Part shown: positions 1 through 64,000 of the stretch, piece after piece
Layout: each line of letters opens with the position of its first letter
Position numbering within the stretch: position 1 is the first letter of the stretch
The notes under the pieces: model-generated
The model's input: the letters and a program-made list of their open reading frames with translations, nothing else
What the model was told of the DNA's origin: nothing
The model's database searches: none
Made by a program: the position numbers and the translations under genes
From: Thalassospira povalilytica
GTDB lineage: Bacteria > Pseudomonadota > Alphaproteobacteria > Rhodospirillales > Thalassospiraceae
Direction of reading: 5' to 3'
NCBI RefSeq assembly: GCF_002844235.1
Contig: NZ_PGTS01000001.1
Span: 310,001 to 374,000 of the forward strand
Length of the DNA: 64,000 nt

Positions 1-99
1 ATCGTCCCGATGTGGATCAATGCCTGGGGACTGATTGTCAAATTCGTTGCCCCGGTTGCGATTGCCTTCATCCTGCTTAAGGGGCTTGGTATCTTCTAG
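1..99 (+). CDS. C-terminal fragment of a membrane protein, possibly a sodium:neurotransmitter-symporter family transporter
   Basis: The window opens inside this gene. Only the last 32 codons are visible, ending at TAG 97-99. They encode a hydrophobic segment (VKFVAPVAIAFILLKGLGIF) after a Trp-rich turn (PMWINAWG), which is one terminal transmembrane helix. The pattern resembles the last helix of NSS-type Na+-dependent transporters, but 32 residues cannot settle the family. A strong terminator follows at 128-154. Confidence 0.45.
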   Translation: MVPMWINAWGLIVKFVAPVAIAFILLKGLGIF

Positions 100-127
100 G
101 ATCAGAAGAACCGGTTCATGAAGTTTG

Positions 128-154
128 AAAGGGCGGGATTATTCCCGCCCTTTT
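128..154 (+). terminator. Rho-independent terminator of the upstream transporter gene
   Basis: An 11-bp stem with arms AAAGGGCGGGA and TCCCGCCCTTT closes on a 4-base loop and runs into TTTT. It lies 29 bases after the stop at 99 and just before the end of the convergent minus-strand gene (stop at 165). Confidence 0.8.
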
Positions 155-164
155 GCTTTTTGGC

Positions 165-2744
165 TTAGCCATCCGTTGCGGTGGCAAGCCTTGAAATATC
201 CTGTGCGCTCATTGGTCGGCCAAGCAGGTAACCCTGCACAAGGTCGCACCCGGCATCCCGCAGAACTTCAAGCTGACGATCGTTTTCGACCCCTTCGGCA
301 ATGCAGGTTTTGCCAAGGTTGCGCGCCATATTGATGATGGTGATTGCCAATGTCCGGCCTTCTTCGCCACGATCGATGTCGGTGACAAAACTGCGATCAA
401 GCTTGATCTGATCAAATGGCAGGGTCCGCAGATAGCTCAGGCTGGAAAAGCCGGTGCCAAAATCATCAAGCGAAATGCGAATGCCCAGATCCTGGATACG
501 CTGAAGTTTGGCACGCATGTCGGCCATATCGCGCATGAACAGGCTTTCGGTGACTTCGATTTCAAGCCGGTCGGCAGACAACCCCTTGTCGACCAGAATG
601 GCCCGCAGCTGTTCTGCAAGATCGACCGTGCCATAGAATTGCTGAACTGACACATTCACCGCCAGCCGCAGATTGTGCAGACCTTCGCTGCGCCAGTTGA
701 CCAGTTGACGACAGGCCGTGCGCATGACCCAGCGACCCAGTTCGCCGATGACGCCGATTTCTTCGGCAACCGGGATAAAGGTCGATGGCGGGATATGTTC
801 CCCGCTTGCCGTTGTCCATCTTGCCAAGGCTTCGACACCGCACAACTGGCCAGTTTTGGTGTCAAATTGCGGTTGATAGGCAAGATGGAGTTCATTGTTA
901 TCGAGCGCGCGCCGTAAGGCCGTTTCAAGCGCCAGATCAGCACCCTTCTGACTTTGCAGCGACACGCTGAACCGACCGACCCGGTTGCGCCCCTGTTCCT
1001 TTGCCTGAAGCATGGCAATTTCCACACAGCGCAAAAGATTGCTGGTGTCATTGGCATCCTTGGGAAAAGAGGCAATGCCGATGCTGGCCGAAAGATAAAG
1101 GTCATCACCCTTGCTGGTCAGATGCGGTTCGCCAAGCCGGACAAGAACGCGTTCGGCAAGGTTCAGGGCTTCCTGTTCGGTTTTTATGTCGGGCAGGATG
1201 GCGGCATATTCATCGGCACCGACACGGGCCATGACCGCATCATGGCCAAGTTCGCGGCTGATGCGTCGGGATACTTCGACCAGAACATCATCCCCGGCAT
1301 TGTGGCCCAGTGCGTTGTTAACGCGCTGAAAGTTATCAAGATCCAGCATCATGACAGTCAATGGCCGGCCGTGCTGCCGGGCGCGCCCGACATGAAGCGA
1401 CAGCAATTCCGAAAAACGCCGGCGGTTGGGCATGCCGGTCAGCTCGTCGGTAAAGGCAATCCGAAGGATATCTTCGCGGTTTTTTTCGCGTTCACTGATG
1501 TCGGTAAAGATCGACGCATAATGGCTTATGGTGCCGTCGCTGTCGCGGATGGCCATGATCGAAAGCCATTCCGGGAATGTTTCACCGGATTTGCGACGGT
1601 TCCAGATCTCGCCTTCCCATTTGCCGGTCCGGGCAAGTTCGACCCACATCTGGCTATAGAAATCCTTGCTTTGGCGACCGGACTGCAAAATGCTCGGGTT
1701 TTTGCCAATGACTTCTTCGGCCTGATAACCGGTGACACGGGTAAAGGCGGGGTTGACGGCCTCGATCTCGGCGCGGGCGTTACAGACCATGACGCAGTCT
1801 GGCGAGTTTTCAATCAGCTTGCGGGCAAGCGCAAGTGACTGGCGGGCCTTGACCAGTTCGCTGTCGCTGTCATCATTGATGTTGTTCAGATAGATCAGAT
1901 AGTCCTGCTCGATAAATTCAAGCAGATCGGCAAAGGACAGAACGCCGATGATTTCCCGGTGCTGGTTATGAACAACAAGGTGGCGGATGTTCTTGCGCAA
2001 CATGATGGTGCGCGCATCATTAAGGTTCACATCCCCGTTAATGACCATAACCGGGCGGGTGGCGATATCACCTGCTGTCAAGCCATCATTGTCATCGGCA
2101 AACCCGCGCAGGATATCGCGTTCGGTAATGATACCGGTTTGCTGATCGACCGGCAGGTCGGCGGGAAAGCCGGTAACGATGGCGCTGTCGCATTTTTCGC
2201 CATGCATGCGGTGTCGCAATTCCGACACAGGCATCCGGGCATCGACAAAGATTGTCGACCGTCGGACCGCATCGGCAACGTCATTGGCGCTGAACGGCTT
2301 TTTGTTGCTGATTTGCCGGATCAGATCGGTCCGGCTGATGATGCCGACCAGACAATCATTTTCATCGACGGTGACCAGGTGGCGGACATTGCGTTCGCGC
2401 ATCCTGACGATGGCTGATTGCGGGCTGGCATGGATGGAGATGGTGTGAACCGGATGCGACATGCGCATCTCGACGGGTTGCGACAGCACAGCTTTGCTGT
2501 TGGCTGGTAACGACAACAGGTCGTGCTCTGTCAGTATTCCGACCGGCTTGTTCGACTGTACCACAATGATGGAACTGCTGTTGGCATTGCGCATTTTGGT
2601 GACGGCTTGCGCAAGTGGCGTTGCAGGCGAGCAACTTAAAACAGTTCCGGGTGACAGCGTACCGACCGTCAGACCAAAAGACCGGTCTTCGGCTGGGGTA
2701 GGGCGTATCATTTGATCCTGCTCAGAAGACAATTCGAATTGCAT
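165..2744 (-). CDS. Four-CBS, PAS, degenerate-GGDEF, EAL cyclic-di-GMP signalling protein
   Basis: This 859-residue soluble protein has four CBS repeats in about residues 20-290, arranged as two Bateman modules. A PAS domain with PAC follows (about 305-415, GKNPSILQSGRQS), then GGDEF (about 425-580) and EAL (about 605-850). The GGDEF signature is altered to GADEY, so cyclase activity is doubtful. The EAL domain keeps EALARW, the DDFGTG loop, the QIKLD lysine and EGVE, so c-di-GMP phosphodiesterase activity is likely. CBS pairs bind adenosyl ligands, suggesting that nucleotide or energy status gates the output. No transmembrane segment is visible. It is transcribed alone, convergent with the gene ending at 99. 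Confidence 0.9.
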   Translation of the reverse strand: MQFELSSEQDQMIRPTPAEDRSFGLTVGTLSPGTVLSCSPATPLAQAVTKMRNANSSSIIVVQSNKPVGILTEHDLLSLPANSKAVLSQPVEMRMSHPVHTISIHASPQSAIVRMRERNVRHLVTVDENDCLVGIISRTDLIRQISNKKPFSANDVADAVRRSTIFVDARMPVSELRHRMHGEKCDSAIVTGFPADLPVDQQTGIITERDILRGFADDNDGLTAGDIATRPVMVINGDVNLNDARTIMLRKNIRHLVVHNQHREIIGVLSFADLLEFIEQDYLIYLNNINDDSDSELVKARQSLALARKLIENSPDCVMVCNARAEIEAVNPAFTRVTGYQAEEVIGKNPSILQSGRQSKDFYSQMWVELARTGKWEGEIWNRRKSGETFPEWLSIMAIRDSDGTISHYASIFTDISEREKNREDILRIAFTDELTGMPNRRRFSELLSLHVGRARQHGRPLTVMMLDLDNFQRVNNALGHNAGDDVLVEVSRRISRELGHDAVMARVGADEYAAILPDIKTEQEALNLAERVLVRLGEPHLTSKGDDLYLSASIGIASFPKDANDTSNLLRCVEIAMLQAKEQGRNRVGRFSVSLQSQKGADLALETALRRALDNNELHLAYQPQFDTKTGQLCGVEALARWTTASGEHIPPSTFIPVAEEIGVIGELGRWVMRTACRQLVNWRSEGLHNLRLAVNVSVQQFYGTVDLAEQLRAILVDKGLSADRLEIEVTESLFMRDMADMRAKLQRIQDLGIRISLDDFGTGFSSLSYLRTLPFDQIKLDRSFVTDIDRGEEGRTLAITIINMARNLGKTCIAEGVENDRQLEVLRDAGCDLVQGYLLGRPMSAQDISRLATATDG

Positions 2745-2830
2745 CTGACTTAGCAGACATCAAGCAGTTTGGGATTGTTTTGGATCAAGGACACATGCCG
2801 GAATTGTTTCGCCGGTTTTGACATCAACCG

Positions 2831-2868
2831 GAAATAAAACACCCCGCCGGACGAAACCGGCGGGGTGT
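2831..2868 (-). terminator. Rho-independent terminator of acnA
   Basis: Read on the minus strand, a 12-bp stem (arms 2839-2850 and 2857-2868) with a 6-base loop is followed by TTTTATTTC. It starts 31 bases past the acnA stop. Confidence 0.85.
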
Positions 2869-2899
2869 CTTTTGGTCAGCGTCTGACTTCGTACTGAAA

Positions 2900-5587
2900 T
2901 CAGGCAGCTTTCATCATGTTACGCAGAACGAACTGCAAGATGCCGCCGTTCTGGTAGTAGAGAACTTCGTTCTCGGTATCGATACGGCAGGTGGCAACGA
3001 ATTCTTCGGTGCTGCCATCTTTGCGCGTGATGCGAACCGTAACGTCCTGAAGCGGGGTGATGCCATCACCGATGCCAAGGACATCAAAGGTTTCAGAACC
3101 ATCAAGCTTGTAGGTCGCACGACCTTCACCGTTTTTGAACTGCAGCGGCAGAACGCCCATGCAGACCAGGTTGGTGCGGTGAATACGTTCGAAGCTTTCC
3201 GCGATCACAGCTTTGACGCCAAGCAGGTTGGTGCCTTTTGCTGCCCAGTCACGCGAAGAACCGGTGCCGTATTCTTTACCGGCGACGACAACCAGCGGGG
3301 TGCCTTCGGCCTGATAGCGCATGGCAACATCATAAACCCAGCCCTGTTCACCCGACGGGTAATGGACCGAGATGCCGCCTTCGGTGCCCGGTGCCATTTC
3401 GTTACGAATACGAATGTTGGCAAAGGTACCGCGCATCATGACTTCGTGGTTACCACGACGTGCGCCATAGGAGTTGAAGTCACGAACCGCAACGCCATTC
3501 GCCTTGAGGTATTCACCTGCCGGGCTTTCTTCCTTGATCGAACCGGCCGGAGAAATGTGGTCGGTGGTAACAGAGTCACCCAGGATCAGGAGCGGACGTG
3601 CACCGTGAACTTCTGCGAAGTCGTTCGGCTCTGCCGCCATGTTGACGAAGTAAGGCGGGTTCTGGACGTAGGTGGATTTGCCATCCCACGCGAAGGTTTC
3701 GCCTTCGGTGATTTCGATGGCCTGCCACGGCTTCGGACCAGCAAAGATGTTGTCATAACGCTCTTTGTACATCGCAGCCGAAATCGACGACGCAATGGTG
3801 TCGGCAATTTCTTTGTTGCTCGGCCAGATGTCTTTGAGGAAGACGTCATTGCCGTTCTTGTCGGTACCGATCGGGTCGTTGTTCAGATCGACCTTCAGGT
3901 TACCGGCAAGGGCATAGGCAACAACCAGCGGCGGCGAGGCAAGGTAGTTTGCCTTGACGTGCGGGCTGATACGGCCTTCGAAGTTACGGTTACCCGAAAG
4001 AACGGCGGTAACGAGCATGTCGTTGCCGTCAATTGCTTCGGCGATCGGGCCGGCAAGCGGACCGGAGTTACCGATACAGGTGGTGCAACCGAAACCGGCA
4101 ACGTTAAAGCCAAGCTGATCCAGGTAATCCTGAAGGCCGGCTTTCTCGAGGTAGTCGGCAACAACCAGCGAACCCGGTGCAAGCGAGGTTTTCACCCACG
4201 GTTTGCGGTTCAGGCCAAGCTCGACAGCTTTTTTCGCCAGCAGACCGGCTGCGATCAGCACGCTCGGGTTCGAGGTGTTGGTGCAGGACGTGATTGCGGC
4301 GATGACGACGTTACCGTCTTTCATTTCGAAGTTTTCATTCGAAACCGGAACGGAACGATCAGCATCTACACCCGGTGCCATGTCGGCGAAGGTGCCATTG
4401 AAGCTCGATACGGCGTCTTTAAGAAGAACGCGGTCCTGCGGACGCTTCGGACCCGACAGGGCCGGCTCGACGGTCGAGATGTCAAGTTCAAGCGTTGCAG
4501 TGTATTCTGCTTCGAAGCCCGGCTCGCGCCACATGCCCTGTTCTTTGGCATATGCTTCAACCAGGGCAATCTGGTCTTCGTCACGGCCGGTCGAACGCAT
4601 GTAGTTCAGCGTTTCGTCATCGATCGGGAAGAAGCCACAGGTCGCACCATATTCCGGTGCCATGTTACCGATGGTCGCACGGTCCGGCAGGCTCATGTGG
4701 TCAAGTGCATCGCCATAGAATTCGACGAATTTGCCGACAACGCCTTTTTCACGCAGCATCTGAACGACGCGCAGAACAAGGTCGGTTGCGGTGATGCCTT
4801 CTTTCATGGTGCCGGTCAGCTTGAAGCCGACGACTTCCGGGATCAGCATCGAGATCGGCTGGCCAAGCATTGCTGCTTCGGCTTCCAGACCACCAACACC
4901 CCAACCAAGAACAGCAAGGCCGTTCACCATGGTGGTGTGGGAATCGGTGCCGACCAGGGTATCAGGATATGCAACGGTCTTGCCGTCTTCGTCCTTGCCG
5001 GTCCAGACGACCTTGGCAAGATGTTCGACGTTGACCTGGTGGCAGATGCCTGCGCCCGGCGGAACGATGCGGAAGTTGTTGAACGCGTTCTGACCCCAAC
5101 GCAGGAAGCCATAACGTTCGCCGTTACGTTCGAACTCGACTTCCATGTTTTTGTCGAGTGCATCATCGGTGCCGAAGAAGTCGATCATGACCGAGTGGTC
5201 AATGACGAGATCAACCGGTGAAAGCGGGTTCACCTTCTGGGCGTCGCCACCCATGTTGACAACGGCATCGCGCATCGCGGCAAGGTCAACGACGGCGGGA
5301 ACGCCGGTGAAGTCCTGCATCAGAACGCGGGCCGGACGATAGTTGATCTCATGGCTGCTCTTGCGGGCTTTGAGCCAGTCTACAACAGCCTGAACATCGT
5401 CGGTTTTGACAGTGAAGTCATCTTCATAGCGCAGAAGGTTCTCAAGAACGACTTTCAGCGTGAAGGGAAGTTTGGAAACGTCGCCGAGTTTTTCGGAAGC
5501 AACTTTGAGGCTGTAATAGTCGACGGAATTATCCCCGACTTTCAGCGTGCGGCGCGTTTTCAGGTTGTCTTTGCCACAAATGGACAT
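2900..5587 (-). CDS. acnA: Aconitate hydratase AcnA
   Basis: Interconverts citrate and isocitrate through cis-aconitate in the cytosolic TCA cycle. The 895-residue length matches the AcnA/IRP family (about 890). The three [4Fe-4S] cysteines are present: one in [13 protein letters not shown] (about residue 437) and two in [10 protein letters not shown] (about 503 and 506). The swivel domain at the C-terminus keeps [10 protein letters not shown]. The start at 5587 has a strong Shine-Dalgarno, GAGGAGGG, about 6 bases upstream, and [15 protein letters not shown] is a typical AcnA start. It is monocistronic, with a terminator downstream and a long intergenic region upstream containing a CRP-like palindrome at 5674-5689. 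Confidence 0.98.
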
Positions 5588-6419
5588 CAGACCCTCCTCA
5601 AGGTGGTTAAAAGGGCTTGTCGTGACAAGACACCCCGACCGTCGGAGCGCCGAGCGGTGGGCTATCTGTGTTGCGTGACGCGGGTCACGGCTACATATGC
5701 ATGTGCACCGGGGTTACACCACAATTCCCTGTGAAAGTCCAGACCCAGTGAAGGGGTATTCAGTAAAACCCGCTGATCACAGCATATTGGCAAAGTCCAA
5801 CAAGCATCGGTAAACCTTTGATCGATATGTGAAGGCGCATTTCGCCTTTCAATAGGGGCTAGTCGGGGGCCGAGTCTGTTGCTGACCATATTGCTTGCGT
5901 GTTTTCGGGGTATGTCGGGGGTGCGGTGGTGCGTCGATTGCGAACGAGGATACCAGACGCCGTAAAGGCCCGCCCCGAATCCGTTCCGATTCGATCAATC
6001 GCGCTGATCTGGATCCGCCTTATTCGGGGGCATTCACCCGTCAAATATTGTGCGGTGCATGATCACGAAAATTTTTTGCAATGCGACGTGCGCGGGGCTG
6101 CCTAACTGATCTCGCCGTCAGATAACGTTACGTAATCAAGGGTAGAAAGATGGTGCGCGGTAGGCGAATTTAAATTGTGCATTGCGAATTTGTAGAAAAG
6201 TCGCAATCCCTTGCTGATCATTGCATTGACGCAATATGCTGAAATTGGTACTTAAATGCCTATTAAATGTGTCAGGCCCGGTTTCCGTAAGGTCAGGGTC
6301 CCAAAAAAATCCGACACATCATCAGGGAAACTGAATATCGGTTCGCAAATTTCACCAAGATGAACCCGAAATGTGGTTCTGCGGCATTTGCGGCCCAAGT
6401 CAGGGAGGAATGCGACGGC
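5588..6419. other. Long intergenic region between acnA and the liv cluster
   Basis: These 832 bases separate divergent transcription units. The acnA-proximal part holds the palindrome at 5674-5689. The liv-proximal part (about 6150-6300) is A/T-rich, with a repeated GCGAATTT motif, a short TTGC/GCAA inverted repeat around 6221-6234 and a TTGACG box at 6226-6231 without a convincing -10 partner. The short open frames here have no ribosome binding site or protein-like composition. I see no recognisable RNA or riboswitch. Confidence 0.5.
5674..5689. promoter_or_regulatory. CRP/FNR-like palindrome upstream of acnA
   Basis: CGTGAC-GCGG-GTCACG is a perfect 6-4-6 inverted repeat. It can be read as GTGA-N6-TCAC, the core of the CRP-type consensus with only the outermost base of each half changed. 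It sits 87-102 bases upstream of the acnA start. A poor sigma-70-like match lies just upstream of it on the minus strand. Regulation by a CRP/FNR-family protein is inferred. Confidence 0.4.
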
Positions 6420-7229
6420 ATGACATCACAGAGTCCTATTTTACAGATCAGCGATGTGTCGCTGGTTTTCGGCGGTGTACGTGCGCTGAGTGATGTCAGC
6501 TTTTCCGTCCTGCCGGGCGAACTGTTTTCGATCATCGGCCCGAACGGCGCGGGCAAGACGTCCATGCTGAACTGCGTGTCCGGGCGTTACACCCCGACCA
6601 CCGGATCGGTATCGTTCAAAGGTCAGGATGTTACGGGGCTTAAACCCAATGATCGTGCCGAACTGGGCATCGGTCGTACATTCCAGAACCTGGCGCTGTT
6701 TGGTCATATGAATGTTCTCGATAACATCATGGTCGGTCGCCATCATCTTTTGAAAAACAACTTCCTGAACGGGCCGCTTTACTGGTTTGGCGGTGCGCAA
6801 AAGGAAGAACTCGAACACCGTCGCTTCTGCGAAGACGTGATCGATTTTCTTGAAATTTCCCATATCCGCAAGGCAACGGCCGGTACGCTTTCATATGGTC
6901 TGCGCAAACGCGTCGAGCTGGCGCGTGCTGTTGCACTGCGTCCTGATCTGATCCTGCTTGATGAGCCGATGGCGGGCATGAACCTCGAAGAAAAAGAGGA
7001 CATGGCGCGCTTTATCATCGACCTCAATGAAGAATGGGGCATGACGGTTGTGATGATTGAACATGACATGGGTGTTGTCATGGATATCTCGAACCGGGTC
7101 ATGGTTCTCGACTTCGGACGCAAGATTGCCGAAGGCCTCCCCGACGAGGTGATGGCCAACAGTCACGTCAAGAAGGCCTATCTGGGTGAAGAAGACGACG
7201 AAACGGATGAAGACGAGCAGGTGGCCTGA
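6420..7229 (+). CDS. livG: Branched-chain amino acid-type ABC transporter ATPase, LivG family
   Basis: ATP-hydrolysing subunit of a Liv (HAAT) importer, acting on the cytoplasmic face. The 269-residue protein has Walker A GPNGAGKT at 40-47, a LivG-type signature LSYGLRKRVELARA, Walker B LILLDEP and an H-loop VMIEHDM. The acidic C-terminus (EEDDETDEDEQ) is unusual. A longer frame opens at 6360, but ATG 6420 has AGGGAGGAA at a good spacing and gives the normal family N-terminus. It is the first gene of the 6.4-14.8 kb cluster, and the next gene starts 2 bases after its stop. Confidence 0.93.
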   Translation: MTSQSPILQISDVSLVFGGVRALSDVSFSVLPGELFSIIGPNGAGKTSMLNCVSGRYTPTTGSVSFKGQDVTGLKPNDRAELGIGRTFQNLALFGHMNVLDNIMVGRHHLLKNNFLNGPLYWFGGAQKEELEHRRFCEDVIDFLEISHIRKATAGTLSYGLRKRVELARAVALRPDLILLDEPMAGMNLEEKEDMARFIIDLNEEWGMTVVMIEHDMGVVMDISNRVMVLDFGRKIAEGLPDEVMANSHVKKAYLGEEDDETDEDEQVA

Positions 7230-7231
7230 TC

Positions 7232-9181
7232 ATGAGCAGCAATATCCCCGATTATGCCGACGTGCAGTCGCTTGATACCTTCCCGAAAGTGCTGGCCTAT
7301 AATGCGCGCAACTGGGGTGGTGACGTTGCCATGCGCGAAAAGGAATTCGGCATCTGGCAGGAATTCACCTGGAAAGATTACAATGACCGCGTCAAATGGA
7401 TGACGCTTGGCATGCGCGCCCTTGGCATTGGTCAGGGCGATGTGGTCGGTATCATTGGTGAAAACCGCCCGGAATGGGTTTGGGGCGAAATCGCAGCCCA
7501 TGCGTTGCGCGGAATGTCGGTCGGTCTGTATCAGGACAGCCTTCACGAAGAAGTCGCCTATCTGATCACCTATTCGGGTGCCCGTATCCTGATCGCCGAA
7601 GACGAAGAACAGTGTGACAAGCTGATCGAACTTGGCGACGACATTCCGACCGTGGAACATATCGTTTATTGCGACCCGCGCGGGATGCGCAAATATGACG
7701 ATCCGCGTTTGATGGATGTCGAAAAGCTTTACGAGCTTGGCCGCGAGCTCGAAGAAAAAAATCCCGGTATCTATGACCAGATGGTCGCCGATACCAAGGG
7801 TGATGAATGCGCGATCCTGTGCACGACATCGGGCACGACATCCAAGCCGAAAATGGCGATGCTCAATTCCGGTGATTTTCTGGATCATTGCGCGGCGTAT
7901 CTGCGTGCTGACCCGAAATATCCGGGTGATAACTATGTATCTGTCCTGCCGCTTCCGTGGATTATGGAACAGGTCTATGTGGTTGGTCAGTCGCTGGTCA
8001 GTCGCCAGATCGTCAATTTCGTCGAAGAGCAGGAAACCATGATGGCCGACCTGCGCGAAATTGGACCGAACTTCGTGCTGCTTGCGCCGCGCGTCTGGGA
8101 AACCATTGCCGCCGATGTGCGCGCCCGGATGATGGATTCAACACCATTCAAGCAAAAGATGTTTGATTTCGGCATGGCTCTGGCCCGCACGGCACTCGAC
8201 AATGGCGGTCATTCCAAGATGGCTGACGTCATTTTGATGAATGCGCTCAAAGACCGTCTTGGTTTTTCCAACCTGCGCTCAGCCGCGACCGGCGGGGCGG
8301 CGATTGGTCCGGAAACCTTCAAGTTCTTCCATGCGATGGGCGTGCCGCTGCGTCAGCTTTATGGCCAGACTGAACTTTGCGGCGCCTATACCATTCATCA
8401 GCCCGATGATATCGATTTTGATACGGTCGGTGTTGCCTTTGACAATTCCGACATCCAGGTCATCAATACCGATGAAAACGGGGTTGGCGAAATCGTTGCC
8501 CGTACGTCGGGCATGTTCACCGGATATTACAAAAACCAGTCCGCCTATGACGAAGATGTCAGAGATGGCTGGATGCATACCGGTGATGCCGGTTACTTCA
8601 AGAAAGAAAACAATCATCTGGTTGTGATCGATCGCATGAAGGATCTGGCGGAAACCTCGACCGGGGTGCGTTATTCGCCACAGTTTATTGAAAACAAACT
8701 GAAATTCTCGCCCTTCATTGCCGAGGCCGTGATCCTTGGCAAGGATCTTCCGTTCCTGTCGACCATGATCTGTATTCGTTATTCGATCATGGCGAAATGG
8801 GCCGAACAGCGCGGGATTGCATTTACCAACTATACCAACCTGTCCGCCCAGCCGCAGGTCTATGACATGATCACCGAGGAAATCCGCGAGGTGAACAAGA
8901 CCCTGCCAGAGGCACAGCGCATCAAACGCTTCCTGCTTCTTTACAAGGAACTGGATGCCGATGACGGCGAACTGACCCGTACGCGCAAGGTGCGCCGTGG
9001 CGTGGTTGCCGAAAAATACGCCGACATCATCGATGCGGTTTATGCCGGCAATGACAAGGTTGATATCGACACCATGATCACCTTCCAGGACGGGTCAAAA
9101 ACCCGCATCCAGACAAGCGTGAAGGTCGTCGATCTTGAAGATAACAAGGTCGCACAGACGGCCCCGAAAGCCGCCGAATAA
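7232..9181 (+). CDS. AMP-forming acyl-CoA synthetase, long-chain fatty-acid CoA ligase-like
   Basis: Predicted to activate a carboxylic acid to its CoA thioester via an acyl-AMP. The 649-residue protein carries the phosphate-binding loop TTSGTTSKPK (about residues 197-206), the A5 motif YGQTELCG (about 375) and the A7 motif TGDAGYF (about 450), followed by VIDRMKDL. It is translationally tight with livG and sits between importer subunits, which implies that it activates what the importer brings in. The substrate cannot be read from the sequence; fatty, aromatic or branched acids are all possible. Confidence 0.9.
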   Translation: MSSNIPDYADVQSLDTFPKVLAYNARNWGGDVAMREKEFGIWQEFTWKDYNDRVKWMTLGMRALGIGQGDVVGIIGENRPEWVWGEIAAHALRGMSVGLYQDSLHEEVAYLITYSGARILIAEDEEQCDKLIELGDDIPTVEHIVYCDPRGMRKYDDPRLMDVEKLYELGRELEEKNPGIYDQMVADTKGDECAILCTTSGTTSKPKMAMLNSGDFLDHCAAYLRADPKYPGDNYVSVLPLPWIMEQVYVVGQSLVSRQIVNFVEEQETMMADLREIGPNFVLLAPRVWETIAADVRARMMDSTPFKQKMFDFGMALARTALDNGGHSKMADVILMNALKDRLGFSNLRSAATGGAAIGPETFKFFHAMGVPLRQLYGQTELCGAYTIHQPDDIDFDTVGVAFDNSDIQVINTDENGVGEIVARTSGMFTGYYKNQSAYDEDVRDGWMHTGDAGYFKKENNHLVVIDRMKDLAETSTGVRYSPQFIENKLKFSPFIAEAVILGKDLPFLSTMICIRYSIMAKWAEQRGIAFTNYTNLSAQPQVYDMITEEIREVNKTLPEAQRIKRFLLLYKELDADDGELTRTRKVRRGVVAEKYADIIDAVYAGNDKVDIDTMITFQDGSKTRIQTSVKVVDLEDNKVAQTAPKAAE

Positions 9182-9243
9182 GGCAGCAGCAAAACTGTGG
9201 TCCCGATCACCGGATCGCGGACCGCCATTACAGGGATGGCAAC

Positions 9244-10137
9244 ATGAATTTCGAACTTCTGTTCCAGCTTCTGCTGAACGGGTTGATCGTCGGGACGCTG
9301 TATGGTGTCGTCGCGATGTGCTTCGTGCTCATCTATAAATCAACCCAGATCGTTAACTTTGCCCAGGGCGAGTTTCTGCTGATTGGCGCGTGGGTTTGCT
9401 ATGCGTTCCTTGTGGAAATGAGTATGCCCTTCTGGCTGGGTTTCCTGTTTACGCTGCTGTTTATGATGGCGTTTGGCATCATTCTTCAGATGGTTGTCTT
9501 GCGGCCCATGATTGGCGAACCGATCATTTCCGTGATCATGGTGACCATCGGGCTTTCGATCTTTTTCCAGGCAGCGACCAAGTGGATTTTCGGTGCTACC
9601 ACGGCAACCTATCCGCAGGTGTTTGAAACCCGTTCGATCAACCTTCTGGGGATGCAGATCGAAACCGCCTACATCATGAGCTTCGTGATCTCGTTGTTCA
9701 TCATGGCCGGGTTCTACTGGTTCTTTAAATATTCCAAGCTTGGCCTCGCGATGCGCGCAACCGCCTTTGATCAGCAGGTCGCACAAAGCCTTGGCATTTC
9801 GGTCAAAACCGTCTTTGCGATGTCCTGGGCGATTTCGGCCCTGGTGTCGGGGATCGCCGGTATCGTGATCGGGATGGTTAATGGTGTGTCTTCGGCCCTT
9901 TCGGTGATCGGGATCAAGGTGTTCCCGGCGGTTATTCTGGGCGGGCTTGATTCCATCGTCGGTGCGATTGTCGGTGGTGTGATCATCGGTCTTCTTGAAA
10001 ACACGGCCGAGTTTGTGGATGGCCAGTATCTGAACTGGGGCAACCTGTTCTCGATCGCGCCGTTCTATGTGCTGATCATTATTCTGTGCATCAAGCCATA
10101 TGGCCTGTTTGGCACCAAAGACATCGAACGTATCTAA
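9244..10137 (+). CDS. livH: Branched-chain amino acid-type ABC transporter permease, LivH family
   Basis: Inner-membrane permease of the Liv-type importer. The 297 residues contain about eight hydrophobic segments and the family motifs YGVVAMCFVLIYKSTQIVNFAQGEF near the N-terminus and KVFPAVILGGLDSIVGAIVGG near the C-terminus. It lies 62 bases after the ligase gene, with GGGATGGCAAC before ATG. It is expected to pair with the LivM-like protein at 10156. Confidence 0.95.
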   Translation: MNFELLFQLLLNGLIVGTLYGVVAMCFVLIYKSTQIVNFAQGEFLLIGAWVCYAFLVEMSMPFWLGFLFTLLFMMAFGIILQMVVLRPMIGEPIISVIMVTIGLSIFFQAATKWIFGATTATYPQVFETRSINLLGMQIETAYIMSFVISLFIMAGFYWFFKYSKLGLAMRATAFDQQVAQSLGISVKTVFAMSWAISALVSGIAGIVIGMVNGVSSALSVIGIKVFPAVILGGLDSIVGAIVGGVIIGLLENTAEFVDGQYLNWGNLFSIAPFYVLIIILCIKPYGLFGTKDIERI

Positions 10138-10155
10138 GGGACGAGGAAAAGTACT

Positions 10156-11229
10156 ATGGCTGGATTTTCGATGCGTCCCTGCGGTGATTTCCGAACGACC
10201 TATCGTCAGGATACCCGCATTTACGATACGACCTATATCCGCAATGCCGCGATCCTTGGCATTCTTGCGGTGGCAATGATCCCGTTTGTTCTGGATGGCT
10301 ATTACGTCAACCTGTTCATCCAGATCTCGTACTTTGCGATTGCGGCACTTGGATTGAATATCCTGGTCGGTTTTACGGGTCAGATTTCACTGGGCCATGC
10401 GGCGTTCTTTGGCTTTGGCGCCTTTGCATCGGCCTGGATCAACAACACGACCGGCATTCCGGTGTTGCTGTCCATTCCGCTTGCCGGCCTGATGACGGCG
10501 GCTGTTGGTATGCTGTTTGGTCTGCCTGCGGCCCGGATCAAGGGGCTTTATCTGGCGATTGCGACCCTGGCGGCCCAGTTCATTCTTGAAGATTTCTTTG
10601 CCCGTGCCGAATGGTTTACCGGTGGTTCCTATGGTGCGGCGGCCAACCCGATCAATGTGTTCGGCTATGAAATTCTTGATGATTTCAGCTTCTTCTATGT
10701 GTCGCTGTTCTTCCTGGTCCTGATGTATCTTTTGGGTACCAACCTGATGCGGACCCGTGATGGTCGTGCCTTTGTTGCGGTACGTGACCATTACCTGTCA
10801 GCTGAAATCATGGGCATCAATCTGACGAAATACCGTCTGATGAGCTTTGCTATCTCGTCCTTCTATGCCGGTGTCGGCGGGGCGATGTACGGGCATTATC
10901 TCGGCTTTGTTTCGGCCGAAGGTTTCACCATTCTGCTGTCGATCCAGTTCCTTGGCATGATCATTATCGGTGGTCTCGGATCGGTCAAAGGCACCCTGAT
11001 GGGAACCGTCTTTATGGTGCTTCTGCCCGAAGTCATGGAAAGCGGTGTCAGCGCATTAAGCGTTTTTGAATGGGCAAGTTCGACGGCCGTGACCGACGGG
11101 CTGGCTTATATCAAGGAGATGGCAATTGGTCTGGCCATCATCCTGTTCCTGATCTTTGAGCCGGATGGGCTTGCCCATCGCTGGCAACAGATCAGGGCGT
11201 ACTGGAAGCTTTATCCCTTCTCGTACTGA
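10156..11229 (+). CDS. livM: Branched-chain amino acid-type ABC transporter permease, LivM family
   Basis: Second permease of the importer, 357 residues, with multiple membrane segments and the LivM signatures LGLNILVGFTGQISLGHAAFFGFGAF and FLGMIIIGGLGSVKGTLMG. The N-terminal 30 residues (MAGFSMRPCGDFRTTYRQDTRIYDT) are hydrophilic and longer than in many LivM proteins. The gene lies 18 bases after livH. A GC-rich hairpin without a U-tract (arms 11243-11250 and 11267-11274) follows the stop. Confidence 0.95.
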   Translation: MAGFSMRPCGDFRTTYRQDTRIYDTTYIRNAAILGILAVAMIPFVLDGYYVNLFIQISYFAIAALGLNILVGFTGQISLGHAAFFGFGAFASAWINNTTGIPVLLSIPLAGLMTAAVGMLFGLPAARIKGLYLAIATLAAQFILEDFFARAEWFTGGSYGAAANPINVFGYEILDDFSFFYVSLFFLVLMYLLGTNLMRTRDGRAFVAVRDHYLSAEIMGINLTKYRLMSFAISSFYAGVGGAMYGHYLGFVSAEGFTILLSIQFLGMIIIGGLGSVKGTLMGTVFMVLLPEVMESGVSALSVFEWASSTAVTDGLAYIKEMAIGLAIILFLIFEPDGLAHRWQQIRAYWKLYPFSY

Positions 11230-11333
11230 TAAAGACCCCGAACCCGGCCCGCTTAAAAACAAAAAAGGGCCGGGACCAAAACGGGGAGACCGGGAGGCTA
11301 TCTTTGATGAAAACGTCCAAGGGAGACGTCGTT

Positions 11334-12572
11334 ATGAAGAGACTGATTGCTGCGACCGCGATGGTTGCAACCGGCTTGTCGTTCTCGGCAGCCAAAGCAG
11401 ACGAAGTATTTGTCGGCCATCTGATGGATATTACCGGTGCGACCGGCTTTATCGGCAAGTTCTATGCTGATGGTGTGCGTGATGCGCTGTCTTACATCAA
11501 CACCCATGGCGGGATTGACGGTACGGTTCTGGATTCTGAATCGGTTGACTATGCCTACAAGGTTCCCCAGGCGATTGCGAACTACAAGAAATGGCGTTCG
11601 CGCAACAACATGGTTGCCATGCAGGGCTGGGGCACAGGCGATACCGAAGCACTGATCAGCTTCGTTGCCAAGGACAAGGTTCCGGTTTACTCGGCATCCT
11701 ATTCCGGTCACCTGACCGACCCGACCGCGAAAAACCCGAAAACGGCAAAACCGGCACCGTATAACTTCTTCTATGGCGCATCCTATTCCGATGCCTGCCG
11801 TGCAATGGTTCAGTGGGCTGCTGAAGACTGGAAAAACTCCGGTGGTTCCGGCAAGCCGGTCTTCTCGCATATCGGGGACAACCACCCGTATCCGAACGCA
11901 CCGAAAGAAGCCTGTGCAGAATATGCCAACGAGCTTGGCTTTGAAGTAACCGCACCGGTGGTTGTTTCGATGAAGCCGGGTGACTTCAAGGCACAATGCC
12001 TGACCCTGAAAGAAGCCGGGACCAACTATGGGTATCTTGGCAACCTTGGCCCGTCGGTTGTGTCGCTGGTTAAATCCTGTGACACGGTTGGCGCAACCCC
12101 GAAATGGCTGGCCAACATCTGGGCGGGTGACTACGAAACGCTCAAAACCATTGGCGATGTTGAAAACTATGTCTTCCCGGCCATGACCAGCTTCTGGACC
12201 GACGAAGGCGTTCCGGGCATGGATCTGGTCCGCGAAATCTCCAAGATGTCTGATCGTTCGGGCACCGAGTTCCGCACCCACCATTACATCCGTGGCATTT
12301 GCTCGGCCTATTACATGAAAGAAGCCATGGAATGGGCAAAGGCCAATGGCGGCATTACCGGTGAAAACATCAAGGCCGGCATGTATGCCCGCACCAACTG
12401 GGTCCCCAAAGGCCTTGAAGGTGTGTGCATGGAAGCAACCTGGACTGCCGAAGACCATCGCGGCATCAACACCGTCAACATCTATAACGGCAGCGCCAAA
12501 GGTGGCGAAGTCACGGTCAAAAAAGAAACGACCGTTACCCTGCCGCGTCGTGACGACTGGCTCGGTTACTAA
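11334..12572 (+). CDS. Periplasmic substrate-binding protein of the Liv-type importer
   Basis: Captures the substrate in the periplasm and delivers it to the LivH/LivM pair. The 412-residue protein begins with a Sec signal peptide (MKRLIAATAMVATGLSFSAAKA) and then a type I periplasmic-binding fold (VGHLMDITGATGFIGKFYADGV). Upstream starts at TTG 11304 and ATG 11307 are open, but ATG 11334 has GGGAGA at a good spacing and leaves a proper signal peptide. It diverges from typical LivJ: the GP.AGPGA ligand motif is absent and the mature protein is aromatic-rich, so a non-amino-acid ligand is plausible. A strong hairpin follows at 12606-12652. Confidence 0.9.
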   Translation: MKRLIAATAMVATGLSFSAAKADEVFVGHLMDITGATGFIGKFYADGVRDALSYINTHGGIDGTVLDSESVDYAYKVPQAIANYKKWRSRNNMVAMQGWGTGDTEALISFVAKDKVPVYSASYSGHLTDPTAKNPKTAKPAPYNFFYGASYSDACRAMVQWAAEDWKNSGGSGKPVFSHIGDNHPYPNAPKEACAEYANELGFEVTAPVVVSMKPGDFKAQCLTLKEAGTNYGYLGNLGPSVVSLVKSCDTVGATPKWLANIWAGDYETLKTIGDVENYVFPAMTSFWTDEGVPGMDLVREISKMSDRSGTEFRTHHYIRGICSAYYMKEAMEWAKANGGITGENIKAGMYARTNWVPKGLEGVCMEATWTAEDHRGINTVNIYNGSAKGGEVTVKKETTVTLPRRDDWLGY

Positions 12573-12605
12573 GACCTGAGTCCAGACAGACGAATGTCTC
12601 CCAGT

Positions 12606-12652
12606 CTGTTCGGGGGCAAGGCATAAGACGCAAGATGCCTTGTCCCCGACAG
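12606..12652 (+). repeat. Long intergenic hairpin between binding-protein gene and livF
   Basis: Arms 12606-12624 and 12635-12652 pair over about 18 bp, with one bulge and one G-U pair, closing on a 10-base loop. There is no U-tract, so it is not a classic terminator. It sits 3' of the binding-protein gene. Such hairpins often stabilise upstream mRNA and raise binding-protein expression above that of the membrane subunits; that role is inferred here. Confidence 0.65.
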
Positions 12653-12687
12653 GGGGGATCACCAAGCGATAATTCGAAGGGGACACC

Positions 12688-13509
12688 ATGGCAGAGCCCG
12701 CCCGCAAAATTGAGACCGCCGAACCGATGCTGTCGGTCAATAACATCGAAGTTGTTTATGACGAGGTTATCCTTGTCCTGCGCGGCGTATCGCTGGAAGT
12801 TCCGCAAGGCAAGATCGTCACCCTGCTGGGACCGAACGGTGCTGGCAAGTCGACCACGCTTAAGGCGATTTCAGGTTTGCTGAAAACCGAAGACGGCGAA
12901 GTCACCCGTGGCGACATCAATTTCATGGGCCAGCAGATCGCCAATGGCAGCCCGGAAGAAATCGTGCGTTCCGGCCTGTTCCAGGTGATGGAAGGCCGCC
13001 GCATCATTGAAGACATGACCTGTATCGAGAACCTGCGTTTGGGGGCCTATACCCGCAAGGACAAGGGCGTCAAAGACGATATCGAAATGGTCTTTGAATA
13101 TTTCCCGCGCCTGAAGGAACGCACCGGGCTTGCCGGTTATCTGTCGGGCGGGGAACAGCAGATGCTGGCAATCGGCCGGTCCCTGATGGCGCGTCCGAAA
13201 ATGATCCTGCTTGATGAACCGTCAATGGGTTTGTCGCCGCTTCTGGTTAAGGAAGTGTTCGGGATTATCGAAAAGATCAATCGCGAACAGGGCATCACGA
13301 TGCTGATCGTTGAACAGAATGCCAACTTTGCGCTTAAGGTTGCCGACTATGGCTATATCATGGAAAGCGGCAAAGTGGTTCTTGACGGTACCCGCGACGA
13401 GCTTTTGAACAACGAAGACGTCAAGGAATTCTATCTTGGCGGTGGTTCCGAAGAACGCAAAAGCTTCAAGAACATCAAGTCCTACAAACGCCGCAAGCGT
13501 TGGCTGTAA
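12688..13509 (+). CDS. livF: Branched-chain amino acid-type ABC transporter ATPase, LivF family
   Basis: Second ATPase of the importer, 273 residues. Walker A GPNGAGKS lies at 48-55, the signature is LSGGEQQMLAIGRSL, Walker B is MILLDEPS and the H-loop is LIVEQNA. The N-terminal 20 residues and the basic tail (KSFKNIKSYKRRKRWL) extend beyond typical LivF (about 237). AAGGGGA precedes ATG 12688. The second ligase-family gene follows after 46 bases. Confidence 0.94.
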   Translation: MAEPARKIETAEPMLSVNNIEVVYDEVILVLRGVSLEVPQGKIVTLLGPNGAGKSTTLKAISGLLKTEDGEVTRGDINFMGQQIANGSPEEIVRSGLFQVMEGRRIIEDMTCIENLRLGAYTRKDKGVKDDIEMVFEYFPRLKERTGLAGYLSGGEQQMLAIGRSLMARPKMILLDEPSMGLSPLLVKEVFGIIEKINREQGITMLIVEQNANFALKVADYGYIMESGKVVLDGTRDELLNNEDVKEFYLGGGSEERKSFKNIKSYKRRKRWL

Positions 13510-13555
13510 CGGCCTGAATGCTTTGGTGACGGAATTTTGAAGAAAGACGGGCAGG

Positions 13556-14791
13556 ATGCTGACGACATATTACGACGCACGTGAAACGCGCAATCCCGCA
13601 GACCGCGAAGCCGGTCTGATGGCGGCACTGCCGCGCATCCTTCATCATGCAAGGGAAAAATCGGCCGGCTATGGCCGCATTCTTGCCGATATCGACCCGC
13701 GAACAATTACCTCGCGCGATGCGCTGGCGACCTTGCCGGTAACCCGCAAATCCGATCTGATTGATGCCCAGGCCCGGGAACTTCCCCTTGCCGGATTGAA
13801 TGCAACGCCGGTTCCGGCGATGGCGCGCATGTTCCAAAGCCCCGGCCCGATCTATGATCCGCAGGGAAAAGGCGATGACTGGTGGCGCATGGGGCGTGCG
13901 TTCTTTGCGGCCGGTTTCCGTCCGGGCGATATCGTGCATAACTGCCTGTCCTATCACCTGACACCGGGTGGGTTCATTTTCGACAGCGGGGCGCGTGCCT
14001 GTGGCTGCGTAGTCGTACCGGCCGGCGTCGGGCAAAGCGAAGCCCAAGTCAAGGCGATCAGTGATCTGAAACCGGCTGGCTATAGCGGCACGCCTTCTTT
14101 CCTGAAAATCCTGATGGAAAAGGCCGATGAACTCGGTGCCGATATTTCATCGATCAAGCGTGCCCTTGTTTCGGGCGAAGCATTGCCGCCTTCGTTGCGC
14201 GACTGGTTTGCGGAACGCGGGATTGCGATGCTGCAATGTTATGCCAGTGCCGACCTTGGCCTGATTGCCTATGAAAGTGACGCCAAGGACGGCATGATCA
14301 TTGCCGAGGACATTATCCTTGAAATCGTGCGCCCGGGCACCGGGGAACCGGTTGCAGATGGCGAAGTCGGCGAAGTCGTGGTCACGACCCTGAATATGGA
14401 TTATCCGCTGATCCGGTTTGCTACGGGTGATCTGTCGGCCATTGCGGTTGGGCAAAGCCCGTGCGGGCGCACCAATGACCGGATCAAGGGATGGATGGGC
14501 CGTGCCGATCAGACCACCAAGGTCAAGGGCATGTTTGTTCATCCAAGTCAGGTTGCCGAAATCGTCAAGCGCCACGACGCCATCACCAAGGCGCGTCTGG
14601 TTGTAACCCGTGAAAATGACAATGATGTCATGACCCTTCTGTGCGAAGGCAACGAGGCATCAGCAGATCTGGATGCAATTGGTGAAACCATGGCCGGTGT
14701 TTGCAAGCTGCGCGGCGTGGTTGCCTTTAACCCGTCCGGAACATTGCCAAATGACGGCAAGGTCATTGATGACCGGCGTGATCACGGATAA
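13556..14791 (+). CDS. Phenylacetate-CoA ligase-like (PaaK superfamily) AMP-binding protein with altered P-loop
   Basis: This 411-residue protein matches the PaaK architecture: the N-terminal ARETRNPADREA segment, an A5-like region CYASADLGLIAYES, the A7 region IRFATGDLSAI with its conserved Asp, and RIKGWMGRADQTTKVKGMFVHPSQ near the C-terminus. The Ser/Thr/Gly-rich phosphate loop expected near residue 90 is replaced by MFQSPGPIYDPQGKGDD, which lacks SSGTTGKP. Either the nucleotide is bound differently or the protein is not a normal ligase. It is the last gene of the importer cluster and ends before a strong terminator. Confidence 0.8.
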   Translation: MLTTYYDARETRNPADREAGLMAALPRILHHAREKSAGYGRILADIDPRTITSRDALATLPVTRKSDLIDAQARELPLAGLNATPVPAMARMFQSPGPIYDPQGKGDDWWRMGRAFFAAGFRPGDIVHNCLSYHLTPGGFIFDSGARACGCVVVPAGVGQSEAQVKAISDLKPAGYSGTPSFLKILMEKADELGADISSIKRALVSGEALPPSLRDWFAERGIAMLQCYASADLGLIAYESDAKDGMIIAEDIILEIVRPGTGEPVADGEVGEVVVTTLNMDYPLIRFATGDLSAIAVGQSPCGRTNDRIKGWMGRADQTTKVKGMFVHPSQVAEIVKRHDAITKARLVVTRENDNDVMTLLCEGNEASADLDAIGETMAGVCKLRGVVAFNPSGTLPNDGKVIDDRRDHG

Positions 14792-14837
14792 TCGCGCCGA
14801 TAGTGCCAAATTTTATTCCCGCTCGGGATAACTTGCG

Positions 14838-14867
14838 CCGTCCGGTCTGACCGGGCGGTTTTTTTTT
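14838..14867 (+). terminator. Rho-independent terminator of the importer-ligase cluster
   Basis: A 9-bp stem (arms 14838-14846 and 14850-14858, one G-U pair) closes on CTG and is followed by nine T residues. The T-run reaches the stop codon of the convergent permease gene at 14866. Confidence 0.88.
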
Positions 14868-16131
14868 AGGACACTGCTGTTCCGATCTGCACCACAAGTC
14901 CACCTGCCAATATCAGGAAGATCACACCGATCAGGGCATTTTTCGGGGTCAGTATCGATGTCTTGCTGCCGTGATGATCATGTCCGTGGTCATGTCCGTG
15001 ATCATGATCGTGGTTGTGACCATGCCCGCCGGAACCGGCTTTTTGTGCCAGTGCGCGCAACCGGATCAAAACGGCTACCAGTACAAATGCCGCAATATTC
15101 AGGAACAATGTGTAATTGACGCCAAATGCACTGATTTCGGCAATGTCCCGGCTGCTTTCGGGGACCTGGTCAAGTGCCGCAAAGGCATAATGCAGAAGCA
15201 ACGCCGTTGCGACGATACTGACATACATCACACCCGCAATATAAAGCGCGGTTTTCCAGCCGTAATAGCGTGCATTCACTTTCACCAGCGGCGGGACCAT
15301 CAAATCGGAATAGATAAAGCCCATAATACCGGCAAAACTGACGCCGCCTGCACTCAGCACGGTGGCAAGCGGGATATTGCCCATGGACCCGATAAAGGTC
15401 GCAGCGGCAACAAACGGGGCAATCAATGCGTTTTCCAACACCCGCAGGAATGGCAGATCGGCACCGCTTGCGCCATCATCGGCAAGAAACAGCGTCTGCC
15501 ACACATGGTCTGGCACAAACACCGCAATAAATCCGGCAACGGTAAAACCGATCAGGATTTCACGCCAAACCATCTGCCATTCCATGACGAAACGGTTGCC
15601 GACCTGTTGCCATCCCTCGATCGATGCAATGCGTTTTTTCCAGTCGAAATCGTCATCCTCATGACCGGTCGCGTCATCTGCATGATCGCGGGCCTTGTCA
15701 ATCAGTTTGGTCGGATATGTCAGACGGATCAGGATGGCCGAAATCACGATCATGATGATGCCGCCGACGATCTCTGCGACCAGAAACTGCCATCCGAGAA
15801 ACAGAAAGATCAGGACGCCCAGTTCAATGACCAGATTGGTCGATGCAAACATGAAAGCGACGGTTGCGATGAAATGCGCGCCTTTCTGAAAAAGCGATCT
15901 CGCAGCGGACAGCGCGGCAAAAGAACAGGAACTTGAAAGCGCGCCAAACATCCCGGCCAGTGAAATGCTTTTGGCACCGCCATCGCCCATATGGTCAACC
16001 AGTCGGCGTTTGGGCACAAAGACCTGGATTGCAGCACTGATGGCATAGCCAAGAACGAAAGCCCAAAGCGCATTCCAGAAAAAACCAAGGGCCGTTACAA
16101 CGCCATTTGCATATTGATCAAGAATGTTCAT
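14866..16131 (-). CDS. ArsP/DUF318-like permease with a histidine-rich cytoplasmic or loop segment
   Basis: Integral membrane protein of 421 residues. About eight hydrophobic segments are arranged as two repeats with the predicted-permease (PF03773) pattern GMFGALSSSCSFAALSAARSLFQKGAH and, in the second half, GSMGNIPLATVLSAGGVSFAG. In organoarsenical exporters of this family the first motif contains TPLCSCG; here it is SSSCSF. Before the last membrane helix lies an 18-residue run of His, Asp, Gly and Asn (nucleotides 14971-15024), a likely metal-binding loop. It is probably a metal or metalloid permease, but the substrate is unknown. It is convergent with the ligase cluster. Confidence 0.8.
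   Translation of the reverse strand: MNILDQYANGVVTALGFFWNALWAFVLGYAISAAIQVFVPKRRLVDHMGDGGAKSISLAGMFGALSSSCSFAALSAARSLFQKGAHFIATVAFMFASTNLVIELGVLIFLFLGWQFLVAEIVGGIIMIVISAILIRLTYPTKLIDKARDHADDATGHEDDDFDWKKRIASIEGWQQVGNRFVMEWQMVWREILIGFTVAGFIAVFVPDHVWQTLFLADDGASGADLPFLRVLENALIAPFVAAATFIGSMGNIPLATVLSAGGVSFAGIMGFIYSDLMVPPLVKVNARYYGWKTALYIAGVMYVSIVATALLLHYAFAALDQVPESSRDIAEISAFGVNYTLFLNIAAFVLVAVLIRLRALAQKAGSGGHGHNHDHDHGHDHGHDHHGSKTSILTPKNALIGVIFLILAGGLVVQIGTAVS
14971..15024 (-). repeat. Short tandem repeat encoding His/Asp/Gly-rich segment
   Basis: Eighteen codons encode alternating His with Asp, Gly or Asn (HGHNHDHDHGHDHGHDHH). They arise from a 12-base unit (CATGTCCGTGGT and close variants on the plus strand) repeated imperfectly. 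Copy number could vary between strains. Confidence 0.85.
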
Positions 16132-16263
16132 TTCTGCCGTCCGCTCGGAATTGGAAATTCATCGGGATAAACATCTAACGGTCAGAATTTCAAAGAGTTC
16201 CAAGATAGGTTTTTGTCCGCATCTGTGTATGATGTGCAAAACATCAAACATGTCGGGGGGACA

Positions 16264-17472
16264 ATGGCGCGCACGGGCAAAGGCTTTGCCGTTACAATGA
16301 TTACGGTTTGCCAGTTAATGGCACTTGCCCTGTGGTTTTCGGCGACCGCGGTGCTACCGCAATTGCGCAGCGAATTTGATATCGGCGCATTGCAGTCTTC
16401 GCTGTTTACCAGTTCGGTTCTTCTTGGCTTTGTAATGGGGACGGTAACCAGTGCGGTTTTCGGATTGGCCGACCGGATCGAACCGCGTCGTTTCTGGGCC
16501 GCGTCGGCAATCATTGCCGCAACCGCCAATATCCTGATCCTTGTGGTGCCGATTGATGGTGTGGTGGTGATCTTGCTGCGCCTGATCACCGGCATATGCA
16601 TGGCGGGCATCTATCCGATCGGCATGAAAATGGTTGCGACCTGGTCGCGCGGCGATACCGGATTTCTGGTCGGGCTTCTGGTTGGTGCATTGACCATGGG
16701 CTCTGCCTTGCCGCATCTGTTTTCGGTGGCGGTTCCCCTTGATTGGCGGTTGGTGATCGTAACGGCAAGTGTGTCGGCCTATCTGGCGGCCTTTGCCGTT
16801 TTGTTTGTGCATCTGGGCGGAACACCGGGAAGGTCGCCGCGCTTTGATCCGCGCATGGTCGGTAAAATCTGGTCCAACAAGCCATTGCGCCATGCCTGTT
16901 ATGGTTATTTCGGGCATATGTGGGAACTTTATGCCATGTGGGGCTGGATCGGGTTGTTCCTGTATGGGGCCTATTCAGACCGGATGGTCGATAATCCCGG
17001 CATGTGGTCGGCATTATCGACCTTTGCCATCGTCGGGATCGGCGCGTTCGGATCGCTTGCCGGGGGATATTATGCCGACCGGATCGGGCGGACGACCGTT
17101 ACAATTACCGCCATGGTCATCAGCGGTGCCTGCGCACTGGTTGCCGGTGCCTTCGGAGATGCGCCATTTGCGGTCCTTCTTCTGATTTGCATTGTCTGGG
17201 GTATTTCGGTGGTGGCGGATTCCGCACAGTTTTCATCCTGCGTGATTGAACTGGCCGATCCCCATCAGGTCGGAACAGCCCTGACCCTGCAAAATGCCAT
17301 CGGTTTTCTGATCGCGCTGGTATCGATCCATTTGGTGCCGGTTGTGGCTGACTGGGCCGGTTGGTGGGGGGCGTTTGCCATGCTGTCGATCGGGCCGGTG
17401 GCCGGCACAATTGCCATGATCCGTTTGCGCATGATGCCCGAAGCATCGCTTCTGGCTGGTGGGCGGAAATAA
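16264..17472 (+). CDS. Major facilitator superfamily transporter
   Basis: This 402-residue inner-membrane protein has 12 hydrophobic segments. Its MFS features include the loop GLADRIEPRRFW after helix 2 and the second-half equivalent YYADRIGRTT. The N-terminus (QLMALALWFSATAVLPQLRSEF) resembles NarK/cyanate-type MFS proteins, but no substrate can be assigned. ATG 16264 follows a run of G residues at Shine-Dalgarno distance. A non-ATG in-frame start 51 bases upstream would add a hydrophilic tail and is unlikely. It is divergent from the permease ending at 14866. Confidence 0.88.
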   Translation: MARTGKGFAVTMITVCQLMALALWFSATAVLPQLRSEFDIGALQSSLFTSSVLLGFVMGTVTSAVFGLADRIEPRRFWAASAIIAATANILILVVPIDGVVVILLRLITGICMAGIYPIGMKMVATWSRGDTGFLVGLLVGALTMGSALPHLFSVAVPLDWRLVIVTASVSAYLAAFAVLFVHLGGTPGRSPRFDPRMVGKIWSNKPLRHACYGYFGHMWELYAMWGWIGLFLYGAYSDRMVDNPGMWSALSTFAIVGIGAFGSLAGGYYADRIGRTTVTITAMVISGACALVAGAFGDAPFAVLLLICIVWGISVVADSAQFSSCVIELADPHQVGTALTLQNAIGFLIALVSIHLVPVVADWAGWWGAFAMLSIGPVAGTIAMIRLRMMPEASLLAGGRK

Positions 17473-17653
17473 CCCGGCAGTTGAAAACGCCAAAATCACG
17501 GGTGATCATCTTCACTTGACAGTCAGAAGGTGAAAATCTGCGCCGTTTGGGTTTTCTTGACCATTTTCTGAACAAATATTACCTTCTGCCGGAATTTTCT
17601 TGCTGTCTCGCGTTGGGGGCGATGCGGCGATTATCCAAAAATAAGGGTCTTTC

Positions 17654-20518
17654 ATGAGTCTCACCCTCATTGTTTTGCTTCCCTTCATTGGGGCGGTCTT
17701 GCCCGCCATAATGATCAGGGCCGGGCGCAATGCATGTGCAACTGCCACCGGTTCTGTCACGCTGCTTGCCCTGATCCTTTTGATGGCAAAGGCCCCAGCG
17801 GTCATTGCCGGCGAGGTATTTCAGGTCAGTTATAATTGGCTGCCGGAACTGGGTCTGAATGTGACCTTCTTCCTGGATGGTCTTGGATTGCTGTTTGCTA
17901 CACTGATCCTTGGCATCGGTTTGCTGATTATCATCTATGCGCGGTTCTATCTGTCAAAGAACGATCCCATGGGGCGCTTCTATGTGTTCCTGCTCCTGTT
18001 CCAGGGGGCCATGGTCGGTATCGTTCTTTCCGATAATATTCTGCTGCTTCTGATTTTCTGGGAACTGACATCCCTGTCATCGTTCCTGCTGATCGGGTAC
18101 TGGAAACATCTGCCAGAAGGCCGTCAGGGCGCGCGCATGGCGCTTGCCGTGACCGGTGCTGGTGGTTTGGCGATGATTGCGGGGATGCTGATCGTTGGCG
18201 ATATCGTCGGCTCCTATAACCTGACCGATATTCTTGCCAATGCCGATCTGATCCAGGCATCGCCGATGTATGTTCCGGCACTGGTTCTGATCCTTTTGGG
18301 CTGTTTCACCAAATCGGCACAGTTCCCGTTCCATTTCTGGCTTCCCCATGCCATGGCCGCACCGACCCCGGTTTCGGCCTATCTGCATTCGGCAACCATG
18401 GTCAAGGCCGGCATCTTCCTGATGGCGCGCATGTGGCCGGTTCTGTCGGGCACACCGGAATGGTTCTATATCGTGGCGACTGCTGGTCTGGTCACGATGG
18501 TTCTGGGCGCATGGATCGCGATCTTCAAACACGACCTTAAGGGACTTCTGGCCTATTCTACGGTCAGTCACCTTGGTCTTGTCACCATGCTGTTTGGTTT
18601 CGGAACGCCAATGGCCGCAGTTGCCGGTGTTTTCCACATCATCAACCATGCGACCTTCAAGGCAGCCCTGTTCATGACGGCGGGTATCGTCGATCATGAA
18701 ACCGGGACCCGTGATATTCGCCGGTTTGGCGGATTGCTGAACCTGATGCCGATTGCCGGGACCATCGGCATTATCTCGGCGGCATCGATGGCCGGTGTCA
18801 TTCCGTTTAACGGCTTCCTGTCCAAGGAAATGATGCTGGAAGAAGCTTGGCATACGGTCTGGTTCGATCAGAACTGGCTTGTGCCGCTGCTTGCCACGAT
18901 TGGTGCGATCTTCTCGGTTGCCTATTCCTTCCGGTTTATCTTCCATGTCTGGCTGGGCAAGCCGCGTGATGAAAACCTTCCGCATCATCCGCATGACCCG
19001 CCGTTCGGCATGTGGGCGCCGCCTGCATTCCTGACCGTTCTTGTGGTTCTGATCGGCCTGTTCCCGGCAACCATTGCCGGTCCGCTGGTAGCGGCGACCT
19101 CCGGTGCGGTGATTGGCGGGGAACTGCCGGAGTATCATCTGGCACTTTGGCATGGTTTGACCCCGGCACTTGGCATGAGCGCGATTGCCCTGGTTCTGGG
19201 GGCGCTTTTGTTGATGCGTCATGCGGGGCTTCTGTCGGCGACCGCAAACCTGTCGCGTCCCGATGCCAAATCCATGTTTGATTGCGCAATGGCCAAGCTG
19301 GTGGCACTCAGCCGCTTTGTCTCGGACAACCTGCATAATGGCTCCTTGCAGCGTTATCTGGCGATCATGGTGGTTTCGGCTGTGGCAATCGGTGTTTCGG
19401 GCTTTTATGCCAAACCCGATTACCTGTCGGGTTCGCGTGAACTTCTTGAAGTTTCACCGCCGGCGGCCATTGCCTGGCTGTTGCTGGTCGTGACCTGTAT
19501 CGCGTCGGTCTTCATGCATCACAACCGGTTGTTGACCTTGCTTCTGGTCGGTGTGATCGGTTTGATCGTGTCACTTGGCTTCATCTATCTGTCGGCACCG
19601 GACCTTGCCCTGACGCAGATCTCGGTCGAGGTGGTGACGGTCATCCTGATGTTGCTGGCACTCAATATCCTGCCTAAGGAAACGCCAAAGGAAAGCCTGC
19701 CGGGCCGCAAGATGCGCGACGGGATTGTTTCCATTGCTGCGGGGCTTGGCATTGGCGGGGCCATCTGGGCGATCATGACACGTGATCTGCCCAACTCGAT
19801 TTCGGCTTATCATCTGGCCAATTCGAAAACAGAAGGCGGCGGTACGAACGTTGTGAACGTGATCCTCGTCGACTTCCGTGGCTTTGATACCTTTGGCGAG
19901 ATCATCGTTCTGGGCATCGCGGCACTGTCGATCTTTGCCCTGATTGAAACCGTCACCCAGGGCGAAGCCGCCAAACGTCTTGCCAACTGGGTTGTCGATA
20001 ATCGCCGGTCGGCTGATCGCCATCCGATGATGATGGTGGTGGCAACGCGCGTGATGTTGCCGCTGTCGCTGATGGTGGGTGTTTACATCTTCCTGCGTGG
20101 CCATAACGAGCCGGGCGGTGGCTTTATCGCCGGTCTGGTCGTATCGGTTGCGCTGGTCATGCAATATATGGCATCGGGCTTTGGCTGGACCCAGAACCGC
20201 ATGAAAGTGAACTATCACGGCATGATCGGTCTGGGCGTGATTGCGGCTGCGATTACCGGTGTTTCGGCATGGGTTGCGGGGCTTCCGTTCCTGACCAGCG
20301 GTTTCACCCATGTTCATCTGCCGATTGTTGGCGAATTTGAACTGGCATCTGCCATGGGCTTTGACCTTGGCGTGTTCCTGACCGTGGTCGGGGCGGTGAT
20401 GCTGGCCCTTGCCAAACTGTCACAGGTTGAACGCATGGCCGAACATGTCGATGTGAACCTTGATCCGATGGATCATGATCCGTCTGCATCTGTAGCAACC
20501 CCGGAAAAGGAGGCCTGA
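17654..20518 (+). CDS. mrpA: Na+/H+ antiporter subunit A with fused subunit B (MrpAB/PhaAB)
   Basis: Largest subunit of the Mrp multisubunit cation/proton antiporter in the inner membrane, related to respiratory complex I. The 954 residues comprise a NuoL-like proton-channel region (FFLDGLGLLFATLI, then AAPTPVSAYLHSATMVKAGIFL), an MrpA-specific C-terminal extension, and, from about residue 800, a complete MnhB-like domain (VATRVMLPLSLMVGVYIFLRGHNEPGGGF). Fusion of A and B marks the group-2 Mrp type also found in rhizobial pha operons. It starts the mrp operon; the next gene begins 1 base after its stop. Confidence 0.95.
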   Translation: MSLTLIVLLPFIGAVLPAIMIRAGRNACATATGSVTLLALILLMAKAPAVIAGEVFQVSYNWLPELGLNVTFFLDGLGLLFATLILGIGLLIIIYARFYLSKNDPMGRFYVFLLLFQGAMVGIVLSDNILLLLIFWELTSLSSFLLIGYWKHLPEGRQGARMALAVTGAGGLAMIAGMLIVGDIVGSYNLTDILANADLIQASPMYVPALVLILLGCFTKSAQFPFHFWLPHAMAAPTPVSAYLHSATMVKAGIFLMARMWPVLSGTPEWFYIVATAGLVTMVLGAWIAIFKHDLKGLLAYSTVSHLGLVTMLFGFGTPMAAVAGVFHIINHATFKAALFMTAGIVDHETGTRDIRRFGGLLNLMPIAGTIGIISAASMAGVIPFNGFLSKEMMLEEAWHTVWFDQNWLVPLLATIGAIFSVAYSFRFIFHVWLGKPRDENLPHHPHDPPFGMWAPPAFLTVLVVLIGLFPATIAGPLVAATSGAVIGGELPEYHLALWHGLTPALGMSAIALVLGALLLMRHAGLLSATANLSRPDAKSMFDCAMAKLVALSRFVSDNLHNGSLQRYLAIMVVSAVAIGVSGFYAKPDYLSGSRELLEVSPPAAIAWLLLVVTCIASVFMHHNRLLTLLLVGVIGLIVSLGFIYLSAPDLALTQISVEVVTVILMLLALNILPKETPKESLPGRKMRDGIVSIAAGLGIGGAIWAIMTRDLPNSISAYHLANSKTEGGGTNVVNVILVDFRGFDTFGEIIVLGIAALSIFALIETVTQGEAAKRLANWVVDNRRSADRHPMMMVVATRVMLPLSLMVGVYIFLRGHNEPGGGFIAGLVVSVALVMQYMASGFGWTQNRMKVNYHGMIGLGVIAAAITGVSAWVAGLPFLTSGFTHVHLPIVGEFELASAMGFDLGVFLTVVGAVMLALAKLSQVERMAEHVDVNLDPMDHDPSASVATPEKEA

Positions 20519-20519
20519 T

Positions 20520-20876
20520 ATGGAGTTTCTTGTAGCAAGCAGTATTGGGCTTCTGACCACGTGCGGCACGTATCTGTTGCTGCGCGGGCGGACTTTCCCG
20601 GTGGTGATCGGTCTGGCCTTGCTGTCCTATGCGGTGAACGTGTTCCTGTTCGCGATGGGCCGCCTGACGATCAATATGCCGCCGATCCTGCGTGATGGCG
20701 TGACCGAATATACCGATCCGTTGCCCCAGGCACTTGTCCTGACGGCGATTGTGATTTCGTTCGGCATGACCGCCCTGATCGTTGTTCTGTCGATCCGGGC
20801 ATATCTTGAAATCGGCAATGACCATGTTGACGGTCGCCCGGTTGGCGAGCCATCCGAAGCAGGAGATAAAAACTGA
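20520..20876 (+). CDS. mrpC: Na+/H+ antiporter subunit C (MrpC)
   Basis: NuoK-like small membrane subunit of the Mrp complex. The 118 residues form three helices with the family pattern GTYLLLRGRTFPVVIGLALLSYAVNVFLFAMG and DPLPQALVLTAIVISFGMTA. The C-terminus is hydrophilic. Its stop overlaps the mrpD start by one base, which implies translational coupling. Confidence 0.95.
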   Translation: MEFLVASSIGLLTTCGTYLLLRGRTFPVVIGLALLSYAVNVFLFAMGRLTINMPPILRDGVTEYTDPLPQALVLTAIVISFGMTALIVVLSIRAYLEIGNDHVDGRPVGEPSEAGDKN

Positions 20877-22408
20877 TGGGTGACTGGATTGTTGTTCCCA
20901 TAGTGCTGCCCGCCGTGATGGCCGCCCTGATTGTTCTGGCGGTCCGTCACGACATTTTGTTGCAGCGCGTATTTTCGATCACGGCGACCGTGGCCCTTGT
21001 GGCGGTGACGCTGTCACTGGTGGTCTTTGCCAATGGCAATGACCCGGAAATGTACGCCTTGTCGAACTGGCCGGCACCGTTTGGGATTGTGCTGGTGCTG
21101 GATCGCCTGTCGGCGATGATGGTGTTCCTGACATCGCTTCTGGGACTTGGTGTTGTCCTGTTTGCCTCAAGCGAATGGGATCAGCGCGGCAAGCATTTCC
21201 ATGCCCTGTTCCAGTTCCAGCTGATGGGGGTCAATGGTGCGTTCCTGACCGGTGACGTATTCAACCTGTTCGTGTTCTTCGAAGTTCTGCTGATCGCGTC
21301 ATACGGCCTGATGCTGCATGGCGCGGGGGCTGAACGGCTGAAGGCCGGCATGCAATATATCGTGATTAACCTGACGGGATCGTCGCTGTTCCTGATCGGG
21401 GTTGGCATGATCTATTCCGTGACCGGTACGCTGAACATGGCGGATCTCGCGGTTCAGGTGGCCAATGTCGCGCCGGGTGATGCCGCTCTGTTGCGGGCGG
21501 GTGCGCTGGTCTTGCTTCTGGTGTTCTGTGTCAAGGCGGCACTGGTTCCGATCCATTTCTGGCTTCCGGGAACCTATGCCAATGCGCCGGCACCGGTTGC
21601 TGCCCTGTTTGCCATCATGACCAAGGTCGGTGCCTATTCCGTACTGCGTGTCTATTCGCTGGCCTTTGGCGATGCGGCCGGGGACATGGCCTGGCTGGCA
21701 CAGCCGTATCTGATGCCGGCAGCTTTGATCACGCTTGTTCTGGGTATGGTCGGCGTGGTCGCGGCCAAACGCCTTAACGGGCTGATCGCCTTTTCGGTGA
21801 TCGGGTCGATGGGAACGCTGCTGATTGCCATTGCCCTGTTCACACCCGAAAGTATTGCGGCGGGCCTTTATTACCTGCTGCATTCGACCTTCTCGGGCGC
21901 GGCCCTGTTCCTGATTGCTGATCTGGTGGTGTCACGTCGCGGCCAGTTTGGTGACAGCCTGCATACCGCACCGACATTCCATCAGTCGGGCTTCCTGGCT
22001 GTTCTGTTCTTTGTCGGGGCGATTGCCATGGCCGGTATGCCGCCGCTAAGCGGCTTTATCGGTAAACTTCAGATCCTTGATGCGGCGCGTGGAAGCGACG
22101 CCATGGTCTGGATCTGGGCGATCATTCTGGTGACGTCACTGCTGTGCATTATCGGCTTTGGCCGGGCGGGTAGTGTCCTGTTCTGGAAAAGTGCGTCGGT
22201 CGAAGGTGAAATCACGGTCGAAGGCGCGAAATGGCCGGTTCTGCCGATCATTGCCACGTGCGGCATGTTGGGTGGACTGGTTGCCCTGACGGTCTTTGCC
22301 GGTCCGATTACCGATTATCTGCACGGTGTTGCTGCGCAGATCTTTGATACATCGGGTTATATCCAGGCGGTGCTGGGCGAAGGTGCCCTGGCATTGCTGG
22401 GCCAGTAA
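20876..22408 (+). CDS. mrpD: Na+/H+ antiporter subunit D (MrpD)
   Basis: NuoM/NuoN-like proton-translocating subunit, 510 residues, with about 14 helices. It shows the conserved FNLFVFFEVLLIASYGLMLHG segment with its buried Glu, and FCVKAALVPIHFWLPGTYANAPAPVAALFAIMTKVG with the conserved Lys, Pro and His pattern of the proton channel. It overlaps mrpC by one base and is followed by mrpE after 21 bases. Confidence 0.96.
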   Translation: MGDWIVVPIVLPAVMAALIVLAVRHDILLQRVFSITATVALVAVTLSLVVFANGNDPEMYALSNWPAPFGIVLVLDRLSAMMVFLTSLLGLGVVLFASSEWDQRGKHFHALFQFQLMGVNGAFLTGDVFNLFVFFEVLLIASYGLMLHGAGAERLKAGMQYIVINLTGSSLFLIGVGMIYSVTGTLNMADLAVQVANVAPGDAALLRAGALVLLLVFCVKAALVPIHFWLPGTYANAPAPVAALFAIMTKVGAYSVLRVYSLAFGDAAGDMAWLAQPYLMPAALITLVLGMVGVVAAKRLNGLIAFSVIGSMGTLLIAIALFTPESIAAGLYYLLHSTFSGAALFLIADLVVSRRGQFGDSLHTAPTFHQSGFLAVLFFVGAIAMAGMPPLSGFIGKLQILDAARGSDAMVWIWAIILVTSLLCIIGFGRAGSVLFWKSASVEGEITVEGAKWPVLPIIATCGMLGGLVALTVFAGPITDYLHGVAAQIFDTSGYIQAVLGEGALALLGQ

Positions 22409-22429
22409 GCGGAAAGGACAAGGAACATA

Positions 22430-22921
22430 ATGATGAAACGTTATCTCCCCCATCCGCTTTTGACACTGGCCTTGCTGGTGGTGTGGGTGTTTCTGGTCAA
22501 CGAGGTTTCGGCAGGTGCCGTTATCTTCGGTCTCATCCTTGCGGTCATCATTCCGTTGATCACCGCAAGTTTCTGGCCGGCCCGTCCCAAGGTGGGCAAT
22601 GCCTATGCGATTTGCGAATATGGTCTGGTGGTTTTGTGGGACATTCTGGTGGCAAACGTCATTGTTGCCGGTCTTATCCTGTTTCGCAAAACCGAAAGCC
22701 TTGAGTCAAAATGCGTTGTCGTTCCGCTTGATCTGACCTCTCCCGAGGCGATCACGACCCTTGCCGGAACCATCACCATGACGCCGGGCACGGTGACCAT
22801 CGATCTGAGTGCCGATGCCAAAAGCCTTCTGGTTCATTGCCTGCATGCCCCTGATCCACAGGGCGTGATCGATGACATCAAGAACCGCTACGAACGCCGT
22901 CTGAAGGAGATCTTCGAATGA
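22430..22921 (+). CDS. mrpE: Na+/H+ antiporter subunit E (MrpE)
   Basis: The 163-residue subunit has two or three N-terminal helices and a soluble C-terminal domain containing LAGTITMTPGTVTIDLSADAKSLLVHCLHAPD, the MrpE signature. AAAGGACAAGGAAC precedes the start. Its end overlaps mrpF by four bases (ATGA). Confidence 0.95.
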   Translation: MMKRYLPHPLLTLALLVVWVFLVNEVSAGAVIFGLILAVIIPLITASFWPARPKVGNAYAICEYGLVVLWDILVANVIVAGLILFRKTESLESKCVVVPLDLTSPEAITTLAGTITMTPGTVTIDLSADAKSLLVHCLHAPDPQGVIDDIKNRYERRLKEIFE

Positions 22922-23187
22922 TCGAATATGCACTGAATTTCGGCTTTGTCTGTGTGGCGCTTGCGCTGTTGATGAACCTGTATCGCCTGACCGTGGGGCC
23001 GACCACGGCCGACCGGGTTCTGGCGGTTGATACGATGGCGATCAATGCGATTGCGCTTCTGGTGCTGTATGGCATCGGAAAATCAACGGCGATGTATTTC
23101 GAAGGCGCGTTGCTGTTTGCAATGTTCGGGTTTGTTTCAACTGTGGCCTATTGCAAGTTCGTCTTGCGTGGCGACATCATCGAATAA
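22918..23187 (+). CDS. mrpF: Na+/H+ antiporter subunit F (MrpF)
   Basis: The 89-residue subunit has three helices with the family motif RLTVGPTTADRVLAVDTMAINAIALLVLYG. It is translationally coupled to mrpE through ATGA. mrpG follows after 12 bases. Confidence 0.95.
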   Translation: MIEYALNFGFVCVALALLMNLYRLTVGPTTADRVLAVDTMAINAIALLVLYGIGKSTAMYFEGALLFAMFGFVSTVAYCKFVLRGDIIE

Positions 23188-23199
23188 GGGAGCGATAAG

Positions 23200-23604
23200 A
23201 TGCCGTTTGTTGTTGAACTCATCATTTCGCTTCTGATCGTGATTGGCGGGGCTTTCCTGCTGATCGGGTCTTTCGGTATGATCAAACTCAAAGAACTGCT
23301 GCCGCGTCTGCACGCACCGACCAAGGCCAGTACTGTCGGGCTTGGCGGTGTTCTGATCGCGTCAATGCTGTTCTTCTGGGTTGAACGTGGCCATTTCACC
23401 ATTCACGAATTGCTGATTACGCTGTTCATTTTCCTGACAGCACCCATCACCGCAAATCTGATTGCCAAGGCCTACATGCTGCTGAATGTCGATCCGCACA
23501 AGGATCTTCCGCCATCCAAGCAGGATGAAGGCTGGGCCACCTTTGATCCGATCGGACCCGAAGGTTACGACCCAAGCGAAGAATACAAGGAAAAGGAAAC
23601 CTGA
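23200..23604 (+). CDS. mrpG: Na+/H+ antiporter subunit G (MrpG)
   Basis: The 134-residue subunit carries the MrpG pattern GSFGMIKLKELLPRLHAPTKASTVGLGGVL and FLTAPITANLIAKAY. The hydrophilic tail (about 35 residues) is longer than in many MrpG proteins. It is the last gene of the operon and ends before a strong terminator. Confidence 0.95.
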   Translation: MPFVVELIISLLIVIGGAFLLIGSFGMIKLKELLPRLHAPTKASTVGLGGVLIASMLFFWVERGHFTIHELLITLFIFLTAPITANLIAKAYMLLNVDPHKDLPPSKQDEGWATFDPIGPEGYDPSEEYKEKET

Positions 23605-23630
23605 AAGGCAGGGGACCTGTAATCGATCAA

Positions 23631-23660
23631 ACGGCACCGGTTATCCGGTGCCGTTTTTTG
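23631..23660 (+). terminator. Rho-independent terminator of the mrp operon
   Basis: Perfect 10-bp stem (ACGGCACCGG / CCGGTGCCGT) with loop TTAT, followed by a T-run. It lies 27 bases after the mrpG stop. Confidence 0.92.
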
Positions 23661-23768
23661 TTATGCTGGTGCGTGAATTCACCCCAAGGAAGCAGCCCGG
23701 ACAAACTGCGATATTGTCGGTCACCGGGCAGCTTGCTATGACGGTGGAAAGAGAGAGTGACCAGAAAC

Positions 23769-24392
23769 ATGCCGGACTTTACCATCGAAGATCAGTATAG
23801 CGGGCGTATTGCAGGGATCGACGAAGTCGGTCGCGGGCCGCTGGCGGGCCCGGTGGTGGCGGCCGCGGTCATCTTGCCGCGGGATGCAAGATTGCCCGAT
23901 ATTCTGGTTGCCGAGCTCAATGATTCCAAAAAACTGTCAGCCAAAAAGCGCGACAAGCTTTTTAACGTGATCATGGAATGCGCCGAAGTCGGTATCGGGG
24001 CGGCATCCGTTCGTGAAATTGACCAGATCAATATTTTGCAGGCAACCTATGTCGCCATGCGCCGTGCGGTCGACCGTTTGGCAGTGGTGCCCGATCAGGC
24101 ACTGGTGGATGGTAATCGTGATCCCGGCCTGCCATGCCATGTCGAAACCGTGGTCAAGGGCGACAGCAAATCCTTGTCAATTGCCGCAGCATCAATTGTG
24201 GCCAAGGTCGTGCGCGATCGCGCCATGGCACGGCTTGCAACGCGCTATCCCTTTTTTGGCTGGGAAGGCAATGCGGGGTACGGGGTGAAAAAACACATGG
24301 TCGGGCTTGGCGAAGTCGGACCAACCCCGCATCACCGCAAAAGCTTCAAACCGGTTGCCGATCTTTTTGATGCCATGATGGACCGGGCGTGA
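23769..24392 (+). CDS. rnhB: Ribonuclease HII
   Basis: Cleaves the RNA strand of RNA-DNA hybrids and starts removal of misincorporated ribonucleotides. The 207-residue protein has the N-terminal motif GIDEVGRGPLAGPVVAAAV with the first catalytic Asp-Glu pair, the VDG Asp, and KGDSKSLSIAAASIVAKVVRDR. ATG 23769 is chosen; an in-frame GTG at 23757 with GGAAAGAGAG upstream is an equally possible start. It stands alone, convergent with the thioesterase-like gene. Confidence 0.95.
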   Translation: MPDFTIEDQYSGRIAGIDEVGRGPLAGPVVAAAVILPRDARLPDILVAELNDSKKLSAKKRDKLFNVIMECAEVGIGAASVREIDQINILQATYVAMRRAVDRLAVVPDQALVDGNRDPGLPCHVETVVKGDSKSLSIAAASIVAKVVRDRAMARLATRYPFFGWEGNAGYGVKKHMVGLGEVGPTPHHRKSFKPVADLFDAMMDRA

Positions 24393-24430
24393 GGCGATCC
24401 GGGTGCCGGTTATCGTGATCCTTGTCCGCG

Positions 24431-25213
24431 CTAAGCCAGTGCCAGAGCATTGCGCGCCACAATATGGGCACGCACAAGGTCCGTGCCGTCTTCTTCGCGA
24501 CTGACCGCGGCAAAGCCGTTGGCATGGCGCAGCTCGACCCGTTCATGGACGCGGCATTCTGTTCTGAACTGGATATCAAGACTTTCGGGATGGAAATCAG
24601 GACGGCTGTTTTGCCCCGAAACCCCCAGCACCCACTGCATCAGGCGCACATTATTGACATGCCCATACAGATCAAGGTCCGATGGCCGTGCCTTGATCGT
24701 GTCAATTGCGGGCAGGGGATCGGTGGTAAAGGCCGGGCGCATTGGCGGTTCAATCAGTTTGGGGCCGGGCGGATCAGGCAGGCGTTCTTCAATCCAGTCC
24801 GGCCATTGGGCTGCGCGCCGTTCGCGCAGGTCAAACATCACCCAGTAACTTTGCGCAACGCCGATCACATCCCCCTTGCTGTTCGACAGGCGGAAATCGC
24901 GGGTCGCAACCCGGCGCGATACACCTGACGGCCAGGTTTCAACCAGGATTTCCTCGCCATTGCCGGGATAGTCGCGGATATGGATCACCATACGCGCCAG
25001 AACCCATGCAATGCCCTGATCAACCGTATCGTCATAAGCCAGTTTCAGGATCCGCGCGCCCCAACCGGCGGCATCCTGCATATAGTCGGCAAGGGCCGGC
25101 ATCATGACTTTACCGTTCTCACCAATTTCGGAATAGCGCACACGATAGGTGCCTTTCCAACCGCAATTGGTCGGCAGGGGGGCTTTGGCGATGTGATCCC
25201 AGTCGATGATCAT
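24431..25213 (-). CDS. Acyl-ACP thioesterase-like double-hotdog protein
   Basis: This 260-residue protein has two hotdog repeats in the manner of the FatA/acyl-ACP thioesterase family: an N-terminal TYRVRYSEIGENGKVMMPALADYMQDAAG and a C-terminal half with PSDLDLYGHVNNVRLMQWVLG, where Asp, His and Asn are the usual hotdog active-site residues. It probably hydrolyses acyl-ACP or acyl-CoA thioesters in the cytoplasm; chain length is unknown. It shares the minus strand with arfB, about 100 bases downstream of that gene. Confidence 0.82.
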   Translation of the reverse strand: MIIDWDHIAKAPLPTNCGWKGTYRVRYSEIGENGKVMMPALADYMQDAAGWGARILKLAYDDTVDQGIAWVLARMVIHIRDYPGNGEEILVETWPSGVSRRVATRDFRLSNSKGDVIGVAQSYWVMFDLRERRAAQWPDWIEERLPDPPGPKLIEPPMRPAFTTDPLPAIDTIKARPSDLDLYGHVNNVRLMQWVLGVSGQNSRPDFHPESLDIQFRTECRVHERVELRHANGFAAVSREEDGTDLVRAHIVARNALALA

Positions 25214-25314
25214 GTTCTGAACCTGAATGTCATGTCCGTTCGGTTTTAAAAGCCCGTTACAGCCGGTGTAAACAGGATGGAAAGGGCTGTGTACCTTTGG
25301 CCAATAGCCGGGCC

Positions 25315-25731
25315 TCAGTCGATCGGGCGTTGGCGCATTTTCTTGATATCGCCGCGCTTTTTCTTGGTTTCAACGCGTTTGCGCTTGGCCGAAAGGGACG
25401 GGCGGGTTTTGACGCGGTATTTCTTGCGCTCGGCAGCCTTGCGCAACAGGGCCAGCAATCTTTCGATAGCGTCCTGCTTGTTGCGTTCCTGGGTTCGGTG
25501 TCGCTGGGCGTCAAAGATGATTTCCCCGTCATTGGTCAGTTTGCTTCCGGCCAGTTCACGCAACCGGTCGCGCACCCGCTGGGGCAGTTCGGTCAAATCA
25601 TCAATGCGGACCCGCATCTGGACCGCACTGGACACCTTGTTGACATTCTGCCCGCCGGGACCGGATGCACGGACGAACTGAAAATGCAGATGGCGTTCAT
25701 CCAGATAAAGGCCATTTTCAATTTCAAGCAT
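25315..25731 (-). CDS. arfB: Alternative ribosome-rescue factor ArfB (peptidyl-tRNA hydrolase, GGQ type)
   Basis: Releases nascent peptides from stalled ribosomes. The protein keeps the catalytic GGQ in RASGPGGQNVNKVSSAVQMR near its N-terminus. Its long basic tail (KRKRVETKKKRGDIKKMRQ) enters the mRNA channel. The start at ATG 25731 gives 138 residues, the usual ArfB length. A TTG ten codons further upstream is in frame but gives an atypical N-terminus. Confidence 0.93.
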   Translation of the reverse strand: MLEIENGLYLDERHLHFQFVRASGPGGQNVNKVSSAVQMRVRIDDLTELPQRVRDRLRELAGSKLTNDGEIIFDAQRHRTQERNKQDAIERLLALLRKAAERKKYRVKTRPSLSAKRKRVETKKKRGDIKKMRQRPID

Positions 25732-25877
25732 GGTCAACCGTTCGGAGTCATAAGGTGTCAAAGAGGGTGAAAATAACTGAGTGTAATGGTCGGCTATTTG
25801 TTGAATTTCGCAATCGCAGCGCCTAAATTACCTGTCCTAGCCTGTCAGGGGTGGAACGGACTGTAAACAGGAAATCT

Positions 25878-26294
25878 ATGGTGCGTATAGCGCATATCTA
25901 TCTTGCCCTTGGATGGCTTTCGGTTGGTCTTGGCGTGATCGGAATCTTTTTGCCGCTTTTGCCGACCACACCCTTCATGTTGCTGGCGGCCTGGCTGTTT
26001 GCCAAGGGATCGCCGCGTCTGCATGACTGGATTTGCAATCACCCACGTTTTGGTACGTCGATCCGTCAATGGAACGAACATGGCGTGATCAACCGTCGCG
26101 CCAAGCTTCTTGCCATGCTGGCCTTTCTGGTGGTGATTACCGGATCCCTGATCTTTATCGAAAACCGCTGGATCGTGATGATCCAGTTGCTGGTCGCCTT
26201 GCCGGTCAGTTGTTTTATCCTGTCTCGGCCATCCGATGTCAGCCTGTCAAAGGCGTCTGCATCCCCGTCAGGTTCGGTCGGACCCGGACAGTAA
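25878..26294 (+). CDS. YbaN-like (DUF454) inner-membrane protein
   Basis: Small membrane protein of 138 residues with three hydrophobic segments and the DUF454 signature LPLLPTTPFMLLAAWLFAKGSPRLHDWICNHPRFG, followed by IRQWNEHGVINRRAK. The function of the family is not established. AGGAAA sits just before ATG 25878; an in-frame GTG at 25851 is less likely. It is divergent from arfB and convergent with the MerR regulator. Confidence 0.88.
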   Translation: MVRIAHIYLALGWLSVGLGVIGIFLPLLPTTPFMLLAAWLFAKGSPRLHDWICNHPRFGTSIRQWNEHGVINRRAKLLAMLAFLVVITGSLIFIENRWIVMIQLLVALPVSCFILSRPSDVSLSKASASPSGSVGPGQ

Positions 26295-26325
26295 CAGTAG
26301 TTGGCGATGACCGGGACGGGGCGGA

Positions 26326-26709
26326 TTAACCGGCCTTTTTGCGACCAAGTTCTTCCTGACAGGTTTCTTCCAGCTTATCGAGCTCGTCCAGTGTGGCATC
26401 AATGTCTTCGCGTTGCTTGCGCAAGGTTTCGCGACGTTCATTGATCTTGTCGACAAGGGTGGTCAGCTGCGTGATTTCGCTGCGATCACCGTCATACAGA
26501 TCAAGCAGGTCACGGATTTCCTTAAGCGAAAAGCCAAGCCGCTTGCCGCGCATGATCAGGCGCAACCGCACGCGATCACGTTGGCTATAGATGCGCGTCT
26601 GGCCATGGCGTTCGGGGGAAATCAGTTCCTGATCTTCGTAAAACCGGATGGTTCGGGTGGTGACTTCGAACTCGCGGGCAAGATCGGTGATAGAGTAACT
26701 GTCGGTCAT
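26326..26709 (-). CDS. MerR-family transcriptional regulator, LiuR-like
   Basis: This 127-residue protein has an N-terminal MerR winged helix (YSITDLAREFEVTTRTIRFYEDQELISPERHGQTRIYSQRDRVRLRLI) and a C-terminal coiled coil. It lacks a long effector domain and metal-binding cysteines; the single Cys near the end is isolated. The short form and the wing sequence resemble LiuR-type regulators of branched-chain amino acid or acyl-CoA catabolism. A matching palindromic operator lies 16-31 bases upstream of the start (26725-26740), suggesting autoregulation. Confidence 0.85.
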   Translation of the reverse strand: MTDSYSITDLAREFEVTTRTIRFYEDQELISPERHGQTRIYSQRDRVRLRLIMRGKRLGFSLKEIRDLLDLYDGDRSEITQLTTLVDKINERRETLRKQREDIDATLDELDKLEETCQEELGRKKAG

Positions 26710-26724
26710 GGTAGCTCAATCATC

Positions 26725-26740
26725 TTTACGCTTACGTAAA
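26725..26740. promoter_or_regulatory. Palindromic operator upstream of the merR-like gene
   Basis: TTTACG-CTTA-CGTAAA is a perfect 6-4-6 inverted repeat. It resembles the TTTACGTNNACGTAAA-type boxes described for LiuR regulators. It lies between the MerR gene start (26709) and the stop of the kinase gene (26748). Autoregulation is inferred; other targets would carry the same box. Confidence 0.65.
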
Positions 26741-26747
26741 CTGCAAG

Positions 26748-28370
26748 CTACATGCTTTCGGATGTCGCGACAATCGGCAATTCCTTGGGCAACTCAACAC
26801 AGAAGGTGCTGCCTTCGCCAACATTGCTGGTAACGCTAAGTATTCCGCCATGCCGGTCGGTAATCTTTTTGCAGATCGCAAGACCAATTCCCGTGCCGGC
26901 ATAATCACCATATCCGTGCAGGCGTTTGAAAATCTCGAAAATGGTTTCGTGATACTGGGGATCAATGCCAATCCCGTTATCTTCGACAAAAATCCGGTGA
27001 CTGTTCGGGGTGTCGGCGGAAAAAATCCGCACCCGGCCATTTTGCGGATCGCTGTATTTCAACCCGTTCGACACAAGGTTCTGGAACAGCAACAGCAACT
27101 GGCTGGCATCGCCCATGACCGTTGGCAGGTGATCTTCGCGGATGATGTTGCCTTCCGGGGCCGATCCGGCGCGTTTGAAGTTGGCAACAATCGCGTCAAA
27201 CAGATCATCAAGCGGTACCGGGTGAAACGGTTTGCCGTGGCGTCCGACCCGCGACAGGGTCAGAAGATCGTCAATCATGCGCTGCATGCGCTGGGTGCCA
27301 TCAACCGCGTAATGGATGAACTCATCGGCGGTATCATCAAGTTTGCCCTCATAGCGCCGGGCAATAAGCTGGGTATAGCTCGACACCATGCGAAGCGGTT
27401 CCTGCAAGTCATGGGACGCCGCATAGGCGAACTGTTCAAGTTCGCTGTTGGACCGTTCAAGCTCGGCCATGGTGCGCTGGATTTCCATCTCGTGGCGCTT
27501 GCGCTGGGAAATATCACGCAGGGTGATGATGTAATGATATCGCTGATCCGCCGAAAAATGACTGATCGCAACTTCCAGCGGAACACTGCGTCCGGTTTTG
27601 GTAAGGGCCAGGACTTCGATGACGCCGGTACCAAGATCGGTCAGAAGCCGGTTGGGTGGGGGCGGCGTGATTGCGATATGATCACTGTCAGGAAGCAGGA
27701 ACCGGATAATATTGCGCAGTTCGGGATCGCCATCCGGCCCGCAAAGTTCCTGTGCCCGGGAATTCAGTGGTTCGATATTGCCATCGTCGGACGCCACAAG
27801 AATGGCATCGATGGTGTTTTGCAAAATCGCCTTGGTGCGGTCTTCGCTGCGTTTTGACTGGGTAACCAGTTCGGCCAGTTCAGCGGCCTGCTTGCGCAAC
27901 AGACGGTCGCGCTGTACGGCCAAGGTCACGTCCCGAATGATCAGCGAACATAACGTGCCATTGCTTTTGGTCTTGATCGGATGGACGCGGATCGATTGTT
28001 CCATGCGATCAAAGCTTGCGGCAAATTGCGGCAATGGCGAAAGCGGCAAGGCCCCCTGATTGAGCGACGGTGAAATCACCGCGGGCATTCCGAATTTCAG
28101 GCAATCCTCGATGGCAAGGCTGACACGTCCCATCCGTGTTTCGGGGAATATATCATGAAGCGCCTTGCCCAGAACCTCGTCGGCGCGCAATCCCGAACGG
28201 GTCTGCATCCACTGGTTCCAGTGACAAACGGTACGGTCCGGGGCAAGCGCAACCAAACCGGTATCGGCCGTATCAAGCAATGCGGCAAACAATTCTGCGG
28301 CATTGCCTTCACGATCAAGATCGAATGACGGCGTTGCGTCCTTTTGGGGCTTGGACGATGGCTTTTTCAT
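26748..28370 (-). CDS. PAS-domain sensor histidine kinase
   Basis: Predicted soluble kinase of 540 residues: two PAS regions (about 25-155 and 180-300), a coiled linker (EMEIQRTMAELERSNSELEQF), a phytochrome-type HisKA with ASHDLQEPLRMVSSYTQLIARRYEG containing the phosphoacceptor His, and an HATPase domain with NLVSNGLKYS, VEDNGIGIDP and GTGIGLAICKKI. No transmembrane segment is visible. It lies 12 bases downstream of the CheC gene in the same direction, and the receiver protein at 29003 is its obvious partner. Confidence 0.92.
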   Translation of the reverse strand: MKKPSSKPQKDATPSFDLDREGNAAELFAALLDTADTGLVALAPDRTVCHWNQWMQTRSGLRADEVLGKALHDIFPETRMGRVSLAIEDCLKFGMPAVISPSLNQGALPLSPLPQFAASFDRMEQSIRVHPIKTKSNGTLCSLIIRDVTLAVQRDRLLRKQAAELAELVTQSKRSEDRTKAILQNTIDAILVASDDGNIEPLNSRAQELCGPDGDPELRNIIRFLLPDSDHIAITPPPPNRLLTDLGTGVIEVLALTKTGRSVPLEVAISHFSADQRYHYIITLRDISQRKRHEMEIQRTMAELERSNSELEQFAYAASHDLQEPLRMVSSYTQLIARRYEGKLDDTADEFIHYAVDGTQRMQRMIDDLLTLSRVGRHGKPFHPVPLDDLFDAIVANFKRAGSAPEGNIIREDHLPTVMGDASQLLLLFQNLVSNGLKYSDPQNGRVRIFSADTPNSHRIFVEDNGIGIDPQYHETIFEIFKRLHGYGDYAGTGIGLAICKKITDRHGGILSVTSNVGEGSTFCVELPKELPIVATSESM

Positions 28371-28382
28371 TCACCTCACCGG

Positions 28383-29006
28383 TTAACCAAGCGAATTGGC
28401 AAGAAAGCGACGAACCAGTTCACGCAGCATCTGAATGGAATCCAGATCCATGACAAACAGAACATACCCGTCAATGTCGTTATGACGCAGCATAAACTGA
28501 ACATGCAGGATCATCAGGACCGGCATGCTGCCGGCATTAAGTTCGGCCTGATCAACGTCAAGCAGCGACCGGCTTTCACGTTTGCGAAATGACGGCATTG
28601 AACAGTTGATCGGTTCGCCAAGCACATTCGAAATGCTGCCAAGACAGGCATTCAGAATGATGTTGCCGACCTCCATCAGGGCTTCCTGTTCAAGATCGGT
28701 CAGGGTATCAAGCGGCACTTCGACCTTAAGAAGACTGCGTACCAGTTCAAGGCTGCGTTCTTCGGGAAAGACCAGCATGGCTTCGCCCTTGAACGGGCCG
28801 TCAAATGTCTGACTGACCGCCGAGACAACCTCGGTCGGGGCCTTGGCAAGTTCCGTATCGGAAAAACGTTCGACAAATGTAATACGCGGGACAGTAAGTT
28901 CGACGGGCTGTTCGACCATCTCGGACAATGACGACGCTGCGCGACCAACCCCGATATTGATCAATTCGCTGATGGTGTCATGTTCAAGTTCGCTAAGGTC
29001 GATCAT
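28383..29006 (-). CDS. CheC-family receiver phosphatase
   Basis: This 207-residue protein has two CheC active-site repeats. The first is Asp10-x3-Glu14-x2-Asn17 with Pro downstream (DTISELINIGVGRAA); the second is EALMEVGNIILNACLGSISNVLGEP, which keeps Glu and Asn but has Glu in place of Asp/Ser. CheC proteins dephosphorylate CheY-type receivers. Its start overlaps the stop of the receiver gene (ATGA at 29003-29006). No methyl-accepting protein or CheA is nearby, so this is probably a signalling module outside classical chemotaxis. Confidence 0.88.
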   Translation of the reverse strand: MIDLSELEHDTISELINIGVGRAASSLSEMVEQPVELTVPRITFVERFSDTELAKAPTEVVSAVSQTFDGPFKGEAMLVFPEERSLELVRSLLKVEVPLDTLTDLEQEALMEVGNIILNACLGSISNVLGEPINCSMPSFRKRESRSLLDVDQAELNAGSMPVLMILHVQFMLRHNDIDGYVLFVMDLDSIQMLRELVRRFLANSLG

Positions 29007-29377
29007 CTGGACGCTTCCTGCGCCAGAATAAAGTCACGCATTTTTTCCTCGGTCGGTGGCTTTGCAAGGAATTCGAGGCCAAGGTTTGCAGCCTTTTTCT
29101 GAATTTCCTGCTGAATGTTGGCAGTCAGAAGGGCGATTACCGAGTCCGGGAACCGTCCACGCAATTGTTCGCCCAGCTCCAGCCCGTTCATCCCCGGCAT
29201 GTTGAAATCAAGCAATAAATAGTCATACGACTTGCCTTCAACCATTTCGAGCGCCTTGCTGGCATCTTCGGCCTCGTCAATTTCCCAGTCGGTAAAGTTG
29301 CTGGAAATGAAAGCCTTGACCAGAAGGCGGGCAAATTTGCTGTCATCGACAAGCAGAACGGAACGTTGTTGGGCCAT
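29003..29377 (-). CDS. Single-domain CheY-like response regulator
   Basis: This 124-residue receiver has no output domain. It has the acidic pair VDDS at 11-12, the phosphoacceptor Asp57 in LLLDFNMPGMNG, the switch Thr in ALLTANIQ and the conserved Lys in LAKPPT. It is translationally coupled to the CheC gene and sits 43 bases downstream of the GGDEF/EAL gene. It is a likely phosphorylation target of the kinase at 26748 and a dephosphorylation target of CheC. Confidence 0.93.
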   Translation of the reverse strand: MAQQRSVLLVDDSKFARLLVKAFISSNFTDWEIDEAEDASKALEMVEGKSYDYLLLDFNMPGMNGLELGEQLRGRFPDSVIALLTANIQQEIQKKAANLGLEFLAKPPTEEKMRDFILAQEASR

Positions 29378-29420
29378 ATGTCTTCTCAGGTAACCGGTTC
29401 AATATTTATCGGGGCTGCGA

Positions 29421-31895
29421 TTATAGTTCAGTCTCGGCATTTGCGGAAAGTCGCAGGATATGTTTGACGATTTCCTGGGGCGGTTGCGGGGTGGCAATCA
29501 GGAAACCTTGAACTTCGTCACATTCGCTTTCGCGCAAGAATGCCATCTGTTCTTTGGTTTCCACACCTTCTGCAATGACCTTAAGGCCAAGATTGTGGCC
29601 CATAACGATGATGGTTCGCGTAATCGCGGCATCATCGGTATCGATTGTCACGTCCCGCACAAAGGATCGATCAATCTTGATCGAATTGATCGGCAACCGT
29701 TTCAGATAGGCGAGGGACGAATAGCCTGTCCCGAAATCATCAACGGCAATCTGCAACCCCAAATGACGCAGTTCTTCAAGAATGGCGGCCGATTTCTTGA
29801 TTTCCTGCATCATCACCGTTTCGGTTACTTCCAGAACGATGCGTGCGGCCGGGGTGCCTGTGTCGGTCAATATTCGAGATATGGTTTCTGTAATTCTGCC
29901 TTCAATAAGCTGTCGTGGCGACAGGTTGATTGCGATCGGCAGTGGTGGGACTGATTGCGCGTCCCATTCTGCGATCTGGCGGCAGACTTCCGCGATCACC
30001 CATTCGCCGATCTTGCCAATCAGGCCGGTTTCTTCTGCGACCGGAATAAATTGCATCGGCGAAATATAGCCGCGCCCGGGCTGTTTCCAGCGGATCAGTG
30101 CCTCGAGGCCGGAAATCCGGTTGGTACGCAGATCGACTTTGGGCTGGTAATGCAGTTCGAACTGATTTTGGGCCAGGGCTTCGCGCAGATCATTTTCGAT
30201 CACCAGGCGCGCCATGGCACTTTCATTCATCGTCTTGGTAAAGAAGTGATAGGTGCCCCCGCCGCCGGATTTCGCACTATACATCGCGGTGTCGGCGTTG
30301 CGCATCAGGGCCGGGAAATCTTCGCCATCCGATGGATAAAGCGCAATCCCGATCGATGGCGACACAAACAGAACGCGTCCCTTGATGTCAAATGCCGGTG
30401 CCAGTGCATCAAGTACGGCTTGTGACAGAATGGCGGCGTCCTGGGTTTCTTTCAGATCGGGAATAATGATCAGGAACTCATCACCGCCAAGCCGACCGAC
30501 GATTTCCTGACGACCGATCACTTTCTGCAAGCGTCCGGCGACCGCCTTGAGCAACAGGTCGCCGACATCATGGCCCAGACTGTCATTGATGACCTTGAAC
30601 CGGTCAAGATCGATAAACAGCACAGCCGTCGCACCATGCCGCGTGCTGCTTGCTTCCTTGTGCTTGTCGAGTGCCTTTGACAGGCTGGATTCAAGCATGC
30701 TGCGGTTCGGAAGGTTGGTCAGCGTGTCGTGGTTGGCCATATAGACCAACTGTTCCTCATAGCGTTTGCGCACCGTGATGTCGGTCAGGACCGCGGTCAT
30801 CATCGGCGTAGCCGCATCCGGGATCATGCGCAGCGCAATCGAAACATCAATTTCGGTCTGGTCGGCGCGTCTGATCGGAAGCGTCAGGCGTTTTTCCGTC
30901 GTCTGATTGTCCGAAGACTGCGCTGCAAGTTCTTCCAGACTGTGCTCCAGAAGCGGAATGGCGCGCGGCATCAGGAATTCGTGCAATGTCCGGCCTTGCG
31001 GCGTTTCATCGCGCATCAGGCCAAGAAGCTGCTTGGTTGCCCCGTTATATTCAACAATCCGGCCGGTCGGGGTGATTGTCAGGATACCGTCTGCAACGTT
31101 CTGGACAATCGCGGTCAGCTGGTTTTCACGGTCACGGACCTGTTGTTCGGTGGTGCGCAGCTTATCAAGTGTTGCTGAAATACGTTCGATCAGTCCCCGC
31201 GTGGTCCGAAGGATCATGCCCAGTTCGTCGCGGTCATGATTTTCGGGGATGACAATGGCATCGGGGGTCGGGTTTTGCGGATCAATTTTGCGCAGCAGAC
31301 TTGAAACCCGCAGCAGCGGCTTGGTCAGGGTGACGTAGAAAAAGACAACCAGAATAAGGCCAAGAATCAGGTTGCGCAGGATGCCCGATGTCAGAATGCG
31401 GGTGGCGCGATTAAGAAACCCGTCCGCGATCATGTCCGTATCGATCTTGACGCTCAGATGGCCAACCAGATCGCGTCCGCTTCCGGTTTCAAGCGGGATT
31501 TCATATTCCTGGTTTTCACCAAACATCAATTTGGTCAGGACCGTACGGTTGGAGCTGACCTGCTGTTCGGTCTTTTGGGCCAGAATGTTGTTGAAATTGT
31601 CCCGCAGAACCGCCGCATAGACCGGTTCATATTCAAAAAGGCCGGAAACCACGCGTGTGGCAAGTGTCTCATCGAGGCCGTATGCCGCCTGTGTCGCGGA
31701 TTCGCGCAATGTCGCCAGAACCTGCATGACGGTGCGGTCAATCAGGCTCTTTTCTTCGCGCAAGTCCCAGACAATCTGGATGCCGCTGAAAAGCAGGCCG
31801 ATCAGCAAGGTAAGGGCAACCGCGATCCTTGCCTGTTTGACAGACAAGCGATCCCGCCATTTAAGCCGTTGCTGATCAAGGCTTTTGTCAGGCAC
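29421..31895 (-). CDS. Membrane-anchored GGDEF-EAL cyclic-di-GMP protein with HAMP and PAS domains
   Basis: An N-terminal helix (ARIAVALTLLIGLLFSGIQIVW), a periplasmic sensor region of about 130 residues, a second helix (NLILGLILVVFFYVTL), HAMP, PAS (about 265-380), GGDEF and EAL make up 824 residues. The LGGDEFLIII signature and GLEALIRWK, DDFGTGYSS and EGVE are all intact, so both synthesis and hydrolysis of c-di-GMP are possible. The GTG start at 31895 has GGGG upstream; a TTG 11 codons earlier is also in frame. It heads the run leading into the receiver, CheC and kinase genes. Confidence 0.9.
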   Translation of the reverse strand: MPDKSLDQQRLKWRDRLSVKQARIAVALTLLIGLLFSGIQIVWDLREEKSLIDRTVMQVLATLRESATQAAYGLDETLATRVVSGLFEYEPVYAAVLRDNFNNILAQKTEQQVSSNRTVLTKLMFGENQEYEIPLETGSGRDLVGHLSVKIDTDMIADGFLNRATRILTSGILRNLILGLILVVFFYVTLTKPLLRVSSLLRKIDPQNPTPDAIVIPENHDRDELGMILRTTRGLIERISATLDKLRTTEQQVRDRENQLTAIVQNVADGILTITPTGRIVEYNGATKQLLGLMRDETPQGRTLHEFLMPRAIPLLEHSLEELAAQSSDNQTTEKRLTLPIRRADQTEIDVSIALRMIPDAATPMMTAVLTDITVRKRYEEQLVYMANHDTLTNLPNRSMLESSLSKALDKHKEASSTRHGATAVLFIDLDRFKVINDSLGHDVGDLLLKAVAGRLQKVIGRQEIVGRLGGDEFLIIIPDLKETQDAAILSQAVLDALAPAFDIKGRVLFVSPSIGIALYPSDGEDFPALMRNADTAMYSAKSGGGGTYHFFTKTMNESAMARLVIENDLREALAQNQFELHYQPKVDLRTNRISGLEALIRWKQPGRGYISPMQFIPVAEETGLIGKIGEWVIAEVCRQIAEWDAQSVPPLPIAINLSPRQLIEGRITETISRILTDTGTPAARIVLEVTETVMMQEIKKSAAILEELRHLGLQIAVDDFGTGYSSLAYLKRLPINSIKIDRSFVRDVTIDTDDAAITRTIIVMGHNLGLKVIAEGVETKEQMAFLRESECDEVQGFLIATPQPPQEIVKHILRLSANAETEL

Positions 31896-32219
31896 GCGTA
31901 ACCCCAAAAATCCGCAGTTCCCACTCAATCAGAAGCACACTATGGCTTTGCGGGGGTAAAAGCAATTATCCGCGGCGTCTGCAAACTGGAAAATTGTGAA
32001 GAAATCTGTATGTTCTGCGCTGCTTTGTCGTGTGCGGTCCCGAAATACCGGATGTCGCCACGCCGCATCGCATCACAAAATCTATACTACGCAAAAAAAT
32101 GGGATTTTATTGGAGTTGCACACAACAGCTGTGCGTGATAACCCAATCCCCAGAGAGAGAAAAAGGCCAAGCGCGGGTGCAGCCGCAACATGGCCTCGCA
32201 ACCTGTACGGAGTTACACC
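31896..32219. promoter_or_regulatory. Divergent promoter region between the GGDEF/EAL gene and fdxA
   Basis: These 324 bases must carry promoters for both directions. An AT-rich stretch lies at about 32070-32110. A short inverted repeat GCACA-N7-TGTGC lies at about 32116-32132, ahead of fdxA. I see no clear -35/-10 pair, no open frame with a ribosome binding site and no RNA gene. Confidence 0.4.
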
Positions 32220-32555
32220 ATGACCTATGTGGTGACGGAAAACTGCATCAAGTGTAAGTATCAGGACTGCGTCGAGGTTTGCCCCGTCGATTGCTTCTAC
32301 GAAGGTGAGAACTTCCTGGTTATTCACCCTGATGAATGCATCGATTGCGGTGTCTGCGAACCCGAATGCCCCGCCGAAGCGATTATTCCCGATACTGAGC
32401 CGAATCTGGACAACTGGTTGGAAATCAACCGAAAGTTCGCGGAAGTTTGGCCCAATATCACCCGCAAAGGTGATGCGCCGGCTGATGCTGATGAATGGAA
32501 CGGTAAAACCGGCAAGACCGAATTGCTCAGCGAAGCGCCGGGCGAAGGCGACTGA
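32220..32555 (+). CDS. fdxA: 7Fe/8Fe-type ferredoxin FdxA
   Basis: Small cytosolic electron carrier of 111 residues. Cysteines lie in [19 protein letters not shown] and in [17 protein letters not shown], the arrangement of seven-iron ferredoxins ([3Fe-4S] plus [4Fe-4S]). The C-terminal extension ([17 protein letters not shown]) is typical of alphaproteobacterial FdxA. ATG 32220 follows CGGAG at a good distance; an in-frame start 30 bases upstream adds a non-family tail. carD lies next downstream, an association seen in other alphaproteobacteria. Confidence 0.95.
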
Positions 32556-32588
32556 TTGTCGGACTAACCCCCCAGATTACATACGGTT

Positions 32589-32620
32589 TTTAACCCGTTG
32601 GCATATGCCAGCGGGTTAAA
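32589..32620. repeat. 32-bp near-perfect palindrome between fdxA and carD
   Basis: Arms TTTAACCCG and CGGGTTAAA flank the inner palindrome TGGCATATGCCA. Only one position pair (32598/32611, T and G) departs from full symmetry. It lies 33 bases after the fdxA stop. No T-run follows on either strand, so it is not a standard terminator. The rest of the 309-base gap (32556-32864) holds the carD leader and no gene. Confidence 0.7.
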
Positions 32621-32864
32621 TGCATGGCTGCATTGAGCCATTAGCGCCGAAAAAATCTGTGAACCAGTGGCGTGTTGTGCTATTGTGGGCAACTCGCGTT
32701 AAGGGCTCGACAGGCTCGTTCCGAATTTCCGGATTTCCGTTTTTTGTATTCCTGTCTGAAACCGCGACTTCGCCAAAAGCTTGGTCGTGTGCAGCTCTTC
32801 GCGTCACTGGGTCTATATTGTTACAGTTGAATGACCAGGCCTGAATGGGCCGGAAGGATGCTTG

Positions 32865-33365
32865 ATGTCGGATAAGTTGCCCTTTGCTGTTGGCGATTAT
32901 GTTGTTTACCCCGCACACGGCGTTGGCTGTGTTGGTGGCCTGGAAACCCAGGAAATCGCGGGTCAGGAATTGCGCCTTTATGTAATTACCTTTGAATCCA
33001 GCCGCATGACTTTGCGCGTGCCGGTCAACAAGGTGGGTAACTCCGGTCTGCGTAAACTTTCCTCCAAAAAGCAAATGGACTCGGCGTTGATTACGCTTAA
33101 GGGCCGTGCTCGCGTCAAACGCACCATGTGGTCGCGCCGTGCACAGGAATACGAAGCAAAAATCAATTCCGGTGATCCGGTCTCCATTGCCGAAGTTGTG
33201 CGCGATCTGCATCGCAGCGCGACCCAGCCGGAACAGTCCTTCTCCGAACGCCAGATCTATGAAGCTGCTTTCGAGCGCCTTGTTGACGAACTGGCCGCGA
33301 TCGAAAAGATCGACAAGGACAAGGCATCGGGCAAGCTCGAAAAGCTTCTGCAAAAAGCTGCCTGA
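32865..33365 (+). CDS. carD: CarD/CdnL-family RNA polymerase-binding transcription regulator
   Basis: Binds RNA polymerase beta through its N-terminal Tudor-like domain and stabilises open complexes at rRNA and housekeeping promoters. The 166-residue protein has FAVGDYVVYPAHGVGCVGGLETQEIAGQELRLYVITF (RNAP-interaction domain, residues 7-60) and a helical C-terminal DNA-binding domain (AAFERLVDELAAIEKIDKDKA). GGAAGGA precedes ATG 32865. It stands between fdxA and a terminator at 33400. Confidence 0.95.
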   Translation: MSDKLPFAVGDYVVYPAHGVGCVGGLETQEIAGQELRLYVITFESSRMTLRVPVNKVGNSGLRKLSSKKQMDSALITLKGRARVKRTMWSRRAQEYEAKINSGDPVSIAEVVRDLHRSATQPEQSFSERQIYEAAFERLVDELAAIEKIDKDKASGKLEKLLQKAA

Positions 33366-33399
33366 TTGAATAAGTCAGCTATACAACTATTTATAAAAG

Positions 33400-33434
33400 C
33401 CGGCCCGCAAGCTATCCTTGGGCCGGTTTTATTT
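33400..33434 (+). terminator. Rho-independent terminator of carD
   Basis: A 7-bp stem (CCGGCCC / GGGCCGG, arms 33400-33406 and 33420-33426) is followed by TTTTATTTTTG. It lies 35 bases after the carD stop and ends just before the next gene. Confidence 0.85.
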
Positions 33435-33456
33435 TTGTTTTAGGCAGGTTACAGCG

Positions 33457-34263
33457 ATGAGTGCAGTTCTGGCGCCGATAAAACCGGCCGAGAGAATCTG
33501 GGTTGTCGGCGCAATCAATGGCGATCACGGTGCGTTGCGTACCGTTCATCAGAAGCTTGCTGAACGTATCACACCCGGAGACAGGCTTGTCTATCTTGGC
33601 AATTACTGGGGGGATGGCACGGCGGAATCCGTTGTTGCGACCATCAACGAATTGCTTCTGTTCCGTCGTTATTTCATCGCCCTGGACGGGGTTGATATCG
33701 CCGATATCGCCTTTTTGCGCGGTGCGGCCGAAGAAATGCTGTCGAAATTGCAGCAGATCCAGTTTGCCCCCAATCCCGGCGAAGTCTTTGACTGGATGTT
33801 GACCCGCGGTATTGCCGGAACAACCCGTGCCTATGGTTTTGATCCGGCGCATGTCCAGTCGATCATGCGTCAGGGCGCGCACGCCATTTCGCAATGGACG
33901 TCCCAGTTTTCCGATGCATTGCGCCGCCACAGCGGGCATAGCGCATTGCTATCCGACCTCAAACATGCGGCCTATACCACGGATGGTCGTCTGATCTTTG
34001 TTCATGCCGGGCTTGATGGTTCACGCCCTCTTACCGGTCAGACCGATACGTTCTGGTGGGGCGGCTCGATGTTTGAGGCAATTACCGAACGTTATTACGA
34101 CTGCGCGCGTATTGTCCGCGGTGCATCACTTTCGCAGACCGGGCTTCAGGAACGTGAATTTACCCTGTCGGTGGATGGTGGTGCCGGGCGGGGCGGTGTA
34201 CTGATCGCGCTGGCCCTTGATGGTCAGGGCAAAATCATCGAACAGGTTACAAGCGACGCCTGA
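33457..34263 (+). CDS. Calcineurin-like phosphoesterase-fold protein with eroded metal-binding motifs
   Basis: The 268-residue protein aligns by eye with bacterial Ser/Thr phosphatase-like metallophosphoesterases, but the ligand motifs are changed. The usual GDIHGD is GAINGD (residues around 20), the usual GDYVDRG is GNYWGDG within GDRLVYLGNYWGDG, and GNHE is replaced by LDGVDIAD. Only the late FVHAGLDGSRPL motif survives intact. It is probably not a functional di-metal phosphatase and may be a binding or regulatory relative. ATG 33457 has AGGCAGG upstream. It follows the carD terminator. Confidence 0.72.
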   Translation: MSAVLAPIKPAERIWVVGAINGDHGALRTVHQKLAERITPGDRLVYLGNYWGDGTAESVVATINELLLFRRYFIALDGVDIADIAFLRGAAEEMLSKLQQIQFAPNPGEVFDWMLTRGIAGTTRAYGFDPAHVQSIMRQGAHAISQWTSQFSDALRRHSGHSALLSDLKHAAYTTDGRLIFVHAGLDGSRPLTGQTDTFWWGGSMFEAITERYYDCARIVRGASLSQTGLQEREFTLSVDGGAGRGGVLIALALDGQGKIIEQVTSDA

Positions 34264-34296
34264 TCGTGCGCCCGGATCTCTGGTCTGTTTCGACCA

Positions 34297-34325
34297 AAAA
34301 AGGCAGCATTTTCATGCTGCCTTTT
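34297..34325. terminator. Bidirectional terminator between convergent genes
   Basis: A stem of about 9-12 bp (AGGCAGCAT / ATGCTGCCT, extended by A/T pairs) has loop TTTC and a T-run on each strand. It can end both the gene stopping at 34263 and the M48 gene stopping at 34347. Confidence 0.85.
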
Positions 34326-34346
34326 GCTGTTTTGGCCTGCTTGCGT

Positions 34347-35825
34347 CTAGTGACGGACAACCTTGACCAGGGATCCGGTTTCAGGGGCTTCGCCCTCGCG
34401 CAATCCGTTAATGGTGGCAAAGGTTTCCGCCGGTGCGCGGTCAACCTGCATGTCGTCGATAAATGTCTGCAAGCTATATTCCGGGTTCACAGCACGGACC
34501 TTGATCCGAAGCGGGGTATAGATCTTCTTCTCGTTCGTGCTCAGCGACCGGAAGCTATAGGTCGTATGCCGCAGGGGCAGGTTATAACTTTCGGTTTGAT
34601 CAAGCGGGGTGATGAACAGGAACTGATAGGCGGAATCGCCATGGCGGATGACCACCACGCGCAATCTTGCCGATCCCGATCGCAGGGACACATCCGTGCT
34701 GCCGGTGGCAGCTTCCAGCCCGTTAATATCGATCATCTCGACATCGCGAAGCGAAATCTTGCTTGAGAAGCCGCTTTCAAGATAACGATCCAGTCGGGTG
34801 TCCTTGGCCTTTGGTGCGCCTTCAAAGACAATCTGCGCCCCTTTGCCGTCGGTCGCAATGACGGCGGATGGCTGGTTGTTGATGGTAAAGCCTTCGGGCA
34901 CTTCAAACCGGAAGCCAAGGGGAACATGGACGAATTCCCGGCCACGAACATAGCCCTGATCCGGGCCATCCCCATAAAGGATACCATCAATCGCTGTCAT
35001 ATAGCGGACCGTGCCAAGTTCGGGATTCTGAACTGCGGTGACATTGGCGCTTTGATGGGCCTGCTCGATACGGTCAAGGGTTCTCGGGTGGGTTGCCATA
35101 AAGTCATACTGGTCAACATCATCGGCCGAACGCCCGGCGAGAACCGCTTGCAAGCGCGAATGGGCGCGCAGTTTTTCAAGGAATGTCGCCATGGCATCCG
35201 GATCGTACCCGGCCCGCGTGATATAGCGCACGCCAAGCATGTCGGCTTCAAATTCATGCTCACGCGAGAACGATTTAAGATAGGCGCTCGCCCCGGTATT
35301 GATCAGTTCGCCAGCCCCGTTGCCAATCGCAATTGACAGGCCACCGGCCAGAATCTGGGTCAGGACACCACGGCTGTATCGCTGTGCCGAATGGCGGGCG
35401 ACAACGTGACCTATTTCATGGGCAATGACACCAGCCAGTTCAGCTTCGTTGGTGGCAAGGGCGGCCAGACCACGCGTGATATAGACATACCCGCCCGGCA
35501 GGGCGAATGCGTTGACCACCGGGGAATCAAGCACCGTGAAGGTGAATTTCTCATTCGGGGTTTCGGAAACGGCAACCAGCTTTTCACCGATTTCGGTGAC
35601 ATAGCTTTGCAGATCCTTTTCCGTATATTGGCCACCGAACTCCTTGACCATTTTCGGGTGTTCCTGCGACCCGATTTTCTTTTCCTCGTCAGGCGACATA
35701 AAGGCGGTGAAGCTGTCCTCACCTGTTGCGCGGTTGGTCGAGCAGCCAGCAAGTGCCGTACTGAGCGCAACAGCAGTCAGAAGTGCCATCAGGTGCTTGT
35801 TGGGACTGAACTTAAACCAGCTCAT
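34347..35825 (-). CDS. M48-family metallopeptidase lipoprotein
   Basis: Predicted periplasmic zinc peptidase, lipid-anchored by the lipobox LAGCS (mature N-terminus Cys about 28). The catalytic HEIGH motif is in VIAHEIGHVVARHSAQRY (about 153), and the third ligand region is EHEFEADMLGVRYITRAGYDP. The 492 residues include a C-terminal LysM-like segment (PLRIKVRAVNPEYSLQTFIDDMQ...INGLREGE...GSLVKVV) seen in several alphaproteobacterial M48 proteins. It is likely an envelope quality-control protease of the BepA/YfgC kind. It is divergent from the secreted protein at 35972. Confidence 0.9.
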   Translation of the reverse strand: MSWFKFSPNKHLMALLTAVALSTALAGCSTNRATGEDSFTAFMSPDEEKKIGSQEHPKMVKEFGGQYTEKDLQSYVTEIGEKLVAVSETPNEKFTFTVLDSPVVNAFALPGGYVYITRGLAALATNEAELAGVIAHEIGHVVARHSAQRYSRGVLTQILAGGLSIAIGNGAGELINTGASAYLKSFSREHEFEADMLGVRYITRAGYDPDAMATFLEKLRAHSRLQAVLAGRSADDVDQYDFMATHPRTLDRIEQAHQSANVTAVQNPELGTVRYMTAIDGILYGDGPDQGYVRGREFVHVPLGFRFEVPEGFTINNQPSAVIATDGKGAQIVFEGAPKAKDTRLDRYLESGFSSKISLRDVEMIDINGLEAATGSTDVSLRSGSARLRVVVIRHGDSAYQFLFITPLDQTESYNLPLRHTTYSFRSLSTNEKKIYTPLRIKVRAVNPEYSLQTFIDDMQVDRAPAETFATINGLREGEAPETGSLVKVVRH

Positions 35826-35971
35826 TGATACCTTTCCTCATGTCGCTCTGCCGCGTAAGCTGCAGGTCGTTGTCAGCGAAACCAAGTGGGAATTGGTAGC
35901 GCGTGTTCCAAGATCATTCAACAGATTCACAGTTTTCGAACAGACATCCAAAATGGGGAAATTTTACGGTC

Positions 35972-36874
35972 ATGCCAAAGGCCGGCTTTTCCTGCCGGTT
36001 TCTGCTCGCAACAATAATAACCATTGGGACTCTGTTTCCCATTGATGGTCATGCCGGTCCGGATTGGCAATGCGGTGTTGCGGCAAATCATGACATTGCA
36101 AAATCCGTGCAGTCTGATCAGGCCGATCGCAACTGGCATGAAATATCCCAAGTCGATATTCACCGCGTTGATCAACTAACGGCTTCCGACTTGCCAGATG
36201 TGACGTTTCGACTGGCCGATGTCGAATTTGTCCCGGAATACCAAGATCTGGCATTGAATTGGCTTCAGACGACGTCTCGCGAAAGTGACAAGGCGCTTTT
36301 GCTTCTGGATGATCCGGATTTTCTGGGGCGCCGACCGGCATGGATCACAAGCAGGCCTTCTGGCGGGCTTGGTGGCGACAACAGTGTGCCATGGTCGCAA
36401 CGGTTGCTTTTGGCCGGCCTGGTGATGGCATTGCCGCAGACCGGTTCTGATGTCGGATCTTTGATGGATGCCGAAGATACCGCGATCCGCCAAAGGGCAG
36501 GTATCTGGTCAATCCGGGATACCCGTCATGCCTATTTTGTAACAGCAAGTACTGAGTGGGATGGTGCGCCACCATCGGGTATCCCGTCGGTAGAGGATGC
36601 GATTGGCCGGTTTGTGGTTGTTGATGGGGTCGTTCGCTCGGTCGAGCATCAGGAATGGCGCAGCTACCTGAATTTCGGGGACAATTGGCGCAGCGATTTT
36701 ACCATTGCACTGGATGATGCGGTTCGGCGCAGCATCGCAGGGGGCGACAACTTCGAAAAGGTGATGGATCGCTGGTCCGGGCGGAAAGTCCGGGTGCGCG
36801 GCATTATCGAAAGTCGCGGTGGCCCCTATGTCTCTTTGGAAAATCCGGACTGGCTTTGTGTTCAACCGGAATAG
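35972..36874 (+). CDS. Secreted protein with thermonuclease-like and OB-fold features, unknown function
   Basis: This 300-residue protein has a probable signal peptide (CRFLLATIITIGTLFPIDGHA). The segment LMDAEDTAIRQRAGIWSI resembles the end of thermonuclease (SNase) domains, where an AE..AR...GLW pattern is typical. The Arg and Asp catalytic residues of staphylococcal nuclease are not evident, so activity is doubtful. The C-terminal 90 residues (GRFVVVDGVVRSVEHQEWRSYLNFG ... GRKVRVRGIIESRGGPYVSLENP) read as an OB-like beta barrel. It is divergent from the M48 peptidase; both are envelope proteins. Confidence 0.65.
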   Translation: MPKAGFSCRFLLATIITIGTLFPIDGHAGPDWQCGVAANHDIAKSVQSDQADRNWHEISQVDIHRVDQLTASDLPDVTFRLADVEFVPEYQDLALNWLQTTSRESDKALLLLDDPDFLGRRPAWITSRPSGGLGGDNSVPWSQRLLLAGLVMALPQTGSDVGSLMDAEDTAIRQRAGIWSIRDTRHAYFVTASTEWDGAPPSGIPSVEDAIGRFVVVDGVVRSVEHQEWRSYLNFGDNWRSDFTIALDDAVRRSIAGGDNFEKVMDRWSGRKVRVRGIIESRGGPYVSLENPDWLCVQPE

Positions 36875-36974
36875 AGGCTTGTGTTTGTTCCCCCGGTCAT
36901 GAGACTTCTAGATATGCGTTGCCACCAGCAAATTGCACATTCTCGTTTCCGCTCAGACACAAAGAGGTTCCTGC

Positions 36975-37937
36975 GTGCTCTATCCCGAAATTGCGCCCCG
37001 AATGACGGGGATGTTGTCACGTGACGATGGTCACGAAATCTATTGGGAAGAAGTCGGCAACCCCGACGGTATTCCGGTCATATTTCTTCATGGTGGGCCA
37101 GGGGCCGGGATTTCTCCCAATAGTCGCCGATTTTTCGACCCGGAAAAATACCGCGTCATTTTGTTTGATCAGCGCGGCTCCGGAAAATCAAAGCCGTTCG
37201 GAAGCCTTGAAAACAACACCACCGACCATTTGATCGGTGATATCGAAGCGCTGCGCGAAAGTCGGGGGATTGATAAATGGCTGGTCTTTGGCGGGTCCTG
37301 GGGATCGACATTGGCGCTGGCCTATGGTCAGGCATGCCCGGATCGCGTTCTGGCCTTTGTGTTGCGCGGCATTTTCCTTGGTCGTGAAACCGAAATTGCC
37401 TGGTTCATGGATGGCATGGGCCGATTTTTCCCCGAAGTCGAACGCAGTTTCTTGGCAACCGCCGGATTTGACGCGCATCCCGGCTGGCAGCGAATGCTGG
37501 ATCGCTATGCCGAGATTTTCGCAGGCAAGGATGGCGAAGATGCCGCGATTGATGCCGCACGTGTCTGGTCGGCCTATGAAGCTACCTGCTGTACTCTTTT
37601 GCCGGATCACGGTCTGGTCGAAGATTTCGAAGGCGATGAAATCGCACTCGCGCTGGCAAAGCTTGAACATCACTATTTTGTCCATCGCTGCTTCTTCGAA
37701 CCAGATCAGCTTCTTCGGAATTTGAACCGGATTTCCCATTTGCCTGCTGTCATTGTGCAGGGACGCTATGACGTTGTCTGTCCGCCAATGTCGGCATTTG
37801 AACTGCACAATGCATGGGCCGGATCAAAGATGGTGATTGTTGACGATGCCGGGCATGCAGCCAGTGAACCGGGGATTGTTCGCGAGCTTGTCCGGGCAAC
37901 CGATTCATTCGATGGCAAAAATTTTGCGGGAAATTGA
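36975..37937 (+). CDS. pip: Proline iminopeptidase (S33 family)
   Basis: Removes N-terminal proline from peptides in the cytoplasm. The 320-residue alpha/beta-hydrolase shows the oxyanion motif FLHGGPGAG, the DQRGSGKS strand, the nucleophile in FGGSWGSTLALAY and the C-terminal catalytic His in DDAGHAASEPG. The GTG start at 36975 has AGAGG at 7 bases and gives a family-like N-terminus (LYPEIAPRMTGMLSRDDGHEIYWEE). A TTG 42 bases upstream is in frame but atypical. Confidence 0.93.
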   Translation: MLYPEIAPRMTGMLSRDDGHEIYWEEVGNPDGIPVIFLHGGPGAGISPNSRRFFDPEKYRVILFDQRGSGKSKPFGSLENNTTDHLIGDIEALRESRGIDKWLVFGGSWGSTLALAYGQACPDRVLAFVLRGIFLGRETEIAWFMDGMGRFFPEVERSFLATAGFDAHPGWQRMLDRYAEIFAGKDGEDAAIDAARVWSAYEATCCTLLPDHGLVEDFEGDEIALALAKLEHHYFVHRCFFEPDQLLRNLNRISHLPAVIVQGRYDVVCPPMSAFELHNAWAGSKMVIVDDAGHAASEPGIVRELVRATDSFDGKNFAGN

Positions 37938-38019
37938 TGTATTTACACCAATGTGTGGTTGAGTTTGCCGCATGCTTGGTTAGTATGTCCGACGTATTGA
38001 TCCAGTGGGGACTTGATTA

Positions 38020-38544
38020 ATGAAAATGACTTTGGGGAAACTGCTTGCAGTTTGCGTCTTTTTTGGCTTTGTAAACGCGGCATCTGCGCAAGAAATTCTT
38101 GGCAATGACAAAGATTCCGGGCTTCTCGAATTCTCGACCGGCATGGTCGATATCACTCAGGATGAAGAAGCTGCCGAATTCCGCATCAATTACCGCGCCC
38201 AGCATGCGATGTTTGACGTAACCCGCCCGATTGGCGGCGTTATGGTAACGTCTGAAGGTGCGGTTCATGGGTATGGCGGGCTTGCGGTTGACGTGCTTTG
38301 GGGTGACCATTTCGTCTCGAGCGTCTATACCTCGGTCGGTGCTTACCATCAGGGAAATGGCGAAGACCTCGGACACTGGATCGAATTCCGTTCCGGTCTT
38401 GAACTTGGCTTCCGCTTCGACAGCCACGAACGTCTCAGCCTCGGGATTGCCCACATTTCGAACGCCAGCATCGGCGACGAAAACCCGGGCACAGAAATCC
38501 TTTCTCTGACCTATTCCTTCCCGATTGATCGCCTTTTTGACTGA
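38020..38544 (+). CDS. pagL: PagL-type lipid A 3-O-deacylase (outer membrane)
   Basis: Predicted eight-stranded outer-membrane beta barrel of 174 residues with a signal peptide ending at ASAQ. The C-terminal motif GIAHISNASIGDENPGTEIL holds the PagL catalytic set His, Ser two residues later, the conserved Asn, and Glu. The protein ends in SFPIDRLFD, near the aromatic-ended strand expected for barrel assembly. The length matches known PagL proteins (about 170). It would remove the 3-O-acyl chain from lipid A. Transcribed alone, with a terminator at 38591. Confidence 0.85.
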   Translation: MKMTLGKLLAVCVFFGFVNAASAQEILGNDKDSGLLEFSTGMVDITQDEEAAEFRINYRAQHAMFDVTRPIGGVMVTSEGAVHGYGGLAVDVLWGDHFVSSVYTSVGAYHQGNGEDLGHWIEFRSGLELGFRFDSHERLSLGIAHISNASIGDENPGTEILSLTYSFPIDRLFD

Positions 38545-38590
38545 TCAACGCATATTGCGTCAGTCTGAAAAGACCGAATGGAATAATCAG

Positions 38591-38638
38591 CAAGAGCCTT
38601 GGAAAGAGAAACTTCTTCCCAAGGCTCTTGTTGCTTTT
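38591..38638 (+). terminator. Terminator downstream of pagL
   Basis: Perfect 12-bp stem (CAAGAGCCTTGG / CCAAGGCTCTTG, arms 38591-38602 and 38619-38630) with a 16-base loop, followed by TTGCTTTT. It lies 46 bases after the pagL stop. Confidence 0.75.
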
Positions 38639-38758
38639 GCGGTCTTGATCACCGATTGGTACGAGGGGAGCCAAGCATCCCTGCGATCGGTCATATGATA
38701 ACCTCCCGGATTGATCATCGGCAGAATTGCTGCTAATTGAAGGCCACTTTTGTGGTGT

Positions 38759-38835
38759 GCGCCCGTAGCTCAGCAGGATAGAGCACCAGATTCCTAATCT
38801 GGGGGCCACAGGTTCGAATCCTGTCGGGCGCACCA
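38759..38835 (+). tRNA. tRNA-Arg (anticodon CCU)
   Basis: A 77-base cloverleaf with acceptor arms GCGCCCG / CGGGCGC, D-arm GCTC..GAGC, anticodon stem CCAGA / TCTGG with loop TTCCTAA (anticodon CCT), T-arm ACAGG TTCGAAT CCTGT and an encoded CCA end. It decodes AGG. It stands alone; no integrase or attachment-site duplication is visible nearby. Confidence 0.97.
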
Positions 38836-38987
38836 TCCTTTCAGGCCTTTGTGTGCGGATTTTGATCCGTTCTGGTCTTCACGCCTATAGCTTGAAAGCC
38901 ATCAGGTTTCTTCTCATATCCATATTATGTGCGACTGCTCTGAACATAACGGGCCGCAATGCCATAATACAGGGCCGGGAGGAAACA

Positions 38988-40127
38988 ATGACAAACTGGA
39001 TCAGGCTTCCCAACAGCGAAGGTGCCTGCACGCCGCAATCCGATACGCGATCTGATCAGCCAACCTATCAAAGGCATATCGGACGCAAGGGTTTTCAGGG
39101 GCCGTCAGCCCAGATCTATCATCGCCATCCTCCGGTCGGCTGGGCAACGTTTGAAGGACCATTGCGTCCGCGGGCCTTTGATCTGGCAAAGCTCGCCCCC
39201 GGTCCGGCCTGCCCGTTACAGGCAAGGCGCATTTTGCGCAGTGACAGCATGGAAGTCCGTTACTGGAAAACCGATGCCAAAATGCATGCCCTGTCACGCA
39301 ATGCCGATGGTGACACCCTGATGTTCGTCCATAATGGTGAGGGGGCGCTATTTTGCGATTACGGGCATTTGCCCTATCGGGACGGTGATTATATTTTGCT
39401 GCCGCGCGGCACTGCCTGGCGGGTGGAGCCGGCCGGTCATTGCGAGTTCATGCTGATCGAGGCAACGGCCGATGCGTTTGGATTGCCTGATCCCGGCACC
39501 ATGGCCGGTGGCACGCCACTTGACCCGATGATGTTCACCGTGCCGCGCATCGATGACGCATTTCGCGCCCAGCAGGATGATGCATTCTGGGAAATTCACA
39601 TCAAACGCAAAGGTCAGGTGTCAACGCTGACATATCCCTATAACCCGCTTGATGCCGCCGGCTGGGAAGGTGATCTGTGTGTCGTCAAACTGAATTGGCG
39701 TGATCTCAGGCGGCAAAATGGGTCGGGGCACAAGGTCCCGCCAGCAGCTTATTGTACATTTGTTGCCAGCACGTTTTCAGTCAGTACCTTTGTGCCCAAG
39801 GTCGGTGAAGGCCAATCCGGTATGTTGCGTGTGCCGTTCTATCATTCCAACGAGGATATGGACGAATTTGTCTTTTATCATCGTGGTGAATTCTTCAGCC
39901 GCGGGGAAATAAAGGCCGGCATGGCAACATTCCATCCAAGTGGCTTTCCGCACGGTCCGCATCCGAAATCCTATCAGGAAAAAATGATCAAAGCGCCGGT
40001 CGAAACAGACGAAGTGGCCGTCATGATCGATAGTCACGATTTCCTGGCGGTGGACGACTCAATCCCTGATGGTGCGGAATGGAAGGTCTATGTCAAAACC
40101 TGGGAAAAGTCGCAGGAAACCCTATAA
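38988..40127 (+). CDS. Homogentisate 1,2-dioxygenase-family protein (compact form)
   Basis: The cupin-type protein of 379 residues is shorter than classical HmgA (about 430-445). Candidate iron ligands are present: His and Glu in PFYHSNEDMDEFVFYHRGEF and the late His in FPHGPHP, matching the His335/Glu341/His371 triad of the human enzyme by order. GGGAGGAAACA directly precedes ATG 38988. No fumarylacetoacetase, maleylacetoacetate isomerase or hppD gene lies in this window, so the substrate may be homogentisate or a related catechol-like compound. It follows tRNA-Arg with no obvious operon partner. Confidence 0.82.
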   Translation: MTNWIRLPNSEGACTPQSDTRSDQPTYQRHIGRKGFQGPSAQIYHRHPPVGWATFEGPLRPRAFDLAKLAPGPACPLQARRILRSDSMEVRYWKTDAKMHALSRNADGDTLMFVHNGEGALFCDYGHLPYRDGDYILLPRGTAWRVEPAGHCEFMLIEATADAFGLPDPGTMAGGTPLDPMMFTVPRIDDAFRAQQDDAFWEIHIKRKGQVSTLTYPYNPLDAAGWEGDLCVVKLNWRDLRRQNGSGHKVPPAAYCTFVASTFSVSTFVPKVGEGQSGMLRVPFYHSNEDMDEFVFYHRGEFFSRGEIKAGMATFHPSGFPHGPHPKSYQEKMIKAPVETDEVAVMIDSHDFLAVDDSIPDGAEWKVYVKTWEKSQETL

Positions 40128-40369
40128 GGTCTTGATCCCGGCCATGGGTGAATGGCACTCTCGGTCGGCAGTCGGATGCCGCAAAACTTGCGAAAGGTTG
40201 TTAATGTTATTGTCAACTTGTCGGGTTAATTTATGCTGAGTAACAAATGTAGGATTTGTGTGTTTGCACAGGCCGGTCTGCACTGCACCCGACAGTCTGC
40301 CATCTGGCTGTAACACGCTTATCATATGGCGAAAATCAATAGCGCCGCACAGGTTGACCAAAGCCCAGA

Positions 40370-41536
40370 ATGACCAAACAGAAGATCGTCAAATCCGTCA
40401 GTCATAAAACTCCTGAACCGTCCCAGGCGCCGGAAGACCCGTTGGCATGTTTGCCCAACACCTTTCTGTCGCGCGGGGTCCGGACCCCGTTTACGACCAA
40501 AACCCTGCGCTATGCGCGTGTGGCGGCGGGCAAAGGCGGGCGATCCATGATCATGCTGCCTGGCCTTGCCGGTGGTCTGGGGACTTATGAATTGCCGCTT
40601 GATACCCTGCGCGAGGTTTTTGATCTTTCCGTGCATGACCGCATGCTGTTTGACCGTTTGCTGGAACTAGAAGACATTCGCCCGGGCACCGTTCTTGAAC
40701 AGGCGCGTGCGGTTGCGGTAACCGGCGTTGGCGGGGTCGAACTGGCAAGAACCGCGATTGAGCGCGGCGGGTCGGAAAAATCATCGCGTGAATTGGGGCA
40801 ACTGGCTGTCCTGCATCAGGCACTGCGTCAGCTTGGCGGAAGCGCCGTTCAGGATATGCAGCGCGAAGAATTGCTGACCATGGAAGGTCAGGTCCGCGCG
40901 CGCAAGGCCCTGAACCGCTTTGCATCCGAACATCAAGTCGCCAATGACACCATCATCGACAGCCTTGGCGAATGGAGCACAATGATCGCCCCGGTCGGGC
41001 TTGAGCTTGATGGCTGCAAGGGACCGCTGCGGGTGCTGACCAACGGCCTTGCTAAATTTGCAAATGACGTCGAGGAATGGGCAAATTCCGAACAATCCGA
41101 TTTCCGCTTTATGGCCGGACGTATTTCGAGTGCGACAACCGCGACCTATAAGCATGCCCTGAAATGTGTCGAGGAAGTCGATAGCTGGAACCGTGAACTG
41201 GGCAAGGTTCTGACCGATTGGGAACGGGCAAAGCAGGATATCGGCAAGACCATCGAAAAATTGTGGTGGCTTCTTGATGGCTGGCAGGAAATGATCGACC
41301 TGTGGCATAAAAGACCGGTGGCAGATCGGGTGAAGCAGCGCGAGATCATCGAAGAAGTCGCAAGTTTCGCACCTGTACTCCCGGTCGAGGAAATTACGAC
41401 CGCAGAACAGCAATTCTGGATCGATATTCGTGTCAACCAGATGCTGTGGGCCGGTGAATTGCGCAAGTTGGGCAGTGGGGAAATTGATGCCGATATGGTG
41501 GATCGTCTCGAACGCTTCAGGAGACAGTCTGCATGA
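40370..41536 (+). CDS. Conserved-looking protein of unknown function, first gene of a two-gene operon
   Basis: I do not recognise this 388-residue protein. After a basic, Pro-rich N-terminus (about 35 residues) comes a short region with GRSMIMLPGLAGGLGTYELPLDTL. The remainder is predicted mostly helical, rich in charged residues and Trp (SLGEWSTMIAP, EEVDSWNRELGKVLTDWE, KLWWLLDGWQEMIDLWHKRP). There is no signal peptide, membrane helix or familiar catalytic motif. Codon use and composition look native. Its last four bases (ATGA) overlap the next gene, so the two products are translationally coupled and probably act together. Confidence 0.75.
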   Translation: MTKQKIVKSVSHKTPEPSQAPEDPLACLPNTFLSRGVRTPFTTKTLRYARVAAGKGGRSMIMLPGLAGGLGTYELPLDTLREVFDLSVHDRMLFDRLLELEDIRPGTVLEQARAVAVTGVGGVELARTAIERGGSEKSSRELGQLAVLHQALRQLGGSAVQDMQREELLTMEGQVRARKALNRFASEHQVANDTIIDSLGEWSTMIAPVGLELDGCKGPLRVLTNGLAKFANDVEEWANSEQSDFRFMAGRISSATTATYKHALKCVEEVDSWNRELGKVLTDWERAKQDIGKTIEKLWWLLDGWQEMIDLWHKRPVADRVKQREIIEEVASFAPVLPVEEITTAEQQFWIDIRVNQMLWAGELRKLGSGEIDADMVDRLERFRRQSA

Positions 41537-42981
41537 AGATTGAAGAGGCAGGTAATCTTGGTGTTTCGCAACTCGGGCAACTGTTTGAATCCTTAAGCGG
41601 TTCTGAAATCGCACGATTTACCCGTGCGATTGAAAGCGATCGCGCAGACCCCAAATTGCCGCTCCCCCATGAAACCATTTTGCAAATCCTGCGTCCGCGT
41701 CTTGCATCGCTCAAACCGGAACGCTATCCGACCCCAATGCGTCAATTCTGCGATCCGTTCGAAGATCTTCTGACGTCGGGCGAGGCCAGTGAAAAAAGCA
41801 TCCGCATCAGTCGTTCATCCCTGATTCCGATCTGGCGGGTGGTCACCGGTGCGAATGACCCGGAATTTGCCGAGGCCATGAAGGAAATTGATGCGGCGGC
41901 GGGCAAGCGCGATACAACAAGCCTTGCCGCAGCCGAAAGCAAGCTGTGGAAGGCAGGGGCACGGATCATCGAAGATCAGATCGCCCGGTCCCACGGCGGG
42001 ATAAAGGAAGAACGCGCCCTTGCAACAAGCCTTGGATCGCGTGTCCATCTGAAGGCCTTTGCCGAAGTCGGCCGTATTCTGAATGTGGGCGAAGAAATCG
42101 CCCAGGTGCGTGCACGTTTTCCGTCGGCGCCGATCAGGGGTCTTGATGCCAATGACGTTACCTGGCTGCGTGACCGGTTTGTGGAAATTTCAAAAAACAA
42201 ACCCGGGTTCGAGCCGATGTTCCTGTTGGCCGTACTTGCCCGGTTGCTGCGTCCAAGTGAACTGTTCAAACTGATCCGTGTTTTGTCGACCAAGGCCGAT
42301 GACAGCACGATTGAAAAGACCAACCTGGCCGAGACCGGCGACCTGATCATTGATTTGCTGGCAGAAACCGTGACCGAGATCGAACAGGGTGTTGTCACCG
42401 GCAAGGATGAGGCACATATCCTGTCGCTGGCGCGCTGGTACGCATCCGAATTCACCCGCATCACCCGCGAATTCAAAATTCGCAAGGATGGCCGTTGGGG
42501 TGAAAAGCTTCTGGAAACGCGCCGTCGGGTGTCGCGCGCTCTGGCCGATACGATGTTTGGTGCAACCCCGGAACGCGTGATTGACGCACTGCCCAAAATG
42601 GAAGTCCGGCAGGGGCCCGGTTCCGGCGTGAAGGGCTTGGCGCGACCGCTGTTTGCGCAGGATTTTGACGATGAAAAAGTCTTGGCCGCGGAAAAGTCGG
42701 CCGAAGCAATCGCGGAAACTGCCCGGATTTCGGATGTGCTGGCCGCACAAAGTTCGGCTGCCAAGGCAGTGGTTGAGCTTAAGAAAAAGCTCAATCAGAT
42801 CGGGCGTGCCGGTGTTGACGGCATGGGCCGTTTGACGCCCGAAGAAATCCCCAATGCACAACGCAATCTGATGGCAACAGTGCGGTTGCTTGAAATCGTT
42901 GATGGCCCCGAAGACGCAGATGTTTTGCGCCGCCGCGGCATGTCTGCCATTCGCGCTCTTACCAGCCAAAAGGCAAGCTGA
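41533..42981 (+). CDS. Protein of unknown function, second gene of a two-gene operon
   Basis: I do not recognise this 482-residue protein. It begins MKIEEAGNLGVSQLGQLFESLSGSEIARFTRAI and continues RYPTPMRQFCDPFEDLL. It is largely helical, with long charged stretches (AESKLWKAGARIIEDQIARSHGGIKEERALATSLGSRVH; EEIAQVRARFP; LIRVLSTKADDS) and an Ala-rich segment with a possible coiled coil near residues 370-425. It has no signal peptide or membrane segment. It starts inside the stop region of the upstream gene, and 27 bases separate its stop from the stop of the LysR gene. Confidence 0.75.
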   Translation: MKIEEAGNLGVSQLGQLFESLSGSEIARFTRAIESDRADPKLPLPHETILQILRPRLASLKPERYPTPMRQFCDPFEDLLTSGEASEKSIRISRSSLIPIWRVVTGANDPEFAEAMKEIDAAAGKRDTTSLAAAESKLWKAGARIIEDQIARSHGGIKEERALATSLGSRVHLKAFAEVGRILNVGEEIAQVRARFPSAPIRGLDANDVTWLRDRFVEISKNKPGFEPMFLLAVLARLLRPSELFKLIRVLSTKADDSTIEKTNLAETGDLIIDLLAETVTEIEQGVVTGKDEAHILSLARWYASEFTRITREFKIRKDGRWGEKLLETRRRVSRALADTMFGATPERVIDALPKMEVRQGPGSGVKGLARPLFAQDFDDEKVLAAEKSAEAIAETARISDVLAAQSSAAKAVVELKKKLNQIGRAGVDGMGRLTPEEIPNAQRNLMATVRLLEIVDGPEDADVLRRRGMSAIRALTSQKAS

Positions 42982-43008
42982 TCGTTTGATCCTTGCCTTT
43001 GCCATCCA

Positions 43009-43935
43009 TCAGGTTTTCGTACCCGCCGTTTTTCCCGCCAGCTGTGATGCCGTATCAAGCTGATCAAGCCAGTTCATGAAGGCGCGGATCTTGGGAAGGC
43101 GTGCGCGTGATGATGGACAGCAGGCGTAATAATGAAACGGGCTTGCCTTTGGCGGGCCAAACGGGGCAACGATCCGGCCCGATTTAAGTTCATCCTCGAT
43201 CGCGAATGTCGGCAATAGTGCGACGCCAAGCCCGGCTGCTGCGGCCTGCATGGCCATGGTGAAATGCTCGAATTTCGGGCCGTTTTCGCCGTCGATATCA
43301 CGCAGTCCGCTGGCATCAAGCCAATCGGCCCAGCCACGCGGGCGGGTGGCAATATGCAATAATGGAAAATGGCGCAGGTCATCGGCAGAAGGCGGATGAT
43401 CCAGATTGGCAATCAATTGCGGGCCGCAAATCGGCACCATTTCCTCGCCATGCAGGATATGGGCTTCAAGATCGGTCCAACTGCCCTGACCAAACAGAAC
43501 CGCGATATCGATCTGTTCGCGATCAAAATCGGGCATTCCGATCCGTGAGATGAAATTGATCGCGATTTCCGGATGCTTGGTGCGAAATTGCGGCAATAAG
43601 GGAATAAGACACCGCGATCCGAATGTTGGCGGGGCGGCCACCGTCAGAACCCCGCTTTCCGATCCGCCCGAAAGAACGGTCAGGGTCGCACTTTCCAGCT
43701 GATCAAGGGCCGGGCGGATGGATTGCAGGTAACTTTCCCCTTCGGGTGTCAGGACAAGACGTTGCTTCTCGCGGGCAAAAAGCTTGCATCCCAACCAGTT
43801 TTCAAGCCCCTGAATCTGCCGGCTGACCGCGCTTTGGGTCAGATATAACTCATCAGCCGCGCGCGACGCACTGCCGAACCGGGCGGTTTGTTCAAAGCAA
43901 CTTAGTGCCTTGAGACTGGGGATACGACGGCTCAA
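43009..43935 (-). CDS. LysR-family transcriptional regulator (GcvA-like), divergent from gcdH
   Basis: DNA-binding activator/repressor of 308 residues with the N-terminal winged helix SRRIPSLKALSCFEQTARFGSASRAADELYLTQSAVSRQIQGLE and a C-terminal periplasmic-binding-like effector domain. It starts at TTG 43935 with AAAGGTGA just upstream; an in-frame stop lies two codons before, so no longer start exists. It is divergent from gcdH, with a symmetric T-N11-A box at 43965-43991 in between. By position it probably controls glutaryl-CoA catabolism and itself. Confidence 0.92.
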   Translation of the reverse strand: MSRRIPSLKALSCFEQTARFGSASRAADELYLTQSAVSRQIQGLENWLGCKLFAREKQRLVLTPEGESYLQSIRPALDQLESATLTVLSGGSESGVLTVAAPPTFGSRCLIPLLPQFRTKHPEIAINFISRIGMPDFDREQIDIAVLFGQGSWTDLEAHILHGEEMVPICGPQLIANLDHPPSADDLRHFPLLHIATRPRGWADWLDASGLRDIDGENGPKFEHFTMAMQAAAAGLGVALLPTFAIEDELKSGRIVAPFGPPKASPFHYYACCPSSRARLPKIRAFMNWLDQLDTASQLAGKTAGTKT

Positions 43936-43964
43936 TCGTCACCTTTGACTTGTTGGATATCTCA

Positions 43965-43991
43965 AAGTTTATGAGTTTTTTGCATAAACTT
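43965..43991. promoter_or_regulatory. LysR-type binding box between the regulator and gcdH
   Basis: Perfect 9-bp arms AAGTTTATG and CATAAACTT are separated by 9 bases. The T at 43972 and A at 43984 give the LysR T-N11-A pattern. It lies 30-56 bases upstream of the lysR start and about 144 bases upstream of the gcdH start. Confidence 0.75.
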
Positions 43992-44134
43992 CATCGCTTT
44001 TATCATTTGCAACTTTGTCTGCCAATTCCTAGCTTAACGGCATAAGCAAATAAGCTTACAGGGGTAGCGTCATCTCGCCCTTCTATGGCGCTGCCCCTGC
44101 TTTCTATCGAAAAATTCATAAAAGGATCAGGCAA

Positions 44135-45325
44135 ATGGCAAGCCGCGCACCGTTTCATTGGGAAGATCCGCTCCTGCTTGAAGAGCAGTTGAGCGAAGAG
44201 GAACGCATGATCCGCGATGCGGCCCGTGCATATTGTCAGGAAAACCTGCAAACCCGCGTTCTCGAAGCAAACCGTCATGAAATTTTCCATCGTGAAATCA
44301 TGACCGAGATGGGTGAACTTGGCCTGCTTGGCCCGACCATCCCCGAGGAATACGGCGGACCGGGTGTGAACCACGTGGCCTATGGTCTGGTTGCACGCGA
44401 AGTCGAACGCGTTGATTCCGGCTATCGTTCGGCAATGTCGGTTCAGAGCTCGCTGGTGATGCATCCGATCTTTGCTTATGGCAGCGAAGAACAGCGCAAG
44501 AAATATCTGCCGAAACTGGCAACCGGTGAATTCGTCGGCTGCTTTGGCCTGACCGAGCCGGACCATGGCTCCGATCCGGGCGGCATGAAAACCCGTGCCC
44601 GCAAGACCGAGGGTGGCTTCACCCTGACCGGGTCGAAAATGTGGATCACCAACAGCCCGATCGCCGACGTCTTTGTCGTCTGGGCCAAGGATGACGAAGG
44701 CGTCATTCGCGGCTTTATCCTTGAAAAGGACATGAACGGACTGTCCGCACCGAAAATCGAAGGCAAGTTTTCGCTGCGTGCGTCGATCACCGGCGAAATC
44801 GTCATGGACAATGTCTTCGTGCCCGAAGAAAACATGCTGCCGAATGCCAAGGGCCTTGGCGGTCCGTTCGGTTGCCTGAACAAGGCCCGTTACGGCATCG
44901 CGTGGGGCGCAATGGGTGCGGCTGAATTCTGCTGGCATGCGGCACGTCAATATACCCTTGATCGCAAACAGTTCGGTCGTCCGATTGCCGCCAATCAGCT
45001 GATCCAGCTGAAACTGGCAAACATGCAGACCGAAATCACCCTTGGTCTTCAGGGTGCGCTTCAGCTGGGCCGTCTGCTTGATGCAGGCAAAGGCGCACCG
45101 GAAGCGATTTCGCTGATGAAGCGTAACAACTGCGGTAAGGCACTCGACATTGCCCGTGTTGCCCGTGACATGCATGGCGGTAACGGTATTGCGGATGAAT
45201 TCCATGTCATCCGTCATTCGATGAACCTTGAAGCGGTCAATACCTACGAAGGTACCCACGATGTTCATGCCCTGATCCTGGGCCGTGCACAGACCGGCAT
45301 TCAGGCCTTCTCCGCCGAAGGCTGA
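44135..45325 (+). CDS. gcdH: Glutaryl-CoA dehydrogenase
   Basis: FAD enzyme that oxidatively decarboxylates glutaryl-CoA to crotonyl-CoA in lysine, tryptophan and glutarate breakdown. The 396-residue acyl-CoA-dehydrogenase-family protein shows [37 protein letters not shown] and the catalytic-base region [17 protein letters not shown] with the active-site Glu. Arg in [15 protein letters not shown] and the surrounding sequence match the glutaryl-specific branch. AAAAGGATCAGGC precedes ATG. The CoA-transferase gene follows after 86 bases. Confidence 0.96.
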
Positions 45326-45411
45326 TCAAGTTTTTACCGGACGGCAGCAGCAATGTTGCCGCCCGTTTTGATTCTGCGACATGTTTCCAAATCGACTTTC
45401 GGGATATTCAA

Positions 45412-46635
45412 ATGACTGGCGCACTTTCCGGGCTTCGTGTTCTTGATCTTTCGCGTGTGTTGGCCGGACCATGGGCCAGCCAGACCCTGGCCGATATGGG
45501 GGCAGAGGTCATCAAGATCGAACGTCCCGGTGCCGGTGATGATACGCGCGGCTGGGGCCCGCCCTTTGCCAAGGATGCCAATGGCAATGACACCACCGAG
45601 GCCGCCTATTATCTGACGGCCAACCGTGGCAAAAAGTCGCTGACGATTGACATCACCAAACCCGAAGGTCAGGAAATAGTTCGCAATATCGCGGCCCAAA
45701 GCGATGTGGTTCTGGAAAACTTCAAGGTCGGTGGTCTTGCCAAATACGGTCTTGATTACGCGACCCTGTCGGCCCTCAATCCCAAGCTTGTTTATTGTTC
45801 GATCACCGGCTTTGGTCAGGACGGCCCCTATAAGGATCGCCCGGGGTATGATTTCATGATCCAGGGCATGGGCGGCCTGATGAGCATCACCGGTGCGCCC
45901 GATAGCGCCCCGGGTGGCCAACCGATGAAGGTCGGTGTGGCGGTTGCCGATATCTTTACCGGGCTTTATGCGACGATCGGTATCTTGGCGGCACTTCGTC
46001 ATCGCGATGCAACTGGCGAAGGCCAGTATATTGATCTTGCCCTGCTTGATGTGCAGGCCGCTGTTCTTGCCAATCAGGCGATGAATTACCTGACAACCGG
46101 CAATGCGCCGGGCCGTCTGGGTAATGCGCATCCCAATATCGTGCCATATGAAGCCTTCCCGAGTGCCGATGGCTATCTGATCCTGGCTGTCGGCAATGAC
46201 AGCCAGTTCAAAAGTTTCTGTGCGGTGGCGGGGCTGGACGATTTACCGGCTGATGAACGCTATGCCACCAACCGCAATCGTGTTGCCAACCGCGATACGC
46301 TGGTGCCATTAATCCGTCAGGCCATGGTTTTGAAAACCACCGATGAATGGATCGCCGCCCTTGAAAAGGCCAATGTGCCGTGCGGGCCGATCAATACCCT
46401 TGATCGTGTTTTTGACAATCCGCAGGTCAAACATCGTGGTCTGGTCAAACATCTTGATCACCCGACGGCTGGCACCGTGCCGACGGTTGGCAATCCGATC
46501 AGGTTTTCCAAAACGCCGATTACGGATGAAAAAGCCCCGCCGATGCTGGGACAGCATAGCGACGAAATCCTGCGCAAGGTCGCCGACCTGAGTGACGATC
46601 AAATTGCCAAACTGCGCGACGCAGGAATTGTCTGA
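45412..46635 (+). CDS. Class III CoA-transferase, probable succinyl-CoA:glutarate CoA-transferase
   Basis: CaiB/BaiF-family enzyme of 407 residues that moves CoA between dicarboxylic acids. The family pattern GLRVLDLSRVLAGPWASQTLADMGAEVIKIERPGAGDDTRGWGPP opens the protein. GYDFMIQGMGGLMSITG and VPCGPINTLDRVFDNPQVKHRGL follow. Its place after gcdH suggests that it activates glutarate to glutaryl-CoA using succinyl-CoA, as the mammalian SUGCT homologue does. The specific substrate is an inference from the neighbour. Confidence 0.9.
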   Translation: MTGALSGLRVLDLSRVLAGPWASQTLADMGAEVIKIERPGAGDDTRGWGPPFAKDANGNDTTEAAYYLTANRGKKSLTIDITKPEGQEIVRNIAAQSDVVLENFKVGGLAKYGLDYATLSALNPKLVYCSITGFGQDGPYKDRPGYDFMIQGMGGLMSITGAPDSAPGGQPMKVGVAVADIFTGLYATIGILAALRHRDATGEGQYIDLALLDVQAAVLANQAMNYLTTGNAPGRLGNAHPNIVPYEAFPSADGYLILAVGNDSQFKSFCAVAGLDDLPADERYATNRNRVANRDTLVPLIRQAMVLKTTDEWIAALEKANVPCGPINTLDRVFDNPQVKHRGLVKHLDHPTAGTVPTVGNPIRFSKTPITDEKAPPMLGQHSDEILRKVADLSDDQIAKLRDAGIV

Positions 46636-46656
46636 TCTGGAATTTTCGGATGGGAC

Positions 46657-46699
46657 GGCGCAACACCTTTGGATTGTTGGATCCGGTGATGCGCCTTCC
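46657..46699 (+). terminator. Possible terminator after the CoA-transferase gene
   Basis: Arms 46657-46667 and 46685-46695 pair as GGCGCAACACC / GGTGATGCGCC with one mismatch and a 17-base loop. Only a short, interrupted T-run follows, so the call is weak. Confidence 0.45.
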
Positions 46700-46885
46700 T
46701 ATGGTTGAATGGTGCGCTGCACATTATTTTGTAAAGGGTCGCCCTGACGCAATTGCAGTCACTTAAAGCGGCCATTCGCGGCGGATGCTGCGGAATTTAT
46801 ACAATCTACGGTGTTCTCCTTATCCCGCATTTGAAACTCTCCGAAGATTTTATATCATTTTAAAAAATACATATCGGGGATGTGC

Positions 46886-47980
46886 ATGTCAGAAGTTGTA
46901 ATTTCGGCACGCTCAGTCAGTAAAATTTTTGGCTCGGGTGCAGATAAGGTTACCGCGTTGGATGCGGTATCGGTTGATATCTTTCAGAACGAATTTTTCA
47001 CAATGCTTGGTCCGTCGGGCTGCGGCAAAACCACTTTGTTGCGCTTGATCGGTGGCTTTGAAGAAGCAAGTTCGGGCAAAATTCTGCTCGAAGGCAATGA
47101 ACTCAATGATTTGCCGCCCTATAAACGGCCAATCAACACGGTTTTTCAGTCCTATGCGCTGTTTCCGCATCTGACTGTGCGCCAGAACATCACATTCGGG
47201 CTGGAAATGCAGGGCATTGATCGCGCCAAGGCCAACCACCGGGCTGACGAGATGCTCGAACTGGTGCGACTGGCCCAATATGGCGACCGGGTGCCAAGCC
47301 AGCTTTCCGGTGGTCAGCAACAACGCATCGCCCTTGCGCGTGCATTGGCGCCTGCCCCCAAGGTGCTGTTGCTTGATGAACCGCTTTCAGCACTGGATCT
47401 TAAACTGCGCAAGGAAATGCAGGTTGAACTGAAACGCCTTCAGACCGAAACCGGCATCACCTTTGTCTTTGTCACGCACGATCAGGAAGAAGCGCTGGCG
47501 ATGTCTGACCGGATCGCGGTCATGCAATTTGGCAAGATCCAGCAGATCGGTGCACCGCGCGAAATTTATGACGAACCGACTGATCGTTTTGTTGCCGACT
47601 TTATCGGCGACAGTAACTTTTTGCCCGGCAATCTTGTGGCGGCCGCGAATGGCAAACATGCGCTGACGCTTGCCAATCAGCATGTCATCGAACTTCCATC
47701 CGTAAGGTCAGGCCAGAAAACCGGCGATGTTACCATTTCGATCCGTCCGGAACGGCTTGGGCTGGTGGCCGAAAATCTTGCCGATCAGACCCATCTGATG
47801 GGATCGGTCAAATCCGTGATCTATTTTGGCACGGACACGACCTATGAAATCGATCTGGGCAATGATCAGACAGTCAAGGTGCGTACCCAGAACGGCACCG
47901 GTGCCATGGATGATTTCGGCCGAGGTGAACGGGTCGGGGTGCATGTGCCTGCCGATGCCATCCGGGTGTTGGTGGACTGA
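46886..47980 (+). CDS. potA: Spermidine/putrescine-type ABC transporter ATPase (PotA/PotG-like)
   Basis: ATPase of 364 residues driving a polyamine importer. Walker A is GPSGCGKTT, the Q-loop VFQSYALFPHLTV, the signature LSGGQQQRIALARAL, Walker B VLLLDEPLSALD, and the switch His is in FVTHDQEEAL. A C-terminal TOBE domain follows (SIRPERLGLVAENL...). ATG 46886 is preferred because GGGG sits 6-10 bases upstream; an ATG two codons earlier is too close to it. First of four importer genes. Confidence 0.92.
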   Translation: MSEVVISARSVSKIFGSGADKVTALDAVSVDIFQNEFFTMLGPSGCGKTTLLRLIGGFEEASSGKILLEGNELNDLPPYKRPINTVFQSYALFPHLTVRQNITFGLEMQGIDRAKANHRADEMLELVRLAQYGDRVPSQLSGGQQQRIALARALAPAPKVLLLDEPLSALDLKLRKEMQVELKRLQTETGITFVFVTHDQEEALAMSDRIAVMQFGKIQQIGAPREIYDEPTDRFVADFIGDSNFLPGNLVAAANGKHALTLANQHVIELPSVRSGQKTGDVTISIRPERLGLVAENLADQTHLMGSVKSVIYFGTDTTYEIDLGNDQTVKVRTQNGTGAMDDFGRGERVGVHVPADAIRVLVD

Positions 47981-47982
47981 TC

Positions 47983-48873
47983 ATGAAAGCAATGCTGCGA
48001 TCCAAACGGTTCTGGCTGATTGCACCTGCGGTTCTTTATATCGGCTTCTTCATGGCCGTGCCGCTGGTGCAGATGGCCTATGTCTCGATCCTTGAACGGG
48101 GCGATTATGGCGGGGTGAACTGGGGCGTGTTTTCGATGGACGCCTATGTCAGTTTCCTGTTTGAACGCGATCTGATGGATAATCTGGTGCTCAATACCGA
48201 TTACCTTCAGGTTTTCGCCCGGTCCTTCGGGCTGTCGGCCATGACCACGGTCTTTGCGCTGATCCTCGGTTTCCCGACGGCCTTTTATATTTCGACCCAA
48301 CCCCAGGGACGGCGAAATTTCCTGATCTTTCTGGTTACCATTCCGTTCTGGACCAACATTCTGGTCCGAAACTATGCCTGGATGCTGTTGCTGCGCAATG
48401 GCGGTCTGGTCGACGGTATGCTGGGCTGGATCGGTATTGAAACCGGCGGGCTTGATATCCTGTATACGCCCTATGCCGTCTCGATCGGTCTGACCTACAC
48501 CTATTTGCCATTCATGGTGTTGCCGATCTATGCCAGCCTTGAAAAGCTTGATCATCGTCTGGTCGAGGCAGCCTTTGATCTGGGGGCCGACAAGCGCCGT
48601 GCGATGAGCCGGGTGATCCTGCCGCTTGCCGCACCGGGCATTGCGGCAGGGTGCATTCTTGTGTTCATTCCGTGCCTTGGGGCCTATGTCACGCCTGAAT
48701 TGCTGGGCGGGGGCAAGTTCATGATGATTGCCAATCTGATTGGCAGCCAGTTCGGGGCTGCGCGCAACTGGCCGCTTGGTGCTGGGCTTGGTTTTGTCCT
48801 TCTCGCCCTGGTTCTGATCGCGATGATGGTCTATTCGCTTAAATTCAAATCATTGCCGGAGGAAAGCCGATGA
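47983..48873 (+). CDS. potB: Spermidine/putrescine-type ABC transporter permease (PotB/PotH-like)
   Basis: Inner-membrane permease of 296 residues with six helices and the EAA loop EAAFDLGADKRRAMSRVILPLAAPGI that contacts the ATPase. The segment PFWTNILVRNYAWMLLLRNGG is typical of PotB/PotH. It starts 2 bases after the ATPase stop and overlaps the next permease by four bases. Confidence 0.93.
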   Translation: MKAMLRSKRFWLIAPAVLYIGFFMAVPLVQMAYVSILERGDYGGVNWGVFSMDAYVSFLFERDLMDNLVLNTDYLQVFARSFGLSAMTTVFALILGFPTAFYISTQPQGRRNFLIFLVTIPFWTNILVRNYAWMLLLRNGGLVDGMLGWIGIETGGLDILYTPYAVSIGLTYTYLPFMVLPIYASLEKLDHRLVEAAFDLGADKRRAMSRVILPLAAPGIAAGCILVFIPCLGAYVTPELLGGGKFMMIANLIGSQFGAARNWPLGAGLGFVLLALVLIAMMVYSLKFKSLPEESR

Positions 48874-49664
48874 AAGTCGATGTTTCCAACCCGCTTTGGC
48901 GTTTCCGCGGGATCACATCCACGGCAATGTTCTTTTTTGCCTATCTTTATCTGCCAATCGTCATTTTGCTGGCGCTGTCGTTTAACGAAAACAAGCTGGC
49001 GACGATCTGGACGGGCTTTACCACCGACTGGTATGTCACGGCCCTTTCCAATGACGATATGCTGCGTGCGGCCAAAAATTCGATCATTGTGGCCGTTTCG
49101 GCGACCATCCTTGCCACCATTGCCGCGACCTTTGCTGCAATGGGTATGGCGCGCGGACGGTTCCGCGGGGAAGTCGGTGTATCGGCAATGCTGGTTCTGC
49201 CGTTGCTGGTGCCTGAAATCGTGACCGCGATTGCCACATTGCTGTTCTTTGTGGCACTTGGCATCAAGCTTGGTCTGATTACCGTGATCATTGCGCATAC
49301 GGTCTTTTGCATTCCCTTTGCCTATTTGCCGATCCGTGCCCGTCTCGAAGGGATGGACCCCGCATTGGCCGAGGCGGCAAATGATCTTTATGCCAATGAA
49401 TGGCAGGCCTTCAGGCGCGTGACCATGCCGTTGCTGTGGCCCGGGATTTTGTCGGGGGCGATGCTGTCTTTCATCATCTCGCTTGATGATTTCGTCATTT
49501 CCTATTTCGTCGGCGGGGCCGGGGCGACAACGCTTCCGATCTATATTTTCGGCATGATCCGCATCGGTATCACCCCGGAAGTCAACGCGGTTTCCGCAAT
49601 GATGCTGATCGTTTCGATCGTGTTTGTCAGCGTCTCGTTCCTGATAGATCGCATTCGGTATTGA
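48870..49664 (+). CDS. potC: Spermidine/putrescine-type ABC transporter permease (PotC/PotI-like)
   Basis: Second permease of the importer, 264 residues, six helices, with the N-terminal YLYLPIVILLALSFNENKLATIWTGFTTDWY and the EAA loop EAANDLYANEWQAFRRVTMPLLWPGI, followed by SLDDFVISYFVGG typical of PotC/PotI. It is translationally coupled to potB through ATGA. Confidence 0.94.
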   Translation: MKVDVSNPLWRFRGITSTAMFFFAYLYLPIVILLALSFNENKLATIWTGFTTDWYVTALSNDDMLRAAKNSIIVAVSATILATIAATFAAMGMARGRFRGEVGVSAMLVLPLLVPEIVTAIATLLFFVALGIKLGLITVIIAHTVFCIPFAYLPIRARLEGMDPALAEAANDLYANEWQAFRRVTMPLLWPGILSGAMLSFIISLDDFVISYFVGGAGATTLPIYIFGMIRIGITPEVNAVSAMMLIVSIVFVSVSFLIDRIRY

Positions 49665-49746
49665 TCGAAAAATGGACGCCCGGTTTCCGGACGGGTCGGG
49701 CATCCGAACAACAAGCAATGAACCGTCCTTAATTGGGAGTCTCACA

Positions 49747-50787
49747 ATGAAACTACGTTCCGTAATTCTGGGAGCATCCGCAATGGCCGTTTTGTCGGTT
49801 GGGTCGGCAAAGGCGGATGGCGAACTGTTTTTATATAACTGGTCGAACTATTTCCCGCCGGCATTGATGGAAAAGTTCGAAAAGGAAACCGGCATCAAGG
49901 TGACCCTTGATGTGTATGATTCCAACGAAACCATGTTGGCAAAGCTGCAAGCCGGTGCTTCTGGCTATGACATTGCCGTGGCATCCGACTACATGGTCGA
50001 TGTCATGATCAAGGAAGGTCTTGCGACCAAGTTTGACGCCAAGTCGCTTGAGAATTTCAAGAATGTCGCAAAGCCCCATGACACCATGAAATATGATACT
50101 GACCGCGAATATTCGGTCACCTATTTGTGGGGAACGACCGGCTTTACCTATGACGGTTCGGTGGTTGATGGCGAACTTGAACGAAGCTGGAAAGAATTCT
50201 TTGAACCGCGCGAAGAATTCCGCGGCAAGATCGGTGCCTTGAACGACGAGGTCGAAATGTTCAATGCCGCGTCCTATTACGCAGGCGTTGAAAAATGCAC
50301 CGAAGACCCGGCCGAAGCCCAGAAGGTTCTTGATGTCCTTCTCAAGCAAAAGCCCTATATCGCGGTTTACAGCTCCGAAGGCACGATTGACCGCATGTCG
50401 GCCCGCGAAGTCCAGATGCATATGCAGTGGAATGGTGCCGCCCATCGGACCAAGGAAAGCATCCCGGAGGCCGTCTTTGTCTATCCGAAGGAAGGTTTGA
50501 CCTATTGGGCTGACCATTTTGTCATTCCGACCGGTGCGCCGAACCTGGAAAATGCCAAGACCTTCATCAACTGGATGATGAAACCGGAAAACGCGGCAGA
50601 AGCCTCGAACTATGCCGGTTACATGAACTCGATCAAGGGGACTGGCGAATTCATGGATCCGTCGCTGAATTCCGATCCGGCTGTGAACATGCCAGAAGAA
50701 TATGCAGATCTTCTGATCCCGTCGCAGAACTGCTCGGTCAAGGCGCGCGATTTGCGTAACCGTGTCTGGACCAAACTTAAAAACTAG
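49747..50787 (+). CDS. potD: Periplasmic polyamine-type substrate-binding protein (PotD/PotF-like)
   Basis: The 346-residue binding protein begins with a signal peptide (MKLRSVILGASAMAVLSVGSAKA). The mature start ELFLYNWSNYFPPALMEKFEKETGIKVTLDVYDSNETMLAKLQAG is the PotD/PotF hallmark. GGGAG precedes ATG 49747; an in-frame start at 49672 would bury the signal peptide. Typical lengths are about 350. Ligand choice among putrescine, spermidine or related amines cannot be read. A hairpin after the stop probably ends the operon. Confidence 0.92.
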   Translation: MKLRSVILGASAMAVLSVGSAKADGELFLYNWSNYFPPALMEKFEKETGIKVTLDVYDSNETMLAKLQAGASGYDIAVASDYMVDVMIKEGLATKFDAKSLENFKNVAKPHDTMKYDTDREYSVTYLWGTTGFTYDGSVVDGELERSWKEFFEPREEFRGKIGALNDEVEMFNAASYYAGVEKCTEDPAEAQKVLDVLLKQKPYIAVYSSEGTIDRMSAREVQMHMQWNGAAHRTKESIPEAVFVYPKEGLTYWADHFVIPTGAPNLENAKTFINWMMKPENAAEASNYAGYMNSIKGTGEFMDPSLNSDPAVNMPEEYADLLIPSQNCSVKARDLRNRVWTKLKN

Positions 50788-50808
50788 GTCCGTTTTTAAC
50801 CGGTCTTG

Positions 50809-50847
50809 ATGATCCGGCCCGTGAGTATTCGGGCCGGATCATGATTT
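50809..50847 (+). terminator. Hairpin terminator of the pot operon
   Basis: Perfect 13-bp stem (arms 50809-50821 and 50830-50842, GC-rich core GATCCGGCCCG) with an 8-base loop and a short T-run (GATTTT). It lies 21 bases past the binding-protein stop. Confidence 0.72.
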
Positions 50848-50888
50848 TGAATACACGATGTGAATTGAACTGGCAGGAACCCCTGATC

Positions 50889-51821
50889 ATGACCGCTGCG
50901 GCTTCTCTTACCGAACATGTGACTTTGGCTCTTTGGGCGACCAATCTTGGTCGCAAGGTCACGGATATGGCCGACTGGGCCGCGCATGTTGATGCCCAGA
51001 TGGCAACGGCCGCCGCCAAAGGAGCGAAGATCTTTGTCCTGCCGGAATATGCCAGCGAACAATGGCTGGCATTCAAGCCCGACGGTCTGCAAACCGGTCA
51101 GGAAATCGCATGGATGGCCGATCTTGCCCCCGAGGCCCGCAAACACGCCGCTGCGCTTGCCAAAAGGCACGACATGCTTCTGGTGGCGGGAAGCATGCCC
51201 TGGCACATTGATCCTAAAAATCTGGCGGCCGGACAAACCAATAGTGCGATGATCTTTACCCCGGAAGGGGATGCGATCATTCAGGACAAATTGTCACTGA
51301 CCCCGGGGGAACAGGAACCGGAAAACTGGTTTTTGACACCGGGCAAGGCATTCAATGTGATTGAATGGCGTGGGCTGACGGTTGCCGTTCTGATTTGCCT
51401 TGATATCGAAATGCCGGCTTTGTCCTGTTTGCTTGCGCCGCTTGATATTGATGTTTTGCTCGTGCCGTCGATGACCATGACGCCGTCGGGCTATAATCGG
51501 GTGTTCGGTTGCGCAAAAGCGCGCGCGGTTGAACTGATGACCGTTGTTGCGGCTTGCGGCACGACCGGGACGGCGATCAACACCACCAATAACCCGACCA
51601 ACTATTCGGGATGTTCGGTCTTTACCCCGTGCGAACCGCAACTGGGTCATAGCGGCCTGTTTGCCCGGGCTGAACCCGGTTTTGATGATGGCGCGGACGG
51701 GCCGCTTCTGATCGCAGAAGACGTTCCTGTCGGGTTGATCCGGTCCCTGCGTAACGGCGATGCCGAAGTCTGGCCGGGCGGCTGGTCGGCAGCGCACGTT
51801 TCTGTGCACAAACATGGATGA
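50889..51821 (+). CDS. Carbon-nitrogen hydrolase (nitrilase superfamily)
   Basis: The 310-residue protein has the Glu-Lys-Cys triad of the family: Glu in VLPEYASEQW, Lys in QDKLSLTPGEQ and nucleophilic Cys in VLICLDIEMPAL. The region after the Cys (LLVPSMTMTPSGYNRVFGCAKARAVEL) follows the nitrilase fold. Lying just after a polyamine importer, it may hydrolyse an amide or carbamoyl amine such as N-carbamoylputrescine, but it is not a close match to AguB. ATG 50889 follows GGCAGGAAC; an earlier in-frame ATG at 50841 falls inside the terminator hairpin. Confidence 0.88.
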   Translation: MTAAASLTEHVTLALWATNLGRKVTDMADWAAHVDAQMATAAAKGAKIFVLPEYASEQWLAFKPDGLQTGQEIAWMADLAPEARKHAAALAKRHDMLLVAGSMPWHIDPKNLAAGQTNSAMIFTPEGDAIIQDKLSLTPGEQEPENWFLTPGKAFNVIEWRGLTVAVLICLDIEMPALSCLLAPLDIDVLLVPSMTMTPSGYNRVFGCAKARAVELMTVVAACGTTGTAINTTNNPTNYSGCSVFTPCEPQLGHSGLFARAEPGFDDGADGPLLIAEDVPVGLIRSLRNGDAEVWPGGWSAAHVSVHKHG

Positions 51822-51905
51822 CTGCCTTTGATCAAGGCCTTGCTTTGGGACCAAGGCCCTGATGTGGTGGGGCTTTCCGAAACCTGGATAATCCCCACGA
51901 TGTGA

Positions 51906-51941
51906 AAAACCTGCGATCCCGGTTGTCTGATCGCAGGTTTT
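51906..51941 (+). terminator. Terminator after the nitrilase-family gene
   Basis: Perfect 13-bp stem (arms 51906-51918 and 51929-51941, AAAACCTGCGATC and its complement) with a 10-base loop. The 3' arm ends in TTTT. It is 84 bases after the amidase stop. Confidence 0.7.
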
Positions 51942-52032
51942 GCGCGATGAAGGGCCAAAGGAAAGTTTTCCGGTAATAGGCGCGGTCATCCATGCCATTG
52001 CCGGGGCATCAATAAATGCAGGAGCGGGCAAT

Positions 52033-52929
52033 ATGAAAATCGCGGTTATGGGGGCAGGGGCCGTTGGCTGCTATTACGGGGCGATGCTGGCGCGTGCAGG
52101 TCACGACGTCACCCTGATCGGCCGTCCCAACCATGTCGAGGCGATGAACCGCGACGGCCTGTTGCTCGATTTCGGGACATCGCAGGAATATGTTGCGGTA
52201 ACAGCGGCCAGTGATGCCGCAGCGATTGCCGGGGCGGAGCTGGTTCTGTTTTGTGTCAAATCGACCGATACCCAATCGGCTGGCGAACAGATCAAACCGT
52301 TCATTTCGCCCGATACCATTGTTCTAAGCTTGCAAAACGGTGTCGATAATGCCGAACGACTTGGTGCTGTTCTGGGGCAACCTGTCATTCCCGTGGTGGT
52401 CTATGTTGCCACCAGCATGGGCGGGGCTGGTCACGTCAAGCATCACGGGCGCGGGGAACTGGTTTTCGGGCCGTCCAGTCAAAGCCAGTTGGTTGCGGAC
52501 ACCCTGCGTCCGGCCGGTATCCCGGTCGAGATTTCCGAAAACGCTCCCGGCGCCCTGTGGGCCAAGATGATCCTGAATTGCGCCTATAACGCGCTGTCTG
52601 CCATTATCCAGCTTCCTTATGGAAAACTGGTCGAAGGGGACGGTGTCTGGGATGTGATGCGCAATGCGGTTGATGAATGTCTTGCCGTGGCAAAGGCCGA
52701 TGGTGTCACCGTGCCTGGTAATGTCTGGGAAGCGATCGAAAAAATTGCCGCCACCATGCCAGCGCAATTTTCCTCAACCGCGCAGGATCTGGCGCGCGGA
52801 AAGCCCAGCGAGATTGACTATCTTAACGGCTATATCGTGCGCAAGGGCCGGGAACTTGGCATTCCGACCCCGACCAATCTGACCTTGTTTGCCCTTACTA
52901 AGCTTCAGGAAGGCAAAAAGGCTATCTAG
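52033..52929 (+). CDS. panE: 2-dehydropantoate 2-reductase family protein (PanE-like)
   Basis: NADPH-dependent ketopantoate reductase fold of 298 residues: N-terminal nucleotide-binding MKIAVMGAGAVGCYYGAMLARAGHDVTLIGR, the catalytic Lys in GALWAKMILNCAYNAL and the substrate-binding DLARGKPSEIDYLNGYIVRKG. It would make pantoate for CoA synthesis, though many bacteria carry PanE paralogues with other 2-keto acid substrates. ATG 52033 has AGGAG upstream. No panB or panC lies nearby. Confidence 0.88.
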   Translation: MKIAVMGAGAVGCYYGAMLARAGHDVTLIGRPNHVEAMNRDGLLLDFGTSQEYVAVTAASDAAAIAGAELVLFCVKSTDTQSAGEQIKPFISPDTIVLSLQNGVDNAERLGAVLGQPVIPVVVYVATSMGGAGHVKHHGRGELVFGPSSQSQLVADTLRPAGIPVEISENAPGALWAKMILNCAYNALSAIIQLPYGKLVEGDGVWDVMRNAVDECLAVAKADGVTVPGNVWEAIEKIAATMPAQFSSTAQDLARGKPSEIDYLNGYIVRKGRELGIPTPTNLTLFALTKLQEGKKAI

Positions 52930-52949
52930 GGTCTCCGGACCCTTTTTTT
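52928..52949 (+). terminator. Rho-independent terminator of the panE-like gene
   Basis: Six-bp stem AGGGTC / GACCCT with loop TCCG and seven T residues. The stem begins within the stop codon. Confidence 0.8.
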
Positions 52950-52982
52950 GTCTTCGGCGTGATGGTGCTCGTTATTCGGCCG

Positions 52983-53954
52983 CTATTCAGCTGGTGTCTT
53001 GGCCGGTGCGGTCGGGGGCGCATCTGAAAGTGTCCCCGCATCAAGTGCCGGTGCGGTTTTGGCAAGCTGGCGTTTGGCCAAATCGACAAGCCGGTCATTG
53101 AACATCACCAGTGCCGCGGCCAGAACGATCAGGACCGCCCCCATCAGGCTTACGGGGGCCGGCAATACGCCAAACACCAGAAGATCAAGCGCGATCGCCC
53201 AGATCATCGCGGTATATTCAAATGCCGAAAGCGTTGAAACCGGTGCACGTGCCAATGCTTCTGTCATGGCGATATGGGCAAGCCCCCCGGTCAGTCCCGC
53301 CCCGATCAGCCAGACCAGATTGCCCGATGAAACCGGTGCCCAGCCAAACGGAATGGTCAAAAGTCCGCCAATCGAACAGACAAGTGCAAAGTAAAAGGCA
53401 ATCGTGCCCGACGGTTCGGTCGTGGTCAGGGCCTTGATCTGGGTCTTGGCAAAGGCCGTGGTAATTGCAAAGGCAATACCGGCCCCGATCCCGATCATCG
53501 TTTCATGATCAAGCCCCGGTGTTGAAATCATCGGCCACAGGATCAGAAACACACCGGCAAACCCGGCAACGGTCGCGCCCGTAACCAGCCAGCCCGGATT
53601 TTCACGCAACACAATGATTGCAACCGGGATCACCACAAGCGGGGCCAGAAAGCCCAGCGCGGTGGCCAGTGCCAGCGGAAGATATGCCAGCGACACAAAG
53701 GAAAGAAACATCGAAACGCCACCAAATGTGCTGCGTTTGAGGTGCCCCCACGGCCGCTTGGTCCTGAGCGCACGCGGAAATTCATGGCGCCACATCAGAT
53801 ACAGCACGATCGGCACAATCGCGACAGAGCTGCGCCAGAACATGATCTGGCCGACCGGCGCTTCAATGGACGCCATGCGGACAAACAGGCTCATGATGGC
53901 AAACAAGCCGGTTGCTGCCAGACGTAATCCTATGCCGGTCCAAACACTGTTCAT
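52983..53954 (-). CDS. EamA/DMT-family transporter
   Basis: Inner-membrane protein of 323 residues with ten helices in two EamA repeats (FAIMSLFVRMASIEAPVGQIMFWRS and, second, SIGGLLTIPFGWAPVSSGNLVWLIGAGLTGGLAHIAMTEALARAPVSTLSAFEYTAMIWA). It is an RhaT/SAM-like drug or metabolite transporter with unknown substrate. ATG 53954 has CGGAG at a good spacing; a TTG 33 bases upstream is in frame. The tail is Ala/Pro-rich. Convergent with the panE-like gene. Confidence 0.9.
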   Translation of the reverse strand: MNSVWTGIGLRLAATGLFAIMSLFVRMASIEAPVGQIMFWRSSVAIVPIVLYLMWRHEFPRALRTKRPWGHLKRSTFGGVSMFLSFVSLAYLPLALATALGFLAPLVVIPVAIIVLRENPGWLVTGATVAGFAGVFLILWPMISTPGLDHETMIGIGAGIAFAITTAFAKTQIKALTTTEPSGTIAFYFALVCSIGGLLTIPFGWAPVSSGNLVWLIGAGLTGGLAHIAMTEALARAPVSTLSAFEYTAMIWAIALDLLVFGVLPAPVSLMGAVLIVLAAALVMFNDRLVDLAKRQLAKTAPALDAGTLSDAPPTAPAKTPAE

Positions 53955-54247
53955 TGCTGATAACTCCGGGGGCGCTGATGTAATCAATAGCGGAGTTTGG
54001 CCACATTAGATGAATGACAAATTCTCATGTCTGGGCTGATAAAAATTTACATGTCGAAATTGTAATGGGGATGCCGCGACTGCTTGTTACAAATTCTGGA
54101 CGCTTTGCGCATAAATATGGACCGCTGGAATAGTGACAGGCCCGGGAATGGTCCAAACTGTCGGAGATCACGAATAGTACCAATGGCAATGAAACCGTTT
54201 CATGACGCATTGGTGCAGGTCGTCAACCAAGTAGGGAAGACCGGCAA
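53955..54247. other. Intergenic region between EamA gene and small ORF
   Basis: These 293 bases hold the promoter region for the minus-strand transporter gene and the leader of the small gene at 54248. It is moderately AT-rich around 54020-54070. I see no RNA gene, repeat or strong promoter pair. Confidence 0.4.
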
Positions 54248-54535
54248 ATGCAGAACGTATCTGAAGTGCGTCGTGATGATCCACTGGTATATGGCCGATT
54301 CAGCAATCAGCGGCCCGTCGTGATCATTGAACAAAATCAGGAAAATCTGGACCACCTGATCGATCAGTATCTTGGACTGGCCGATATCATTCTGGTGCCC
54401 AATGCCTATATCGGCTTGCGGATGATCAAGCTTTTCAAATCCGAAGATGTGGAAATTCTGGCGATCGAAGGATTGTTCGGGCATGACGCCATCTGCAAAT
54501 CCGACACCAAGATCACCGGTATCTGGAAAATCTGA
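54248..54535 (+). CDS. Small protein of unknown function (95 residues)
   Basis: I do not recognise this protein. It has a plausible Shine-Dalgarno (GGGAAG, about 12 bases upstream of ATG) and a balanced composition with alternating beta and alpha character (RPVVIIEQNQENLDHLIDQYLGLADIILVPNAYIGLRMIKLFKSEDVEILAIEGLF), as in a small Rossmann-like or receiver-like fold without the receiver aspartates. It may be a real small gene or a remnant. It ends 62 bases before the convergent AraC gene. Confidence 0.5.
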   Translation: MQNVSEVRRDDPLVYGRFSNQRPVVIIEQNQENLDHLIDQYLGLADIILVPNAYIGLRMIKLFKSEDVEILAIEGLFGHDAICKSDTKITGIWKI

Positions 54536-54597
54536 CGCGATTGCGTTTCGTGTCTGATCAGTGCGTGCTGTTGCCTTGCAAAGACCGCACCGGGGCC

Positions 54598-55650
54598 TTA
54601 GCCAAGACCGTGTATCCAGTTTTCAAACTGTTTGTTGACCAGCCCGGCAATGCACTGGGTTTTGCGGGAATGGATCGCGGCCCCGTTCCGGACTTCACCC
54701 GGTGTGGCGTCATACTTGTCGCGAAATGCCCGGATGAAGCTGGCGTCACTCGAAAAGCCGCATTCCAGTGCAATGTCATAAATCGAAGACCGCGCACAAT
54801 GCGGATCATTCAAAAGCGATATCGCCTTACGCAGCCGCATGTCACGGACATAGGTATAAACCCCGCCATAGGGCGCGAAATAGTTATAAAGCTTGGACCG
54901 TGATACCCCCAAATCCTGGGCCGCCCGCCGTGGATTGAGGTCCGGCGAACACAGATTTTCGCGGAAATAACGCCGCATCTTGACCATGCTCAGGATGTTC
55001 TGGCGTTCATGGTTGCTATCGGCGGTCTGGCTGCTGACCGAATTCAAACAGGTCGCCAGCATGGTGGGGAACATCTTTTCAAATATTTGGGCTTGCTGAT
55101 GGCCAAGTTCACAGACATTGCGCTGAAGCGACAGAACCATGTCACGGATGATCTGCACCATCGGGTCATCGGGCGCCAAAAAGCGCATGCAATGGTCATC
55201 GGGATGCTGCAAATGATCTTCAAGCAGCGCCCGCGGAATCACAAGATTAAGTGTCAGATGATCGCTTGTCTGTGCCGTGAAGGGCTGGGTCAGGTCATAA
55301 ATAAGAATGCCGCCGGGTTTAAGTCGGTCATGCCCGCGCGATGTTTCGCATTCGATCTCGCCACGCTGATAGACGCCGATGCCGTAATGATCCATGCCAT
55401 TGCCGACAATCTGTTGATAGCCACGGCGCCATTGCTGCTGGCGGGACTCAACTTCCATCAACATCAAGGAACCAAACAGATGGGATCGGATCGTTGTTCG
55501 GAAATCATCTTCCCGAACCTGTTTCTCGGCATCTACATCGAAAAGACAGGATATCGACTCTTTCCAGACCGCAAAACGGTCCTGCATCGGCAGATTGTCG
55601 ACAGTGAAGAACGTGCTGGTGGTTCCAGCAGAATCTTGATCCGGTTGCAT
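54598..55650 (-). CDS. AraC-family transcriptional regulator
   Basis: This 350-residue protein has an N-terminal AraC-binding-2-like sensing domain (RFAVWKESISCLFDVDAEKQ ... GVYQRGEIECETSRGHDRLKPGGILIYDLTQPF) and a C-terminal double helix-turn-helix (SPDLNPRRAAQDLGVSRSKLYNYFAPYGGVYTYVRDMRLRKAISLLNDPHC ... IYDIALECGFSSDASFIRAFRDKYDATPGEVR). ATG 55650 has TTGGGG upstream. Its targets are unknown; no catabolic gene is adjacent. About 44 residues after the HTH extend beyond most family members. Confidence 0.88.
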   Translation of the reverse strand: MQPDQDSAGTTSTFFTVDNLPMQDRFAVWKESISCLFDVDAEKQVREDDFRTTIRSHLFGSLMLMEVESRQQQWRRGYQQIVGNGMDHYGIGVYQRGEIECETSRGHDRLKPGGILIYDLTQPFTAQTSDHLTLNLVIPRALLEDHLQHPDDHCMRFLAPDDPMVQIIRDMVLSLQRNVCELGHQQAQIFEKMFPTMLATCLNSVSSQTADSNHERQNILSMVKMRRYFRENLCSPDLNPRRAAQDLGVSRSKLYNYFAPYGGVYTYVRDMRLRKAISLLNDPHCARSSIYDIALECGFSSDASFIRAFRDKYDATPGEVRNGAAIHSRKTQCIAGLVNKQFENWIHGLG

Positions 55651-56268
55651 CTTGCTACCCCAATTGCCTACGTGGCGGACACTTACAACGAATGTATGCG
55701 GTGTGGATTGGGTCAGGCGTACTTGCCTATCCACAGGTCGAGATTAAGTAAACTAACGAATGAGGTAAAGCTATTAAATTCGGATAATTTAAATTAGTTT
55801 ATTCTGATTTAATGGTCTGTGCCGTAATTGGCCATGACACATCCCGATCGCCTCCTTTCCCCCGACATCGATGTGCCTGATCGTGATCATCACCTGGTGA
55901 TACGTCGCGTTACCCGACGCTGCGTATTGCAGGAAACCATGTGTGATGACGGTCATTGTTTTTGCCGCATTTTTAATTTGCAGCTTTTCTAATTTAACTA
56001 CAGCCAATCGCCATCCGGTGCAAAAGACCTTTGGTATAGCGGGCGTCAATTTGCCTATTCCCAAGGGTGGGTCCAAAGGTATGGACGTTACGGAACAGGC
56101 GGTTTTTCGATGATTTTTTGGACTCAATGCAAAGCGATTTGGACGCCGTGTGCATTGAACAACCACAAGCTGTGCTAGACAAGCGCATCAAAATATAAAG
56201 CTCTGCGGTCGATTGAAGAAACAGCGGGGCATTCGGGGCAACGCTGAGATTTCTCTCTGGGGGAGAAC
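55651..56268. promoter_or_regulatory. Long divergent intergenic region with nested inverted repeats
   Basis: These 618 bases separate the AraC gene from the 198-residue gene. An AT-rich core at 55745-55810 has outer 8-bp arms TAAACTAA (55749-55756) and TTAGTTTA (55794-55801). Inside lies AAATT-CGGAT-AATTT (55776-55790). This could be an operator for the AraC protein or an AT-rich promoter. No convincing gene is present in the rest. Confidence 0.45.
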
Positions 56269-56865
56269 ATGAATTCAGTCGATTCACACCCGGCACGTCG
56301 GAAAGGAGAACGCAACTTCTCTGATCCGGGACGTGACTGGGGGCCGGCCTGCCATATTGTGCCAGGTCGCCGCATTAACGAACCCAATTACAAGGCCGGG
56401 AACAGTCCGGTGGCCTTGCTGGCGCGGTCGCGGTCAAATTTTGATCTGATCGCCGAAAGCAGCAAGGAAATTGCCGATGGACCGCCGCCCTCTGATCCGT
56501 ATGAGGCAATGGCCATGGCAATGATCCGCACCATCGGTGAAAGTGTCTCGGTTCTCAAAAGCATTGCCGATGTGATGCCGACCCTTGATCGGATGCTTGT
56601 TGGTCGTGATGGCGAAAGTCTTCATGAAGAAGCCCTTCAAGACAAAACCGGCAGCGCATCTGACAAGGCTTCTGAAAAAGCCCGGGCAGAAGGCAAGGCA
56701 AATGCCCTTTGCTGGTCGTCGGACATGATGGTTGAAATTCACAATCTGTGTGCCCAGAACCGCAAATCCGGACAGGCCCACGCCAAAGCCATCCGCCGAT
56801 ATGACATCGATCCCGAACCCGACAATGACATCTTTCCGCCGCTGCGCAATTTCAGGAACGATTGA
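56269..56865 (+). CDS. Protein of unknown function (198 residues)
   Basis: I do not recognise this protein. GGGGGAGA sits 6 bases before ATG 56269, which supports translation. It is hydrophilic, with a basic N-terminus (DSHPARRKGERNFSDPGRDWG), a helical middle (DPYEAMAMAMIRTIGESVSVLKSIADVMPTLDRMLVGRDG) and a charged C-terminal half with LCWSSDMMVEIHNLCAQNRKSGQAHAKAIRRYDIDPEPD. It has no membrane helix or signal peptide. It stands alone between two AraC regulators. Confidence 0.6.
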   Translation: MNSVDSHPARRKGERNFSDPGRDWGPACHIVPGRRINEPNYKAGNSPVALLARSRSNFDLIAESSKEIADGPPPSDPYEAMAMAMIRTIGESVSVLKSIADVMPTLDRMLVGRDGESLHEEALQDKTGSASDKASEKARAEGKANALCWSSDMMVEIHNLCAQNRKSGQAHAKAIRRYDIDPEPDNDIFPPLRNFRND

Positions 56866-56915
56866 CGTTGCACGGGATGGCGGGCCAGGTTTGCCGGGCT
56901 GGCATCGCGGGATGA

Positions 56916-57704
56916 TCAGCGGAAATAGCCGCCCGGTGTGCGTCCGGTAACCTTGCGGAACATGGCGATGAAGGCGGATGGCGTTTCGTAGCCAAGATCA
57001 AGCGCGATCTCGGTGACGGGGCGGTCATTCGCCAGTTTTTCAAGCGCATAAAGCAGGCGCAGTTTTTGGCGCCAATCGCGAAACGGCATCCCGGTTTCGC
57101 GCAGAAACAGCCGTGCCAATGTGCGCGATGACGCCCCGCAGATGCGCGACCAGTCATCCAGGGTGCGGTTATCTGCCGGGTTTTCAAGCAGCGCGTCGCA
57201 AATCTTGCCAAGCCGCGGGTCCTTCGGGGCCGGAAGATGCAGGTTTTCCTGATCCGGCGCCCGCAATTGATCAAGCAGAACCCGCATCAAACGGCCTTCT
57301 GCGCCATCTTCGTCATATTCGATCGGAATTTCGGTTGCCGCACGGATCAGTTCACGCAACAGCGGACTGACATCAAGCACCATGCACCGATCAGGCAGGT
57401 TCACCGGCGCAGTGCGGTCAATATAGATATGGCGTGCACGGGTAAAGGTCGCATGGGTCACCGCATGTTCAAGATGGGGCGGCACCCAGACCGCGCGTTG
57501 TGGTGGCACGATCCATATCCCGGCTTCGGTAATGACCTTCATCGTCCCTTCGGATGCGTAAATCAGCTGGCACCAGTCATGGCTGTGCGCACCGATGCTG
57601 TGCCCGGCGGGCACGTCGCTCATACGGACATAGATCGGGCGCGGCAACGCATAGGGGCGCGGACGGATATGGTTGGCTTCGTCAATCGGGGTTGGACGGT
57701 CCAT
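56916..57704 (-). CDS. AraC-family regulator with N-terminal cupin domain
   Basis: This 262-residue protein has an N-terminal cupin (GHSIGAHSHDWCQLIYASEGTMKVITEAGIWIVPPQRAVWVPPHLEHAV) that probably senses a small ligand and a C-terminal AraC DNA-binding domain (RTLDDWSRICGASSRTLARLFLRETGMPFRDWRQKLRLLYALEKLANDRPVTEIALDLGYETPSAFIAMFRKVTGRTPGGYF). GAGG lies 7 bases before ATG. It is divergent from the MFS gene at 57855 and probably regulates it; the inverted repeat at 57781-57797 is a candidate site. Confidence 0.92.
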   Translation of the reverse strand: MDRPTPIDEANHIRPRPYALPRPIYVRMSDVPAGHSIGAHSHDWCQLIYASEGTMKVITEAGIWIVPPQRAVWVPPHLEHAVTHATFTRARHIYIDRTAPVNLPDRCMVLDVSPLLRELIRAATEIPIEYDEDGAEGRLMRVLLDQLRAPDQENLHLPAPKDPRLGKICDALLENPADNRTLDDWSRICGASSRTLARLFLRETGMPFRDWRQKLRLLYALEKLANDRPVTEIALDLGYETPSAFIAMFRKVTGRTPGGYFR

Positions 57705-57780
57705 CGGATCGCCTCGTGTGTCTGTTTTGCGATATATGATGGCAGATTATCGTAAGACAGACGGCCTGCAATAGGTTTAA

Positions 57781-57797
57781 TTTGGTTTCATTCCAAA
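57781..57797. promoter_or_regulatory. Inverted repeat between the AraC and MFS genes
   Basis: TTTGG and CCAAA arms are separated by 7 bases, in the middle of the 150-base divergent region. It is short and could arise by chance. Confidence 0.3.
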
Positions 57798-57854
57798 ACA
57801 TACGATGCGTGACAGCGGAACCGCCACCAATGCGGCCCAGTCCGGGGAGACAAA

Positions 57855-59132
57855 ATGTCCAAGGAAGAAATCATACCCGAAGCCTCCAACCACGCGGCCC
57901 CGATCGGCGAGGTGCCCGATGCGGCGGCGGCCGGTGTTCCGGTCTATAAGGGCTGGCGCAATCCGGAAGTTCTTCTGATTGTGATGGCCGCGGCCATGCC
58001 ATTGTCCTTTTCGACATGGATGGCGCTTTTGAACAACTTTTCGATCGAGATGGCGGACTTTACGGGACGCGAGATCGGAATTTTGCAGTCCCTGCGTGAA
58101 ATTCCGGGGTTCCTTGCCTTTACCGCGATCTTTGTCTTGCTGGTGCTGCGCGAACAGACCTTTGCGTTGCTGTCCTTGCTGGTCCTGGGGATCGGGGTGG
58201 CAATTTCGGGATATTTCCCGACGGTGATTGGTCTGTATTGCACCACGGTTCTGATGTCGATTGGCTTCCATTATTTTGAAACCATGCAACAGGCGCTTTC
58301 CTTGCAATGGGTCAAAAAGGAACGCACTGCCATGGTGATGGGCAAACAGCTTTCGGCGAAGTCGATTTCATCGCTTGTGATGTTCGGCGTTGTCTGGCTG
58401 ATGCTGGAAATCTTTGATGTCGACTATCGTTATGTCTATCTGTTTGGCGGCGCGCTGACGGTGATTGCGGCGTTGTTTGTCTGGGGCGCTTTCCCGAAAT
58501 TCTCCGATGCCCATCCGCAAACCAAAAAGCTGATCTTGCGCAAACGCTACTGGCTTTATTATGCCCTGACCTTCATGAGCGGCGCCCGACGCCAGATCTT
58601 TACCGTGTTTGCCGGCTTCCTGATGGTTGAAAAGTTCGGATATGACGCGGCAACCATCACGTTGCTGTATCTTCTGAACCACGCGATCAACATGTTCCTT
58701 GCACCCAAGATCGGCAAGCTGATCGGCAAATGGGGGGAACGCCGTGCCCTGACCTTTGAATATATCGGTCTGTTCATCGTGTTCGTCTCCTATGCCTTTG
58801 TTGACAACCATGTGGTTGCCGGTGGCCTTTATGTGATCGATCATCTGTTCTTTGCCATGGCAATCGCCATCAAGACCTATTTCCAGAAGATCGCCGATCC
58901 GGCCGATATTTCGTCAACAGCAGGGGTCAGCTTCACGATCAACCATATCGCAGCGGTCTTTATTCCGGCGGCATTCGGATTGTTGTGGCTGTTTTCGCCA
59001 AGTGCGGTGTTCCTGGCCGGTGCGGCGATGGCGGCTGTGTCGCTGGTGCTTGCGCTTAATGTGCCCCATGATCCGGAACCGGGGAACGAAGTGGTGCGGG
59101 GCTACAAATCGCCGCATGCTGTTCCTGCCTGA
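57855..59132 (+). CDS. Major facilitator superfamily transporter
   Basis: This 425-residue inner-membrane protein has 12 hydrophobic segments, a 30-residue hydrophilic N-terminus and the MFS-like loops REIGILQSLREIPGF and GKLIGKWGERRALTFEYIGLF. It is not close to a family with a known substrate. AGTCCGGGGAGAC precedes ATG. Its position next to the divergent cupin-AraC gene suggests inducible transport or efflux of the ligand that regulator senses. Confidence 0.88.
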   Translation: MSKEEIIPEASNHAAPIGEVPDAAAAGVPVYKGWRNPEVLLIVMAAAMPLSFSTWMALLNNFSIEMADFTGREIGILQSLREIPGFLAFTAIFVLLVLREQTFALLSLLVLGIGVAISGYFPTVIGLYCTTVLMSIGFHYFETMQQALSLQWVKKERTAMVMGKQLSAKSISSLVMFGVVWLMLEIFDVDYRYVYLFGGALTVIAALFVWGAFPKFSDAHPQTKKLILRKRYWLYYALTFMSGARRQIFTVFAGFLMVEKFGYDAATITLLYLLNHAINMFLAPKIGKLIGKWGERRALTFEYIGLFIVFVSYAFVDNHVVAGGLYVIDHLFFAMAIAIKTYFQKIADPADISSTAGVSFTINHIAAVFIPAAFGLLWLFSPSAVFLAGAAMAAVSLVLALNVPHDPEPGNEVVRGYKSPHAVPA

Positions 59133-59167
59133 TCTCAATGGCCTTTTTGGCGCTTTGTTTCAAATCC

Positions 59168-59210
59168 GGAAACGCCCGTGCAGATGCGCGGGCGTTTCCA
59201 TTTGTATTTG
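59168..59210 (+). terminator. Terminator of the MFS gene
   Basis: Perfect 11-bp stem (GGAAACGCCCG / CGGGCGTTTCC, arms 59168-59178 and 59189-59199) with a 10-base loop, followed by ATTTGTATTTG. Confidence 0.65.
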
Positions 59211-59298
59211 CCCCATCTTTTTCGCAAAATCTTCAAAACCTGACCATCTGAACAAGAATAAAGTTGATCGACCGAGCACTCGAACAGGGAAAAGACCC

Positions 59299-61269
59299 AT
59301 GACATTCATCCACAAGGCAGGCCTTCGCACCGCTGGCGCATCCGCGATCGGACTTTCGCTGGCATTGCTCAGCGGCACAGCACTGGCCGACAGCACGGTT
59401 TCGCTGCGTATCCTCGAAACCACGGATATTCACACCCATCTGGTCAATTATGATTATTACCGTGATGGTGAATCGGACACAGTCGGTCTGGCAAAGGTCG
59501 CGACCTTGCTCAAGACCGCACGCGGCGAGGCAGAAAATGTCGTCTTTGTTGATAACGGTGATCTGATCCAGGGCAATCCGCTTGGCGATTACATGGCCAA
59601 GGAACGCGGCCTGAAAAAAGGTGAAACCCATCCGGTCTACAAGGCAATGAACCTGCTTGGCTATGACGCGGCCAATCTCGGGAACCATGAATTCAATTAC
59701 GGTATGGAGTTCCTTGAAACCGCGATTGCCGGGGCAAACTTCCCGTATGTTAGCGCTAACATCTTTGTTGATGACGGTGATGGCAATGCCGAAAATGACA
59801 AGCCCTATTTCCAGCCCTATGTGCTGCTTGATCGCGAATTCGTCGATGACGAAGGTAAAAGCCACAAGGCAAAGGTCGGGGTGATCGGGTTTGTCCCGCC
59901 CCAGATCATGCAATGGGACAAGGCCAATCTGGAAGGCAAGGTCTTTACCAAGGACATTGTTGAAATGGCCGAAAAATATGTCCCGGAAATGCGTGATAAG
60001 GGGGCTGACATTGTCATTGCCGTTCCGCATTCGGGTCTTTCGACCATGGAACGCCACGGCATGGAAGAAAACGCCACCTATTACCTGTCAAAGGTCGATG
60101 GCATTGACGCCATCCTGTTTGGTCATGCCCATACGGTCTTCCCGTCCGATGCCTTTTCCGATCTTGAAGGTGTCGATATCGCCAAAGGCACGATCAATGG
60201 TGTTGCCGCGGTCATGCCTGGCTTCTGGGGCAGTCACCTTGGCGTGATTGATCTGACACTCAATGTTTCTGATGCAGGTGAATGGACCGTCGTTGACAGC
60301 CTGTCAGACGCCCGCCCGATCTATCAGCGCGAAGGCCGTACCATCACTCCGCTGGTTGAAGCCGATCCCGAAATCATCGCCGCGGTCAAGGAAGAGCACG
60401 AAGGAACGATCGCCTATATGCGCGAAGGTGTGGGTACGACATCGGCCCCGATCAACAGTTTCTTTGCGCTGGTAGCAGATGATCCCTCGATCCAGATCGT
60501 GACCAATGCCCAGAAATGGTATCTGGAAAAGATCCTGAACGGATCGGAATATGACGGCATTCCGATCCTGTCGGCCGGGGCACCGTTCAAGGCCGGCGGG
60601 CGTGGTGGTCCGGACTATTTCACCGACATCCCCGAAGGCAAGATCGCGCTTAAAAACGTGGCTGATCTTTATATCTATCCCAACACGGTGCGTGCGGTTC
60701 TGCTGAATGGTGATCAGGTCCGTGAATGGCTTGAAATGTCGGCGGGCCAGTTCAATCAGATTGACCCGAACAACAGCGATGAACAGCCGCTGATCAACCC
60801 TGATTTCCCGACCTATAACTATGACGTGATTGACGGGGTGACCTATCAGATCGATGTGACCAAACCTGCCCGCTATAACAAGGCCGGTGAAGTGGTGAAT
60901 GCCGATAGTCACCGCATCGTCAATCTGAGCTTTGATGGCAAACCGGTTACCGCAGATCAGCAGTTTGTCGTTGCGACCAATAACTATCGCGCTGGCGGTG
61001 GCGGCAATTTCCCGGGACTGGACGGATCGACCATCATTGTCGAGGCCCCCGATGAAAACCGCACGGTTCTTGCCAACTATATCCTGACCGAAAAGGAAAT
61101 CGATCCCAAGGCCGATGGCAACTGGACCTTTGCCCCGATTGGCGATGCGTCCAAGGTGACCTTTGTCACCAGCCCCAAGGCATCGGCGGCCGCCAATGCC
61201 CCGGACAATATCAGCTTCATCGGTGAAGATCAGGACGGCTTTGCCAAATATGTCCTGCAGACCAAATAG
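59299..61269 (+). CDS. cpdB: Periplasmic 2',3'-cyclic-nucleotide 2'-phosphodiesterase/3'-nucleotidase
   Basis: Hydrolyses 2',3'-cyclic nucleotides and then 3'-nucleotides in the periplasm, for nucleoside and phosphate salvage. The 656-residue protein has a signal peptide (AGASAIGLSLALLSGTALA). Its metallophosphoesterase domain has TTDIHTHL, NGDLIQGNPLGDY, LGNHEFNYG, VPHSG and FGHAHTVFPS. The C-terminal 5'-nucleotidase substrate domain ends with NNYRAGGGGNFPGLDG. AGGGAAAAG precedes ATG 59299. The length matches CpdB (about 650). It is monocistronic with a terminator. Confidence 0.96.
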   Translation: MTFIHKAGLRTAGASAIGLSLALLSGTALADSTVSLRILETTDIHTHLVNYDYYRDGESDTVGLAKVATLLKTARGEAENVVFVDNGDLIQGNPLGDYMAKERGLKKGETHPVYKAMNLLGYDAANLGNHEFNYGMEFLETAIAGANFPYVSANIFVDDGDGNAENDKPYFQPYVLLDREFVDDEGKSHKAKVGVIGFVPPQIMQWDKANLEGKVFTKDIVEMAEKYVPEMRDKGADIVIAVPHSGLSTMERHGMEENATYYLSKVDGIDAILFGHAHTVFPSDAFSDLEGVDIAKGTINGVAAVMPGFWGSHLGVIDLTLNVSDAGEWTVVDSLSDARPIYQREGRTITPLVEADPEIIAAVKEEHEGTIAYMREGVGTTSAPINSFFALVADDPSIQIVTNAQKWYLEKILNGSEYDGIPILSAGAPFKAGGRGGPDYFTDIPEGKIALKNVADLYIYPNTVRAVLLNGDQVREWLEMSAGQFNQIDPNNSDEQPLINPDFPTYNYDVIDGVTYQIDVTKPARYNKAGEVVNADSHRIVNLSFDGKPVTADQQFVVATNNYRAGGGGNFPGLDGSTIIVEAPDENRTVLANYILTEKEIDPKADGNWTFAPIGDASKVTFVTSPKASAAANAPDNISFIGEDQDGFAKYVLQTK

Positions 61270-61309
61270 TCTGTCTGCTTGTTTCGCATCATAACAATGC
61301 ACCATAAGA

Positions 61310-61341
61310 AAAGCCGCCCGGTGAAACGGGCGGCTTTTTTA
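61310..61341 (+). terminator. Rho-independent terminator of cpdB
   Basis: Perfect 11-bp stem (AAAGCCGCCCG / CGGGCGGCTTT) with loop GTGAAA, followed by a T-run. It lies between cpdB and the convergent gcrA and may serve both. Confidence 0.9.
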
Positions 61342-61371
61342 TTCGGGCGGGCATTCTATCCCGATCAAATG

Positions 61372-61809
61372 TTATTTCTTGTTGGCGGCCTGCGGACCTT
61401 TGCCACCCTGACCCTGCTGTGCAGGCGGGTTGTCTTCACGCGGGTTCTTGCCGTTCAGATAAGCCTGTGCGCAATGTTCTTCGCAATAGGGCTTGCTCGG
61501 GACGATCTTCTTGCCACAGAAGTGGAAATCATCATCACCCGGATCACCAAACGGCCAGCGGCACATGCCAGCGCCAAGATCAAAGATCGAAATGCCTTTG
61601 CTCTGCTGCTTGGGGGCCGGGGCTTTTTTCTGTTCAGCTTCCTCTGCACGGCGCTGAATCGGGGACGGGCGTTTCGGCAGGCCCAGGCGGTGCGCCTTGC
61701 CCACGACGGCATTTTTGCCGACACCCAGTTCTTCACCGATGCGTGCCGTGGTCCAGCCCTGATTCCAGAGCGAGGTCAGCAGTTCAATCTTTTCCGGCGT
61801 CCAGCTCAT
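61372..61809 (-). CDS. gcrA: Cell-cycle regulator GcrA
   Basis: Alphaproteobacterial transcription factor that binds sigma-70 RNA polymerase at promoters with methylated GANTC sites. The 145-residue protein has the N-terminal helix-turn-helix MSWTPEKIELLTSLWNQGWTTARIGEELGVGKNAVVGKAHRLGLPKRPSP, a basic/Pro-rich linker and the C-terminal sigma-interacting domain CRWPFGDPGDDDFHFCGKKIVPSKPYCEEHCAQAY. A GATTC (GANTC) site lies upstream at 61936-61940. The start has only a weak ribosome site (GGAAT). Confidence 0.96.
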   Translation of the reverse strand: MSWTPEKIELLTSLWNQGWTTARIGEELGVGKNAVVGKAHRLGLPKRPSPIQRRAEEAEQKKAPAPKQQSKGISIFDLGAGMCRWPFGDPGDDDFHFCGKKIVPSKPYCEEHCAQAYLNGKNPREDNPPAQQGQGGKGPQAANKK

Positions 61810-62011
61810 TTCGAGTATATTCCGTGTTCCGTTGTCCGCCCGACGGTTTCAGTCCGCAGGCAGTTGCTAAATTGTCCGATGTCAAACAGGGATACAGAGG
61901 TATCCGCTAATATCTCGTAACGCAAGGGTCTTGGAGATTCGCACCCCGACCCGTATGCGGGAACAGCGCAATTTGCATGTTGAAGCAGCAATGTAAAGAG
62001 GGGATCGCACT

Positions 62012-62674
62012 TTGGTCTGGTTTTTCATCTCGCTCGCGGTTTTCCTTGGGGCACATATCATTCCCGGTCTGCTCAGGGGTAAAATCGTCGGTCTGATCGG
62101 GTATCGGGCCTATGTTGTTGGTTTCTCACTTGTTTCGACCATCCTGTTTGCATGGGTCATTCACGAGGTGATCGCAGCAGAGTCGTCATGGCTTTGGGAT
62201 TTTCATCCTATGCGTGCAAAACTGTTGATTATCATCATGTTACCCGCTTCTATTTTGTGGGCCTGCGCCATTCTTCAACCCTGTCCGTTGTCAATCGGGC
62301 GCCGATCCGGGTTTGATCCGGAACGTCCGGGCATCAATCTTTTTTGCCGGCATCCTTTGTTGCTGGGCGTGATGCTGTGGGGGGCTGGCCATGTCGTTGC
62401 CAATGGCGATTTGGTGGCTGTGATCTTTTTTGGCGGCAGTGCAATCTTTGCCCTGATCGGATTTTGGCGCATGGAGAAAATCCGCCTGCGTGACATGCCT
62501 GCGGACCGCCAGTATGCAATTTTACAAGGGACTCGGCGGTTTTCGCCGCCCGGGCTGCTCAAAAGGGCGATCGGGTGGCGTGATCTGCTGCTTGGTTGTG
62601 TGATTTATGCCGTGCTTCTGGGCGGGCATGCCCATGTGATCGGGGTCAATCCGCTTGAATTGGTCGGTTGGTAG
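62012..62674 (+). CDS. NnrU-family membrane protein
   Basis: Integral membrane protein of 220 residues with six hydrophobic segments. The NnrU-like core is CRHPLLLGVMLWGAGHVVANGDLVAVIFFGGSAIFALIGFWRMEKIRLRD. Members were first linked to nitrite/nitric oxide metabolism and many are orphans; the fold resembles isoprenylcysteine methyltransferase-like proteins. The start is TTG 62012 with AGAGGGG upstream; no ATG is available before the middle of the protein. It is divergent from gcrA. Confidence 0.82.
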   Translation: MVWFFISLAVFLGAHIIPGLLRGKIVGLIGYRAYVVGFSLVSTILFAWVIHEVIAAESSWLWDFHPMRAKLLIIIMLPASILWACAILQPCPLSIGRRSGFDPERPGINLFCRHPLLLGVMLWGAGHVVANGDLVAVIFFGGSAIFALIGFWRMEKIRLRDMPADRQYAILQGTRRFSPPGLLKRAIGWRDLLLGCVIYAVLLGGHAHVIGVNPLELVGW

Positions 62675-62800
62675 GGGCACTCGCAGCGCAAGGCTTGTCA
62701 GCCCCGGCGATCAAAGGGATACTGTGGCAAAGGCATACCGCAAAGATATGTCCGGCGTTTGTCGCTTTTGGCAAGCGCGGGCACAACCAAGCGAGGTATC

Positions 62801-63262
62801 ATGACGTCTCCCCAACTCGCGACCAATCTTGCCAGATTTGCAGAAATAGAAGGCCGTCATCCAAGGCTTCTTCTGGCCACCGCCTCGTCCGAGGAACAGG
62901 CCCATCACAAACATGTCGCCACCCTGTTTGCCGATGGCGGTTTTGATGTGGATGTCGCCCCGCCGCATTCCGATGCCCAGTCAATTGCCCGCCAGGTTAT
63001 TGATTGCGATGCCGACATGCTGGTGCTGATCCGAACATCCATGACATCCCCCGACCGGGTCAGTGTTGCCGATCTGATCTCGGCACTTGATGCGATGGAT
63101 GCGGAATATGTCAAATTCGGCATTGTTGGCCATTCGGATGACCCGGCGCGTGCGAATGTCGATTTTGTCTGTGATCTTGAACATCTTCAGACAGCCGATT
63201 GCGAAGCGCTGATTGCCTATATTCTGGCAGTTGAAGAAGGCCGTGTTGCACAACATATTTAA
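62801..63262 (+). CDS. Cobalamin-binding-domain-like protein lacking the DxHxxG motif
   Basis: The 153-residue protein looks like the B12-binding Rossmann domain of methylmalonyl-CoA mutase (RPRVLVAKPGLDGHDRG pattern): HPRLLLATASSEEQAHHKHVATLFADGGFDVDVAPPHSDAQSIARQVIDCDADMLVLIRT. The DxHxxG loop that coordinates cobalt is replaced by SEEQAHHKHV, so base-off cobalamin binding is unlikely. The end (EALIAYILAVEEGRVAQHI) is helical. The role is unknown. ATG 62801 has GAGG just upstream. A hairpin follows the stop. Confidence 0.65.
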   Translation: MTSPQLATNLARFAEIEGRHPRLLLATASSEEQAHHKHVATLFADGGFDVDVAPPHSDAQSIARQVIDCDADMLVLIRTSMTSPDRVSVADLISALDAMDAEYVKFGIVGHSDDPARANVDFVCDLEHLQTADCEALIAYILAVEEGRVAQHI

Positions 63263-63305
63263 ATCATTGCCGGTTTTGCATACGAAGCCGGGCAATGATT
63301 TCGAA
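63261..63305 (+). terminator. Hairpin after the B12-binding-like gene
   Basis: Perfect 11-bp arms AAATCATTGCC (63261-63271) and GGCAATGATTT (63291-63301) flank a 19-base loop that can pair further. It starts at the stop codon. The T-run is short, so termination is likely but not certain. Confidence 0.6.
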
Positions 63306-63365
63306 ACCCTTTATGTGCATAATGGTTGAATCCCCGTGCGGGAAAAATAATCGAAGGATCAATTG

Positions 63366-63845
63366 ATGGGATTGCTCAAGGAAACGCTGATGCGCGTCTT
63401 TGTCGGCAAGAAGGGCCGCGATGCCATTCGTGCCTATAACGATGCGCAATCCCTTCAGGTCCGTGATCCGGCCACCGCCGAACAGGCCGCCGCCCAGGCC
63501 CGTCAGGCGCGACGCATCGAAGACCGTGCCCTTGCCCATCAGGATGAAGGCATGTCGCTTGAAGAAGCACGCGCCCTTGCCCTGGCCGAGACCCTGACAG
63601 AACAGGCAGACACCCCGCACACCGAAATCATGAAGGCCCTGAATGCGGCCGATGCCAAACTTGGCAAACAAAAAAGCAAAATCCCGACCGAAGCCGATGA
63701 ACGCCGTCAGGAACTGATCAACGAGGCGGTAAAGGCCCTGCGCAGCAAGCAGGGCGATCTCGACCGGCTTGATCCCGATTTGCGTGCCAAATTGACCGTG
63801 ATGGCGGTGGGAGCGCTGATGGGCGGACCCAATACGCGCCAATAA
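63366..63845 (+). CDS. Charged helical protein of unknown function
   Basis: I do not recognise this 159-residue protein. It is strongly helical and rich in Ala, Glu, Arg and Lys (ATAEQAAAQARQARRIEDRALAHQDEGMSLEEARALALAETLTEQAD; EADERRQELINEAVKALRSKQGDLDRLDPDLRAKL), with probable coiled coil in the middle. It has a hydrophobic C-terminal turn (MAVGALMGG) and no signal peptide or membrane helix. TTG 63363 and ATG 63366 are both possible starts, with GAAGGA upstream. A terminator follows. Confidence 0.65.
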   Translation: MGLLKETLMRVFVGKKGRDAIRAYNDAQSLQVRDPATAEQAAAQARQARRIEDRALAHQDEGMSLEEARALALAETLTEQADTPHTEIMKALNAADAKLGKQKSKIPTEADERRQELINEAVKALRSKQGDLDRLDPDLRAKLTVMAVGALMGGPNTRQ

Positions 63846-63905
63846 CGTAGCTAACCGGGCAGACACGCATCAATGCCGCCCTGTTTCGATACGGACTTGT
63901 CTATG

Positions 63906-63930
63906 GCACCCGATTACGGGTGCTTTTTTG
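63906..63930 (+). terminator. Rho-independent terminator near the window end
   Basis: Seven-bp stem GCACCCG / CGGGTGC with loop ATTA and six T residues. It lies 61 bases after the stop of the gene at 63366. The remaining 70 bases to the window end hold nothing recognisable. Confidence 0.85.
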
Positions 63931-64000
63931 TCGGTGGGGCAGGGGGCAGGGATCATGGGGCAGAAACACCGAAACAGAACGCCTGGGGCAAACTGTCAGA

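Follow-up and report, generated by a model that had tools for sequence, protein, structure and literature searches.

An overlapping gene pair of Thalassospira povalilytica belongs to two conserved alphaproteobacterial protein families without described relatives in the libraries tested

Results and Discussion

Gene Layout and Properties of the Pair

The window analyzed here, the whole stretch of 64,000 nucleotides from the 4.4 Mb genome of T. povalilytica, carries two consecutive genes, ORF1 and ORF2, whose features are listed in Table 1. An earlier reading, made from the sequence only, had described frames of 388 and 482 residues that share an ATGA, and both were found with these lengths. An AGGAG read from the sequence lies 9 nt upstream of the ORF2 ATG, so ORF2 also appears to have a ribosome-binding site of its own.

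Table 1. Features of the ORF1-ORF2 locus (positions in the window).
Feature	Position	Strand	Description
ORF1, 388 aa	40370..41536	+	Sequence on which family 1 is founded; a small N-terminal module that is conserved, then helical arms
ORF1 residues 22-125	40433..40744	+	Conserved N-terminal module holding three beta strands of the model; conserved R35 G36, F41 T42 T43, R50, Y73, D90, P105, G119, G122
ORF1 residues 303-312	41276..41305	+	Conserved D-G-W...W in the helical part
AGGAG	41519..41523	+	Likely ribosome-binding site of ORF2, within the end of ORF1
ATGA	41533..41536	+	Overlap of ORF1 stop and ORF2 start; about 24 of the 39 distant pairs have a similar junction
ORF2, 482 aa	41533..42981	+	Family 2; predicted all-helical except for short bridges
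ORF2 residues 40-106	41650..41850	+	Conserved N-terminal module, the segment that picks up distant relatives; conserved R54 P55, R70, P75, E77, R94, W101

The dN/dS values in comparisons with close relatives were 0.043-0.084 for ORF1 (three comparisons) and 0.045-0.059 for ORF2 (two comparisons). Given these low values and homologues without an internal stop in every one of the 29 congeneric genomes, ORF1 and ORF2 are real genes under strong purifying selection. The proteins had been described as charged, rich in Trp and Arg, devoid of membrane helices and similar in composition to their neighbors. Charged residues indeed make up 28% of ORF1 and 30% of ORF2, and the GC and GC3 of both genes resemble those of the neighboring genes. 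The best 19-residue Kyte-Doolittle means were 1.00 (ORF1) and 1.35 (ORF2), which by this crude test agrees with the absence of membrane helices, and both products look cytoplasmic. The richness in Arg applies to both proteins (8.2% and 9.3%, against 4.9-6.9% in seven neighbors), while that in Trp holds for ORF1 (2.6%) but not for ORF2 (1.0%), the neighbors having 0-2.1%.

Family, Literature, and Structure Searches

Neither window protein matched a family in Pfam or NCBIfam up to an E-value of 5, in PHROGs, or in the 2023 library of PADLOC. Ten distant members gave chance-level rows only against Pfam and NCBIfam, none of them close to the cut-off. When 50 ORF1 and 49 ORF2 members were compared with Pfam, no family was matched by more than one member, and the best E-values across these wide alignments were 0.0043 and 0.0018, respectively. 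(The ORF1 alignment omits L153, L177, L186, L206, and L211; the ORF2 alignment omits L135, L146, L153, L177, L181, L193, L198, L199, L211, and one of the two L204 copies.) Against sequence profiles of the PDB, the best rows for the wide alignments were designed helical proteins at E-values of 0.0021 (ORF1) and 0.035 (ORF2), and earlier runs had likewise returned designed helical proteins or nothing. A profile-profile comparison of ORF1 with ORF2 by hhalign gave a probability of 0.5% and an E-value of 0.13; by this sequence comparison the two are unrelated to each other. In literature listings on Thalassospira or Azospirillum nothing was found on this gene pair, and no paper was found for 'PFEDLL' or on transposon fitness of hypothetical genes in Thalassospira. 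The Rhodospirillales tables of PMC2241609 use locus tags that could not be related to ORF1 or ORF2.

The AlphaFold2 model of ORF1 (pLDDT 86.3, pTM 0.85) has a small beta part near its start with helices after it, and that of ORF2 (pLDDT 83.7, pTM 0.73) is helical, in agreement with the helical nature claimed from sequence; the ORF2 model was built from genus members only, and its conserved first 60 residues are weak (block means 49-64). In searches of solved structures, the best matches of ORF2 had a Z-score of 7.8 and a Foldseek E-value of 1.9e-3, both to designed proteins, and those of ORF1 a Z-score of 8.1, to a designed protein, and a Foldseek E-value of 0.12. The ORF1 model reached at best an E-value of 0.55 in a library of viral structures. 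Designed helical-repeat proteins, 14-3-3 proteins, and importin-like stacks share general helical stacking with part of the models, but at background Z-scores of at most 8.1 and without sequence relation. As judged from the models, neither fold has a convincing solved relative and the matches are the background expected of helical proteins, although they barely covered the N-terminal parts of ORF1 and ORF2. The lack of a family assignment noticed at the outset has thus held for Pfam, NCBIfam, PHROGs, PADLOC, and PDB sequences and folds: no strong profile match to a known family was found for either protein.

Two alternatives are touched by these searches. The first Foldseek row for ORF1 was XaxA (E-value 0.12, probability 0.12), which brings to mind the XaxAB-like pore-forming toxins, alpha-helical and made of two components. 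Designed helical bundles score equally, however; this match falls within the helical-bundle background, and the hydrophobicity means of 1.00 and 1.35, a crude measure, leave no membrane-inserting stretch; we regard such a toxin as highly improbable. The invariant charged and aromatic residues R50, D90, W305, and W312 of ORF1 and R54, R70, E77, and R94 of ORF2 would fit an enzyme, alone or in an enzyme complex, whose fold went unrecognized here. On the other hand, no known catalytic motif was recognized in either protein, as the sequence-only reading had also noted, there is no family match, and the mostly helical models gave no enzyme-like match above background, with their N-terminal parts barely covered. 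An enzyme therefore seems rather unlikely.

Conservation within Thalassospira

Among 60 relatives searched, ORF1 and ORF2 were each matched in all 29 Thalassospira genomes and in none of the 31 others. Each has a single match in its own genome; the congeneric homologues lack internal stops, and ORF2 appears as two matches in one draft (G022). The flanks are alike across 22 named Thalassospira loci, with genes that, from their sequences and the close relatives compared, we take to encode a LysR regulator (21/22), an acyl-CoA dehydrogenase (20/22), a CoA-transferase (20/22), and a proline-iminopeptidase-like hydrolase (19/22). In view of the constant flanks and the presence in 29 of 29 genomes, the pair is core and vertically inherited in Thalassospira. 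The hydrolase gene (window 36933-37937) also lies near the pair in the distant loci L133, L144, and L150 with 52-53% identity, which supports vertical inheritance. Window positions 44135-46635 hold what is presumably a glutaryl-CoA-dehydrogenase-like gene together with a CaiB-type CoA-transferase gene. Both occur about 10 kb or less from the pair in Thalassospira, L152, and L153, and the CoA-transferase gene lies within about 10 kb of it also in L154 and L183; this proximity is old synteny shared across orders.

The fixed chromosomal synteny in the genus speaks against the pair being left over from a phage, a gene transfer agent, or a plasmid, as does the absence of matches in 50,697 phage records, PHROGs, or IMG/VR relatives. 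Some Azospirillum copies are indeed carried by large replicons that are recorded as plasmids, but a mobile origin is refuted as far as the phage, PHROGs, and IMG/VR collections reach, and we give it next to no weight.

Distribution in Other Alphaproteobacteria

Searches within the order had suggested a genus-specific pair: full-length queries matched 29 of 297 genomes for each protein, and a 74-residue piece of ORF2 matched 9 of 120, all of them Thalassospira. This was overturned when the short ORF2 piece was searched in the class. There, samples of 385 genomes each were searched with the 74-residue piece and, for ORF1, with a composed query of 70 residues, at thresholds of E ≤ 1e-3 for ORF2 (without G449) and E ≤ 1e-8 for ORF1 (leaving out G417 at 2.3e-6 and weaker rows). 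ORF2 was found in 54 and ORF1 in 33 class genomes, and by sequence similarity both families are thus shown to spread through other Alphaproteobacteria. Named members outside Thalassospira belong to Azospirillum and Indioceanicola, and in the family of G640 ORF1 is present in 64 of 69 genomes, some with five copies. A sample of 150 genomes of the phylum, which says little on other classes, returned two: the own genome and a discounted 37-residue match in G449.

Hypothetical proteins of Azospirillum (e.g., A. oryzae HUE56_RS01320 and HUE56_RS01325) belong to the same two families and are encoded adjacently in the same order, but are only about 18-24% identical to the window proteins. Unlike in the window, a third small gene on the same strand follows the pair in the Azospirillum loci L152, L153, L154, and L183. 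It encodes 123-137 aa (GYTGWELP...HHVTL), and its cluster was found in only these four loci.

Strict co-occurrence, which the sequence-only reading had named as support for a system, was found in one direction only. All 33 genomes with ORF1 also carry ORF2 (30 by threshold; G388, G527, and G627 by profile only, the ORF2 of G627 being split and weak), whereas 24 of the 54 ORF2-bearing genomes lack ORF1 at the thresholds used.

Organization of Distant Loci

We compared 63 distant loci, 20 picked by ORF2, 3 from Azospirillum, and 40 picked by ORF1. ORF1 is followed by ORF2 in 39 of the 52 ORF1 genes (those split in L177, L186, and L206 being counted once each). The nearest possible ORF2 start was placed by the script at -3 in 22 of the 39 junctions, and an ATGA or GTGA was seen by eye in two more; the remaining ones include one TGATG, with the others at most 24 nt apart except in L211. 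In L194, a single case from a draft genome, the two are naturally fused into a protein of 865 aa, with ORF1 model positions 4-347 at residues 42-384 and ORF2 model positions 6-454 at residues 416-849. In L181 and L193 (2/52) ORF2 comes before ORF1, extra ORF1 copies flank the same ORF2 in L181 and L211 (2/52), and two pairs stand in tandem in L204. For the other eight of the 52 ORF1 genes the locus contains no ORF2, one of these loci (L213) being cut off by the end of its contig, so homologues are sometimes found apart: 7/52 ORF1 genes lack an adjoining ORF2. For seven of the eight ORF1-only loci, the genome holds a complete pair elsewhere (G472, G355, G647, G570, G400, G402, and G672), and G402 holds two ORF1-only loci.

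In L181 (G640), one ORF1 is divergent from an ORF2-ORF1 unit, and ORF1 genes with similar divergent spacing occur in the congeneric genomes G810, G821, G826, and G831. ORF1 extends over two frames next to an intact ORF2 in L177, L186, and L206; one of these split cases lies in the single-contig genome G640 and may therefore be a real broken gene.

Neighboring Genes

The neighbors in the 63 loci were clustered by BLAST, and Pfam scans covered 39 of 53 neighbors of the solo ORF2 loci and 99 of 188 of the ORF1-bearing loci; genes were called there by a simple script, and some calls are wrong. Leaving aside ORF1 and ORF2, regulators and kinases made up the largest cluster, with 15 loci; those that followed, of common metabolic genes and LysR regulators, reached at most 7 loci. 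The pair has no recurrent neighbor family, the commonest Pfam families being present in only 3 of the 99 scanned neighbors, and the search for a constant third gene was thus negative by both methods. Pentapeptide-repeat genes were seen in 2 of the 99 (at L149 and possibly L188); in L149 a gene of this kind, of 415 aa, follows the pair, judging from its position in the sequence.

Solo ORF2 genes have a different surrounding. Of 14 solo loci, 8 (L134, L135, L136, L139, L140, L143, L145, and L148; families f34, f35, and f121) have a histidine kinase gene directly preceding ORF2 in the same orientation, at a distance of about 76 to 720 nt, and a response regulator gene precedes the kinase in all of these except L148. 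In L134, L135, and L136, a small frame on the opposite strand was called between kinase and ORF2. Pfam HATPase_c was found in 8 of the 39 scanned neighbors of solo loci. This link was not seen beside pairs, where response regulators made up 2 of the 99 neighbors and histidine kinases were outside the 25 families listed, nor does the pair in the window show any linkage to a kinase or regulator. In L197 and L212, where ORF1 stands without ORF2, a response-regulator gene is nearby, and in L212 a kinase gene directly precedes in the same orientation, an arrangement like that of the solo ORF2 loci.

Two coupled genes with several paralogous copies in some genomes, and in tandem in L204, could recall an anti-phage defense module or a toxin-antitoxin pair. 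The distribution is not patchy, however, but that of a genus core at a fixed place and of a gene that 64 of the 69 genomes from another family carry. The GC is host-like, PADLOC (2023 library) gave no match, the listed neighbor families of ORF1 loci include no defense genes, and the AbiEii-named AAA_21 matches accompany ABC transporters in equal counts. We consider this explanation very unlikely.

Coevolution and the Solo ORF2 Clade

The distances in the ORF1 and ORF2 trees correlated with r = 0.73 over 36 pairs (32 loci and 4 Thalassospira), a value that includes a contribution of shared species history; the best of 2000 label shuffles gave 0.31. When partners were swapped within three multi-pair genomes, the true pairing ranked second of 96, one swapped pairing being slightly above it (0.7263 vs. 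0.7255).

The 12 solo ORF2s on the tree form one clade with a support of 1.0 beside the Thalassospira-type pairs; the tree was rooted at midpoint, and the choice of root decides whether the solo state came first or arose later. These are full-length members of the family that, unlike the window pair, come from genomes in which no ORF1 passed the thresholds and show residues of their own, among them W103, D175, G309, and Y423. Conversely, W139, E387, R451, and E454 of ORF2 are kept in 37 paired members and rare in the 12 solo ones, and are candidates for residues contacting ORF1. The clean contrast between the paired and the solo clade offers a direct handle on the partner interface. Conservation peaks in the N-terminal modules, being equal or higher in only 13 of 370 (ORF1) and 4 of 461 (ORF2) shifted windows, and the helical parts behind them are more variable in both proteins.

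A Probable Two-Protein Complex

On the basis of the gene overlap, the one fusion, the one-way dependence, and the mirrored trees, we consider that the products of ORF1 and ORF2 probably form one complex, with a probability of roughly three in four. The suggestion that the coupled products form a complex, first made from the overlap in the window, is thereby strengthened by the distant overlaps, the fusion, and the trees. Counting against it, adjacency is not obligatory, as ORF2 occurs alone in 24 genomes and seven ORF1 loci lack an adjoining ORF2. The two could instead be independent cytoplasmic proteins of one pathway, coupled for equal dosage and not touching each other. The ORF2 clade without ORF1, the seven ORF1 genes standing apart, and the AGGAG of ORF2 would all suit such an arrangement, but it leaves the overlap kept in distant pairs, the natural fusion, the residues specific to paired ORF2, and the restriction of ORF1 to genomes with ORF2 unaccounted for. 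We hold it to be unlikely, if somewhat less so than an enzyme.

In the complex that we favor, ORF1 and ORF2 would bind each other while being made. Since ORF2 is able to occur by itself in one clade, it would be the core subunit; ORF1, which is found only in ORF2-bearing genomes, would be its dependent partner. The conserved N-terminal modules of both proteins may make the common contact, while the variable helical arms may give each paralogous pair its own target. With no catalytic motif, conserved N-terminal modules, and variable helical parts, the complex is rather more likely a cytoplasmic adaptor or scaffold than a catalyst. As to the process, a role as a regulatory or signaling adaptor is our best guess, a tentative one with a probability well below even, prompted by the solo ORF2 gene often following a histidine kinase gene. 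More speculatively still, the pair might found a new class of alphaproteobacterial regulators that are modular and built from two proteins. ORF2 would then act as a helical adaptor or receiver, which in one clade is connected to a two-component system. ORF1 would be the subunit for recognition, and its duplication together with its own ORF2 would yield several insulated units per cell.

The pair had been proposed as the best candidate in the window for an undescribed system. The undescribed pair stands, as two conserved protein families shown to be without described relatives in the libraries tested; the wider notion of a system has fared less well, as neither strict co-occurrence nor a recurrent third gene was found. 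No known kind was matched in the tests run, and the newness lies in the families and folds, not in a demonstrated mechanism. A pair that is fixed in one genus, present in 64 of 69 genomes and in multiple copies in another family, and outside the tested libraries represents a conserved part of the cell biology of Alphaproteobacteria that has apparently gone unnamed.
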